44,287 nucleotides of DNA from Desulfobulbus sp. GTDB taxonomy: Bacteria > Desulfobacterota > Desulfobulbia > Desulfobulbales > Desulfobulbaceae. Positions within the stretch are counted from its first letter, which is position 1. Each line of letters begins with the position of its first letter. The stretch covers positions 1 to 44,287 of the forward strand of contig DRKI01000127.1 of the NCBI GenBank assembly GCA_011051875.1, given 5' to 3'. Below are positions 1 to 44,287 of the stretch, one piece after another. The position numbers were made by a program, and so were the translations under genes. The notes beneath the pieces are model-generated. The model saw nothing but the letters and a program-made list of their open reading frames with translations. It had not been told where the DNA came from and did not search any database.

Positions 1-952
1 TCAGATTGTCCCTGACCGCCCGGATCAGTTTTTCGGCAAAGGCATCGTAGATCCCCTCCTGGACGATGAAGCGGTTGGCGCAGACACAGGTCTGGCCGGA
101 GTTACGGTACTTGGAGGCAATGGCGCCCTGCACGGCCTCGTCCAGGTCGGCGTCGTCAAAGACCAAAAACGGCGCATGGCCACCCAGCTCCAGGGAGATC
201 TTCTTCACCGTCGATGCGCAGGCCCGCATCAGCAGCTTGCCCACCTCGGTGGAGCCGGTGAAGCTGAGCTTGCGCACCACCGGGTTCTCGGTCAGCTCGG
301 CACCGATCTCCCGGGCCGGGCCGGTGATCACGTTGAAGACCCCGGCCGGGATGCCGGCCTCGTGCGCAAGCCAGGCCAGGGCCAGGGCGGAAAAGGGCGT
401 CTGGGCAGCGGGCTTGACCACCACCGGGCAGCCGGCGGCCAGGGCCGGCGCCGCCTTGCGGGTGATCATGGCAGAGGGAAAGTTCCAGGGCGTGATGGCG
501 GCGCAGACACCCACCGGCTGCTTGATGACGATGATCCGTTTTCCTGGCTGGCCCATGGGGATGGTGTCGCCGTAGACACGCTTGGCCTCCTCGGCAAACC
601 ACTCCACGAAATTGGCGCCATAGACGATTTCGCCCCGTGCCTCGGCCAGGGGCTTGCCCTGCTCGGCGGTCATGATGGCAGCCAGGTCATCCTGGTTTTC
701 CAGGATCAGGTCATACCAGCGCCTGAGGATGCGGGAGCGCTCGCGTGCGGTCAGCTCCCGCCAGGCCGGCCAGGCCCGCTCGGCCGCTGCTATGGCCCCT
801 GCCGTCTCCACCCGGCCCAGGGCGGGCACGTGACCCAGCAGTTCACCCGTGGCCGGGTTGTGAACCGGCAGGCGGTCGTCACTCTCGCCACCCACCCATC
901 TTCCATCTATGTAACACTCCTGACGCAACAGCTCTGGCTTCTTCATCTTCAT
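1..952 (-). CDS. gabD: NAD(P)-dependent aldehyde dehydrogenase, succinate-semialdehyde type (3' end outside window)
   Basis: The first 317 codons are in the window and the C-terminus lies beyond position 1. The protein matches the class of NAD(P)-dependent aldehyde dehydrogenases that oxidise succinate semialdehyde to succinate. Visible family motifs are the Pro-Trp-Asn-Phe cofactor segment (TPWNFP), the GSTEVGK loop, the general-base Glu in LELGGHAPF and the nucleophilic Cys in GQTCVCANR. The second Cys two residues later is common in the GabD subgroup. The start is an ATG at 952; a second in-frame ATG at 946 is possible. It is read away from the PilZ gene, so their promoters share the region 953-1533. 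The substrate assignment comes from overall similarity only; a glutarate- or glycolaldehyde-type enzyme would look alike. Family certain, substrate moderately sure. Confidence 0.88.
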   Translation of the reverse strand, partial: MKMKKPELLRQECYIDGRWVGGESDDRLPVHNPATGELLGHVPALGRVETAGAIAAAERAWPAWRELTARERSRILRRWYDLILENQDDLAAIMTAEQGKPLAEARGEIVYGANFVEWFAEEAKRVYGDTIPMGQPGKRIIVIKQPVGVCAAITPWNFPSAMITRKAAPALAAGCPVVVKPAAQTPFSALALAWLAHEAGIPAGVFNVITGPAREIGAELTENPVVRKLSFTGSTEVGKLLMRACASTVKKISLELGGHAPFLVFDDADLDEAVQGAIASKYRNSGQTCVCANRFIVQEGIYDAFAEKLIRAVRDNL

Positions 953-1025
953 GATTGATCCCCAGGTACCGCCTCAAGCGGCCAGCACGGTGCACCGGAC
1001 CGTATCACCGCCGGTATTCGTTCTT

Positions 1026-1039
1026 TTTCACTTGTGAAA
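1026..1039. promoter_or_regulatory. Palindromic operator candidate upstream of the aldehyde dehydrogenase gene
   Basis: The sequence TTTCAC-TT-GTGAAA is a perfect 6-bp inverted repeat with a 2-bp centre, 74 bp upstream of the dehydrogenase start. It sits in an AT-rich patch unlike the surrounding GC-rich DNA, as expected for a repressor or activator site. The regulator is not identifiable from the window. Confidence 0.35.
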
Positions 1040-1310
1040 TCATTCAAATGTGATACAAAGAAAACAGAGGATATCTCCGGAACGGCCGTAATGGAAGACA
1101 AAGCCGCGATCATCGCCGCTGCAGAGGGAGGCGAAATCGCCTCGCGGCTTCCGGCGCCTGACTTCTTATCCTGCTGTTTTCACTCTTTGTTGTGACTGCA
1201 AGGCATGCTAGTGTATCAGGTTATCGATTCCAGGTAAAGCCGCAAATCCCGGAGGGAGGAATTGGAAGGGTGGCACACGAAAGCCCGGGTCTTTCGGAAG
1301 GAAAACTGAT

Positions 1311-1458
1311 CCTGAATTGAGCGTTTCGCCCATCTGCATCTGCAAGTGGAAAAAGATGGAAAAAGATAACTGGTGCCTGTAAATAATTTTCTTTTTACAG
1401 TGAAACACCACAAGACCCGCCATCTTGGGGTAAAAAATGAAAATCGCTCAGATTCAGG
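1311..1458 (+). repeat. Palindromic dispersed repeat, long copy (family 1, copy 1)
   Basis: The element begins with CCTGAATTGAGCGTTTC and ends with the near-reverse complement GAAAATCGCTCAGATTCAGG. Next to the left end is CGCCCATCTGCA, and next to the right end is CATCTTGGGG. Copy 4 at 18794-18868 has the same left and right segments but only 75 bp in total, so this copy carries about 70 bp of extra AT-rich internal sequence. It ends one base before the first possible start codon (TTG 1459) of the PilZ reading frame. Confidence 0.75.
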
Positions 1459-1533
1459 TTGATGCGCATCTCGTCCGGAGGAACGGAACACGTTTTTCCA
1501 GGGCCTGACTCTGCACGAGGTTACAGGTGCCCC

Positions 1534-1968
1534 ATGATCACAGAATTACGAAGGTCAAAAAGGATAACCGATTACCTGCCCATCGTCGTTTCCGCCCGGG
1601 ACGGCGTCAACGGAAATGAGCTGGCCGGCCCCCTTTCGGGTCGAATCATCGACATCTCCATATATGGCGCCTGTCTCCTCATGACCCAGGTCATGAGCAG
1701 GAACTTCCACATCTTCCATTCCACCCGCGAAGACGACTCCTACCTGCTGCAACTGACCATCAACATCCCGCCCGACATCATCAACTTCTCCATCCAGGCG
1801 CGCCCCATCTGGATGGACCTGTTTCGCAAGGACGAGATCCGTGCCTTCAAGATGGGCGTGGAATTCATCACCAGCCCGGAGGGTGAACAGATGAAACTCC
1901 TGCAGAGGGCCATCAGGAAACAACAGAAAAAACGTGGTGACTGGTGGTCGTCCCACGCCATGGCATAA
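1534..1968 (+). CDS. PilZ-domain protein
   Basis: A 144-residue cytoplasmic protein consisting mostly of one PilZ domain. The two halves of the c-di-GMP binding signature are visible. An R-x3-R motif (RRSKR) lies near the N-terminus, and D-x-S-x2-G (DISIYG) follows after about 35 residues. The C-terminal half carries the conserved G-V-E-F strand and ends in a basic tail. I chose the ATG at 1534, just before the domain. An in-frame TTG/ATG pair at 1459/1462 would add 25 residues that begin at the edge of the upstream repeat. It converges on the cyclase gene at 2052. c-di-GMP binding is inferred from the motif; the downstream target is unknown. Confidence 0.8.
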   Translation: MITELRRSKRITDYLPIVVSARDGVNGNELAGPLSGRIIDISIYGACLLMTQVMSRNFHIFHSTREDDSYLLQLTINIPPDIINFSIQARPIWMDLFRKDEIRAFKMGVEFITSPEGEQMKLLQRAIRKQQKKRGDWWSSHAMA

Positions 1969-2051
1969 CTTGCAGGTGGGTTAGACAAACAACCCGTCAG
2001 CGGATTCGCGCATCCGGCGTATCCCGGCATGGCCGGCGGATGCGGTCGTGA

Positions 2052-3596
2052 TCACTCCCGTTCCCCGCGCACGCTGAAGACGGGTACATTCTTTTCCACG
2101 CCGCGCAGCTCCATCTCTCCCAGGTCCTCCACCTCCACCTCCTGCCGGATGGCGGACCGGACCGGCTCGGTGATATAGATCTGGCACGAGGACGATTCGG
2201 CTGCCAGCCGCTGGGCAATGTTGACCTGGTTGCCGATCACGGTGTAATCGAGGCGCTGGGACGAGCCCACGTTGCCGAGAAAGACCCTGCCGCAGGTGAT
2301 GGCGATGCCCAAGTCGATGGTGCGGAAATCCTCACCGTGATGGGCCCAGCGTAGACGCAGATCCTCGAAACGACGCCTGATGGCAAGCGCTGCCCGCACC
2401 GCGGTCAGGTTGGCATTGTCCAGGGCGATGGGGGCGCCGAAGACCGCCAGCACCGCATCCCCCATGAACTTGTCCACCGTGCCGCGGCAGCGGAAAATGG
2501 TCTCGGTGAACAACTGGAAGAACTCGTTGAGAAACGATCGCAACTCCGCAAGCTGCAGGTGCTGCACCAGCCTGGTGAAGTTGCGGATATCGGCAAAGAG
2601 AACCGTCACCTCCTTGATCTCGCCCAGCCCCATCAGGTTGGCGTCACTGGCGATGAGCAGCTCGGCCACCTCGGGCGAGACATACTGTTCAAAAAGGGTC
2701 CGCATCCTGGTGGTCTGTTCCACCACCATGATGGCACGCACGTTTTCCAGGGCCATGGCCGCCTGGCTGCAGATAACCCCCAGCATCTCGATATCGGCCT
2801 CGGAGAAACGGCTATCGCCGTCGGTCTGGCTGATATTGAGAACACCGAGGATCTTGCCGCGCATGGTCAGGGGAAAGGAAATGGCCGAGGTGATCTCCGG
2901 CCGCTTGAGCAACGGTGCAAAGATCGACTGGTCCTGGGTATCCCGGTTCAGGATCACCGGTTTTCCCTTGGCAAAGACCCAGCCGGCGATCTGGTCGCCG
3001 GGCTGCAACCGGATGGAATGGACAAGATCCTGGTCCATGCCCCGGGCAGCGGCAATCCGGAGGCAGGCCTCGTCCGGGTCATAGAGCATCACCGACACGT
3101 GCGCTGCCCCGGTCTGTTCCACAACCGCGTCCAGGAATCCCTCCAGGACCTCTTCCTCGGTCGAGGAGGCGAGAAACTGCTCCCCCAGGCTGTAGAGCGG
3201 CAGCAGGGTCCGGAGGCGGGTGTTCTCCGCCTGCAGGCTGGCCGCCCGCATCAGCCGCTCCACCCGCTCGTTCAGCCGTTGCGGATCAGGCGGCAGTTCC
3301 ATGACCCCGGAAAAACCGGCATCCAGGGCGCGGGTCAGCAGATCGCGATCGACCCTGTCCGCAAGCAGCAGGCCCGCCAGTTCCGGCATATCGGCCCGCA
3401 GGCCGGTAAACGCCTCGATACCGCTGCCCTCGGCCAGCCGATGGGTGACGATCAGCAGAGAAACGGTATGATCCCGGCACAGGGCTGCGGCCTCCGCGAC
3501 CCGGGCGCAGGTGACAACGTCATAGCGCTCCAGGATGGAGGCGATCCGGTCGTCGTGACCGGAACCGTATGTCAGCAGGAGGACAGGAATCTTCAT
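2052..3596 (-). CDS. Receiver-like/GAF/class III adenylate cyclase
   Basis: A 514-residue signalling enzyme expected to make cyclic AMP from ATP. Residues 1-120 resemble a response-regulator receiver, but the phosphoacceptor position holds Thr51 instead of Asp (LLIVTHRL), so it is probably not phosphorylated. Residues 130-285 form a GAF sensory domain. Residues 325-510 are a class III nucleotide cyclase domain. It has metal-binding Asp336 (VLFADIRNFT) and Asp380, the adenine-selecting Lys376 in DKFMGD, and the N-x3-R transition-state motif at residues 459-463. Lys376 together with the DYTVIG segment favours ATP over GTP. There are no membrane segments, so the GAF domain probably reads a cytoplasmic ligand. 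It is divergent from rarA. Confidence 0.88.
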   Translation of the reverse strand: MKIPVLLLTYGSGHDDRIASILERYDVVTCARVAEAAALCRDHTVSLLIVTHRLAEGSGIEAFTGLRADMPELAGLLLADRVDRDLLTRALDAGFSGVMELPPDPQRLNERVERLMRAASLQAENTRLRTLLPLYSLGEQFLASSTEEEVLEGFLDAVVEQTGAAHVSVMLYDPDEACLRIAAARGMDQDLVHSIRLQPGDQIAGWVFAKGKPVILNRDTQDQSIFAPLLKRPEITSAISFPLTMRGKILGVLNISQTDGDSRFSEADIEMLGVICSQAAMALENVRAIMVVEQTTRMRTLFEQYVSPEVAELLIASDANLMGLGEIKEVTVLFADIRNFTRLVQHLQLAELRSFLNEFFQLFTETIFRCRGTVDKFMGDAVLAVFGAPIALDNANLTAVRAALAIRRRFEDLRLRWAHHGEDFRTIDLGIAITCGRVFLGNVGSSQRLDYTVIGNQVNIAQRLAAESSSCQIYITEPVRSAIRQEVEVEDLGEMELRGVEKNVPVFSVRGERE

Positions 3597-3695
3597 ACAA
3601 TATTATTCGGCAGGAAAAGTAACAATATTTACTTACCTTACCATTGCATACCGGGCAAGGCAAGGAGTAGACTGGACCGCGCCGCCATGCTCCCC

Positions 3696-3725
3696 TTGAC
3701 TGCGGAAGCATCCCTGCCATAAGAT
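3696..3725 (+). promoter_or_regulatory. Sigma-70 promoter candidate for rarA
   Basis: TTGACT (3696-3701) and TAAGAT (3720-3725) are separated by 18 bp. A start about 7 bp later would leave only a few bases before the rarA ATG at 3737. An alternative with a longer leader is TTGCAT (3644-3649), 18 bp, TAGACT (3668-3673). Both are predictions by eye. Confidence 0.4.
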
Positions 3726-3736
3726 ATACAGGAATC

Positions 3737-5080
3737 ATGCAACCAGATACCAGGAAAAACATTCCCCTGGCCGAACGGATGCGGCCGACGACCCTGGATG
3801 AGTTTGTCGGCCAGCAGCACCTGGTCGGCGAGAACAGGATCCTGCATCGTCTCATCGGCCAGGGCAGGATCCCCTCGCTCCTGCTCTGGGGCCCGCCCGG
3901 ATCCGGCAAGACGACCCTGGCCACCATCCTGGCCCATACCATCGACGCCCGCTTCATCTTCTTCTCCGCCGTGCTCTCCGGGGTCAGGGAACTGCGGGGC
4001 GTGGTGGAAGAGGCGGCCGGCGAACGTGAGCGCTCGGGCCGCCCCACCCTCCTCTTTGTCGACGAAATCCACCGCTTCAACAAGAGCCAGCAGGATGCCC
4101 TGCTGCCGCACGTGGAGAGCGGCCTGTTCACCCTGATCGGCGCCACCACCGAGAATCCCTCCTTCCAGGTGATCGCGCCCCTGCTGTCCCGCTGCCAGGT
4201 GCTTACCCTCAACTCCCTGGAGGAGGACGATATCAGGACCATCGTCCGCCGCGCCCTGGAGGACCGCGAACGCGGCCTGGGATCCCGGAAATTTGTCCTG
4301 GAGGAGGACGCCCTGGACCTGCTGGTCCGGAGCGCCGACGGCGACTGCCGCCGCGCCCTCAACTGCCTGGAGACCGCGGTCTCCCTGGCCCGGGACGCGG
4401 ATGGGAGCGCCGGCCTCATCAGCGTGGAGGTGGTCCGGGAGGCGGCCCAGGAACGGACCCTGCGCTACGACCGGGCCGGCGAGGAACACTACAACCTGAT
4501 ATCGGCCCTGCACAAGAGCCTGCGCGACAGCGACCCGGACGGCGCATCCTACTGGCTCGGCCGCATGCTGGCCAGTGGCGAGGATCCACTCTACATCGCC
4601 CGCAGGCTCATCCGTTTCGCCTCCGAGGATATCGGCAATGCCGATCCCCAGGCCCTGCAGGTCGCCCTCAACTGCCGCGACGCCTTCCACATGCTGGGCT
4701 CGCCCGAGGGCGAACTGGCCCTTTTTCAGGCCGCCACCTACCTGGCCACGGCGCCAAAGAGCAATGCCGTCTACATGGCGGAGAAAAAGATCCGCAGCGA
4801 TATCCAGCGTACCGGCTCCCTGCCCGTACCCCTGCACCTGCGCAACGCACCCACCAAACTGATGCGGGAGATGGGCTACGGCCACGGCTACCGGTATGCC
4901 CACGATTCCGACGACGGCCTGGTGGCCCAGGAACATATGCCTGACAAGCTCAAGGGCAGCATTTATTACGAGCCCACCAACCGCGGTTACGAGGCGGTCA
5001 TCCGTGACCGGCTCATCAGGTGGCGGAAAATTCTGCAACAGAGAGCACAGTGCCATGCAAAGCGCCCTGACCCGACCTGA
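3737..5080 (+). CDS. rarA: Replication-associated recombination protein A (AAA+ ATPase)
   Basis: A 447-residue AAA+ ATPase of the RarA/MgsA/WRNIP1 family, related to clamp-loader and RuvB ATPases, which acts at stalled replication forks. Walker A is GPPGSGKTT at residues 52-60, Walker B is LLFVDE at 105-110 with the family-typical Ile-His-Arg-Phe-Asn-Lys extension, and sensor 1 is GATTENPS near residue 138. The C-terminal half has the family's ASEDIGNADP and YGHGYRYAHD motifs, which belong to the tetramerisation part. Length matches the family. The start is an ATG at 3737 with a weak AGGA upstream. Its last 26 bases overlap the start of the cytochrome/nucleotidase-like gene, suggesting translational coupling. 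Confidence 0.95.
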   Translation: MQPDTRKNIPLAERMRPTTLDEFVGQQHLVGENRILHRLIGQGRIPSLLLWGPPGSGKTTLATILAHTIDARFIFFSAVLSGVRELRGVVEEAAGERERSGRPTLLFVDEIHRFNKSQQDALLPHVESGLFTLIGATTENPSFQVIAPLLSRCQVLTLNSLEEDDIRTIVRRALEDRERGLGSRKFVLEEDALDLLVRSADGDCRRALNCLETAVSLARDADGSAGLISVEVVREAAQERTLRYDRAGEEHYNLISALHKSLRDSDPDGASYWLGRMLASGEDPLYIARRLIRFASEDIGNADPQALQVALNCRDAFHMLGSPEGELALFQAATYLATAPKSNAVYMAEKKIRSDIQRTGSLPVPLHLRNAPTKLMREMGYGHGYRYAHDSDDGLVAQEHMPDKLKGSIYYEPTNRGYEAVIRDRLIRWRKILQQRAQCHAKRPDPT

Positions 5081-6668
5081 CAGGATTTTCCTGTTTCTTT
5101 TCCTGCTCATCCTGACGGTCCTGACGGCCGGCCCGCTCCCGGCCGCCCGCGGCGCCGACCTGCGGATCATCTACAGCAACGATGGACGGGGAGAACTGGA
5201 ACCCTGCGGCTGACACGCTAACCAGCTGGGCGGTCTGTCCAGGAAGGCCTATCAGATCAGGAAACTGCGCCGTGATCCGGCCAGGCCGACCCTGGTTCTC
5301 GACAGCGGCGCCATGCTTTTCAGGCTGCCGGTCCTACCTGCCATGACCCTCGCCACCGCCCGGCTCAAGGCAGAGGGCGTCATCCGCGCCCATGCGCAGA
5401 TGGGATACACGGCCGTGGCGCTCGCACCCCGCGACCTGGCCGGCGGTCTCGACTTCCTGCGGAAGCAGGGAAAAAAGGGCCTGCCCTGGATCTCCCTCAA
5501 CCTGGTCACCGACCAGGGCCGGTCACCGTTTCCTCCCATGATCCTCACCAAGAGCGGCGACCTGCGCATCGCCATCCTGGGCCTGACCGGTCCGATCCGC
5601 ATGACCAATGTCCGCCAGAACGGCTACCGGATCATTCCCTGGCAGCAGGCACTGCCACCGGCCCTTGCAGAGGCGGACAGGGCAGCGGACATGGTCATCC
5701 TGCTCTCCAGTTATCCCTTCCGGATCAATCAGCAGATCGCGCAAAATCTGGAAGGGATCGCGATCATCCTCCAGGCCGGCAACTCAGAGGCGAACATGAC
5801 GCCGCGCCTGGTCGGAAACACACTGATCTGCCAGGCTGCAAGCCGGGGCAAGTACCTGGGTATCCTTGACATCGACTGGTCCGGCGGGGAACGATGGGTC
5901 ATGAAGAACAGCGCCCGCCGGGCGCTCCTGCAGGAGCGGCTCAGCAGGATCGGGCTGCAGATGGAGAGAATAAGGAAAGGGACGCCTGACAGGGCCATGA
6001 AAAAGAACAGCAGCTACCGCCACCTCCTTGCCACGCAGGCGGACATCGAGAAGGAGCTGCGGGCCCTGGCGTCAGAGGATGGGCAACAGCAGGGTTCCAC
6101 CTACAGCAACCGGTTCATCGCCCTCGAGACATCCCTGCCCGAGGACCGGCAGGTGGCGGCCATTGTCCGCCAGACCCTGCGCCGGGCAAATGACCTGAGC
6201 CGGAAAGAGCTCGAGAAACGCAGAAATGAGAGGAAGGAAGCGGGAAAGACCAGGCGGCGCCTTACCATGCTGGCCGGAGCCGGAACCTGCAGTGGCTGTC
6301 ACCAGCGCCAGGCCGCCTTCTGGCGCAGGACCCGCCACGCCTCTGCCTGGCAGACCCTGGTCATCCGCAATCGCCAGTTTGACCGTACCTGCCAGTCCTG
6401 TCATGCGACCCTGCCTGCCGAGGCCCTGGCACAGGCTGGTATGCAGACCATGCCGCCCGCCATTCCCGTTGAACTGCGGGGGGTCGGTTGTGAATCCTGT
6501 CATGGTCCGGGCAGGAGACATGCAGACAATCCGGCAGGAAACCGGCTGCGGCTGCCGGACGAATCAACCTGCACCACCTGCCATCAAGCCGAACATGATG
6601 CTGCATTCTCCTATGCCGACCGGCTGGCCCTTGTCCGCTGCCCGAAAACGACCAGACCGGGGAAATAG
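5055..6668 (+). CDS. Probable selenoprotein: secreted 5'-nucleotidase-like/tetraheme cytochrome c (TGA at 5211 read as Sec)
   Basis: One reading frame of 538 codons interrupted only by a TGA at 5211-5213. Before the TGA are a signal peptide (residues 1-35) and the N-terminal strand of a metallophosphatase/5'-nucleotidase-like domain, ending Glu-Pro-Cys-Gly-TGA. After it the same domain continues (HANQLGGLSRKA, then VLDSGAMLF). As I recall, relatives carry Pro-Cys-Gly-Cys here, so TGA replaces the second Cys (Sec53). Four CxxCH heme sites follow at residues 412, 446, 479 and 506 in a cytochrome c554-like region, so the product must reach the periplasm. A hairpin with a GGUCU loop starts 18 nt after the TGA. 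The downstream ATG at 5313 has no ribosome binding site and would give hemes without export. Translation probably couples to rarA. A nonsense mutation is the alternative, but the intact downstream frame and hairpin argue against it. The reaction catalysed is unknown. Confidence 0.85.
5211..5248 (+). promoter_or_regulatory. Bacterial SECIS-like element after an in-frame TGA
   Basis: The UGA is at 5211-5213. A 6-bp stem pairs CUGGGC (5226-5231) with GUCCAG (5237-5242), including one G-U pair, and closes a GGUCU loop (5232-5236). A weak lower stem can form between 5217-5219 and 5246-5248. In E. coli fdhF the SelB-binding loop also presents GGUCU, and its GGU is the seventh codon after UGA. Here GGU is the seventh codon as well, followed by CUG in both. 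This is direct reading plus known SECIS architecture; folding was done by eye. Confidence 0.82.
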
Positions 6669-6687
6669 GCCACGGCGCGCAGGCAAG

Positions 6688-6730
6688 CCTGGATTGAACG
6701 ATTTTCATTTTGCCCCGGGATGCGGGTCTA
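6688..6730 (-). repeat. Palindromic dispersed repeat, half copy (family 1, copy 2)
   Basis: Read on the minus strand this is CATCCCGGGGCAAAATG followed by AAAATCGTTCAATCCAGG. It matches the right half of copies 1 and 4 (CATCTTGGG...AAAATGAAAATC...CTCAATTCAGG). No matching left end was found nearby, so it is either truncated or strongly diverged. It lies just after the stop of the cytochrome gene. Confidence 0.55.
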
Positions 6731-6806
6731 GCCGTGTTTCATTGCGGTCCGCCCCCGTGCAACACCCAGGGGGCAAGGCTGATGGCTGCAACGCACAACT
6801 CGGGAC

Positions 6807-6837
6807 AAAAAAAGGACGACCGGTTTCCCGGTCGTCC
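6807..6837 (-). terminator. Intrinsic terminator of ppaC
   Basis: A perfect 10-bp stem (GGACGACCGG, 6814-6823, with its complement at 6828-6837) has a 4-nt loop. On the minus strand it is followed by seven T residues (6807-6813). It lies 29 bp past the ppaC stop. Confidence 0.9.
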
Positions 6838-6865
6838 CTGATGTGCACGGCAGACGGTCTGGAGG

Positions 6866-7789
6866 CTAGCAGCCGAAGGCCTTCTGCAGGTTGGGAATGG
6901 TCTGCTTCTTGCGGCTCATCATGCCCTCGATCCACATGGAGTCACCGTCCAGCTTGGTGTCAAAGGCTTTCTCGATCAGGGCGGGATCATCGGAGACAAC
7001 CAGCAGGTCGGTGCCTTCCTTGACCACGTCGGTGAGCATCAGCAGGATGGTATGGTGGCCGCCGGCAGCCTTCTGCTCTTTCATGGCATTGAGCAGGTCC
7101 TCGCGGATATCGGCGACCTGGTCCAGGGTGGCCAGCTCGAGCTGTCCGCAGCCGACCTTGTTGCCATTCATGTCAAAATCCTTGTAGTCGCGGTTGAGCA
7201 GGTCCTTGGCGGGCACGCCCTCGACAGAGCTCTTGGCCTTGAGCATGTCCATGAACAGGCCGTCGGTATCGTCCACACCCGCGATCTCCTTGAGCTCGGC
7301 CACGGCCTTCTTGTCTTCCTCGGTGCAGGTGGGCGATTTGAAGTTGACCGTATCGCTCAGGATGGCGGCAAGCATCAGGCCTGCAACCTTGGGATCCAGG
7401 GTCACGCCTTCGATGTCGTAGAGCTGCTTGAGCACGGTGCCGCTGCAGCCCACCGGCTTGACGCAGCAGAAGATCGGATTGTTGGTGGTCACGTCACCGA
7501 TCTTGTGGTGATCCACAATGGCGACCACCTCGCCGTCACTCAGGTTGTCCGGGGCCTGGGCCAGGTCGCTGTGGTCAACCAGGGCGATCTTCTTGCCGGT
7601 GGCATCGGTCATGACCTCCGGTGTGGCGACGCCGAAACGCTCCAGAACGGTAATGGTCTCCGGATTCAGGTCACCCTGGATAACGGGGATATAGTCTTCG
7701 CCCTTTGCCTTCATCAGTTCGGCATAACTGATGGCAGCGGTGACAGAGTCGGTATCGGGATTCTTGTGACCTACGACATAGACAGACAT
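6866..7789 (-). CDS. ppaC: Manganese-dependent inorganic pyrophosphatase
   Basis: A 307-residue family II pyrophosphatase of the DHH superfamily. It hydrolyses pyrophosphate to phosphate in the cytoplasm, pulling biosynthetic reactions and, in sulfate reducers, sulfate activation. Metal ligands are visible in GHKNPDTDS (His8, Asp12, Asp14), in VDHSD and in the signature Asp93-His94-His95. The C-terminal SRKKQ motif binds pyrophosphate. The start at 7789 is set by AAGGAGG nine bases upstream; a longer reading frame to 7825 lacks support. There are no CBS domains, so it is the short constitutive form. It has its own promoter and terminator and appears monocistronic. Confidence 0.96.
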   Translation of the reverse strand: MSVYVVGHKNPDTDSVTAAISYAELMKAKGEDYIPVIQGDLNPETITVLERFGVATPEVMTDATGKKIALVDHSDLAQAPDNLSDGEVVAIVDHHKIGDVTTNNPIFCCVKPVGCSGTVLKQLYDIEGVTLDPKVAGLMLAAILSDTVNFKSPTCTEEDKKAVAELKEIAGVDDTDGLFMDMLKAKSSVEGVPAKDLLNRDYKDFDMNGNKVGCGQLELATLDQVADIREDLLNAMKEQKAAGGHHTILLMLTDVVKEGTDLLVVSDDPALIEKAFDTKLDGDSMWIEGMMSRKKQTIPNLQKAFGC

Positions 7790-7886
7790 GATTTCAATCC
7801 TCCTTAAAAACGGTTGCAAGAGCATACCCCGCCAGGGATATACACAGTTCCTCCTGATTCCAGCATAAATTCAGCAAACGAACGAA

Positions 7887-7915
7887 ATCTTAGTCCGTTC
7901 ACCCTGGAGCGTCAA
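7887..7915 (-). promoter_or_regulatory. Sigma-70 promoter of ppaC
   Basis: On the minus strand TTGACG (7915-7910) and TAAGAT (7892-7887) are separated by 17 bp. The predicted start near 7880 gives a leader of about 90 nt before the ppaC ATG. This is one of the cleanest promoters in the window. Confidence 0.7.
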
Positions 7916-8153
7916 GTAGAAAAAGGTTAGAATCCTGTTAAGATAAGCTCACTTTATCGACTTCATAACAAGAATTTATGGCCTCAGCCATGGCCAACAA
8001 TTCATGGAAAGGAGTTTTTTCTTTTTTCTTTTCCCGGCCTATCTGCTACATTGAAGGATCAGACAAGCGGCCGGTACCGGCAGCAGCCGCGCACCGCTGC
8101 CGACGCGCGGCCCAGGTCTTTTCCGGACCGGCCAACCTCAACCCCCCTGTCCC
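7916..8153. other. Upstream region of the membrane-anchored protein gene
   Basis: Between the ppaC promoter and the gene at 8154 there is no ORF of note. The stretch contains an inverted repeat GATAA-N7-TTATC near 7940-7957, a possible operator, and a T-rich run at 8016-8034. The right end overlaps the untranslated leader of the downstream gene. Together with the ppaC leader the gene-free stretch is about 360 bp. Confidence 0.35.
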
Positions 8154-9164
8154 ATGACCAGACCTGACAAGGACAGCCAGGATCCTGTCCGAAGAAGGAA
8201 AAAAACCGCCCGCCGCTGGTTTCTCTTTCTGCTGCCTTTGCTGATCATCGCCCCCGGCCTGCTCTGGATGCTGTACAAGCCTGCCGGACCATCCACCCGC
8301 CTGCAGCCTGCTACTGAACCCGGAGCCGGACCAGCCCCCCATGTCCAGCCATCCCCTCCGGCCGAAAAAAAGACTGCGGCCGGACCCGGGAAACAGCCAA
8401 CACCCGGCCAGCCGGCGGTGAGAAAACCGCCGGACCGGGAGACGATCCCGGACTCACAGCAGGAGATCCAGGCCTCGGTGGAGCAGGTGCGGAACCAGCT
8501 CACGCCCCGGGAGTGCGGTGCCGTGGCCGACAGGCTGCACACCTTCTTCACCGGCCTTGACAACAAGGAATATATCCGCGAGTTCAGGCTCGACCGGCCG
8601 GCCCAGGAGTACTTCCTCGCCCTGGGCGCCAAGCTGCTCGACAATCCGCCGGTGGTGGCCCGGGAATCGGACGACCTCTACACCATCCTCACCAACATGG
8701 CCCATTTCTTCCGGATCATCGGCAGCCGGAACATCGTTATCATGAAGACGATCATGCACCGGGAGCGGGCCGGCATGGAGGATGTGCTTGCCGACCTGTA
8801 TCTCTGGAGCGTGAACAACACCTGCCACAGCGACATCTTTCCCTTTGCCGCATCCCTGGAAAAGGTCTACGAGTATGCGGGCTTCTTTCTCAACACCCTG
8901 GGCGGCCGCTCCTATCTCTTCCGCCGGGAGTCCGGTACCCGGCTCCTGGTCAACTATTACTCGGTCCTGGTCATCGACCGGGCCAACCGGGAAGGGGGCA
9001 ACCGCCACGGCATCGACCTGGCCCGGATCCTGCCGCTGCTGACCCGGGAGATCGAGGCGACCAACCAGCTCATCTACCGGGAGACCTACCTGGACAACCT
9101 CTACGACCTGATGGAGAAATATCCTGCACCCGAACCGGTACAGGACTGGCAGCAGGTGGAGTAA
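8154..9164 (+). CDS. Membrane-anchored protein of unknown function
   Basis: A 336-residue protein I do not recognise. Residues 1-20 are highly charged and basic. Residues 21-43 form one hydrophobic segment, so the protein is probably anchored with its bulk in the periplasm. Residues 45-105 are a proline/lysine-rich linker. Residues 110-330 form a well-composed, probably helical domain with conserved-looking aromatic and charged positions, such as the MAHFFRIIGSRN segment and a single Cys in NNTCHSD. No enzyme motif is visible. The start ATG lacks a clear ribosome binding site. It is monocistronic and ends at a bidirectional terminator shared with the Bax-inhibitor gene. Confidence 0.75.
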   Translation: MTRPDKDSQDPVRRRKKTARRWFLFLLPLLIIAPGLLWMLYKPAGPSTRLQPATEPGAGPAPHVQPSPPAEKKTAAGPGKQPTPGQPAVRKPPDRETIPDSQQEIQASVEQVRNQLTPRECGAVADRLHTFFTGLDNKEYIREFRLDRPAQEYFLALGAKLLDNPPVVARESDDLYTILTNMAHFFRIIGSRNIVIMKTIMHRERAGMEDVLADLYLWSVNNTCHSDIFPFAASLEKVYEYAGFFLNTLGGRSYLFRRESGTRLLVNYYSVLVIDRANREGGNRHGIDLARILPLLTREIEATNQLIYRETYLDNLYDLMEKYPAPEPVQDWQQVE

Positions 9165-9194
9165 ATTTCGGTTTCCCGGAAACAGGAGCCGGAA

Positions 9195-9228
9195 CAAAAA
9201 AGGGGCCGGAAGATCTCTTCCGGCCCCC
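9195..9228. terminator. Bidirectional intrinsic terminator
   Basis: A perfect 12-bp stem (GGGGCCGGAAGA, 9202-9213, with its complement at 9216-9227) has only two unpaired bases between the arms, so the innermost pairs probably open. Six A residues on the left give a T-run for the minus-strand gene. A weaker TCTTTT on the right serves the plus-strand gene. Confidence 0.85.
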
Positions 9229-9260
9229 TGCTCTTTTCCCCCGGCTGTCCCGGTGCGGAA

Positions 9261-9977
9261 TCAGTCGCGGCTGCCGCCGAAGAAGCGCAGCAGCATGAGG
9301 AAGAGGTTGATGAAGTCGAGATAGAGGGCAAGCGCACCGATGATGGCACCCTTGCGGATGGCGCTCTCGCCCTGGGCCATGATCCCCTGCTCGCCCATCT
9401 GCTTGATCCGCTGCACGTCATAGGCGGTGAGGCCGACAAAGACCAGGACGCCGATCACCGAGATCGCCCAATAGAGGCTGGAGCTCTTGAGAAAGATGTT
9501 GACGATGGAAGCCAGGATAATGCCGATCAATCCCATGAACATGAACGATCCCACGCCGGACAGGTCCCGCCTGGTGACCAGGCCGTAGACGGCCATGGCC
9601 CCGAACATGCCGGCGGTGATCAGGAACGTGCCGCCGATGGAGGTCCTTGTATAGGCGAGGAAGATGGTTGACAGGGTCAGGCCGTTGAGCAGGGAATAGA
9701 GAAGAAACAGCCCTGTCGCCGTCGACGCCTGGATCTTCTCTATCCGGGCCGACAGATAGAAGACCAGGCCGAGTTCGGCAATGATGAGAATGAAAAAGGC
9801 CGGGCTCGCGACAATGCTCAGGGCAAGACCGGTGGAGGCGGTCAGGAAAGCGACCACCCCGGTCACGCCCAGGCCGATGGCCATCCAGTTGAAGACCCTG
9901 GCCAGAAAAACCGTTGATGCCTCGACCCGCGCTTGCGCGACCGTCATCGAGTTGGTACCGTACTGTGTCTGCTGCAT
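9261..9977 (-). CDS. Bax inhibitor-1/YccA family membrane protein
   Basis: A 238-residue, very hydrophobic protein of the Bax inhibitor-1 family (YbhL/YccA type), with about seven membrane helices and a charged C-terminus. Family marks are the LNGLTLSTIF segment and the late VGLTAYDVQRIKQ motif, where the Asp belongs to the pH-sensing, calcium-conducting site of characterised homologues. It also ends with the LYLDFINLFLMLLRFFG helix typical of bacterial members. An AAGGAG eight bases upstream sets the ATG at 9977. It is transcribed alone and ends at the shared terminator. The physiological role in bacteria is not settled: it may be a leak channel or a modulator of FtsH. Confidence 0.92.
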   Translation of the reverse strand: MQQTQYGTNSMTVAQARVEASTVFLARVFNWMAIGLGVTGVVAFLTASTGLALSIVASPAFFILIIAELGLVFYLSARIEKIQASTATGLFLLYSLLNGLTLSTIFLAYTRTSIGGTFLITAGMFGAMAVYGLVTRRDLSGVGSFMFMGLIGIILASIVNIFLKSSSLYWAISVIGVLVFVGLTAYDVQRIKQMGEQGIMAQGESAIRKGAIIGALALYLDFINLFLMLLRFFGGSRD

Positions 9978-10147
9978 ATGTCTGTTCTCCTTGAAATCAA
10001 CTCACAGGGAAGACTGCCCGCGCCTGGAGCCGGGCAGCCGTATCTTCTTGGTCTGGACACGGTGTGAAAACCTGGTCCGTTCATGGAACCCGAGATTCTA
10101 TTGTAACCACTCTGCCGGGGAAGGCAACTCTTTCAGGAACAGGAACG

Positions 10148-10936
10148 ATGAAAATAGCAATCAGTGGCAAGGGCGGGGTCGGCAAGACCACCATCATGGC
10201 CCTGCTGGCCCGTGAGTTCAGGAAGATCGGAAAAAAAGTCCTGGTCATTGACGCCGATCCCAGCCCGCACATGGCCCAGACCCTGGGTATCCGTGACATC
10301 AAGCGGGCCAGGCCCATTGCCGAGATGACCGAACTGCTGGCCGAACGGGCCGGCAAGACCCCGGGCTCGCCCTTCTACCAGCTCAACCCCAGGGTGGATG
10401 ACCTGCTGCGCGACTTCATGATCGACGAGGACGGCTACAAGCTCATGGTCCTGGGCGCGATCCAGACCGCCGAGGGAGGCTGTGCCTGTCCCGAGAACCA
10501 GGTGCTGCGCATGATGCTGAAGAAGATGCTGCTCACGGCGGACGAGGTCGTCCTGCTGGACATGGAGGCAGGGGTGGAACACCTGGGTCGCGGCACCGTG
10601 GCCGGCGCCGACATGCTCCTGATCGTGGTGATCCCGTCGCGCTCGAGCATCCGCACGGCCCGGAAGATCCGCGAGCTGGCCGCGCAGGTGAAGATACCCA
10701 GGATCGGCTACGTGGGCAACCTGGTCCGGGACGAAGACGACCGGGAATTCCTGACCAGGGAGCTGGGCGAAGAGCCCCTGGCCTTTTTTCCCGACTCCGC
10801 CGCCATCCGGAAGACCGAACGTGACGACCGCCCCATTATCGGGGTGGAAGAAGGACTGGACCACGCCCCGGAGACCCTGCTCAAGGCCGTGCTCGGACAG
10901 GAACAGGCCGGCGAAGACGACCAGGGCCGACAGTAG
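10148..10936 (+). CDS. CooC-like metal-insertion ATPase (MinD/SIMIBI family)
   Basis: A 262-residue P-loop ATPase of the MinD/NifH-like class. The deviant Walker A is GKGGVGKTT at residues 7-15, followed by the VIDADPSPHMAQTLG switch region. The Gly-Gly-Cys-Ala-Cys-Pro segment matches the CxC motif that in CooC bridges the dimer and binds nickel for carbon monoxide dehydrogenase maturation. The VLLDMEAGVEHLGRGT segment is also typical. The ATG at 10148 directly precedes the P-loop strand and has AGGAAC upstream; an in-frame start at 10064 would add a tail unlike the family. No dehydrogenase gene is present in the window, so its client is not shown here. Function as a nickel inserter is inferred. 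Confidence 0.85.
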   Translation: MKIAISGKGGVGKTTIMALLAREFRKIGKKVLVIDADPSPHMAQTLGIRDIKRARPIAEMTELLAERAGKTPGSPFYQLNPRVDDLLRDFMIDEDGYKLMVLGAIQTAEGGCACPENQVLRMMLKKMLLTADEVVLLDMEAGVEHLGRGTVAGADMLLIVVIPSRSSIRTARKIRELAAQVKIPRIGYVGNLVRDEDDREFLTRELGEEPLAFFPDSAAIRKTERDDRPIIGVEEGLDHAPETLLKAVLGQEQAGEDDQGRQ

Positions 10937-10943
10937 GAGGAAG

Positions 10944-11011
10944 AGCCGGCGGAAGAGCCGCCATCAGCCGGCAGCGTTCCCGGCAGCACCGCCCCTTGTC
11001 TTCCGCCGGCT
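10944..11011. terminator. Inverted repeat between convergent cooC-like gene and EPS operon
   Basis: A perfect 13-bp inverted repeat (AGCCGGCGGAAGA at 10944-10956, complement at 10999-11011) is separated by 42 bases, which themselves contain GCCGGC-rich short stems. It lies between the two stop codons and has no T-run, so it may act as a 3'-end stabiliser or a factor-dependent terminator. Confidence 0.5.
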
Positions 11012-11020
11012 GTCTCAGTA

Positions 11021-12442
11021 TCAGTAGGCCCCCTTGCCGCTGAACATGCAGCGGATCGTCTTCAGGATGATCTTGATATCGTTGCGCAGGGAAAAATTGA
11101 GCACATACCAGTCGTCCAGTTCCACCCGTTCCTGGTAGTCATCGATGTCGCTGCGCTTCATGACCTGCCAGGGGCCGGTGATGCCGGGCTTCATGGAGCA
11201 GTACCTGCCCGCGCTCTGGTGACCGTTTCCCTTGTAATACTCTTCCAGTTCCCTGCCCACGATGGGCCGGGCCCCCACCACGCTCATCTCGCCCTTGAGC
11301 ACATTGATGAACTGCGGAAACTCGTCCAGGCTGGTCCGGCGCAGGAACCTGCCGATGCGGGTGATGCGGGGATCATTCTTCAGCTTGAAGTGCTGCTGCC
11401 ACTCCTGGCGCAGGGCCGGGTCCGAGGCCAGGATCTCCTCCAGCTTCCTGTCCGCGTCCACCACCATGGTCCGGAATTTCAGGCACTCGAACTCGCGGCC
11501 CGTGGCCATGATCCGCCGGTGGCGGTAAAAGACCGGTCCCGGGCTGTCCAGCTTGATGAGCAGGGCGATGACCAGGAAGAAGGGAAAGCCGAACAGGATG
11601 ACCAGGGAGGAGAAGATCACGTCAAAGGTCCGTTTCCAGCGGGTGTCGGGGTTGAAGTTCAGGACCAGGGTGTCGCCCAGGGACTGGATCTCGGCATGGT
11701 GGAGGCCGAAGATATAGATATCGGGAACCAGGAAGATCTGGGCGCCCAGGTCACGGCACTCCTGGAGGATCCTGAAGATCTTTTTCTCGGCCCGCATGGG
11801 CAGGGCGATGTAGACATAATCGATATCGTTTTCCCTGAGATACTGGTCAATGTCGTCGATCCTGCCGAGCAGGGGTTTCCTGACCCGGTCCCGGTCATAG
11901 TGCTCCCCCACCTTGTCGTCAAAGAATCCCACCACCTCGATGCCGGCCCAGGGAATCTCCTCGATCTGGCGCAGGATCCGGTGGCCGAGATCACCGGCAC
12001 CGGCAATGACCGCATGCCGGATGTTCCTGCCCTGGCTGCGGTAGTGCCGCAGCATCCTGCGTACCGCCAGGTGGCAGGAAAAGAGCAGCAGCGGCGTGGT
12101 CAGGCCCCAGAACAGGAACACGGCCCGGGAATAGGTCCAGGAGATCTTGAAGATGAAGAAATAGAACAGGAGCACGCCGATGACCGTTCCCCATGCCTTG
12201 AGGATCACCAGGAATTCCCGGTAATACTTCCAGCCGCGCCAGGAACGGTACAACTGGAAGGAACCGAAGCTGATGAAGCAGAGAACAAAGGTGAGGATCT
12301 CCAGGTTGGTATAGTAATGGGTCCACGGCACACCGTACAGCCGGACCAGGAGACCCAGGTAGAGGGTGGCCACCGTGCAGTCGATGAGGTGGAGAATTTT
12401 ATAGATCAGGGAGCTCTGCTCCCGCAGGTTCCAGTTCAGCAT
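11021..12442 (-). CDS. Undecaprenyl-phosphate sugar-1-phosphate transferase (exopolysaccharide initiation)
   Basis: A 473-residue WbaP/WcaJ-type enzyme that starts an exopolysaccharide repeat by moving a sugar-1-phosphate from a nucleotide sugar to undecaprenyl phosphate at the inner membrane. The N-terminal third has four to five membrane helices. The middle is a nucleotide-binding-like CoA-binding-3 domain beginning HAVIAGAGDLGHRI. The C-terminal third is the catalytic bacterial sugar transferase domain with its re-entrant helix, the PGPVFYRHRR...KFRTM block and the LDEFPQFINVLKGEMSVVG block. It is the last gene of the glycosyltransferase operon, 66 bp after the preceding stop. The sugar is not predictable by eye. 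It starts at ATG 12442. Confidence 0.93.
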   Translation of the reverse strand: MLNWNLREQSSLIYKILHLIDCTVATLYLGLLVRLYGVPWTHYYTNLEILTFVLCFISFGSFQLYRSWRGWKYYREFLVILKAWGTVIGVLLFYFFIFKISWTYSRAVFLFWGLTTPLLLFSCHLAVRRMLRHYRSQGRNIRHAVIAGAGDLGHRILRQIEEIPWAGIEVVGFFDDKVGEHYDRDRVRKPLLGRIDDIDQYLRENDIDYVYIALPMRAEKKIFRILQECRDLGAQIFLVPDIYIFGLHHAEIQSLGDTLVLNFNPDTRWKRTFDVIFSSLVILFGFPFFLVIALLIKLDSPGPVFYRHRRIMATGREFECLKFRTMVVDADRKLEEILASDPALRQEWQQHFKLKNDPRITRIGRFLRRTSLDEFPQFINVLKGEMSVVGARPIVGRELEEYYKGNGHQSAGRYCSMKPGITGPWQVMKRSDIDDYQERVELDDWYVLNFSLRNDIKIILKTIRCMFSGKGAY

Positions 12443-12508
12443 TTTTTGTACTCTGTACCTTTTCCACCGTTCCTGACAGCGATGGGAATCGGGTTTCCCG
12501 GGCCGCTG

Positions 12509-13429
12509 TTATCGCTCCCTCTTCCACCATGCCGGGTTCATACTCAGCCGGGGCACGAGGCCCTCCGGCAGCCGGTGGTGGTGCAGGCCCAGCTTGTACC
12601 CTGCGAACTTTGCCATGTTGCGCAGCAGAAACGAGGGCAGCAGGTCCCATCTGCCCCGGTCGCGGATAACGCGCAGCTCCGAACGGACGTACCGCCCGCC
12701 CTCTCCCTGTACCGCTCCAAACTCGCGCAGCAGCCACGACTGCTGACGGTGGAAAGCGCCCACATCGAAATAGCGCCTGAACTCCTGCAACAGCGTGTAG
12801 TCATGGGAGTGGTAGACCATGGCCTCGGCCACGTAGGCGACCCGGTAGCCCCTCATGAGCAGGCGGCCCACGGTGCAGGCGTCTTCCGCGAACAGGTGGC
12901 GGTCTCCGAAAAAGCCCACCTCGGACAGGGCGTCCTTCCGGTAGGCGGCAAAGGAGTTGGAGATAAAGACCGTCTTCAGGCCGAGCCGATGCCGGTCCTG
13001 CCATGAGCGGATATCCGAGGTTGTACCATAGTTGAACTCCCGGAGATGTGCCCCGAACAGGGAGGCCCCGGGCCGCGGAACCTGGCGGCCGCAGGCGGCG
13101 GCCACCCGCTCCTCCTCCTGCAGCGGCCGCACCAGGCGGGCCAGGCTGTGTTCGTCCACGGGCAGGGCGTCCTGGGTCAGGAAGACGACGATTTTGCCCC
13201 GGCTCATCTGCACGGCCATGGTCCTGGTCGCACCGTGATCGAACTCGGCCGCCGCAATCCGGTGTACCCGGGCGCCGTGGGCCACGGCAATGGCGCGGGT
13301 GGCGTCCCCGGAATCGGAGTCCACCACCAGGACCTCCATCTCCCCCAGGCCGGCCTGACCGTGCAGCCGCTCAAGCAGCGTATCCAGAAAGGGTTCGGCA
13401 TTGCGGGTGGGAATGACGATCGAGATCAT
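12509..13429 (-). CDS. Glycosyltransferase family 2 (rhamnosyltransferase-like)
   Basis: A 306-residue GT-A fold transferase. It opens with VIPTRNAEPFLDTLLE, then VLVVDSDSGDATRAIA, and has the FLTQDALP segment in place of the classical DxD and HLFAEDACTVGRLL as the probable catalytic-base region. This pattern, with the N-terminal RNA and late FAED, resembles bacterial rhamnosyltransferases of O-antigen and EPS clusters. The ATG at 13429 overlaps the upstream stop by four bases (ATGA), so it is translationally coupled. A longer in-frame extension to 13786 is antisense-like and was rejected. Donor and acceptor are not known. Confidence 0.88.
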   Translation of the reverse strand: MISIVIPTRNAEPFLDTLLERLHGQAGLGEMEVLVVDSDSGDATRAIAVAHGARVHRIAAAEFDHGATRTMAVQMSRGKIVVFLTQDALPVDEHSLARLVRPLQEEERVAAACGRQVPRPGASLFGAHLREFNYGTTSDIRSWQDRHRLGLKTVFISNSFAAYRKDALSEVGFFGDRHLFAEDACTVGRLLMRGYRVAYVAEAMVYHSHDYTLLQEFRRYFDVGAFHRQQSWLLREFGAVQGEGGRYVRSELRVIRDRGRWDLLPSFLLRNMAKFAGYKLGLHHHRLPEGLVPRLSMNPAWWKRER

Positions 13430-14358
13430 GACCGCCCACCTTCCGGCTCCTGCCGCCACTCCCGGTCCAGCACGGCCAGGAGCACGGCCTTGTCGAGCTG
13501 GAACAGGAGATAGGAGAGATCCTGCAACGGCGAAATGACGAACAGGCCGGCCAGAACCCGGTCCAGGGCCCCAAGCAGGGGCCGCGGCCAGGGACGCAGC
13601 ATCCTGAAGAGACGGAAGACCGGGGTCTGGCTGAACTCGCCGGGATGGAGCCGGGCCAGCCGCAGGTAGTTCTCCGTGGAACGTCGCATCCGGGCAAAGG
13701 CGGATCGCTTGTCCACCAGGCCCAGGTGCGAACAGGTGTTGTCGATGTGACGGATGGGAACCAGGCGGGCCAGGCGGATCGCCCATTCGATATCCTCGTA
13801 ACCATAGCCACTGAAGGACTCGTCGAAACCAACCTGTTCCAGGACATGGCGGTCCAGGAGCACGTTGCCGGTAAAGAGGTATCGCCAGGGCGTCTGCCGC
13901 CGCTGTTCAACCGGCAGCCACTCGGTCTTCCGCCCCCGGTAGAGGGAAAAATCGTAGCAGCGGCCGGTCAGGATCCTGGTCCGGTAGCTGATCCCGCCGC
14001 AGATCACCGGGTGGCCGGCGCGCGCCTCTTGCAGATAGTTCCGGAGGAAAAAAGCACTGTCGGGCAGGACATCGGCGTCGAGGAAAAGGATATACCTGCC
14101 ACGGGCCCTGGCCAGCAGATGGTTGCGGATCCCGGCCCGCCCGGCCCGGTCCGGCAGCTCATGGTAGACGACCATGGCATGACGGCAGGCCGCGGCCCGG
14201 TTCCGGCGCCGTATCTCCTCGCGGGAACAGTCGTCAACAACAATGATCTCCACCGTTTCCGCCAGTCCGGCCCCGTCGATCTCGGTGGTGAGCCGGTCCA
14301 GCAGCAGCCCCAGGTCCCAGTTCAGGACCGGTATGATGACGGACAGCTCCGGGTTCAC
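13426..14358 (-). CDS. Glycosyltransferase family 2
   Basis: A 310-residue GT-A fold glycosyltransferase. The N-terminus reads LSVIIPVLNWDLGLLLDRL, then IIVVDDCSREE. The metal-binding DxD is in YILFLDADVLP, and the GYEDIEWAIRLARLV segment holds the acceptor-side ED motif typical of the chondroitin/galactosyl-type subgroup. The last 60 residues contain hydrophobic stretches that may associate with the membrane. The start is a GTG at 14358 that overlaps the upstream stop by four bases. It is part of the exopolysaccharide operon; the sugar is unknown. Confidence 0.88.
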   Translation of the reverse strand: MNPELSVIIPVLNWDLGLLLDRLTTEIDGAGLAETVEIIVVDDCSREEIRRRNRAAACRHAMVVYHELPDRAGRAGIRNHLLARARGRYILFLDADVLPDSAFFLRNYLQEARAGHPVICGGISYRTRILTGRCYDFSLYRGRKTEWLPVEQRRQTPWRYLFTGNVLLDRHVLEQVGFDESFSGYGYEDIEWAIRLARLVPIRHIDNTCSHLGLVDKRSAFARMRRSTENYLRLARLHPGEFSQTPVFRLFRMLRPWPRPLLGALDRVLAGLFVISPLQDLSYLLFQLDKAVLLAVLDREWRQEPEGGRS

Positions 14359-15260
14359 GGATCCGAACTCCTCGTCTTGCGCACTGCCGCGATCCGTTCC
14401 CGGTAGAGACGCACCACACCGTGCAGCCCCATGTCCTGGAGCAGGAAACGGATCCGGCGCCTGGCCACCAGGTAGCGCAGATAGGGCCGGCTGGCGCGAA
14501 ACGAACCGGGCATGTGCATCTGCCGCGCGCGGTGGGTTTCCACGAGCGCCTCCTTCCAGGCCCTCTCGGCAAGCCCCTGGTGCTGCATGTTGGTCAGCAC
14601 CCGGCCGGTTCGCAGAAAGGAGACGCCCCGGCAGCGGAATCGCAGCAGCAGCTCGTAGTCCATGGCCAGGCGAAAACTCTCGTCAAATCCGCCATGCTCG
14701 AGATAGACACTGCGACGGACAAAACAGGACGGGTGGGTCACGGTCATGTCCGTGGCCAGCAACTCGGGCCGCGACTCGCAGCGGCAGGCTGGTTGCTCGC
14801 CCTGCCAGAACTGGAGATCACCGCAGAGGACACCGCCGTCAGGCCCGTCCGCAGGCAGGGAGGCCACGGTCTCCAGGGTTCCGGCCTCGTACCAATCGCC
14901 GGCGTTGAGCAGGCCGATGATCCGGCCCCGGCACAGGGATATCCCCTTGTTGAAGGCCTGGCTGATCCCGCTGTCCGGCTCACTGACCCAGTATTCCAGG
15001 TGACTGTCCATCTCGCGCAGGGTGCGCAGGGTCCCGTCGGTGGAGCCGCCGTCGATGACGATATACTCCACCTGCGCCGGGTCCCACTGCAGCACGGAAC
15101 GCATGGTCCGGGCCAGGGCCGGGCCGGGATCCAGGGTCACGGTGACCACGCTCAGCAGGGGCGCGGGCCGCCGGTCATCACCGGCCAGGCGCAGGCCGCC
15201 CTCGCCCTGCCGGTCGGGATGCGGATCCAGTCGATATCGCGGCGTGATCACTGCAGGCAT
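14355..15260 (-). CDS. Glycosyltransferase family 2 (WcaA/colanic-type)
   Basis: A 301-residue family 2 glycosyltransferase. After a charged lead of about 35 residues come LSVVTVTLDPGPALARTM, YIVIDGGSTDGTLRTLR (nucleotide-binding Asp) and WVSEPDSGISQAFNKGI, followed by IIGLLNAGDWY at the DxD position (Asn-Ala-Gly-Asp, as in many WcaA-like enzymes). A later SYL-type acceptor region reads FRLAMDYELLLRF. It overlaps the 3' end of the upstream transferase gene by 13 bases and overlaps the next gene by four. Its role is the addition of one sugar to the lipid-linked repeat; specificity is unknown. Confidence 0.88.
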   Translation of the reverse strand: MPAVITPRYRLDPHPDRQGEGGLRLAGDDRRPAPLLSVVTVTLDPGPALARTMRSVLQWDPAQVEYIVIDGGSTDGTLRTLREMDSHLEYWVSEPDSGISQAFNKGISLCRGRIIGLLNAGDWYEAGTLETVASLPADGPDGGVLCGDLQFWQGEQPACRCESRPELLATDMTVTHPSCFVRRSVYLEHGGFDESFRLAMDYELLLRFRCRGVSFLRTGRVLTNMQHQGLAERAWKEALVETHRARQMHMPGSFRASRPYLRYLVARRRIRFLLQDMGLHGVVRLYRERIAAVRKTRSSDP

Positions 15261-16342
15261 TGTTGATACACGGTGATGGTTTCCCGCACGCAGCGCTGCC
15301 AGGAAAACAGTGCCACCCGCTCCCGGCCTGCACGGATAAACATCTCCCGTTTCTGCGTCGATGTGACGATCCCTTCCATGGCCTGCATCATGTCGTCTTC
15401 CCGGGTAGGATCAAAGAACCAGGCCGCGCTGCCGGCGATCTCGGGCATGGAGCTGACGCCGGAGCAGAGCACCGGGCAGTCGCAGGCCATGGCCTCGAGC
15501 AGCGGCAGGCCGAAGCCCTCGTACAGGGATGGATAGACCAGGGCCAGGGCATGACGGTAGAGCGACTCCAGCTCGGCATCATCGCCGGCCAGGCGCACCA
15601 CCTGTTCCGGCCCGCACCCCAGTTCCCGCATGCGCGCCCTCTCTGCAGCCGAAAAGGGAGGGCCGCCAAAACAGACCAGGCGCACGTCGGGCGTAACCCC
15701 GGACCGGGCATAGGCCTCCAGCAGCCGGTCAAAGTTCTTTGGTCCGCGCCGTTCTCCAACATAAAGCAGATAGGGTCTCCGGGCAAGAGGTGTCGGTTCC
15801 GCCGGGCCGCGGCCCAGGGAGGAGGCCAGGTAGACCACTGAGATCTTTTCCGGAGCAATGCCGAGGATCTCCACCAGGTCGTTCCGGGTCTGCCTGGAGA
15901 TGCAGATCACGTGATCGGCCCGGCGGACGCAGTCACGCTTGGCCCGGGCCACGATCTCCTCGCCCGGCGCCATCAGGCCGGGATACCGCTCGTGGATCAT
16001 GTCAAAGACCGTGACCACCCGGCGGCACCGGGCCGGCAGCCGCATGCGGGCCAGGTAATAGGTGTGATGCACGATGTCCGGCGCAAAGTCCCCTGCCAGC
16101 AGCGGCGAGAGCAGGTTGTTGACCAGTTGCCGGAGCCGGTGCGTGCGTGCGATACGCGGCATGTAGATTCCCGCGGCCGGAAGAGCACCATCCCGCAGGA
16201 CCCGGGAGACATGCAGGGGCGCGACGATGCGGGGTTCAACCTGTTCTGCGCGGACAAGCCCGGCCACGAGCTCGCCAAAATAGCGCGAAATACCTCCATG
16301 CTCCTGAAGGGAAAAGACAGAATGATCAAAGAGCACGCGCAC
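15248..16342 (-). CDS. Glycosyltransferase family 4
   Basis: A 364-residue GT-B fold, retaining transferase of the group-1 family. The N-terminal half has the EHGGISRYFGELV glycine-rich loop. The C-terminal nucleotide-sugar half has YLLYVGERRGPKNFDRLLEAY, VRLAGDDAELESLYRHA and the E-x7-E motif inside [23 protein letters not shown] chose the GTG at 16342, preceded by GAGAGGGG, because it begins directly at the first beta strand (VRVLFDHSVF). The longer frame to 16543 overlaps the coding sequence upstream. Ten bases separate it from the preceding gene. Confidence 0.9.
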   Translation of the reverse strand: MRVLFDHSVFSLQEHGGISRYFGELVAGLVRAEQVEPRIVAPLHVSRVLRDGALPAAGIYMPRIARTHRLRQLVNNLLSPLLAGDFAPDIVHHTYYLARMRLPARCRRVVTVFDMIHERYPGLMAPGEEIVARAKRDCVRRADHVICISRQTRNDLVEILGIAPEKISVVYLASSLGRGPAEPTPLARRPYLLYVGERRGPKNFDRLLEAYARSGVTPDVRLVCFGGPPFSAAERARMRELGCGPEQVVRLAGDDAELESLYRHALALVYPSLYEGFGLPLLEAMACDCPVLCSGVSSMPEIAGSAAWFFDPTREDDMMQAMEGIVTSTQKREMFIRAGRERVALFSWQRCVRETITVYQQCLQ

Positions 16343-16352
16343 GACGCCCCTC

Positions 16353-17585
16353 TCAACGGCCGGCGGCCATGGCGGCCCTGTAGGCGGCGGCGGTCTCCCG
16401 GGCACAGCGGGACCAGGAAAAGCGGGCCGCCCGCGCAAGCCCCTTCTCCCGCATCCGCCGCCGCAGCCCGGCATCCTCTCCCACCCGGAGCATGGCCCCG
16501 GCCAGGGCATCGGTATCCTCCGGATCGACCATGATACCGGCATCGCCCACCACCTCGGGCAGTGAGCTGGTATTGGAGGTGATCACCGGCAGGCCGCACT
16601 GCATGGCCTCCAGCGGCGGCAGTCCGAAACCCTCGTACAGGGAGGGATAGACAAAGGCGAGAGCGCCACCGTAGAGGGCGGAAAGATCCTCGTCCGCCAC
16701 GTAGCCGGTGAAGATGACCCGGTCCTTGAGGCCGGGATCCCGGAGAATCTCGTCCAGCAGCCGGTCGATCTTCCAGCCCCTGGTCCCCACCAGCACCAGG
16801 CGATACTCTCCCTGGCCGGGCTCGGCAAGCAGCTTTCTGAAGGCGGCAATGGTGGCCTGAAGATTCTTGCGATACTCCAGGGTGGCCAGGGAGAGGAAGT
16901 AGCCGGCCGCCGGAATCCCGTACCGTGCCAGGACCGAACGTACAGCCTCCCCATCGGCCCGGGGATGGTAGAGGGCCGGCGAGGCGGCCGGGCAGGCGAT
17001 GAAAACGCGGTCCGGGTCCATGCCCAGGTAGTTGCAGATATCGTCGCGTGACGAGCGGGAGATGGTGATAACCCAGTCCTCCTCGACCCGGATCGCACCG
17101 AGGATCTTCTTAAAATCATGATCAAAGCCCTGCCAGAAATACTCGGGATGCAGCACGGGAATGATATCGTAGATGGTCATGAAACAGAGCGGCCGCCGCC
17201 CGAACTCCGGCAGGGGGGAGAAGGTGGAGTGGAAGATGTCTGCCGCCTCTCCCACCCGGTTGATGCGCCATTGCCGGAACATGCGGGCCACAGCGCGCTG
17301 GCAGATCTTGAGCGGATCCACCGGCCCCATCCGCAGGGCCAGGTCAAAGAGGCGCTCTTCCAGGGAGTTGACTCCGACATAGCGGCCTGCGAACCCCAGC
17401 CCGCGGAAATAGTCCCGGGTCAGCCTGTTGATCTCGGTAGACGAAAGCGAGGTCACCCGCAGGTCCAGCTCTTCCATGGCGAGCAACTCGGGCACCAGGC
17501 TGCTGATCACACGGTAGATACCGGTGCGGGCCGTTTCATAGAGCCCGGCCAGGCCGATTACCGAGACATCGACAATCACACGCAT
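16353..17585 (-). CDS. Glycosyltransferase family 4 (mannosyltransferase-like), first gene of EPS operon
   Basis: A 410-residue GT-B transferase. The N-terminal part ([12 protein letters not shown]) contacts the acceptor. The C-terminal half shows [49 protein letters not shown] and the E-x7-E motif in [22 protein letters not shown]. The combination resembles mannosyltransferases of the WbdB/MtfB kind, but the sugar is not provable here. ATG at 17585 has GGAAGAG upstream. A copy of the short palindromic repeat begins 12 bp before the start codon, so it lies in the leader or promoter of the whole operon. Confidence 0.9.
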
Positions 17586-17596
17586 AATTTCTCTTC

Positions 17597-17646
17597 CCCA
17601 AATTGAGCGATTTTCAGTTGCAGGTGGGTGAAACGCTCAACTCAGG
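17597..17646 (-). repeat. Palindromic dispersed repeat, minimal copy (family 1, copy 3)
   Basis: A 50-bp copy. Read on the minus strand it is CCTGAGTTGAGCGTTTC, ACCCACCTGCA, ACTGAAAATCGCTCAATTTGGG. The ends are inverted repeats of each other, so the RNA would fold as one hairpin. It lacks the internal insert seen in copies 1 and 4. Confidence 0.75.
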
Positions 17647-18027
17647 TCTTTCTCTCCTCCCATGGCGCCTTACGCTTACAGGATAATGGAACAGGGGGCA
17701 AGGGGTTTCTGGAGGAACAGGAGACAGAAATCAGGTGACAGGGGCAGATCGATCTCCGCCCGGGACAAGGTAACCACTCCCTGCCGGTGCCTCGAATGCC
17801 ACACGTCGCTTCTTCATCGCTCATTCGCAAGCGGTCACAGGGCACCCCATCGGCACGCGCTCGAACCTCCCGATACACGGGATGTGTGTGGCACACTGCA
17901 AGTCCATGTATTGATTCAGGATAATTGGGGTATCCCGTGATCGGTTACGCCCATTCCGGCATCATCTCATGCACGACCTCACCTGCCCTGAAACAGGACA
18001 ACCCGCCCCTTTTCCCGCCAACCCAAC

Positions 18028-18068
18028 TGTCCCGATTCTGGACACCCTGGGCGGACAGAAGATCGTCC
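18028..18068. promoter_or_regulatory. Putative upstream activator sites for the sigma-54 promoter
   Basis: An inverted repeat TGTCC-N7-GGACA at 18028-18044 is followed by GGAC-N8-GTCC at 18053-18068. Both centres lie about 100-130 bp before the predicted sigma-54 start, the distance at which NtrC-type activators usually bind. This is an inference from position and symmetry. Confidence 0.4.
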
Positions 18069-18139
18069 AGAAAAAGGGGGTTTTGTTTTTCTTTTCCATA
18101 CCAGTAAGATAGGCGGCTTCCGGCTGTTCAGCAGAGTTC

Positions 18140-18155
18140 TGGCACATCATGTGCT
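18140..18155 (+). promoter_or_regulatory. Sigma-54 promoter of the ZraP-like gene
   Basis: TGGCAC-ATCAT-GTGCT matches the -24/-12 consensus (TGGCAC-N5-TTGCW), with GG and GC exactly ten bases apart. The start would be near 18165, giving a leader of about 78 nt. In E. coli zraP is also sigma-54 dependent through ZraSR, which fits the gene downstream. Confidence 0.7.
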
Positions 18156-18242
18156 TTGGGTAGGGCAAAGACAGCGTCCATTCCCGACAGGAAAAGGAAA
18201 TATGGACAAGGAAACACTACCCCCTCACAAGGAGAACCAGCC

Positions 18243-18713
18243 ATGAAAAAATCAACCATCTTCATCACTGTCTTCGCCATTGCCCTCACCTTTGCAGCCA
18301 GCCAGGGATTCGCCTGGATGTACGGCCCGATGATGGGTGGCCCGGCCACGACGACCCTGACCGCTGATCAGCAGCAGAAGGTCAAGGATATCGAGACCAG
18401 GTACCAGAAGCAGATCGCCGAGCAGGAGGCGGCTCTCCAGGCCAAGGCGACAGAGGTCCGTACCGCCCTGGCAGACGCCAACACCACCCTCGGCCAGGCC
18501 AATGCCCTGCGTAATGAACTCTACGGCCTGGAACAGGCATACTGGCAACTGCGGATGAAGGTGAACCAGGAGATCAGCCAGGCCATCGGTGCTCCCTATT
18601 TCGGTGCCATGGGATGGGGCCCGGAATACTGCAGTTGGCATAACCATGGTGGTGGCTACGGCTACGGCCACGGCGGCGCCTACGGGCGGGTTGGCATGGG
18701 CTGCGACTGGTAA
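18243..18713 (+). CDS. ZraP/Spy-like periplasmic heavy-metal stress protein
   Basis: A 156-residue secreted protein. Residues 1-24 are a signal peptide ending in FA-W. The mature N-terminus is Met/Tyr/Gly-rich (MYGPMMGG). Residues 38-115 are long amphipathic helices (LTADQQQKVKDIETRYQKQI...) as in the ZraP/CnrX/Spy fold. The C-terminus is rich in Gly, His, Tyr and Cys (WHNHGGGYGYGHGG), a probable metal-binding tail. Such proteins bind zinc or other metals and act as periplasmic chaperones. AAGGAG eight bases upstream fixes the ATG at 18243. The sigma-54 promoter upstream supports envelope-stress control. No ZraSR two-component genes are nearby. Confidence 0.85.
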   Translation: MKKSTIFITVFAIALTFAASQGFAWMYGPMMGGPATTTLTADQQQKVKDIETRYQKQIAEQEAALQAKATEVRTALADANTTLGQANALRNELYGLEQAYWQLRMKVNQEISQAIGAPYFGAMGWGPEYCSWHNHGGGYGYGHGGAYGRVGMGCDW

Positions 18714-18793
18714 ATCCCACCCACTCACATCCTCCCCGTGCTGGCGGCCGGCCTCCTCCCCGGTCGTCAGCACCTCTTTCTTGTTTATTCTCC

Positions 18794-18868
18794 CCTGAAT
18801 TGAGCGTTTCCACCCATCTGCAAATGGAAAAACGCATCTTGGGCAAAATGAAAATCACTCAATTCAGG
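18794..18868 (+). repeat. Palindromic dispersed repeat (family 1, copy 4)
   Basis: A 75-bp copy running from CCTGAATTGAGCGTTTC to the inverted end CACTCAATTCAGG. The left inner part is CACCCATCTGCAAATGG and the right inner part CATCTTGGGCAAAATGAAAATC. It sits directly before a terminator hairpin between convergent genes and is the clearest reference copy of the family. Confidence 0.8.
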
Positions 18869-18900
18869 TTCCTGGTTCCAGCCCCTGTCTTCTGAACATA

Positions 18901-18929
18901 AAACCCGGCGGCCTGAGGCCGCCGGGTTT
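18901..18929. terminator. Bidirectional terminator hairpin
   Basis: A perfect 13-bp stem (AAACCCGGCGGCC, 18901-18913, with complement at 18917-18929) has a TGA loop. The A/T ends of the stem give short U-runs in both directions. It serves the ZraP-like gene (+) and the small secreted gene (-). Confidence 0.85.
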
Positions 18930-18966
18930 GCCGAATTCAGTCACCTGTTTTCGGGTGGGTGCTCAA

Positions 18967-19170
18967 CTAGCACCCTTCAATGGCTTTTCTTTTTGCGCTT
19001 TTCACCTTCACGGCCTCCCCCTTGACGAGCCTGGATGCCTTATGCCCGCAGTCCAGGGTCACCGTGGTTCCCTTGATCTCGGTCACGGTACACTTCACAG
19101 ACGAAGCCATTGCAGAGACGGCCAGGGAAAGGCCGAAGGCGAGAGCTACTGCGAATGCGATTTTCTTCAT
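18967..19170 (-). CDS. Small secreted protein with a conserved-looking beta core
   Basis: A 67-residue protein with a clear signal peptide (residues 1-22, AVSAMA-S). The mature part of about 45 residues reads as beta strands (VKCTVTEIKGTTVTLDCGHKA, then GEAVKVKS) and ends Glu-Gly-Cys. It has three Cys in the mature chain and a strongly basic character. It may be a small OB- or SH3-like periplasmic protein; I do not assign a function. The C-terminus and strand pattern weakly recall small proteins of Geobacter-type selenite/tellurite reduction operons, but this is only a resemblance. AGGAGG seven bases upstream of the ATG makes translation likely. Confidence 0.75.
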   Translation of the reverse strand: MKKIAFAVALAFGLSLAVSAMASSVKCTVTEIKGTTVTLDCGHKASRLVKGEAVKVKSAKRKAIEGC

Positions 19171-19701
19171 AAACAGTCCTCCTGAAAAGAGAATGGATGG
19201 TTGGACAACGATCGTTTCCGCCCGATTTTGGGCGGCCGCCCCGGCCAGTGCCTGTCAGCGGATCGATGTCCCTTTGTCTTGAAAATTGCCAGAACCGTGC
19301 CAGTGTTGAAAAATGAAGCAACATTGACCACAACCCCTCGATCTGATAACGGTATTACAAAACAAGAGTGACAGAAATCCAGCCAGGACCGGTCAAAGGG
19401 GTGTCTGCATCTGAGACACCGGCGTCACCAGCGGTAATCAACCGGGAGCGTATTCTTTTTCCGTGGACTCTTTGCATTTCCAGCGGCTCTCGTGATACCC
19501 TCTGACAGGGCGTCGCAGATGGAGTACCCTGTGACCGCTTCGGTGAAACGCTTACTGTAGCCCAGAGCACCCCTCCCATGCATGCCACCGCACTCCCAGG
19601 GCGGCTTGCCGGAACTTCCCAGTCCTTCTGAAAAGGACTGTTTCTTGCAGGAGAATGGTTGTCCGATACCACCATTCCTGCTGACTTGAAGGAGACATAG
19701 T
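19171..19701. other. Intergenic region between divergent secreted-protein genes
   Basis: About 530 bp without a credible gene; the ORFs on the minus strand have irregular composition and no family resemblance. A hairpin at 19621-19639 (AGTCCTT/AAGGACT, 5-nt loop) followed by a T-rich stretch lies 63 bp before the next start codon and could be an attenuator. No promoter was confidently placed. Confidence 0.4.
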
Positions 19702-20811
19702 GTGAAACGAATCGTTATCGTCTTTTCGCTCTGCGCCGGTCTTACCATGGGTACCGGCCATGTGCTGGCCGACGAATGCGGCAACGGCTGGTGGAAGGGC
19801 CGGGCCTGCGACGGGGCGGAGAAGGACGCAACCGCCGGCAAGACCGAAGCCCATGCCGACGGGACCCCAAAAAAGCGATACTGCTCCAGTGCCGAGCAGC
19901 CGAAGCTGCTGGCCCTGCTCCGTGAACTCGAAGAACTGAAAAAAACGCCGCCGGATGCCCGGAGGCAGGGAAGCAGCGAATCACTGGTCCGCAAGAAATA
20001 CCGTATCGCCAGAAAACTCCGACAGTTCGACGACTGCCGGGCCGAGGACGCCCTCAGGGAACTGATCAGGGAAAACGCCTGCGAAGACCTGGGCGAGGGC
20101 GACATCTTGTGCGTACAATGGGGCGCCGAGGCCAGCCTGCAGGAAGTCACTTCCAAGAAAGACCTGAAAAAGCTCACGCCCGGAACCAGCATGGATGATC
20201 TCCTCAAGCTGGTCAAAAAATACGGGCCCCATCCCCATAAGAACGAGTTTGCCAGCCACCAGGTCATGAACTACCTGATTGACCAGGCAGACAGCAGGCC
20301 GGAAGTCTACGTTCCCCTCCTGATTCAATACTTCACCCGCTGCCACGAGGTGATCCCCATTGCCCGCCGCTATCCCGAGGCCACGGACATCGGCCTGGAA
20401 CGCTGTTTCTCCTCCAGCGATCCGGGCACGGTCTGGGCCGGCATCAGCCTGGCCCGTTCCCTTGACAAGAAACAGTTTCTGGCCCGGGTCTTTGCGGTCG
20501 CCTTTGCGGGCAAGGGCAACATCGACTATTCTCAGGAGGCCGAGGTCGACGCCATCCGCACCATGGCGCTTGGCTTCTTCAGGATGTACGAGGCAGACGC
20601 CCTGCCCTACTACCGCGCCATTCTGTTTGGCGACTATGGGAAGGAAAAGGAGTATGTCATCAGCGGCATCAGAAACCCGGAGAATACGGGGCTACTGGAT
20701 CTGCTCAAAAAGTTCGACAGTTACCTGGCCGATCATCCGGACCAGGCCGACAAGAACCTCATTACCCGTCTCAGGCAGCGGATTGCCGCCATGGAGAGGA
20801 CAGGACAATGA
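19702..20811 (+). CDS. Secreted protein of unknown function, partner of M14 carboxypeptidase
   Basis: A 369-residue protein starting at GTG 19702, with AAGGAG eight bases upstream. Residues 1-23 are a signal peptide (GHVLA-D). The mature part is charged and mostly helical. It has Cys residues spread at CGNGWW, RACDG, YCSS, FDDCRAED and ENACEDL, suggesting disulfides in the periplasm. The second half looks like helical-repeat or HEAT-like segments (YVPLLIQYFTRCHEVIPIARRYPEA). I do not recognise the family. It overlaps the next gene by four bases (ATGA), so the two are translated together and probably act in one process. Confidence 0.78.
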   Translation: MKRIVIVFSLCAGLTMGTGHVLADECGNGWWKGRACDGAEKDATAGKTEAHADGTPKKRYCSSAEQPKLLALLRELEELKKTPPDARRQGSSESLVRKKYRIARKLRQFDDCRAEDALRELIRENACEDLGEGDILCVQWGAEASLQEVTSKKDLKKLTPGTSMDDLLKLVKKYGPHPHKNEFASHQVMNYLIDQADSRPEVYVPLLIQYFTRCHEVIPIARRYPEATDIGLERCFSSSDPGTVWAGISLARSLDKKQFLARVFAVAFAGKGNIDYSQEAEVDAIRTMALGFFRMYEADALPYYRAILFGDYGKEKEYVISGIRNPENTGLLDLLKKFDSYLADHPDQADKNLITRLRQRIAAMERTGQ

Positions 20812-22367
20812 AACGGATCGCCATTACCATCCTGCTCTCTGTACTCTCTGTACTCTATGCAGGCAATGGCCTGGCCACCTGGTGCGAAAGCCCCGGTCTG
20901 GGCATGAAAAACAGCGCCATGATCAGCCGCTACCTGCATGATCTTGCCGACAACTCCTCGGGATTTGCCGTGGTTCGGTCCATAGGCACCACCAGCGGCA
21001 CTGACGGCAACCCGCCCCGGGAGATCAGCGCCATCCTGATCACCGAGAATGCCTCCTGGGACCATGACCGCGGCAGGCCGACGGTTATCATTACCGGAGC
21101 AATCCATGGCAACGAGTGGGCCACGCCGGAAGTCTGCATCGGCATCGCCGAATACCTCCTCGACAACAAGGACAACTTTGCCCCGGCCCTGGACGCCAAG
21201 GGTGAGTTGATCAACAGCCGCGCCAGCCTGACGACGGTCAAGGGAAACAGCAAGGAGATAGTGCCCCGTCTGACCAGTATCGGCGAGCTGCTCAGGAAGA
21301 TCCAGGTCATCATCATCCCGGTCTACAACCCGGAGGGCTATGACTACAGCCAGACCCCCGAGGGAAAGATGTCCTACTACGGAGCCGGCTGGCGGCCCAA
21401 CCGGCGCAAGCTGGCCCGGGATACGCAGGCGGTGATCTGCTACCGGCGGGACGGCACGCTCTATCCAGCCCCGCCGGCCGATGCGGAACACTGTTTTCTG
21501 GCCGACTATGACGACACCGCGTCGGGCGGCGAGGTGGAAGAGGAATCGGTCATTGTCTGCGAGAGCATGGACGGCAAGACCCTCAGCCTGTTCGAACCCT
21601 CGCTCAGTGTCGCCTCGACAGAGATGTTTGATGCCATCTATGACTCCAGAAATCCGAAACGCGTTGTCTGCGCCTCGGGCCAGAGACGGGTATGGAAAGA
21701 GCAATGGTCGAGCGACGATCAGGACCGGGTAAGCCTGGCCAGGGCCAAAAAGGAAGGCTACCTGCGGGTCGCCTTTGGCACGGACATCAACCGGAACTTC
21801 CAGTACAAATGGGATGTAACCGACAACCAGAAACATCTTTTCATCAGGACCCGTTCCCCCTCCTCCCGCATGTACCGGGGACCCGGTTCCATCTCGGAGC
21901 CGGAATCAGGCGCCATGGAACGGCTCATTGCGAAAAAAAACGTGATCGCCCTCATCGATTACCATGCCGGTTCCACCCAGGTCCTGTACCCATACGCCTA
22001 TTCCACCAGGGACAGGGTGAACAAAAATATCCTGGACACGGGAAGCGGGAGAAGCGATTACGAGATCTTCCATGCCGTCTCGGAGAAGATCGCCGCCATC
22101 CTCAACCGGTACGGCGGAGACGACAAATCCATAACCGGCTATACAGCGGCCCAGAACTACAACAAAACCAGTGTGGGCAGTGGCGTGGCCCGGGACTGCT
22201 ACTACCAGACAGAGGGGATCGCGGCCCTCAACATCGAGGTACACGACAGGCGCTACACCTACGGGGAGGCCGAGTTTGAAAAGGTCGTTCCCGCGATCTG
22301 CAGAACCAATGTTCCGGGGGCGATCTGGTTTCTGTTCTGGGCCGCCGACCTGGCCGCGAACAGGTAA
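20808..22367 (+). CDS. Secreted M14-family zinc carboxypeptidase
   Basis: A 519-residue metallopeptidase with a signal peptide (residues 1-23). The zinc site is His100-x2-Glu103 (AIHGNEWATPE) with third ligand His386 (IDYHAGSTQ). The catalytic Glu is probably Glu477 in LNIEVHD. Substrate-side Asn/Arg are in TDINRNFQYKW. The Arg-Pro-Asn-Arg-Arg segment near residue 198 also looks family-like. Between HxxE and the third ligand the chain is much longer than in a classical carboxypeptidase A, with an acidic, Cys-containing insert around residues 205-300. It should remove C-terminal residues from peptides or cell-wall stems outside the cytoplasm. It follows a secreted partner gene with a four-base overlap. 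Confidence 0.88.
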   Translation: MKRIAITILLSVLSVLYAGNGLATWCESPGLGMKNSAMISRYLHDLADNSSGFAVVRSIGTTSGTDGNPPREISAILITENASWDHDRGRPTVIITGAIHGNEWATPEVCIGIAEYLLDNKDNFAPALDAKGELINSRASLTTVKGNSKEIVPRLTSIGELLRKIQVIIIPVYNPEGYDYSQTPEGKMSYYGAGWRPNRRKLARDTQAVICYRRDGTLYPAPPADAEHCFLADYDDTASGGEVEEESVIVCESMDGKTLSLFEPSLSVASTEMFDAIYDSRNPKRVVCASGQRRVWKEQWSSDDQDRVSLARAKKEGYLRVAFGTDINRNFQYKWDVTDNQKHLFIRTRSPSSRMYRGPGSISEPESGAMERLIAKKNVIALIDYHAGSTQVLYPYAYSTRDRVNKNILDTGSGRSDYEIFHAVSEKIAAILNRYGGDDKSITGYTAAQNYNKTSVGSGVARDCYYQTEGIAALNIEVHDRRYTYGEAEFEKVVPAICRTNVPGAIWFLFWAADLAANR

Positions 22368-22397
22368 CCGGTCTCGACCCGGAGCCAGATTGCAGCA

Positions 22398-22413
22398 ACA
22401 GGATTTCTCCTGT
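22398..22413 (+). promoter_or_regulatory. Hairpin just before the ABC ATPase ribosome binding site
   Basis: ACAGGA (22398-22403) and TCCTGT (22408-22413) form a perfect 6-bp stem with a TTTC loop, ending eight bases before the AAGGAG at 22421. It may separate the peptidase and transporter messages or tune ribosome access. It has no T-run. Confidence 0.3.
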
Positions 22414-22426
22414 AAGGTGAAAGGAG

Positions 22427-23152
22427 ATGAAACATGATGACACGAATACCATGCGGCTGCGCGTTACCGGGCTGGACAAACGGTTCGGCTCATACCGCGC
22501 CCTGACCAATATCTCCTTTGCCGTGGGATCCGGCGAGATCATGGGTCTCATCGGCCCCAATGGCGCAGGCAAGACCACCTTGCTCGAGTGTCTGACCGGT
22601 CTCTGTTCCGTACAGGCCGGCACCGTGCGTTGGGACGACAGGCCGCTTGGGCCTGATGAACGGAACCGGGTGCTCTGGTACCAGCCGGACAACATCCTGC
22701 CCTATGCCCGGCAACGGGTGGCGACAACCCTCTCCTTTTTCCGGCGCATTCACGGCGCCGGAAAGGACGACCTGGCCGACCTGGTGAAGCGACTCGAACT
22801 TACGCCGGTGCTCCGCCAGCCTCTGCTCAATCTCTCCAAGGGATACCGCCGCCGGGTGCTGCTCGCCATGGCCCTCCTCAGCAGGCAGCCCCTGCTGCTG
22901 CTCGACGAGCCCTTTGACGGTTTCGATCTCCGGCAGGCCCTGTCGGTCATGGCCCTTCTGCGCCGCCACGTGACCCGCCGGGCCATGATCCTCTCCATTC
23001 ACCAGTTGAGCGAGGCGGAAAAGATCTGCGACCGGTTCCTCCTGCTCGACCAGGGCAGGCTGCTGGGGGCAGGCACCCTGGAGGCGCTCTGCCGCCAGGC
23101 CGGCCTGGCAGCGGGCAGCACGCTCGAGGAGGTGTTCCTTGCCCTTACCTGA
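22427..23152 (+). CDS. ABC transporter ATP-binding protein
   Basis: A 241-residue ABC ATPase. Walker A is GPNGAGKT at residues 43-50, the Q-loop is WYQPDN, and the signature is NLSKGYRRR, with Ser-Lys-Gly in place of Ser-Gly-Gly as in several NosF/CcmA-type exporters. Walker B is LLLLDEPFDG and the H-loop is SIHQLSEAE. The start is uncertain: the AAGGAG abuts the ATG at 22427, whereas the in-frame ATG at 22451 (MRLRVTG) begins at the first strand. It overlaps the permease gene by 14 bases. The pair forms an ABC-2 type system of NosFY/GldA character; the substrate is unknown. Confidence 0.9.
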   Translation: MKHDDTNTMRLRVTGLDKRFGSYRALTNISFAVGSGEIMGLIGPNGAGKTTLLECLTGLCSVQAGTVRWDDRPLGPDERNRVLWYQPDNILPYARQRVATTLSFFRRIHGAGKDDLADLVKRLELTPVLRQPLLNLSKGYRRRVLLAMALLSRQPLLLLDEPFDGFDLRQALSVMALLRRHVTRRAMILSIHQLSEAEKICDRFLLLDQGRLLGAGTLEALCRQAGLAAGSTLEEVFLALT

Positions 23153-24482
23153 AGAACCATCGCGGCAGGGGATCATCCGCAACCTGCTGGCCCAGGAACT
23201 GCGCAGCCTGCTGGTCTCGCCGGCGCTGTGGCTCATGCTCGGCATCGTGTCGGTGCTGGTCGGCTACAGCTTCATCCAGGCCGTGGCCCTCTACAGCCAG
23301 GCCAGCAGGACCGCGCTCTCCTTCCCGGAACTGGCCCGGGGCATGAATCCCCTGGACGGGATCTTCGTACCCACCTTCGGCGCCTACTACCTGAGCGAAA
23401 GCCTGCTCCTGCCCTTTGTCGCCATCCGCCTCGTCGGCCTGGACAAGGAGAGTGGCGCCCTCAAGCTGCTCCTGCAGCTGCCCATTTCCCCCCTCACCCT
23501 GTGCGCGGTCAAGATCGGCGCCATGGGACTGCTCTGGCTGCTCACCCTGCTGCCCGGGGCCCTGGCCCTCCTCTTCTGGCACAACCTGGGCGGCCACATC
23601 TCCCTGCCCGGGATATCCCTTCTCTTTGCCGGCCACGCCCTCTTCTCGCTCACCGTGGTTGCCATCGGCATGTTCGCCGCTGCAATCAGCGATTCCCTGC
23701 CCACCGCGGCCATGCTCAGCCTGGCGGTTACCCTGGGCTCCTGGGTCCTCGATTTTGCCGCCGGCAGCCAGGACGGTATCATGGCGATTGTCAGCAAGGT
23801 CTCGCTCACCGCCATGCTCCGCCAGTTTGAAAGTGGCCTGCTTTCCTTCTCCCATGTTGCGGCCTTTCTCTGCATTGCCCTGTTCTTCTTCCTGCTCACC
23901 GCCCTCTGGCTGCACCCCGGCCGTTCTCTCCTCTCCCGGACAGGCTCCTCGCTCCTGCTCCTTGTCATCCTGGGCTCGCTCCTGGCCGGCGCCATGCAGT
24001 CGCACCGGGCCCTGGACCTGACCGAAAACCGCCGCCACTCCCTCAACCCGGCCGACAGCCGTGCCCTGGGCCAGCTCCAGCATACCCTGACCATAACCAT
24101 CCACCTGAACCCCGAAGACAGCCGGTTGCAGGATATGGAACACGACATCCTGGCCAAGCTGCGGCGCACCATTCCCCACCTGGTCGTCCGCTACGCCCGC
24201 TCAGAATCGGCCGGGCTCTTTGCCGCGGCCGGGGACAGCCAGTATGGCCTGATCGAATATGAGTACAACGGCCGCCACGACGAGAGCTACTCCAACAGTC
24301 CCCGGGAGATCCTGCCCATCATCTACAACCTGGCCGGCATCAAGGTCGTGCAGGTACCGGTTCCCCGGTACCGGGGCTATCCCCTGGTTGCCGATGCCAC
24401 CGGCTGCCGGTGGTGGTTCTACGGCCTCATCCCCCTCCTCTGTCTCGCCTTCGGTATCTATGGCCTGCAGGGCAGATGGTGA
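23139..24482 (+). CDS. ABC-2 type permease with C-terminal GldG-like extracytoplasmic segment
   Basis: A 447-residue membrane protein. Residues 25-270 contain about six membrane helices, with the acidic DKESGALKLLLQLPIS loop after helix 2 that couples to the ATPase in NosY/ABC-2 permeases. After a seventh helix (LLVILGSLLAGAM) comes a soluble stretch of about 130 residues. It begins DLTENRRHSLNPADSRALGQL and LTITIHLNPEDSR, which recalls the start of GldG/ABC-auxiliary proteins, and it ends in one last membrane helix (FYGLIPLLCLAFGIYGL). The start is a TTG at 23139, preceded by GAGGAGG at a good distance and overlapping the ATPase gene. Probably exports or extracts an envelope component. Confidence 0.82.
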   Translation: MPLPEEPSRQGIIRNLLAQELRSLLVSPALWLMLGIVSVLVGYSFIQAVALYSQASRTALSFPELARGMNPLDGIFVPTFGAYYLSESLLLPFVAIRLVGLDKESGALKLLLQLPISPLTLCAVKIGAMGLLWLLTLLPGALALLFWHNLGGHISLPGISLLFAGHALFSLTVVAIGMFAAAISDSLPTAAMLSLAVTLGSWVLDFAAGSQDGIMAIVSKVSLTAMLRQFESGLLSFSHVAAFLCIALFFFLLTALWLHPGRSLLSRTGSSLLLLVILGSLLAGAMQSHRALDLTENRRHSLNPADSRALGQLQHTLTITIHLNPEDSRLQDMEHDILAKLRRTIPHLVVRYARSESAGLFAAAGDSQYGLIEYEYNGRHDESYSNSPREILPIIYNLAGIKVVQVPVPRYRGYPLVADATGCRWWFYGLIPLLCLAFGIYGLQGRW

Positions 24483-24514
24483 ACGGATCCCGTTCGTCAA
24501 TCTCATGAAATGAC

Positions 24515-24542
24515 TTGACGGTACAGCATCGGATAGAATAAG
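24515..24542 (+). promoter_or_regulatory. Weak sigma-70 promoter candidate
   Basis: TTGACG (24515-24520) and AATAAG (24537-24542) are 16 bp apart, in the 187-bp gap before the secreted protein gene at 24670. The -35 box is good and the -10 box is poor. Confidence 0.3.
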
Positions 24543-24669
24543 AACCATTCATGTTCCCACCAGGCCACCGGAACACCGCCGGCCACGCCCCTCTCCAGGA
24601 CGGCTGGGTCAGGCGGGCACCGCCGGCCCGAAACGATACTGAAAATCCCTTCAGTAAAGGAGCCAGGAC

Positions 24670-25455
24670 ATGAACAAAAAAATTCTTGTTGCCGCCATGG
24701 CCCTGGGCCTGACGGTCCTGGGCGGTTTTCCATGCCCCGGTACCGGGCCGGCGCCACATAACGGCAGAATGTCCGCAATGGCAACGGCCATGGCTGCGGA
24801 GGCCGGGGACCAGGGAACAATCCTGTTCGACTTCTCCGGTGAGACCGTGGGTGCGCCGCCCAGGAGTTTTGTGGCCGCCGTGGGAAACTGGGTGATCGGC
24901 AAGGATGGGGACAACACGGTGCTGGTGGTGGATGGCAGCAGGTGGAAGCAGGGGGTGGCGTCCGCCGGGCTGGCCGACAAGGCGCGCGCCCTGTACGGCA
25001 AACGTTATGCCGAGTTTCTCGACAATGTCACTGCCTATGCCTACTATCCCTTTGCCGTGGCGACAAAGGTCGACAACTTCACCAGCGGGAAGATTACGGT
25101 CCGGTTCAAGGCCATGGCCGGCAGGATCGACCAGGGGGCGGGCATTCTCTTTGATCTCAAGCCAAATGGTGACTACTATGCCCTGCGCGCCAATCCCCTG
25201 GAGAACAACCTGGTCCTGTGGCGCTACAAGGCCGGTCGGCGCAGCTCGGTGAGCTGGGTCCGCAATGTCAACACCCCCAGCCGCGTATGGCACACCCTGA
25301 CGCTTGTCGTGGACGGCAACCTGGTCAAGGGCTTTGTCAACGGGCACCACTACCTTTCCACGCAACTGCCGCAGCCGGTGTCGGGAAAGGTGGGGTTATG
25401 GACCAAGGCGGACAGCGTGGTCTACTTTGACGACTACCGGGTGATGCCCCGCTGA
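24670..25455 (+). CDS. Secreted jelly-roll (laminin-G/DUF1080-like) protein
   Basis: A 261-residue protein with an N-terminal export signal. Its hydrophobic core is residues 6-20 and the cleavage site is likely before AAEAGDQ; an alternative is a Cys near 22. The mature 210 residues are beta-rich with alternating aromatic strands (GKITVRFKAM, DQGAGILFDL, DYYALRANP, VWHTLTLVVDGNLVKGFVNG, GKVGLWTKADSVVYFDDYRV). This is the pattern of concanavalin-A-like sandwich domains such as DUF1080. Such folds bind or cleave glycans; catalytic residues cannot be named here. AAAGGAG upstream supports the ATG at 24670. It converges on the DUF1566 gene with seven bases between stops. Confidence 0.75.
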   Translation: MNKKILVAAMALGLTVLGGFPCPGTGPAPHNGRMSAMATAMAAEAGDQGTILFDFSGETVGAPPRSFVAAVGNWVIGKDGDNTVLVVDGSRWKQGVASAGLADKARALYGKRYAEFLDNVTAYAYYPFAVATKVDNFTSGKITVRFKAMAGRIDQGAGILFDLKPNGDYYALRANPLENNLVLWRYKAGRRSSVSWVRNVNTPSRVWHTLTLVVDGNLVKGFVNGHHYLSTQLPQPVSGKVGLWTKADSVVYFDDYRVMPR

Positions 25456-25462
25456 GCGCAGC

Positions 25463-25969
25463 TCAGTGCTCCTCCTCCGATGCGTCCCGGGGACCGCGGA
25501 CCGGCAGGACCCGGAGCTGGAAGGAGTCGTTGCGGCGGGCCCAGACCTTCTTTCCGGTGACAAAGCTGAAGCAGACCGCGGCATTGAGGTTGGTCGTCGA
25601 GGTCCAGGGGCACCGGTCCGAGAGGTGGAGCACGGGGGCGATGCCGTAGGGAGTCGTCTTTTTCCAGGCCGGATCATAGAGGGTGGCCAGTTCCCTGGGC
25701 GTGGGCAGGCGCCAGTCCGTGTAGCCTCCGGCCCTGCTGGCCTTGCAGTAGAGATCCGCATCCCACCACTGGATGTCCGCTCCGTTGTCACTGGTGGCCC
25801 ACATGAGGCCGGTCCTGGTATCGGTCACGGTCCCGTCATGATGGTCGACAAACCGTTGCTGCCGCGCAGGACCGGGATCGGCCGCCCTGGACGGGGTTGC
25901 CATGCTCGCGGCCAGGAGACAGAGAAGAAAGAAGATCGCCGCGCTACCAAATTTCCATGTATTCCACAT
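25463..25969 (-). CDS. Secreted DUF1566 (Lcl-type) protein
   Basis: A 168-residue exported protein. The ATG at 25969 begins a signal peptide (residues 1-30, TPSRA-A). The mature chain is one DUF1566 domain: FVDHHDGTVTDTRTGLMWA, then W-x2-A-x2-YC, then DWRLPTPRELATLYD, then a WTST strand and the final FQLRVLPVRG. Two Cys (YC and DRCPW) plus a third in AVCFSF may form a disulfide. These domains occur in surface and adhesin-like proteins of deltaproteobacteria; the function is unknown. A longer frame to 26074 has no start signal. It follows the membrane protein gene by 126 bp on the same strand. Confidence 0.82.
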   Translation of the reverse strand: MWNTWKFGSAAIFFLLCLLAASMATPSRAADPGPARQQRFVDHHDGTVTDTRTGLMWATSDNGADIQWWDADLYCKASRAGGYTDWRLPTPRELATLYDPAWKKTTPYGIAPVLHLSDRCPWTSTTNLNAAVCFSFVTGKKVWARRNDSFQLRVLPVRGPRDASEEEH

Positions 25970-26095
25970 TGTCGTCACCTCGGTGAAATGGTTTTCAGAG
26001 TCCGCACCCGGATCAGCGGACCTGCCGCCAGCCCGTCCGGGGAAGGAATACGGACAGGTGTCACCGGCAATCAATACACCACGACGTGGTGTGCG

Positions 26096-27229
26096 TCAAC
26101 TCCGGTGTCCGAACTGGGTCCGGGCCAGGGGATCCAGGCCGAGGAGGCGGGTGAGGGCATAACATTCAAGGCCAAAGGGGAGATACCCCATGTAGCCGGG
26201 CAGCGGCATGGCAAAGAGGTGCAGGGCGTCGACAAAGGGGATGGAGTAGTGCCACCGGGGCAGGCTCTTCCAGTTCCACATCTCCCAGAAAAAACCGCAG
26301 GCCAGGGCGGCCAGGGGCGGCAGGAGAACGGGCCGCCAGTCGCCGGCCCCCAGGGCGGCAAAGATGGTGCGCCGACCCGCGATCACCTGCAGGGAGATCA
26401 GCACCAGCAACGGTGCCACCCAGACCAGGGGAAAGAGCAGGTCGGGTACAATGCCGATTCCGGCCAGGCCGGCCAGGGAGACAAGCAGCAGGAGCAGGCC
26501 TGCCGGCCGGGGCGGGCGGAAGCGGTGGTGGCGTCTCCGATGCAGCGGCCCGTGCAGCAGGGGAACCGTGTCCAGCAGTTCGGTGGTCGAGGCCACCGCC
26601 GGCAGGACCGTGGAGAAGCAGATCGTGGCATGGAGGACATAGGCGGTGGCGGAAAAATTCTCCACGCCCACGTAATACCAGTTCTGGACAAATCGGTTCA
26701 GGTATTCAAAGTACCACCAGAAAAGGCTGCTGACCGGGAAAAGGAGCAGAAAGCGTCCCGGCTGCCAGAGCAGAAGACAGGATCCGGAGCGGGCCGCGGT
26801 CCAGCCGGAGACCGCCAGTATGTACCCGAGCCAGAGCGGCGTGAAGGTGTAGGGCTGCAGGGGCCGGAACCAGGGGAACCGGGTCCAGGCGAGGACCCAT
26901 GCGGCAAGGGCCAGCAGCAGGCCGGACCATCCCCACCAGGGCATGGGACCGGCCTTTCCTGCCGGCGTCCCGGCCTGGCCGCGGCCGCGATGGAGAAAGA
27001 CGGCAAAACCAATGACCAGCAGGGCAAAAAGCACCAGGCTGCCAAGAAAAAGTGGGAACGAGAAGGGCGCGTGACGAACATACCTGGTCAGGGGCGGGAA
27101 CTCCAGAAACCGGTCCGGCGGCTGGCCATCATAGAGAGCTCCGGCAAGCGGCAGGAGCAGGCATGCGGCCACGACCAGGAGCGGCAACCAGGCCCGGGAA
27201 AGAAGATTACCGTCGCTGCCAGTGTCCAT
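26096..27229 (-). CDS. Polytopic membrane protein of unknown function
   Basis: A 377-residue integral membrane protein with about ten hydrophobic helices. Conserved-looking, aromatic-rich loops include FWWYFEYLNRFVQNWYYVGVE in the middle and CGFFWEMWNWKSLPRWHYSIPFV followed by FAMPLPGYMGYLPFGLECYAL near the C-terminus. The E-M-W-N/H-Y and G-Y-x-G-Y motifs suggest a catalytic or cofactor site at one membrane face, but I cannot name the family. The ATG at 27229 overlaps the end of the leucyltransferase gene by 23 bases, so the two are co-translated. Confidence 0.75.
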   Translation of the reverse strand: MDTGSDGNLLSRAWLPLLVVAACLLLPLAGALYDGQPPDRFLEFPPLTRYVRHAPFSFPLFLGSLVLFALLVIGFAVFLHRGRGQAGTPAGKAGPMPWWGWSGLLLALAAWVLAWTRFPWFRPLQPYTFTPLWLGYILAVSGWTAARSGSCLLLWQPGRFLLLFPVSSLFWWYFEYLNRFVQNWYYVGVENFSATAYVLHATICFSTVLPAVASTTELLDTVPLLHGPLHRRRHHRFRPPRPAGLLLLLVSLAGLAGIGIVPDLLFPLVWVAPLLVLISLQVIAGRRTIFAALGAGDWRPVLLPPLAALACGFFWEMWNWKSLPRWHYSIPFVDALHLFAMPLPGYMGYLPFGLECYALTRLLGLDPLARTQFGHRS

Positions 27230-27947
27230 CGATGAGCAGCTCGTGCGGCCGGAAGGCCGACTTGTAGCGCATGGCCCGCACATCCTCGATCCAGTAGCCC
27301 AGGTAGAGAAAGTCGATGCCGTGACTCCGGCAGAAGCTGACCAGGTAGAGGATGTTCATGGTACCGGGACTGCGCCAGCCCTGGTCGGGATCGAAGTAGA
27401 AGTAGACCGCGTTGAGCCATTCCCGCGAACCATCGACCACGGCCACGCCGACCAACCGGTCGCCGAGGCGGTAGCGGATCTCGAAGCAGTGGGTGATGCT
27501 GGTGATGAAGAAGCCGGAATAGTAGCTGTGGGCATCGCTCCGGCCATCGGGAAAGCGGGTTTTCAGGAAGCGGTCCAGGAGATCGAGGTTCTCGTCCGCC
27601 ATGGTCAGGGGCGCCACGCCCACGGTGAGATCGCTGTTCTTCTTCCAGACCCGCCGCTGGTTGCGGTTGGGCCGGAACTCATCCGGCCGGAGCCGGATGG
27701 GCACGCAGCCGCGGCAGGCCGGGCAGCGCATGTTGTACATGCAGTTGCCGTTGCGCCGGTAGCCATTGGCCAGGAAGCGGCCCATGGTACCGCTGTCCAG
27801 CGAAGTAAACATGGCCTGGTGATAGACCGCCATCTGGTGCAGGCCATAGGGGCAGCTGGTCGAGATATCGACAAAGTACTGCTCCAGGTCCGCTCCGATC
27901 CCGTCCGCTTCACGCTGCCCGGCGGAACCTGTCGCCTCCTTCACCAT
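27207..27947 (-). CDS. bpt: Aspartate/glutamate leucyltransferase (N-end rule)
   Basis: A 246-residue aminoacyl-tRNA-protein transferase of the Bpt/Ate1 family. It adds Leu from Leu-tRNA to proteins beginning with Asp or Glu, marking them for ClpS/ClpAP. The N-terminal part has the Cys-Pro-Tyr motif (STSCPYGL) and a second Cys group (MRCPACRGCVPIRL) as in the family. The C-terminal acetyltransferase-like fold shows HSYYSGFF, LNAVYFYFDPDQGWRSPGTMNIL and FLYLGYWIEDVRAMRYKSAFRPHELL. The ATG at 27947 starts 29 bases after gdhA. An in-frame extension to 28274 lies inside gdhA antisense-like sequence and was rejected. Confidence 0.93.
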   Translation of the reverse strand: MVKEATGSAGQREADGIGADLEQYFVDISTSCPYGLHQMAVYHQAMFTSLDSGTMGRFLANGYRRNGNCMYNMRCPACRGCVPIRLRPDEFRPNRNQRRVWKKNSDLTVGVAPLTMADENLDLLDRFLKTRFPDGRSDAHSYYSGFFITSITHCFEIRYRLGDRLVGVAVVDGSREWLNAVYFYFDPDQGWRSPGTMNILYLVSFCRSHGIDFLYLGYWIEDVRAMRYKSAFRPHELLIDGHWQRR

Positions 27948-27976
27948 GACAATCCCCTGCCGTCTGCGATCACTCT

Positions 27977-29386
<1,410 letters not shown>

Positions 29387-32383
29387 TCACGGTGACGCCT
29401 GCCGGCCGTCCCCGGCCGGAACCAGGATTCCTTCCGAGGAGAGACCATCCACCTTCAACGTCCATGGCTCCTCTGCCATGGCATGGACAATATACTGCTC
29501 CTGGCGGACAATTTCCAGCCCCAGCAGCCACTTCCAGTCGATAAACTCCTCCTCTTCCCGGTCAGCGATATCCGTCTGGTCGGTCACCATCAGGTACGGG
29601 ATGCCGAGTGAGGTGATGTTCTGGAAGAAGTGGGTCCCCTGCGAGGCTTCGGCCCTGAGGCCCGCGTTCTGCAGCTCGATAATGGCGCCGACCCCGGAGA
29701 TGTCCCCCCACTGGACCGGGATCCCCAGCCATGGATCCGCAGAGCCCCAGCGCCCCGGTCCGACCAGGAGATAGGGTCGGCCCTCCTTGTGCAGGCCGCG
29801 GTTGATCCGGCCGATCTCCCGCGCCATGCTCCTGGTGGCCGCGGACTCGAAACGGTGGGGATGGACAAAGACGATGTCCCGCATCCGGAACCGACCATGT
29901 CCCAGGGAGCGGCGGGAATGGATGACCGCCCGCTGCCGATCGGCCGGCCGGATATGGACCTCCAGCTTTTCGCTGCCCGTGACAATGGGCCGGATCTGCA
30001 GGAAGTAGAAGACCGATTGTTCGGGATCCCGCCGCAGGTCCACGGCGAACTCGATCTCGACCTCGCAGCCCATGCCTTCCCGGCCCAGCTGCTGCAGTTC
30101 CAGCAGCAATTCCGGCAGCGGGTAGACGCCGTACTTGAGCACCGGCGCAAAGGTGAGCACCTTCTGGCCCGGCAGGTCCGCGTCCCGGATCCGGTGCTCC
30201 TCCGGGATATATGTCGACGAGAGCATGCGCACCGGCTCCTCGTTCGCGGCATCGTCCAGGGCCCGCCGGCGCAGGTTGGCATTATCCATGACAAAGCGAT
30301 CCGGATCCGAACAGTCCAGGCAGTAGAACCAGCGCTGGGCATTGGCCAGGATCTCGTCCACGGTGGAGAACTGGGGCAGGTTGCGCGGATAGGCCGGGCA
30401 GAACCGCAGGCTCTGCTCCCCTTCCACCACGGTCTTGCCAAAGCCCAGGGCGATGCGGGCGATCCCGTCCCCGGGCTGCATGGGGGCCACCGGATAGTAG
30501 TTGTACGACTGGACCACTCCCGAGATGGCGGGATAGAAGAAATCACCGTAGCGGCTGCCGGCGAGCTGCTGGATGATCACGGCCATGGAATCCTGCCGTG
30601 GCTGGCCGATGGAGCGGGAAAAGGCCCGCGGGCTGGCAAACCAGGTGGAGGCATAGACCAGTTTCACGGCCTGCACCAGGTGCTGGAGGCGCACCTCGAA
30701 ATCCCGGGCGCTGTTGGCCAGCATGAAGGTGTTGTAAAGCCCGGCATAGGGCCTGAACTGGGCATCCTCGAGCATGCTGGAGGATCGGACCGAGAGGGGA
30801 TAGTCGATCCGGGCCAGGAAACTGCGCAGGTCGGCCAGGAGCCAGTCCGGCATGTCGGCGGCCAGGAAACGGCGGGCGATGGACTCGTCGGGCTCGTCCT
30901 CGACCGGACGCAGGTGGTTGTGGTCGATGAAGTCGTCAAAACCGGTGTTGGTGATCACGCAGGTCCGGGGTATCCTGACCCGGTGGCGGGAGAGGGGGGA
31001 ATCGGTGCGTTTTGCCAGGGTGAGCCGGGAGGCGATGAATGCGATTCCCCTGGCCTTGCCGCCCATGGACCCGCGGCCGATGCGAACGAAATCGGTGATC
31101 TCCGGGTCATAGTCTCGTTCTGAAAACTGGGCCACAACTCCCTCCTGTCGGATCCTGCGCAGGGCATGAACCTCGGCGATGATCTCCCTGCGCAACTCTT
31201 CGCCATCGGTGATCGCCACCACCCTGTCCTGGTGCAGACGCGCCGCCAGGCCCACCTCGGCCCTGGCCATGACCCAGTGGGAAAAATGGTTGTTGGCGGC
31301 GTGGTAGAGCAGGGAACGGAGCGGGACATCCTTCAGGCGCTCCTCGAACTCGCGCAGGCTTGCCGCCCGCCCGACCTCGGTGCCGTCGGGCAGACGGAAG
31401 ACAAAGTCGCCGAATCCCAGGTAGCGGAGAAAAAAATCGTGGACCAGGTCGTCCAGGTTCCCGGCGTTCTTGTCCGCGAACACGGCCGGGATACGGCGGG
31501 CCGGCTTCTCGTTGCCGGTCCCGGTGCTCAGCATAAGCAGGGGCAGGTCGGCGGAGGTGGAGCGGATATAGCGCAGCAGGTCCAGGCCGGCGCGGTCCTG
31601 CATCCTGCCGGCCCGGGGAAAACGGGCATCGGACATGACACTGAAGATATAGGGCCGGTAGCGGTTGAACAGGGCCAGGGCCTCTTCATAGGTGGAGGCG
31701 GTCAGGATCTTGGGCCGGGCCCGCATCTTGAGCAGGCGGTGTTTTTCGTTGAGCCCTTCCTCCAGCACGGCCTGGGTCTGCTTGACCACCTCGCCATAGA
31801 GCATGGGCAGGAGGCTGGAACGATGCAGGGCCGAGTCCTCGACCAGGAGGATGACCCGGACCATGGCCCGCCTGGTGTCGAAATCCACGTTGCGCTGATC
31901 CTCGACACTCTTGACAATGGCGAGCAGGATGTCGGAATCGCAGCACCAGACATAGGTATTGTCGATGCAGGAGGCGTCGCCGTTTTCCTGCACCACCACC
32001 GCGTCCCGCACGGAATGGGACAGCAGGACCACGGGCAGGTCGCGGTGCCCCTCCTTGATCCTCCGGCCCAAGGTGCAGCCGTCCATGCCGCCCAGGTGGG
32101 GCATGGTGACCACCAGGTCAAAACGCTTCTGCTCCAGCAGGTCAAAGGCCTGGTCGGCGGTGGCGACCCAGGTGATGCGCGGCGGCTGGCTGAGATTGAG
32201 GCCATGGTACTCGTTGATGATCCGCGAGGCCATGCTGCCGTCTTCTTCCAGGATATAGGCGTCATAGGGGCTGGAGACCAGCAGGATCTCGCGCACCTTG
32301 AAGGCCATCAGCTCATGGAAGACCTTGAAATGGGGATCAAACTCCTCCGGATAACTGGTCGGCGCCGGCTGGATCACATGCAC
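29387..32383 (-). CDS. Receiver-domain/PEP-pyruvate-binding (PEP synthase-like) fusion protein
   Basis: A large protein (about 998 residues). Residues 30-150 form a degenerate receiver (DLVVTMPHLGGMDG, with Met at the phosphoacceptor place). A second receiver starts near 178 (VILLVEDS) and keeps the acidic pair, an Asp in VMSDARFPR, the Ser/Thr in LMLSTGT and the Lys in FADKNA, with a long insert. From about 436 (GSMGGKARG) to 794 (YFLQIRPIV) is an ATP-grasp-like PEP/pyruvate-binding domain with SVRSSSMLEDAQFRPYAG. The final 200 residues carry a distinct block (LLVGPGRWGSADPWLG). No phosphohistidine swivel domain or PEP-utilising barrel follows, so it cannot be a complete PEP synthase. The start is uncertain: GTG at 32383 is used; GTG 32377 and ATG 32308 are alternatives. 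Confidence 0.8.
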   Translation of the reverse strand: MHVIQPAPTSYPEEFDPHFKVFHELMAFKVREILLVSSPYDAYILEEDGSMASRIINEYHGLNLSQPPRITWVATADQAFDLLEQKRFDLVVTMPHLGGMDGCTLGRRIKEGHRDLPVVLLSHSVRDAVVVQENGDASCIDNTYVWCCDSDILLAIVKSVEDQRNVDFDTRRAMVRVILLVEDSALHRSSLLPMLYGEVVKQTQAVLEEGLNEKHRLLKMRARPKILTASTYEEALALFNRYRPYIFSVMSDARFPRAGRMQDRAGLDLLRYIRSTSADLPLLMLSTGTGNEKPARRIPAVFADKNAGNLDDLVHDFFLRYLGFGDFVFRLPDGTEVGRAASLREFEERLKDVPLRSLLYHAANNHFSHWVMARAEVGLAARLHQDRVVAITDGEELRREIIAEVHALRRIRQEGVVAQFSERDYDPEITDFVRIGRGSMGGKARGIAFIASRLTLAKRTDSPLSRHRVRIPRTCVITNTGFDDFIDHNHLRPVEDEPDESIARRFLAADMPDWLLADLRSFLARIDYPLSVRSSSMLEDAQFRPYAGLYNTFMLANSARDFEVRLQHLVQAVKLVYASTWFASPRAFSRSIGQPRQDSMAVIIQQLAGSRYGDFFYPAISGVVQSYNYYPVAPMQPGDGIARIALGFGKTVVEGEQSLRFCPAYPRNLPQFSTVDEILANAQRWFYCLDCSDPDRFVMDNANLRRRALDDAANEEPVRMLSSTYIPEEHRIRDADLPGQKVLTFAPVLKYGVYPLPELLLELQQLGREGMGCEVEIEFAVDLRRDPEQSVFYFLQIRPIVTGSEKLEVHIRPADRQRAVIHSRRSLGHGRFRMRDIVFVHPHRFESAATRSMAREIGRINRGLHKEGRPYLLVGPGRWGSADPWLGIPVQWGDISGVGAIIELQNAGLRAEASQGTHFFQNITSLGIPYLMVTDQTDIADREEEEFIDWKWLLGLEIVRQEQYIVHAMAEEPWTLKVDGLSSEGILVPAGDGRQASP

Positions 32384-32915
32384 CGGAATCTCACTGTTTT
32401 CATAACTGTTCTCTTGGCTCCGTGGACCTGTGCGTTTGCCGTATGATACCACACCGCAAACAATAATGCTGCCCCGTCCATGGCAACACATCCCGGGGGT
32501 TGGATCCTGTTGGCTTGCAAGAGCCCGGCAAACCGCATCTTTGTTCCCTGTCCGGGTATATCACGTGAAGCCATCCTGCCACCGGTACCGCCCACCTGTG
32601 AGGGGGGAAACGGCCATACAGGGACGGAATGCCAGGATGTGATGGTGTCCCGGTGTCCTGTTTTCCTGGCAACCCCCGTTGATTCTGTTATAGTGGTTTC
32701 CTCACGGAAAACCATGCGGAAGTCGGCACAGGCACTCCCCGCTCTGCACGGTTGCGCCGGCCCGCATGGAGGGCCCGTGGCGAACCGGCACGCCTGCACA
32801 GGGCGGTGGCAGCCGTGCCAACCTGCAGCCTTGAGGATGTGGAAACAACGCGTTATACAATCCTGCGGCCAGGTACAACCACACCATCGTTTTTTCTCAA
32901 CCCTGCCCTGTTCCC
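32384..32915. other. Divergent intergenic region upstream of SNF2 helicase
   Basis: No credible gene. The right half contains the first copy of the structured repeat (32745-32865). An extended -10 element (TG-T-TATAGT, around 32688-32696) could drive the helicase gene with a leader of about 210 nt that includes the repeat. A short ORF ending MKTVRFRC near 32405 has a fair ribosome binding site but stops after ten codons. Confidence 0.4.
32745..32865 (+). repeat. Structured dispersed repeat (family 2, copy A)
   Basis: The element starts near TGCACGG, then GCGCCGGCCCGCAT, a GGCCC/GGGCC hairpin, CGAACCGGCACGCCTGCACAG, CCAACCTGCAG and TTGAGGAT...AAACAACGCGTTAT...ATCCTG. The AGGAT and ATCCT near the right end pair with each other. 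It aligns over its length with copies B and C. It ends 50 bp before the SNF2 start codon. Confidence 0.75.
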
Positions 32916-35954
<3,039 letters not shown>

Positions 35955-35956
35955 TC

Positions 35957-37018
35957 TCAGTGGCGGTCCTTCAGTTCCGCCGGGGTGTTGACGTTGCGCC
36001 AGGCCCTGCGCAGAACGGCCGGCGGCTGCGGGGTGCGGATGCCGTGGCGGCCGGCCAGCCTGCTGATGCGCAGCTCACCGGTCCGGGCCAGGACCTCGAG
36101 GTGGTTGCGGCAGCGGCAGTCATAGAAGGCCAGGAGCGGCTCCAGCCGCCCCCGCCCCTCCAGGTCGGGCAGCACGGCCCAGGTCCCGGGCGCGCGCTGC
36201 TCCAGGAGCCACTCCAGGGCAGGGGTCTGGATATCGGGCTGATCGCAGGCCGTGACCAGCCAGGAGACATCGGGCTGCCAGCGCATGACGGCCAGGATCC
36301 CGGCCATGGGACCGGCCAGGCCCGGCACGTCGGGAACCCTTGCCAGGCCGGCCAGGGACGAAGGTACCGTGCCGCTGCCGGCCAGGACCACCTCTTCGGT
36401 TACCGGGCTCAGCCTGGCCACCGTGGCCTCGAGCCAGGTCCGGCCATTCTCCTCGATGAGGTGCTTGGGAAAGCCCATCCGCCTGCTGCGGCCGCCGATG
36501 AGCACGCAGCCCCAGGGCGCCGGCCGGCGCACCTGCCTGGTCAGCCACTCCTCGATCCAGGCCAGCATGGCCGCGGGACGGGAATCGGGACGGGAAAAGA
36601 CGGCCAGGATCTCGCCCCGGCCCGGCGGCGGATCGCCGAAACCGCTGCCGAGGAGCCAGACCTTGGGAACATCTGTCCGGGCGTGTCCCTCCACCAGGAC
36701 AAGGTCGTAGCGACGGCAGAGCAGGACGAGACAGTCGGCAAGGCCCCGGTCGTCATGGTGCCAGCGGGAGAACCGCTCTTCGCCGAAAAGCGTGATGTCG
36801 GCACCGGCCCGGAACAGCCGGTCGCTGTCCTTGCCCGGCCGGTCGATCCGGACATTGTGGGCATCGTGCTTGACCACGGCCACCCGCAGGCCCCTGTTCC
36901 CAAGCATGGGCAGCAGGGCCTCGATGAGGGTGGTCTTGCCGGCGCCGCTGCAGCCGCAGATCCCCAGCACCGGAAGCCCCTGCAGCCGGGTCTTCCGGTC
37001 GGCGCCGTCCGCCGCCAT
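35957..37018 (-). CDS. mobBA: MobB-MobA fusion, molybdenum cofactor guanylylation
   Basis: A 353-residue two-domain protein. Residues 15-160 are MobB-like: Walker A GCSGAGKTT (22-30), VVKHDAHN, the D-x3-G-K-D-S-D-R segment and LVLVEGHA. From about residue 168 a MobA-like nucleotidyltransferase begins (WGCVLIGGRSRRMGFPKHLIE), with LVTACDQPDIQ as the catalytic Asp region. MobA joins GMP to molybdopterin to make the bis-MGD cofactor used by formate dehydrogenases and other Mo/W enzymes, and MobB assists. The ATG at 37018 overlaps the mqnD stop as TGATG. The order of the fusion (B before A) is unusual enough to note. The first ten residues are poorly conserved. Confidence 0.9.
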   Translation of the reverse strand: MAADGADRKTRLQGLPVLGICGCSGAGKTTLIEALLPMLGNRGLRVAVVKHDAHNVRIDRPGKDSDRLFRAGADITLFGEERFSRWHHDDRGLADCLVLLCRRYDLVLVEGHARTDVPKVWLLGSGFGDPPPGRGEILAVFSRPDSRPAAMLAWIEEWLTRQVRRPAPWGCVLIGGRSRRMGFPKHLIEENGRTWLEATVARLSPVTEEVVLAGSGTVPSSLAGLARVPDVPGLAGPMAGILAVMRWQPDVSWLVTACDQPDIQTPALEWLLEQRAPGTWAVLPDLEGRGRLEPLLAFYDCRCRNHLEVLARTGELRISRLAGRHGIRTPQPPAVLRRAWRNVNTPAELKDRH

Positions 37019-37851
37019 CACCGGCCGTCCTCCAGGCGGGCGCTTTCGGGAAAGATCCCGGCCCGGCGGCCGCGACGCAGCAATTCGCTTACCGCCGCCA
37101 GCCCCTCTTCGCCAAGATCCAAAGAAAAATCGTTGACATAAAGATCAATATGGCTGCGGATCACTTCCTGGTCCAGCTCCCGGGCATGGCGCCGGATGTA
37201 GGCCATCCCGGCCCCGGGATCGGTGCGGGCGGCCAGGATGGATTCGCGGATGGCCCGCTCCATCTCCGGCACCACGGCAACGAGACTTTTCCTGACCGCT
37301 ATACAGCCCAAAGGGATGGGCAGGCCTGTCTCCTCCTCCCACCACTGGCCAAGATCACGGACACAGTGCAGTCCCTGGCCACCATAGGTAAAACGGCCCT
37401 CGTGGATGATGACTCCGGCATCGACCCGCCCCGAGCGTACCGCGTCCATGATGGTATCAAAGCGCATCACCCCGGTCCGTCCGTGGCCAGGGGCGTACAG
37501 GGCCAGAAGCAGGGCGGCGGTGGTGAACCGGCCCGGCACGGCGATGGTCCAGCCGGCGGGATCTTCATGGGCCCGCTCCGGCACGGTCACCAGCAGGGGG
37601 CCGCATCCCCGGCCCAGGGCGGCGCCCGAGCGCAGCATCACGTACCGGTCCAGGACATGACCCAGGGCATGAAAGGAGAGCTTGCTGATATCGAGCCTGG
37701 CCTCCATGGCCCACCGGTTCAGTGTTTCCACGTCCTCCAGCACGGGCGGCGCAAGACGGATGCCCTCCGGTTCGACCCGGCCGTGGACCAGGGCATGGAA
37801 AATATAGGTATCGTTGGGACAGGGCGAATAGCCGATGGTCAGCTCAGTCAT
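37018..37851 (-). CDS. mqnD: 1,4-dihydroxy-6-naphthoate synthase (menaquinone, futalosine route)
   Basis: A 277-residue periplasmic-binding-protein-fold enzyme without signal peptide, converting cyclic dehypoxanthine futalosine to 1,4-dihydroxy-6-naphthoate. The opening LTIGYSPCPNDTYIFHALVHG is characteristic, followed by DISKLSFHALGHV, the GCGPLLV segment, PGRFTTAALLL and VIIHEGRFTY with the catalytic-site His. The start ATG at 37851 overlaps the mqnB stop by eight bases. The longer frame to 37947 lies within mqnB. With mqnB upstream it shows that the organism makes menaquinone by the futalosine pathway; mqnA, mqnC and mqnE are not in the window. Confidence 0.95.
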   Translation of the reverse strand: MTELTIGYSPCPNDTYIFHALVHGRVEPEGIRLAPPVLEDVETLNRWAMEARLDISKLSFHALGHVLDRYVMLRSGAALGRGCGPLLVTVPERAHEDPAGWTIAVPGRFTTAALLLALYAPGHGRTGVMRFDTIMDAVRSGRVDAGVIIHEGRFTYGGQGLHCVRDLGQWWEEETGLPIPLGCIAVRKSLVAVVPEMERAIRESILAARTDPGAGMAYIRRHARELDQEVIRSHIDLYVNDFSLDLGEEGLAAVSELLRRGRRAGIFPESARLEDGR

Positions 37852-38512
37852 GGTACTGCTCCAGGTGCCGGGCGACCAGGGCGGCGGCCCTGCCGGCGGC
37901 ACCACAGGCCCGGTCGAGCTGCCAGCCGGACGGATCGCGATCTTCAACCAGGTTGCTTATACAGCGGATCTCGAGACAGGGCAGGGAAAATTCCCAACAG
38001 ACCCTGGCCACGGCCGCGCCCTCCATGTTCTCGCACAGCGCATGGTGGAGCCGGCCCAGCATGGCCCCGCGCGCCAGGGTCCCGGATGCGCAGTTGACCG
38101 TGACAAAGGCACCGCTCCTACAGGAGATGCCGTGTCCGGCGAGGATGCGCCGGCCGGCGGCCAGCAGGGTCGGAGCCAAGGTGAAGGCGGCAGGGGCCTC
38201 CAGGTGGGCGCTGAACTGTTCGATCTCCCCGTGCAGACAGATCCCGAAATCTCCCAGGACCTCGCTCTCGGCAAGACAAATATCCAGGAGATCCGCGGCC
38301 TGCTCCTGGCCGGGAAACCGGTAGGCGCCGGCCACACCGAAGTTGATCACGCCCCGGATTCTTTCCCGCTCTTTCTGCAGCCGGCGCATGAGGCGCAGGG
38401 TCGTCTCCATGGGGCCCACACCGGTCACCAGGAGCAGGTCTTCATCTCTCCCGGCGCAGTGGTTCCGGAAGGCATCCATCTCAAAGGTGGTGGCAGCGGT
38501 CAGCAGGTACAT
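37844..38512 (-). CDS. mqnB: Futalosine hydrolase
   Basis: A 222-residue nucleoside phosphorylase-like enzyme releasing hypoxanthine from futalosine. Motifs are the early TGVGPMETTLRL loop, GVINFGVAGAY, the purine-binding VNCASGT segment, and CENMEGAAVARVC, where the Met-Glu-Gly-Ala contacts ribose. EIRCISNLVEDRD holds the catalytic Asp. I chose the ATG at 38512 (MYLLTAATTFEM), which begins the first strand, although no good ribosome binding site precedes it; the frame to 38602 adds a tail unlike the family. It is the first gene of the mqnB-mqnD-mobBA overlapping operon and divergent from queA. Confidence 0.94.
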   Translation of the reverse strand: MYLLTAATTFEMDAFRNHCAGRDEDLLLVTGVGPMETTLRLMRRLQKERERIRGVINFGVAGAYRFPGQEQAADLLDICLAESEVLGDFGICLHGEIEQFSAHLEAPAAFTLAPTLLAAGRRILAGHGISCRSGAFVTVNCASGTLARGAMLGRLHHALCENMEGAAVARVCWEFSLPCLEIRCISNLVEDRDPSGWQLDRACGAAGRAAALVARHLEQYHD

Positions 38513-38715
38513 GGACGTTTTCGGCAGACAGAAAAAAACCGGGCGCAACAGGATGCCGGCGGCTCTCCCCTGCACGCCGGATGCGGGCAGGTGCGAAAAC
38601 ACCCGGCAGGTCCGCTCCCGGGGCTGGCCGGCAGATGCACTTCCGCGCTACTCTAAAATAGGTTATGCTGGTTTGCAACTGTTCACAGGAAATTCGCACC
38701 AGGCAACCCGGACCG

Positions 38716-39816
38716 ATGGACGACGACTTTCAACTCTCAGCATACGACTACGACCTGCCGCCGGAGCGCATCGCCCAGCAGCCGGCGGTCCGTCGCGACC
38801 AGTCCCGCCTCATGGTGCTCGATGTCGGCAGCGACGCCCTGCAGCACCGCCGTTTCAGTGAAATAACCGACCTGCTGCGGCCCGGTGATCTCCTGGTCGT
38901 CAACAACACCCGCGTCTTTCCGGCCCGGCTGCTGGGCAGGAAGGACACGGGCGGCCGCGTGGAGATGCTGCTTCTGCACTATCCCGGCGAGACCGCACCC
39001 TGTCCGGATAATGCCGACTGGCGGGAGAGCCGGGTCCTCACCCTGGTCAGGAGCTCCAAGCGTCCCCGTCCCGGGGCCAGGCTCCTGTTCGGCGACCGGC
39101 TGCAGGCCGTGGTCGAGGAGCTGTGCGAAGACGGCAAGGTCGGCGTCCGGCTTCGGTACCGGCCCGGGGAAGGAGAAGACCTGGAGACTTTACTGTCTCG
39201 GCACGGCCAGATGCCGCTGCCGCCCTATATCAGGAGACCGGAGGGCTGCACCGGGGAGGACCGGGATCGGTACCAGACCCGCTATGCCCGGGAGACCGGG
39301 TCCGTGGCCGCGCCCACGGCCGGACTCCATTTCAGTGACACCCTGCTGGAGCGGATCCGGCAACAGGGCATAGCCACGGCCAGCGTCACCCTGCACGTGG
39401 GATACGGGACATTTGCCCCGGTGCGGACAAAAGATATCCGGCAGCATGCCATCCACAGTGAATATGTGCATGTGGGCCGGGAGGCCGCGGACACGATCAA
39501 CCGGACCCGGGCAAGCGGTAACCGGGTGTGGGCCGTGGGCACAACCACGGTGCGGACCCTGGAGTTTGCCGCGGATGCAAACGGCCGGGTCCGGCCGGTC
39601 CGGGACTTCTGCGACATGTTCATCTATCCGGGCCACCGGTTCCGGGTGGTGGACAACCTGGTCACCAACTTCCACCTGCCGCGCTCCTCGCTGCTGTTTC
39701 TGGTCTCGGCCCTGGCCGGCCGGAACCGGATCCTGGCCAGCTACCAGGAGGCGATACGGCTTGGCTACCGGTTTTTCAGCTATGGCGACGCCATGGCCAT
39801 CATCACCAGGAAATGA
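38716..39816 (+). CDS. queA: S-adenosylmethionine:tRNA ribosyltransferase-isomerase
   Basis: A 366-residue enzyme that transfers and rearranges the ribosyl part of S-adenosylmethionine onto preQ1 in the tRNA wobble position to form epoxyqueuosine. Family motifs are YDLPPERIAQQPA at the start, LLVVNNTRVFPARL, MPLPPYIRRP, GSVAAPTAGLHF, TLHVGYGTFAPV, and near the end VTNFHLPRSSLLFLVSALAG. ATG 38716 directly precedes the conserved region; the frame to 38665 adds 17 unlikely residues. Length is usual for the family. No other queuosine gene is adjacent. Confidence 0.96.
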   Translation: MDDDFQLSAYDYDLPPERIAQQPAVRRDQSRLMVLDVGSDALQHRRFSEITDLLRPGDLLVVNNTRVFPARLLGRKDTGGRVEMLLLHYPGETAPCPDNADWRESRVLTLVRSSKRPRPGARLLFGDRLQAVVEELCEDGKVGVRLRYRPGEGEDLETLLSRHGQMPLPPYIRRPEGCTGEDRDRYQTRYARETGSVAAPTAGLHFSDTLLERIRQQGIATASVTLHVGYGTFAPVRTKDIRQHAIHSEYVHVGREAADTINRTRASGNRVWAVGTTTVRTLEFAADANGRVRPVRDFCDMFIYPGHRFRVVDNLVTNFHLPRSSLLFLVSALAGRNRILASYQEAIRLGYRFFSYGDAMAIITRK

Positions 39817-39882
39817 TCCCTGTCATCTTCTGTTTTCCCCTGCGCACAATGCCGGTGTACGTTGTCCCGGGCACCCCGTCCC

Positions 39883-40005
39883 TGCATGGTAGCGCCGGCC
39901 CGCATCATAGAGGGCCTACCAACCGGCGCGCCTGTACGGATTCGGGGGACACCGGTACCAACGGACAGTTTTTGAGGATGCGAAAACGGGGTGTTATGAA
40001 TCCTG
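39883..40005 (+). repeat. Structured dispersed repeat (family 2, copy B)
   Basis: It aligns with copy A from TGCATGGTAGCGCCGG to ATCCTG. The left hairpin is GGCCC/GGGCC around CATCATAGA. ACCGGCGCGCCTGTACGGATTC and CACCGGTACCAAC follow, then TTTTTGAGGATGCGAAAAC...GTTATGAATCCTG with the AGGAT/ATCCT pairing intact. The similarity to A extends about 14 bp further left (CACTCCCC versus CACCCCGT). Confidence 0.75.
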
Positions 40006-40019
40006 TGCCCCGTTGCAAT

Positions 40020-40070
40020 CCAAATTGGGCGATTTTCACTGGCCAACGGGTGCAACCCTCAATGTACAGG
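40020..40070 (-). repeat. Palindromic dispersed repeat, diverged copy (family 1, copy 5)
   Basis: It aligns with copy 3. CCAAATTGGGCGATTTTCA is the left end here, ACGGGTGCAACC the inner part and CTCAATGTACAGG the right end. Inverted symmetry of the ends is only partly kept, so this is the most degenerate full-length copy. Confidence 0.6.
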
Positions 40071-40071
40071 A

Positions 40072-40099
40072 CAAAAAAAAACCGGCACGAGGCCGGTTT
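40072..40099 (-). terminator. Intrinsic terminator of the fmdB-like gene
   Basis: The stem AAACCGGC (40079-40086) pairs with GCCGGTTT (40092-40099) around a 5-nt loop. On the minus strand it runs into a tract of nine T residues (40081-40073). Confidence 0.8.
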
Positions 40100-40211
40100 G
40101 CTACAGATCTGACAAGGGCCTGCCTTCCTGGATACCGGAATGGCTCAATACCGTCATCTGCCACCGCCCGGCCGCAACCGCACCAGGGGCCGGATCCGGC
40201 GACCCGCGAAC

Positions 40212-40514
40212 TCAGGCAGAGGCCGGACACTGTTTGCAGGTTCCGTTCCCACCCTGACACGGAGGTGTCGACGTGGACTCCTTCTTGGCAGAACCATTGT
40301 CCTTCTTGGCCTTGCCATTACCATTGCCGTTTGACGGGCCGCTGTAGCCGTCGGCATACCAGCCGCCGCCCTTGAGATGAAACGAACTCCTGGAGATCAG
40401 CTTTTTTACCTTGCCGCCACACTCGGGGCATTCGTCAAGGGGATCGTCTGTAATCCTCTGCTGCACCTCAAAGACCTTTTCGCATTCTACACATTCATAC
40501 TCGTAGACCGGCAT
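40212..40514 (-). CDS. FmdB-family zinc-ribbon protein
   Basis: A 100-residue protein. Residues 1-45 are the FmdB zinc ribbon: MPVYEYECVECEKVFEV with the first C-x2-C and DECPECGGKVKKL with the second. The middle is the usual SSFHLKGGGWYADGY. The tail from residue 58 is a low-complexity Gly/Asn/Lys-rich linker followed by a second Cys group (PPCQGGNGTCKQCPAS). The FmdB name comes from formamidase clusters, but the biochemical role is unclear; a regulatory or ribosome-associated role is possible. GAGG upstream supports the ATG at 40514. A 110-bp gap separates its stop from the terminator. Confidence 0.9.
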   Translation of the reverse strand: MPVYEYECVECEKVFEVQQRITDDPLDECPECGGKVKKLISRSSFHLKGGGWYADGYSGPSNGNGNGKAKKDNGSAKKESTSTPPCQGGNGTCKQCPASA

Positions 40515-40881
40515 AACAGCACCTCTTCAACCAACATGGTTGCCCCTTCACGGCGCAGCCATGACCAGATTTATGATGGACCAGCAAAAGGTCCGTCGAT
40601 TAACATTTCGTTGATTTATCGTTGATCTTCCACCACCGCCCCTTGCATCGCCGAGGCTGACATATTATTTCCAGGTGGGATATCAACGGGATAAAGCCCA
40701 TACCATGTTTCTCGTGAACACCATAAACAGAGCGACATGTCCGATCTCCGGGCCCATCCCCTGCCGCCAGGAGACGAATATTGCCCGCCCAGTCATGGCC
40801 GGGGATCACCTTTGCAACAGGTCCAAATTCCAACTGTTGACCTGCGCTTACCTTCGTTTTTCCCACCGGATGACTGTCGGA

Positions 40882-40920
40882 CCGGGAAAATCAACCGCTT
40901 TTTTTTGATCCTGGTTTTTA
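40882..40920 (+). terminator. Terminator-like hairpin without an assigned gene
   Basis: CCGGG plus ATCAA (40882-40894, with a three-A bulge) pairs with TTGAT plus CCTGG (40905-40914), and TTTTTA follows. It would end a plus-strand transcript coming from 40515-40880, where no gene is recognised. Confidence 0.4.
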
Positions 40921-41124
40921 TGGCATCATCATGTACCTGATAACATACCGAAAAAGCATACGCTCCGGGAACGGACACCGGGAAACCGGAAAATCACCAT
41001 AAAAAACAATAAATTATACATATATGCGTTATTGTTGCCACCTACAATAATACCGCCTCCGGCCGCTGTCAACCGAAGACGCCGGAGAAGACCCGGCTCA
41101 GACAGCTCATCGCAATACCGCAAA

Positions 41125-41242
41125 CGGTCACCCGCGCCGGCCCGCATAACGGACCTGTAGCGAACCGGCCCACCTGCACAGATCCGGGGGCACCTGGGCT
41201 GATCTACCGCTTTGAGAACGCGAAAACAACAACTTATTGACC
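41125..41242 (+). repeat. Structured dispersed repeat (family 2, copy C)
   Basis: It aligns with copies A and B from GCGCCGGCCCGCAT through GAACCGGCCCACCTGCACAGATCC and GGGGGCACC to TTTGAGAACGCGAAAACAACAACTTATTGACC. The AGGAT/ATCCT pairing at the right end is lost, so this copy is the most diverged. Confidence 0.65.
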
Positions 41243-41284
41243 GGTTGACCAGTTACGACCGGACAAAGAAGGGGGCTGGTGAAC

Positions 41285-41342
41285 ATGTACCGTCGAACCG
41301 TGGCCGCCATGCAGAACCACGGCACCCGTCTTACCGGTACAT
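41285..41342. ncRNA. Nested hairpin, possible structured RNA or protein-binding site
   Basis: An 8-bp outer arm (ATGTACCG at 41285-41292 with CGGTACAT at 41335-41342) encloses a 6-bp inner stem (CCGTGG at 41298-41303 with CCACGG at 41317-41322). The inner loop is 13 nt. It lies 42 bp after repeat copy C in gene-free DNA and has no T-run, so it is not a simple terminator. Confidence 0.4.
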
Positions 41343-41539
41343 CAGGATTCCGGACATGAATTTTATTTACTGATTAAAGAGTTGCACAATCTGGTGAACA
41401 ACAGAGCGATCTCAACCTGAACCGACAAGATATTCTGAATATCGTGAAAACTGATGGGGGTCATCGCCAGACGAGAGGAACGGCTCCAGAACGACGAGAA
41501 AAGTAATGAAAATTTTTCTGGCAATCTTCAATAAAAAAT

Positions 41540-41568
41540 TTGCATTGCGTTTCCAGGTACTCTATAGT
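41540..41568 (+). promoter_or_regulatory. Sigma-70 promoter candidate for the MucR-like gene
   Basis: TTGCAT (41540-41545), a 17-bp spacer and TATAGT (41563-41568), preceded by an A/T-rich segment. Start near 41575 gives an unusually long leader of about 265 nt before the ATG at 41842. Confidence 0.6.
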
Positions 41569-41841
41569 TGCTTCAGTTCATATCGATGCTGTCGCTTCAA
41601 GGAAACTGTTCTTCTCTGACAGGAAGCAGGATCCTCCCGATGTCAGCGTAATATATGGCTGCTGGAAACCATTTATCATTAATTCTGATGAAACACTTTC
41701 TTTTACCTGAAACCAGAGCAGAAAAAAGATACCGTCCAGGCCATGAGCCATGCCGATACCCCGGTGGGAATCGGCCTGCAGCAGCAGAGTAAGACCAATC
41801 AAATATGTTCTTTTTCTACATTACAGACAGGAGAAACAAAA

Positions 41842-42276
41842 ATGACAAAATCCCTAGTTGAGATGACAGCCGAGATCATCCAGTCACAGATCAGCACCAG
41901 AGAGATGTCCACCGACGAGATCAAGGCCGCTCTCCATGACACCTTTCAGACCCTCAAGGCCCTGCAGGAGAATGAACTCTCCGGTCAGGTCGGGGAAGGT
42001 GGCGAGAAGAAGCCCTTCATGGATCCCAAGCGCTCCATCCAGAAAAACAAGGTGGTCTGCCTCGAATGCGGTCAGGAATTCAAGATGCTCTCGCCCAAGC
42101 ACCTCAAGTCCCACGACCTGACCCCCAAGGAGTACCGGAAAAAATATGGTTTTTCGGCCCGGCAGCCGCTGTGTGCCAAGTCCCTGTCCGAACGGCGTTC
42201 CAAGTCCGGCAAGGAACGCGGCCTGCCGGAAAACCTCCGCAAGGCCATTGCCGCCCGGTCCAAAAAGAAGAAATAA
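41842..42276 (+). CDS. MucR/Ros-family zinc-finger transcriptional regulator
   Basis: A 144-residue DNA-binding regulator. The N-terminal half is helical (VEMTAEIIQSQI...DEIKAALHDTFQTLKAL), as in MucR proteins where it drives oligomerisation. The central zinc finger begins VCLECGQEFKMLSPKHLKSH (C-x2-C and a His near the end). LTPKEYRKKYGF and LCAKSLSERRSKSGKE, a conserved Ros/MucR block, follow, and the tail is Lys-rich. MucR proteins silence AT-rich or exopolysaccharide and virulence genes in alphaproteobacteria. Here an AT-rich leader precedes its own gene, so autoregulation is plausible. AGGAG eight bases upstream sets the ATG; the frame to 41743 adds unlikely residues. Confidence 0.9.
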   Translation: MTKSLVEMTAEIIQSQISTREMSTDEIKAALHDTFQTLKALQENELSGQVGEGGEKKPFMDPKRSIQKNKVVCLECGQEFKMLSPKHLKSHDLTPKEYRKKYGFSARQPLCAKSLSERRSKSGKERGLPENLRKAIAARSKKKK

Positions 42277-42505
42277 CGCGACTCTCCACCGTTAACAGCA
42301 CTGCCCATCCAATGGCAACAGCCCTGGCGGGATGCCCGGTCCCCAGGCCCGGGGTATCCCGCCGCTTTGCGCCTTCCCGGTCCGGCCCGGGCCTGGGATG
42401 AGCGTCCCGCCGAATTTCTCCGGCCACCGGGCGGCATTCCTGATCATCTTCTGCGGTTGCAAACAAGCAATCGACCAGGTAGTTTTCCTGTGAAGAGTTC
42501 CGGAA

Positions 42506-42530
42506 GCCCGGCCCTGACGGGCGGCCTTTT
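42506..42530 (+). terminator. Terminator-like hairpin before murI
   Basis: GCCCG (42506-42510) pairs with CGGGC (42518-42522) and is followed by GGCCTTTTATT. It lies 230 bp past the MucR-like stop and 20 bp before murI, so it could end the former transcript or attenuate the latter. Confidence 0.45.
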
Positions 42531-42550
42531 ATTGGTATTTCCCTGAACAA

Positions 42551-43339
42551 ATGATAGGAATTTTCGATTCCGGCGTCGGCGGCATGACCGTTGCCAGGGC
42601 CGTGGAACAGCTCTGCCCGGGCTTTCCCCTGGTCTACTTCGGCGATATCGCCAGGACGCCATACGGCTCCAAGAGCCCCGAGACCATCATCCGTTATTCG
42701 CTGCGCAACGCGGACTTTCTCCTGGCCCAGGGCTGCGAGCTGATCATCATTGCCTGCAACTCGGCCTCGAGCACAGCGGCCGACACGCTGCGCGGCCAGT
42801 ACCGGGTGCCGGTCCTGGACGTGATAGAACCAGCGACCGCCAGGGCGGTGCAGGTGAGCAAAAACGGCAGGATAGGAGTCATCGGCACCCGGGCGACGGT
42901 GAAAAGCGGTGTATATGAAAAACGGATCCTGGCCATGGCACCGGAAAGCCGTGTCTTCAGCCAGCCATGCCCCCTGCTCGTGCCGCTGGTGGAGGAAGGA
43001 TGGCTCAACCGGCGAGAAACCAAGATGATCCTGCGCAAATACCTGCATCCGTTGCGGACCAGGCAGATCGACACGCTGGTGCTGGGCTGCACCCACTATC
43101 CCCTGCTCTCCCCTCTGATCGGGCCGAGAATCGGACGCCGGGTGAGCATGATCGACTCCTCCATCGAGGTGGCCCGTTCCCTGAACGATTATCTCAGCCG
43201 CCATCCCGACCTGCGTGCGCGCCTGTACAGGCCCGGGGCAGAGAGCCGTTTCTTTGTCTCCGACTCCACCGAGGCCGTGCAGAAGCTGGCACATACCATA
43301 TTCGGCCGGGCCATAACCCTGGAAAAAAACGATGTCTGA
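42551..43339 (+). CDS. murI: Glutamate racemase
   Basis: A 262-residue cofactor-independent racemase supplying D-glutamate for peptidoglycan. Both catalytic cysteines are visible, Cys in IIACNSASS and Cys in LGCTHYPLL. The opening IFDSGVGGMTVAR and YFGDIARTPYGSKS substrate loops are also clear. ATG 42551 begins directly at the first strand; the upstream sequence has only a weak ribosome binding site. It overlaps lolA by eight bases, so the pair is co-translated. Confidence 0.96.
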   Translation: MIGIFDSGVGGMTVARAVEQLCPGFPLVYFGDIARTPYGSKSPETIIRYSLRNADFLLAQGCELIIIACNSASSTAADTLRGQYRVPVLDVIEPATARAVQVSKNGRIGVIGTRATVKSGVYEKRILAMAPESRVFSQPCPLLVPLVEEGWLNRRETKMILRKYLHPLRTRQIDTLVLGCTHYPLLSPLIGPRIGRRVSMIDSSIEVARSLNDYLSRHPDLRARLYRPGAESRFFVSDSTEAVQKLAHTIFGRAITLEKNDV

Positions 43340-44135
43340 TACCAAGCACCTCCCGAAAAAGCAATATCCTCTCTGCAACTCCGGAGAAAAAAAACCGATC
43401 CCGATCGCCCGCGCGGCCATGACGGCCCTGCTGCTTGTCCTGCTTATCGCCTTCCCGGTCTTGTCCGCAGCGGCCGCAGCGCCGGTGGACAGCAGTACCC
43501 CGAAACAACTGGTGACCATGCTCCAGGACAAGTACCGCCTGGTCACCAGCCTGCAATTCGATTTCAGCCAGGTGACGCGCAGCGGCGGCCGGGAGCGGCA
43601 GGGCCGCGGATATGCCGTTTTCCTGCGCCCGAAACAAACCGGCAGCAGCCAGGACGACGACCTGCCGGCTGCCGTGATACGCTGGAACTACACCGTCCCC
43701 GAGCGGCAGGTGATCCTCAACGACGGCAAGGAACTCTCGATCTACAACGTCAGGGAACGACAGCTCATCATCACCCCTGCCAGGCAACTGAACGCCGACA
43801 TCACATACGCCTTTTTCGCCGGCACCAGGAACATCCTCGACGACTTCAAGGCCGCAGCACCCGATCCACGATTTGCCTTCTCCCTGGCCGACAGCCCCCT
43901 GCGTGCCGTCCGTCTCCTCCCCAGGACGCCGGATGCCCAGGTGAAGACCGTCCAGCTCTGGGTGGACGACGACCTGCTCATCCACCGCCTGGTCATTGAG
44001 GATTATTTCGATTCCATCACCGAGCTGACCTTCACCGATATCCGTCTCAACAGTGTGGATATCAATGATCCCGAACAGGTCCGGCGTATTGTCAACCTGC
44101 AACTGCAGCCAGGCACCGAGATTATCACCCGATGA
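43332..44135 (+). CDS. lolA: Outer-membrane lipoprotein carrier protein LolA
   Basis: A 267-residue periplasmic chaperone that takes lipoproteins from the LolCDE complex to the outer membrane. A charged lead of about 25 residues and a hydrophobic stretch (MTALLLVLLIAFPVLSAAAAA) form the export signal. The mature part shows the LolA pattern: LVTSLQFDFSQVTRSGG, then RWNYTVPERQVILNDGKELSIYNVRERQLII, and the C-terminal strands VKTVQLWVDDDLLIHRLVIED and TELTFTDIRLN. The usual early Q-x-F segment is recognisable. The N-terminal extension is longer than common, and an internal ATG at 43420 could be the true start of the signal peptide. Confidence 0.88.
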   Translation: MSDTKHLPKKQYPLCNSGEKKPIPIARAAMTALLLVLLIAFPVLSAAAAAPVDSSTPKQLVTMLQDKYRLVTSLQFDFSQVTRSGGRERQGRGYAVFLRPKQTGSSQDDDLPAAVIRWNYTVPERQVILNDGKELSIYNVRERQLIITPARQLNADITYAFFAGTRNILDDFKAAAPDPRFAFSLADSPLRAVRLLPRTPDAQVKTVQLWVDDDLLIHRLVIEDYFDSITELTFTDIRLNSVDINDPEQVRRIVNLQLQPGTEIITR

Positions 44136-44184
44136 ACGAGAACAACGGATCGGCCGCACCGCCGCAACCCGGAGCGGGAGTACC

Positions 44185-44287
44185 ATGCACGTAACCCTTG
44201 TCTCCATGCCCTGGGCGATCTTCAATCGTCCATCCATCCAGCTCGGCACGCTGAAAGGCTATCTCTGTTCCCGGCCGGACAGGATCA
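44185..44287 (+). CDS. Probable B12-binding radical SAM protein, N-terminus only
   Basis: Only 34 codons are in the window. They begin MHVTLVSMPWAIFNRPSIQL and continue with a G-T-L-K-G-Y-L helix, the typical opening of cobalamin-binding domains in radical SAM methyltransferases, including those that modify ribosomal peptides. GGAG seven bases upstream supports ATG 44185. An overlapping ATG at 44132 gives a 20-codon frame that ends at once. The assignment rests on the first strand-helix pair alone. Confidence 0.6.
   Translation, partial: MHVTLVSMPWAIFNRPSIQLGTLKGYLCSRPDRI

Follow-up and report, generated by a model that had tools for sequence, protein, structure and literature searches.

UshA-like selenoproteins with a CxU motif have been described in several sources. 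An ocean survey published in 2008 reported UshA-like COG0737 selenoproteins with CxU (PMC2398784), a 2022 review tabulated UshA-like proteins with the same motif (PMC9312934), and a 2026 review listed the family NF041198 with the Sec motif CxU (PMC13188914); UshA is not mentioned in the main text of the ISME J 2016 survey. The NCBIfam entry NF041198 (UshA_like_PCGU) is an equivalog model for UshA-like (seleno)proteins, with 519 positions and a cut-off of 275 bits. A second profile, NF049981 (UshA-like (seleno)protein family 2), describes a related N-terminal domain but differs in its family motif, CxxU (PMC13188914), and covers only 262 positions. The remaining described proteins used for comparison here were the SoxB thiosulfohydrolase, the UshA 5'-nucleotidase and cytochrome c554 (PF13435; PDB 1bvb).

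The window analysed in this study is a 44,287-nucleotide stretch of Desulfobulbus sp. DNA (contig DRKI01000127.1). The gene for the UshA-like (seleno)protein was located at positions 5055 to 6668 of the plus strand and encodes 537 amino acids, with an in-frame TGA read as Sec53. Translation revealed a frame that starts at ATG 5055, passes through GELEPCG to TGA 5211-5213 and continues for 484 more codons to the TAG at 6666-6668; the PCGU motif spans 5202 to 5213 (plus strand), with its Cys at residue 51. The 3' end of the upstream rarA-type gene overlaps this frame by 26 nt and includes the start codon. A signal peptide was judged by eye to occupy approximately 5055 to 5156 (plus strand), as evident from a basic start, a hydrophobic run (FLFLFLLILTVLTAGPL) and an Ala near the cleavage position, with cleavage near the junction of ARGA and the following D. 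The read-through product contains the segments HANQLGG and LVLDSG and four CxxCH sites (CSGCH, CQSCH, CESCH and CTTCH), and a check of the sequence ahead of ATG 5313 found no Shine-Dalgarno-like stretch. The original prediction had described this frame, the signal peptide, the motifs, the four CxxCH sites and the missing ribosome site before ATG 5313, and all of these were found as it described them.

Comparison with NF041198.1 revealed a full-length match of 523.5 bits, in which residues 16-521 of 537 were aligned with profile positions 4-519 of 519. The same profile was matched by all 27 aligned relatives, and in 297 genomes of the phylum it found some match in 250 and a match above the cut-off in 58, with one in-frame TGA in almost all of the strong matches; the scan of genome contigs yielded one relative only. 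In addition to the full-length match, the protein shares with the family the PCGU motif, the TGA at the Sec site and the combination of a phosphoesterase-like and a cytochrome domain; we found no notable difference, and the protein is an ordinary member. The score against NF049981, at 43 bits, was below the cut-off of 140. The window gene adds one member to a catalogued selenoprotein family, and the family is not new; the original prediction, which did not regard it as an established Sec family, was wrong on this point, since NF041198 is named for PCGU and CxU is given in all three of the sources cited above. The family is a common one in the phylum, with a phosphoesterase fold whose catalytic metals have seemingly been lost. 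That Sec is inserted and that the protein belongs to NF041198 can be stated with very high confidence.

The column of the TGA was highly conserved. A TGA stands at the exact PCG-U position in the window and in 28 other loci, P-C-G-U is invariant across the 29 aligned sequences, and one further locus (L047) has GCGU at the Sec column. Members of the wider family that lack the TGA carry Cys at this column, as LCGC in L057 and L058 and as SCGC in L059. A tetraheme member, L069 (also L032), has Ser-Gly-Arg near its start in place of Cys-Gly-Sec, and its Sec site has apparently been lost outright. When the window protein was compared with that of L050, 20 of 32 residues were kept before the TGA and 23 of 33 just after it. 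The in-frame stop is almost certainly read as selenocysteine; the match to one curated profile, together with the PCG-U TGA shared by 28 other loci, indicates that the frame is more than a product of chance. Sec insertion at TGA 5211, as originally predicted, is thus supported by these loci and by the Cys of the wider homologues, and the reading of Sec from the raw sequence proved sound. The prediction had also named homologues with neither Cys nor Sec at this column as evidence that would count against it; homologues carry one or the other, with L069 as the sole exception.

We identified a putative bacterial SECIS hairpin at 5226 to 5242 (plus strand), with the stem CUGGGC/GUCCAG and the loop GGUCU. 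The 6-bp stem lies just after the UGA, and the loop starts with a G, 18 nt past the UGA. The hairpin was matched or bettered by 3.2% of shuffled sequences, and the GGTCT loop was present at one offset in 24 of the 29 Sec loci and absent after the codon in L057 and L058, the two nearest homologues with Cys. Because GGT is a minority glycine codon (24 of 154 in five genes of the window), codon habit alone does not explain the GGUCU loop in this genome. The register of the helix moves by one base among subfamilies, and no compensatory changes beyond those of shuffled sequences were found at a fixed register, so that the case for the hairpin is one of position and loop, not of covariation. The 46-nt piece as a whole folded no better than shuffles, and an Rfam search near the gene gave no family above threshold.

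The same genome contains selA, selB and two selD genes, all above cut-off. No selC was found in this assembly, which is 80% complete, the candidates being Ser, Leu and Arg tRNAs; as a tRNA-Sec match over the cut-off was present in 35 of the 38 searched genomes of the order, the missing selC is likely a gap in the assembly. The absence of selB or selC had been given in advance as a point against Sec insertion; selB is present, and selC is absent from an incomplete assembly only. As a separate observation, a TGA lies in frame within the motif GUAAK of both selD genes (L016 and L017; C169 and C180), at the Sec position of SelD, so that selenophosphate synthase itself would seem to occur in this genome as two selenoproteins.

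An AlphaFold2 model built on 27 aligned family members had a mean pLDDT of 82. Superposition of model residues 1-352 revealed high similarity to the 5'-nucleotidase 3ivd (Z-score of 32.5, rmsd of 2.2 over 274 residues) and to SoxB 2wdc (Z-score of 32.0, rmsd of 2.3 over 267 residues), so that the predicted model has a metallophosphoesterase fold and bears out the noted resemblance to 5'-nucleotidases. Together with the loss of ligands, these matches define a metallophosphoesterase-like (5'-nucleotidase/SoxB) domain with a degraded metal site at 5151 to 6206 (plus strand). With L067 as the reference for the standard motifs NDFHG, SAGD, GNHE, LSHLG and GGHSH, the aligned window protein has NDGRG, DSGA, APRD, LSSYP and LQAGNS, respectively; of the two-metal ligands (DxH, GD, GNHE and GHxH), little is kept beyond the first Asp and a few scattered neighbours. 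The Cys-Gly-Sec loop follows directly after the former DxH metal-ligand motif. Although the fold is common to the window model, SoxB and UshA over about 270 residues, the window protein lacks their metal ligands and has gained the Cys-Gly-Sec loop and a tetraheme tail.

This tail forms a tetraheme cytochrome c554-like domain at 6276 to 6605 (plus strand), which contains the four CxxCH sites and matches Pfam Cytochrome_C554 (PF13435, E 4.8e-10) and Cytochrome_C7 (PF14522). Cytochrome c554 aligns with residues 408-490, although only part of that protein is represented and it is fused in the window to another domain; the heme tail of the model was of low confidence (pLDDT about 60). Standing behind a putative export signal, the tail has the features of a multiheme c-type cytochrome, and the export and tetraheme parts of the prediction are supported by the signal peptide judged by eye, the CxxCH sites and the Pfam matches. 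A tetraheme tail is found in most strong NF041198 members. In L040 (1570-2562) and L045 (1606-2454), which belong to the same taxonomic family as the window, the frame is short and CGU is kept, and no CxxCH follows the Sec in either; L047 also has a short frame, of 351 aa, at the same locus. About 140 nt separate the end of the L040 frame from the next gene, which leaves no room for a cytochrome gene. Because same-locus relatives keep CGU without CxxCH, the hemes appear to be an optional extra on the Sec domain, which weakens the proposal that Sec works next to hemes and is a point against any mechanism that needs hemes in the same chain.

Sec generally serves redox chemistry. In the mechanism that we propose, SelB would bring Sec-tRNA to UGA 5211, aided by the hairpin just downstream, a step that is well supported by the sequence. 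The protein would then be exported and its four hemes attached in the periplasm, as suggested by the signal peptide and the CxxCH sites. In the N-terminal domain of UshA/SoxB fold, the two-metal phosphoesterase site has been lost, and the Cys-Gly-Sec loop may act there as a thiol/selenol redox centre; the cytochrome domain, where present, may exchange electrons both with this centre and with the cytochrome pool of the periplasm. The likeliest class of substrate, by our guess, would be a sulfur, selenium or metal compound. The whole chain, an NF041198 selenoprotein whose Cys-Gly-Sec redox centre is coupled to hemes in those members that have them, is plausible, with the balance about even. That the family represents a novel type of periplasmic oxidoreductase, whose Cys-Gly-Sec loop has taken the place of the dead two-metal centre of a 5'-nucleotidase fold and exchanges electrons with an attached tetraheme module, the hemes being lost in part of the order, is a tentative and rather doubtful proposal.

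Alternatively, the Cys-Gly-Sec loop may bind a metal or metalloid, as a sensor, carrier or scavenger without electron cycling, while the hemes serve another partner. The position of the loop after the former metal-ligand motif and the same-locus relatives without CxxCH are consistent with such a role, but the general use of Sec in redox chemistry and the tetraheme tail of most strong family members argue against it, and we consider it unlikely. A working UshA/SoxB-type phosphoesterase or thiosulfohydrolase, with catalysis tuned by Sec, is improbable. The shared fold, with Z-scores of about 32 to both 5'-nucleotidases and SoxB, and a SoxB profile match with an E-value of 9e-14 speak for hydrolysis, but that match scores 50.6 bits against a cut-off of 550, and, relative to L067, hardly any of the DxH, GD, GNHE, SH and GGHSH ligands remain. 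As the metal ligands are nearly all gone, phosphoesterase or 5'-nucleotidase activity is unlikely and the window protein is probably no nucleotidase; a functional nucleotidase or SoxB was rejected on this ground. A genuine stop or a sequencing error at the TGA, leaving the gene broken or restarted at ATG 5313, is scarcely credible, since the tRNA-Sec missing from the genome's own assembly and a read-through predicted here from sequence are set against 28 other loci with a TGA at this codon, conservation on either side of it relative to L050, selA, selB and selD in the genome, and no ribosome site ahead of ATG 5313. A frame error or pseudogene was ruled out by the conserved TGA, and a restart at ATG 5313 by the absent ribosome site and the conserved upstream part.

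The selenoprotein gene is preceded by a rarA/mgsA-type AAA+ ATPase gene (3737 to 5080, plus strand; Pfam PF12002), which overlaps its start, and a rarA neighbour was found upstream in 7 other loci. Downstream lies a convergent gene for a DHH-DHHA2 protein (6866 to 7825, minus strand; Pfam PF02833 and PF01368), likely a manganese-dependent inorganic pyrophosphatase, and a similar neighbour was present downstream in 6 other loci. L040 shares the downstream ppaC neighbour of the window gene, and L045 shares the upstream rarA one. We also observed a strong inverted repeat (GACGACCGGTTTCCCGGTCGTC) at 6815-6845, between the two convergent genes, which is likely a shared terminator.

Follow-up and report, generated by a model that had tools for sequence, protein, structure and literature searches.

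The stretch of Desulfobulbus sp. DNA analysed here (the window, 44,287 nucleotides) contains a gene whose reading frame is crossed by a TGA, and the question it raises is whether the small hairpin lying just past this codon is a bacterial SECIS element. The selenoprotein family itself is already known; the question concerned the hairpin alone. We are highly confident that positions 5226-5242 form the SECIS element for the UGA at 5211-5213. On the sequence evidence, it is a bacterial SECIS of the ordinary kind, with unusually strong comparative support and no new mechanism.

The UshA-like gene and its in-frame UGA

The gene occupies positions 5055-6668 of the forward strand, taking the ATG at 5055 as its start, and the TGA at 5211-5213 shares its frame both with this ATG and with the downstream open frame ending at 6668. 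Read with UGA as Sec, the product has 537 residues, with Sec at residue 53 closing a PCGU motif (residues 50-53) in which the family carries either Sec or Cys. Residues 16-521 match the NCBIfam profile NF041198 (UshA_like_PCGU) as one continuous domain that includes the UGA site, at 523.5 bits against a cut-off of 275, and a genome-wide search with the same profile recovered the same gene with one TGA inside. The family has already been listed as a selenoprotein family with a CxU motif (PMC2398784; PMC9312934; PMC13188914, which gives the NCBIfam number).

The C-terminus of the product matches cytochrome families, PF13435 among them, and holds four haem-binding CxxCH motifs, all in invariant alignment columns: 6288-6302 (residues 412-416), 6390-6404 (446-450), 6489-6503 (479-483) and 6570-6584 (506-510). 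An AlphaFold2 model (mean pLDDT 86.6) finds its best PDB structure matches among 5'-nucleotidases (CD73, UshA; E 2e-16, TM about 0.4). The product is probably an exported tetrahaem protein with a 5'-nucleotidase-like fold, its export and any function being predictions. In several members from genus g6 (e.g. L172-L175) the profile match extends only to about position 277 and the cytochrome domain is seemingly absent, with the UGA and the hairpin kept.

As for the surroundings, the first 26 nt of the selenoprotein gene (5055-5080) are also the last of a rarA/mgsA-type AAA ATPase gene (3737-5080, PF12002), and this overlap may allow translation coupling. The next gene, on the opposite strand, is that of a DHH/DHHA2 phosphoesterase (6866-7825).

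Geometry, stability and chance

The hairpin was proposed from the letters of the window as a 6-bp stem with a GGUCU loop next to the in-frame TGA, and it is there: on the forward strand, the 5' arm CUGGGC (5226-5231) and the 3' arm GUCCAG (5237-5242) enclose the apical loop GGUCU (5232-5236). Counting from the U of UGA as 1, the 5' arm covers positions 16-21, and the pairs are C16-G32, U17-A31, G18-C30, G19-C29, G20-U28 (the single G-U pair) and C21-G27, closing the 5-nt loop G22 G23 U24 C25 U26. The spacing given in the sequence-only reading, 18 nt from the UGA to the stem, has to be corrected, since it is the loop that begins 18 nt past the UGA, while the stem begins after 12 nt. The seventh codon past the UGA is GGU and the eighth CUG; the claim that this is the arrangement of E. 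coli fdhF is borne out by the matched fdhF sequence, which has GGTC at +18 (the query stretch matches 5,368 E. coli genomes, with annotated fdhF among the matches listed).

The general model of the bacterial SECIS (Zhang and Gladyshev 2005, per PMC13188914) calls for a loop of 3-9 nt, an upper stem of 4-16 bp, a G in the first two loop positions, 16-37 nt between UGA and loop, and a minimum free energy of at most -7.5 kcal/mol. With its loop of 5 nt, its stem of 6 bp, its leading GG and its spacing of 18 nt, the window hairpin is a SECIS on every computable point of this model, the energy being borderline: -8.7 kcal/mol (z -2.1) for an isolated 24-nt hairpin with flanks and -7.3 kcal/mol for the bare 17 nt. 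An Rfam scan of the window gave no match.

Could such a match arise by chance? The sequence-only reading thought this unlikely. Among the 1,155 TGA trinucleotides on both strands of the window, GGTCT stands at +18 in two and an equally stable hairpin in seven, and only the site at 5211 has both. By hairpin energy alone, this site ranks only 5th among 116 frame-open TGAs; stability alone is thus no evidence, and the case must be comparative. The predicted fold also depends on the length considered. The pair probability of the window hairpin is 0.87 in 37 nt and falls to 0.15-0.17 in 47-65 nt, and folds of 50 and 56 nt favour another pairing (z about 0). Across all Sec genes the median probability is 0.99, 0.76 and 0.61 at 37, 47 and 65 nt, against 0 in Cys genes, all of these calculations leaving aside the position of the ribosome and the binding of SelB.

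Sec genes and Cys genes compared

Searching genomes for the family gave members in 221 of the 257 from the class and in 81 of a phylum-wide sample of 395, almost always with a single TGA inside; a scan of genome contigs with a single protein as query gave one relative only. The site was recognised in 149 fetched genes, the window's included, with TGA in 134 and TGC or TGT in 15, and our counts refer to such recognised sites only, leaving out genes in which the motif is not at the expected spacing (e.g. L067, L092, L093, L095-L097, L102, L105, L108, L176 and L177).

The sequence-only reading had proposed to judge the hairpin by its conservation in Sec genes and its fate in Cys genes, and on these 149 members its identification as a SECIS stands. 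A hairpin with its loop at +18 is possible in every one of the 134 Sec genes, with a mean of -6.69 kcal/mol against -0.98 for synonymous recodings drawn with the family's own codon usage; its loop has 5 nt in 112 genes, 6 nt in 20 and 7 nt in two. In the Cys genes it is found in five and absent from ten, and their mean of -1.25 is that of the null (-1.09). The silent sites tell the same story. Codon 6 is GGC in 123 of 126 Sec genes (background in the rest of these genes 41%) and codon 7 is GGT in 108 of 126 (background 18%), the commonest Gly codon, GGC, appearing there once (background 41%). Codon 8 is CTG in 108 of the 118 Sec genes with Leu (background 35%). With one exception, every Sec gene has NCC as codon 9: TCC in 80 of 80 with Ser (background 25%), CCC in 23 of 24 with Pro (31%) and GCC in 22 of 22 with Ala. 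This freezing of silent sites, specific to Sec genes, is the strong argument for a function of the hairpin.

The way in which stem and loop vary is instructive as well. When codon 9 is Ser or Pro, base 18 is a G pairing with C30 in 111 of 112 Sec genes; the sole exception, L161, carries A18 with U30, two silent substitutions that compensate each other. When codon 9 is Ala, which places a G at base 28, all 22 genes have T or C as base 18, and the stem pairs anew one or two bases further on, through C21-G28 (G21-C29 in L178 and L179), with a loop of 6 or 7 nt whose 5' edge is still at +18. The loop is GGTCT in 108 of the 134 Sec genes, GGGCT in 11, GGACT in six, GGTGT in four, GGGGT in two, and GGTAT, GGCGT and AGTCT in one each; the variation touches bases 24, 25 and once 22, and only G23 (134/134) and U26 are constant. 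The AGUCU loop results from a Gly to Ser change at codon 7 (L163, in genome G141) and equals that of E. coli fdnG. U17 is absent in four members of the family.

Covariation of the stem among relatives had also been proposed as a check, and here the outcome is mixed. The double change in L161 and the pair 16/32, with four concordant, no discordant and 12 neutral pairs, agree with covariation, and yet the tree-aware test of 16/32 gives p 0.125. Naive Fisher tests return p 3e-24 for 18/28 and p 4e-12 for 16/32; we set these aside as proof of covariation because they stem from few independent events on the tree, the change of register between Ser/Pro and Ala at codon 9 being one or two old events. 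Pairwise covariation is consistent with the stem but does not prove it, as it loses significance once phylogeny is allowed for.

A TGA replacing a conserved Cys, as initially supposed, turns out to be the reverse of what the family suggests. Most members have Sec, and the clades with Cys are few and nested; the tree needs at least four Sec/Cys changes (it was built by a quick method, and its deep branches are unsure). Because the Cys clades are nested, the direction was likely from Sec to Cys, although the tree is unrooted. In genus g11, from the same taxonomic family, all members are Cys genes (L028, L031, L083, L086, L089), and in its five assemblies (G070-G074, 69-95% complete) selA was not found and no selB scored above the cut-off, the best tRNA-Sec score being about 47 bits versus 67-79 in genomes with a clear tRNA-Sec. 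The Sec pathway appears to have been lost in this genus, whose UshA-like genes are left with Cys and decayed hairpins. Some genomes of g63 and g69 carry Sec and Cys copies together: in G238, G241, G242, G253 and G256, L080-L082, L084 and L085 occur with L051, L121, L123, L139 and L140. Among the Cys copies of g63 the hairpin is fading (L081 -5.6, L080 -3.7, L084 -0.6).

These comparisons bear directly on other ways of explaining the locus. That the TGA is a real stop or an error of sequencing, so that what looks like one gene is a pseudogene or two separate genes, would fit the plain listing of open reading frames, which leaves two frames unjoined; as 134 of the 149 members, drawn from many families of the phylum, share this TGA, and the profile match continues across it, we give this practically no chance. 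Hardly more credit is due to the idea that the nucleotides match only because a peptide, Q-L-G-G-L-S, is conserved, with no function at the RNA level. It is true that in the protein alignment G59 and G60 never vary and L61 hardly does, Cys members included. However, Cys members with the same peptide keep neither the silent sites nor the stem, only about 1.6-2% of synonymous versions of the local peptide fold equally well, and codon 7 avoids the very Gly codon that these genes use most. The contrast between Sec and Cys genes refutes this explanation, unless codon use in the Cys genes differs for another reason.

A less extreme alternative accepts the UGA as Sec and takes the working structure to be a different, longer local fold, of which the 6-bp hairpin is only a part. 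The extended folds of the window, with their other pairings, speak for it. Against it, the silent sites that are conserved are those of the 6-bp stem and its loop, and even at 47 nt the hairpin dominates in most Sec genes (median probability 0.76). We consider such a longer fold improbable, if less so than the two explanations above, and we retain the 6-bp hairpin as the SECIS element.

Decoding machinery and known SECIS elements

The genome from which the window comes contains selA (638 bits) and selB (388 bits, L008), the best solved relative of the latter being SelB on the ribosome (5lzb). Also present are a pair of selD genes (L180 and L181) whose active-site motifs, AAGUAAK and TCGUAAK, both include an in-frame UGA and whose hairpins have loops of GGGAC at +19 and of GCUC or GGCUCU at +21/+20, as well as two formate dehydrogenase genes (L183; L184/L221) with a UGA and GGUCU at +18. 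A tRNA-Sec was not found in this assembly, which is 80% complete and where the best matches are Ser, Leu and Arg tRNAs; since both sister species have the gene, the miss is likely an assembly gap. We propose that SelB, together with Sec-tRNA(Sec), would bind the hairpin during translation of the UshA-like mRNA, making its contact through the 5' side of the apical loop (G22 G23 U24, fixed 18 nt past the UGA), and would thereby deliver Sec to the UGA at 5211-5213 as residue 53.

It had been suggested that the local SelB recognises GGUCU and that many deltaproteobacterial SECIS loops differ from it. The former is supported by the pair of formate dehydrogenase genes from this genome. Nonetheless, SelB cannot need exactly GGUCU there, because the family also uses GGGCU, GGACU, GGUGU, AGUCU and others, and the local selD loops are different ones starting with G. 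That many loops differ was not seen in our sample, in which one class and two families only are well covered: GGUCU occurs in 108 of 134 UshA-like Sec genes and in 31 of 31 best-matching formate dehydrogenases. These 31 are the two local genes, both with 6-bp unbulged stems and U17-A31 paired, and 29 further best matches in the class with GGUCU at +18, an unbulged stem and the same U17-A31 pair, one being a Cys gene; as the nearest relatives of one query, they do not describe all formate dehydrogenases. The Cys gene (L245, in genome G086) still has its +18 GGUCU hairpin intact, perhaps after a recent switch.

These observations lead us to a generalization that we hold tentatively, at somewhat less than even chances: in Desulfobulbia and their neighbours, SelB may read a class of SECIS in which the 5' edge of the loop is fixed at +18, the stem is unbulged, the 3' side slides one or two bases on when codon 9 changes from Ser or Pro to Ala, and the bulged U17 of E. 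coli SelB is unneeded. The new content of our analysis is modest and consists of a family-wide set of rules. The family nonetheless offers an unusually clean natural experiment on the rules of bacterial SECIS elements, with 134 Sec and 15 Cys genes, at least four switches, one genus that lacks the Sec pathway, and genomes with both copies.

How, then, does the hairpin relate to those already known? From the UshA-like selenoproteins of NF041198 the window gene shows no notable difference, sharing the whole protein, the PCGU motif and the cytochrome domain, and is simply a member; likewise, loop, stem, leading G, spacing and energy are all those of the bacterial consensus, with no notable difference. 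With the SECIS elements of the formate dehydrogenases from this genome and its class (L183, L184/L221, L222-L250) it has in common the +18 GGUCU loop, an unbulged stem (5-7 bp) and U17 paired to A31, while protein and stem sequence differ. With E. coli fdhF and fdnG it shares a (G/A)GUC(U) loop starting 18 nt past the UGA and, with fdhF, also GGU CUG as codons 7 and 8. The likeness to fdhF that the sequence-only reading had drawn holds for the loop and its position, G23 (5233) and U24 (5234) lying in the loop, and fails for the element as such. E. coli requires a bulged U17, and SelB makes its contacts there at U17 and G23 (PMC8659212), whereas here the stem is a perfect one of 5-6 bp, with U17 paired to A31 and no bulge. 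The window hairpin would act like the fdhF SECIS, yet the bulge criterion sets it apart; the bulge rule need not apply outside E. coli, a point of consequence for gene finders and for the transfer of selenoprotein genes between hosts.
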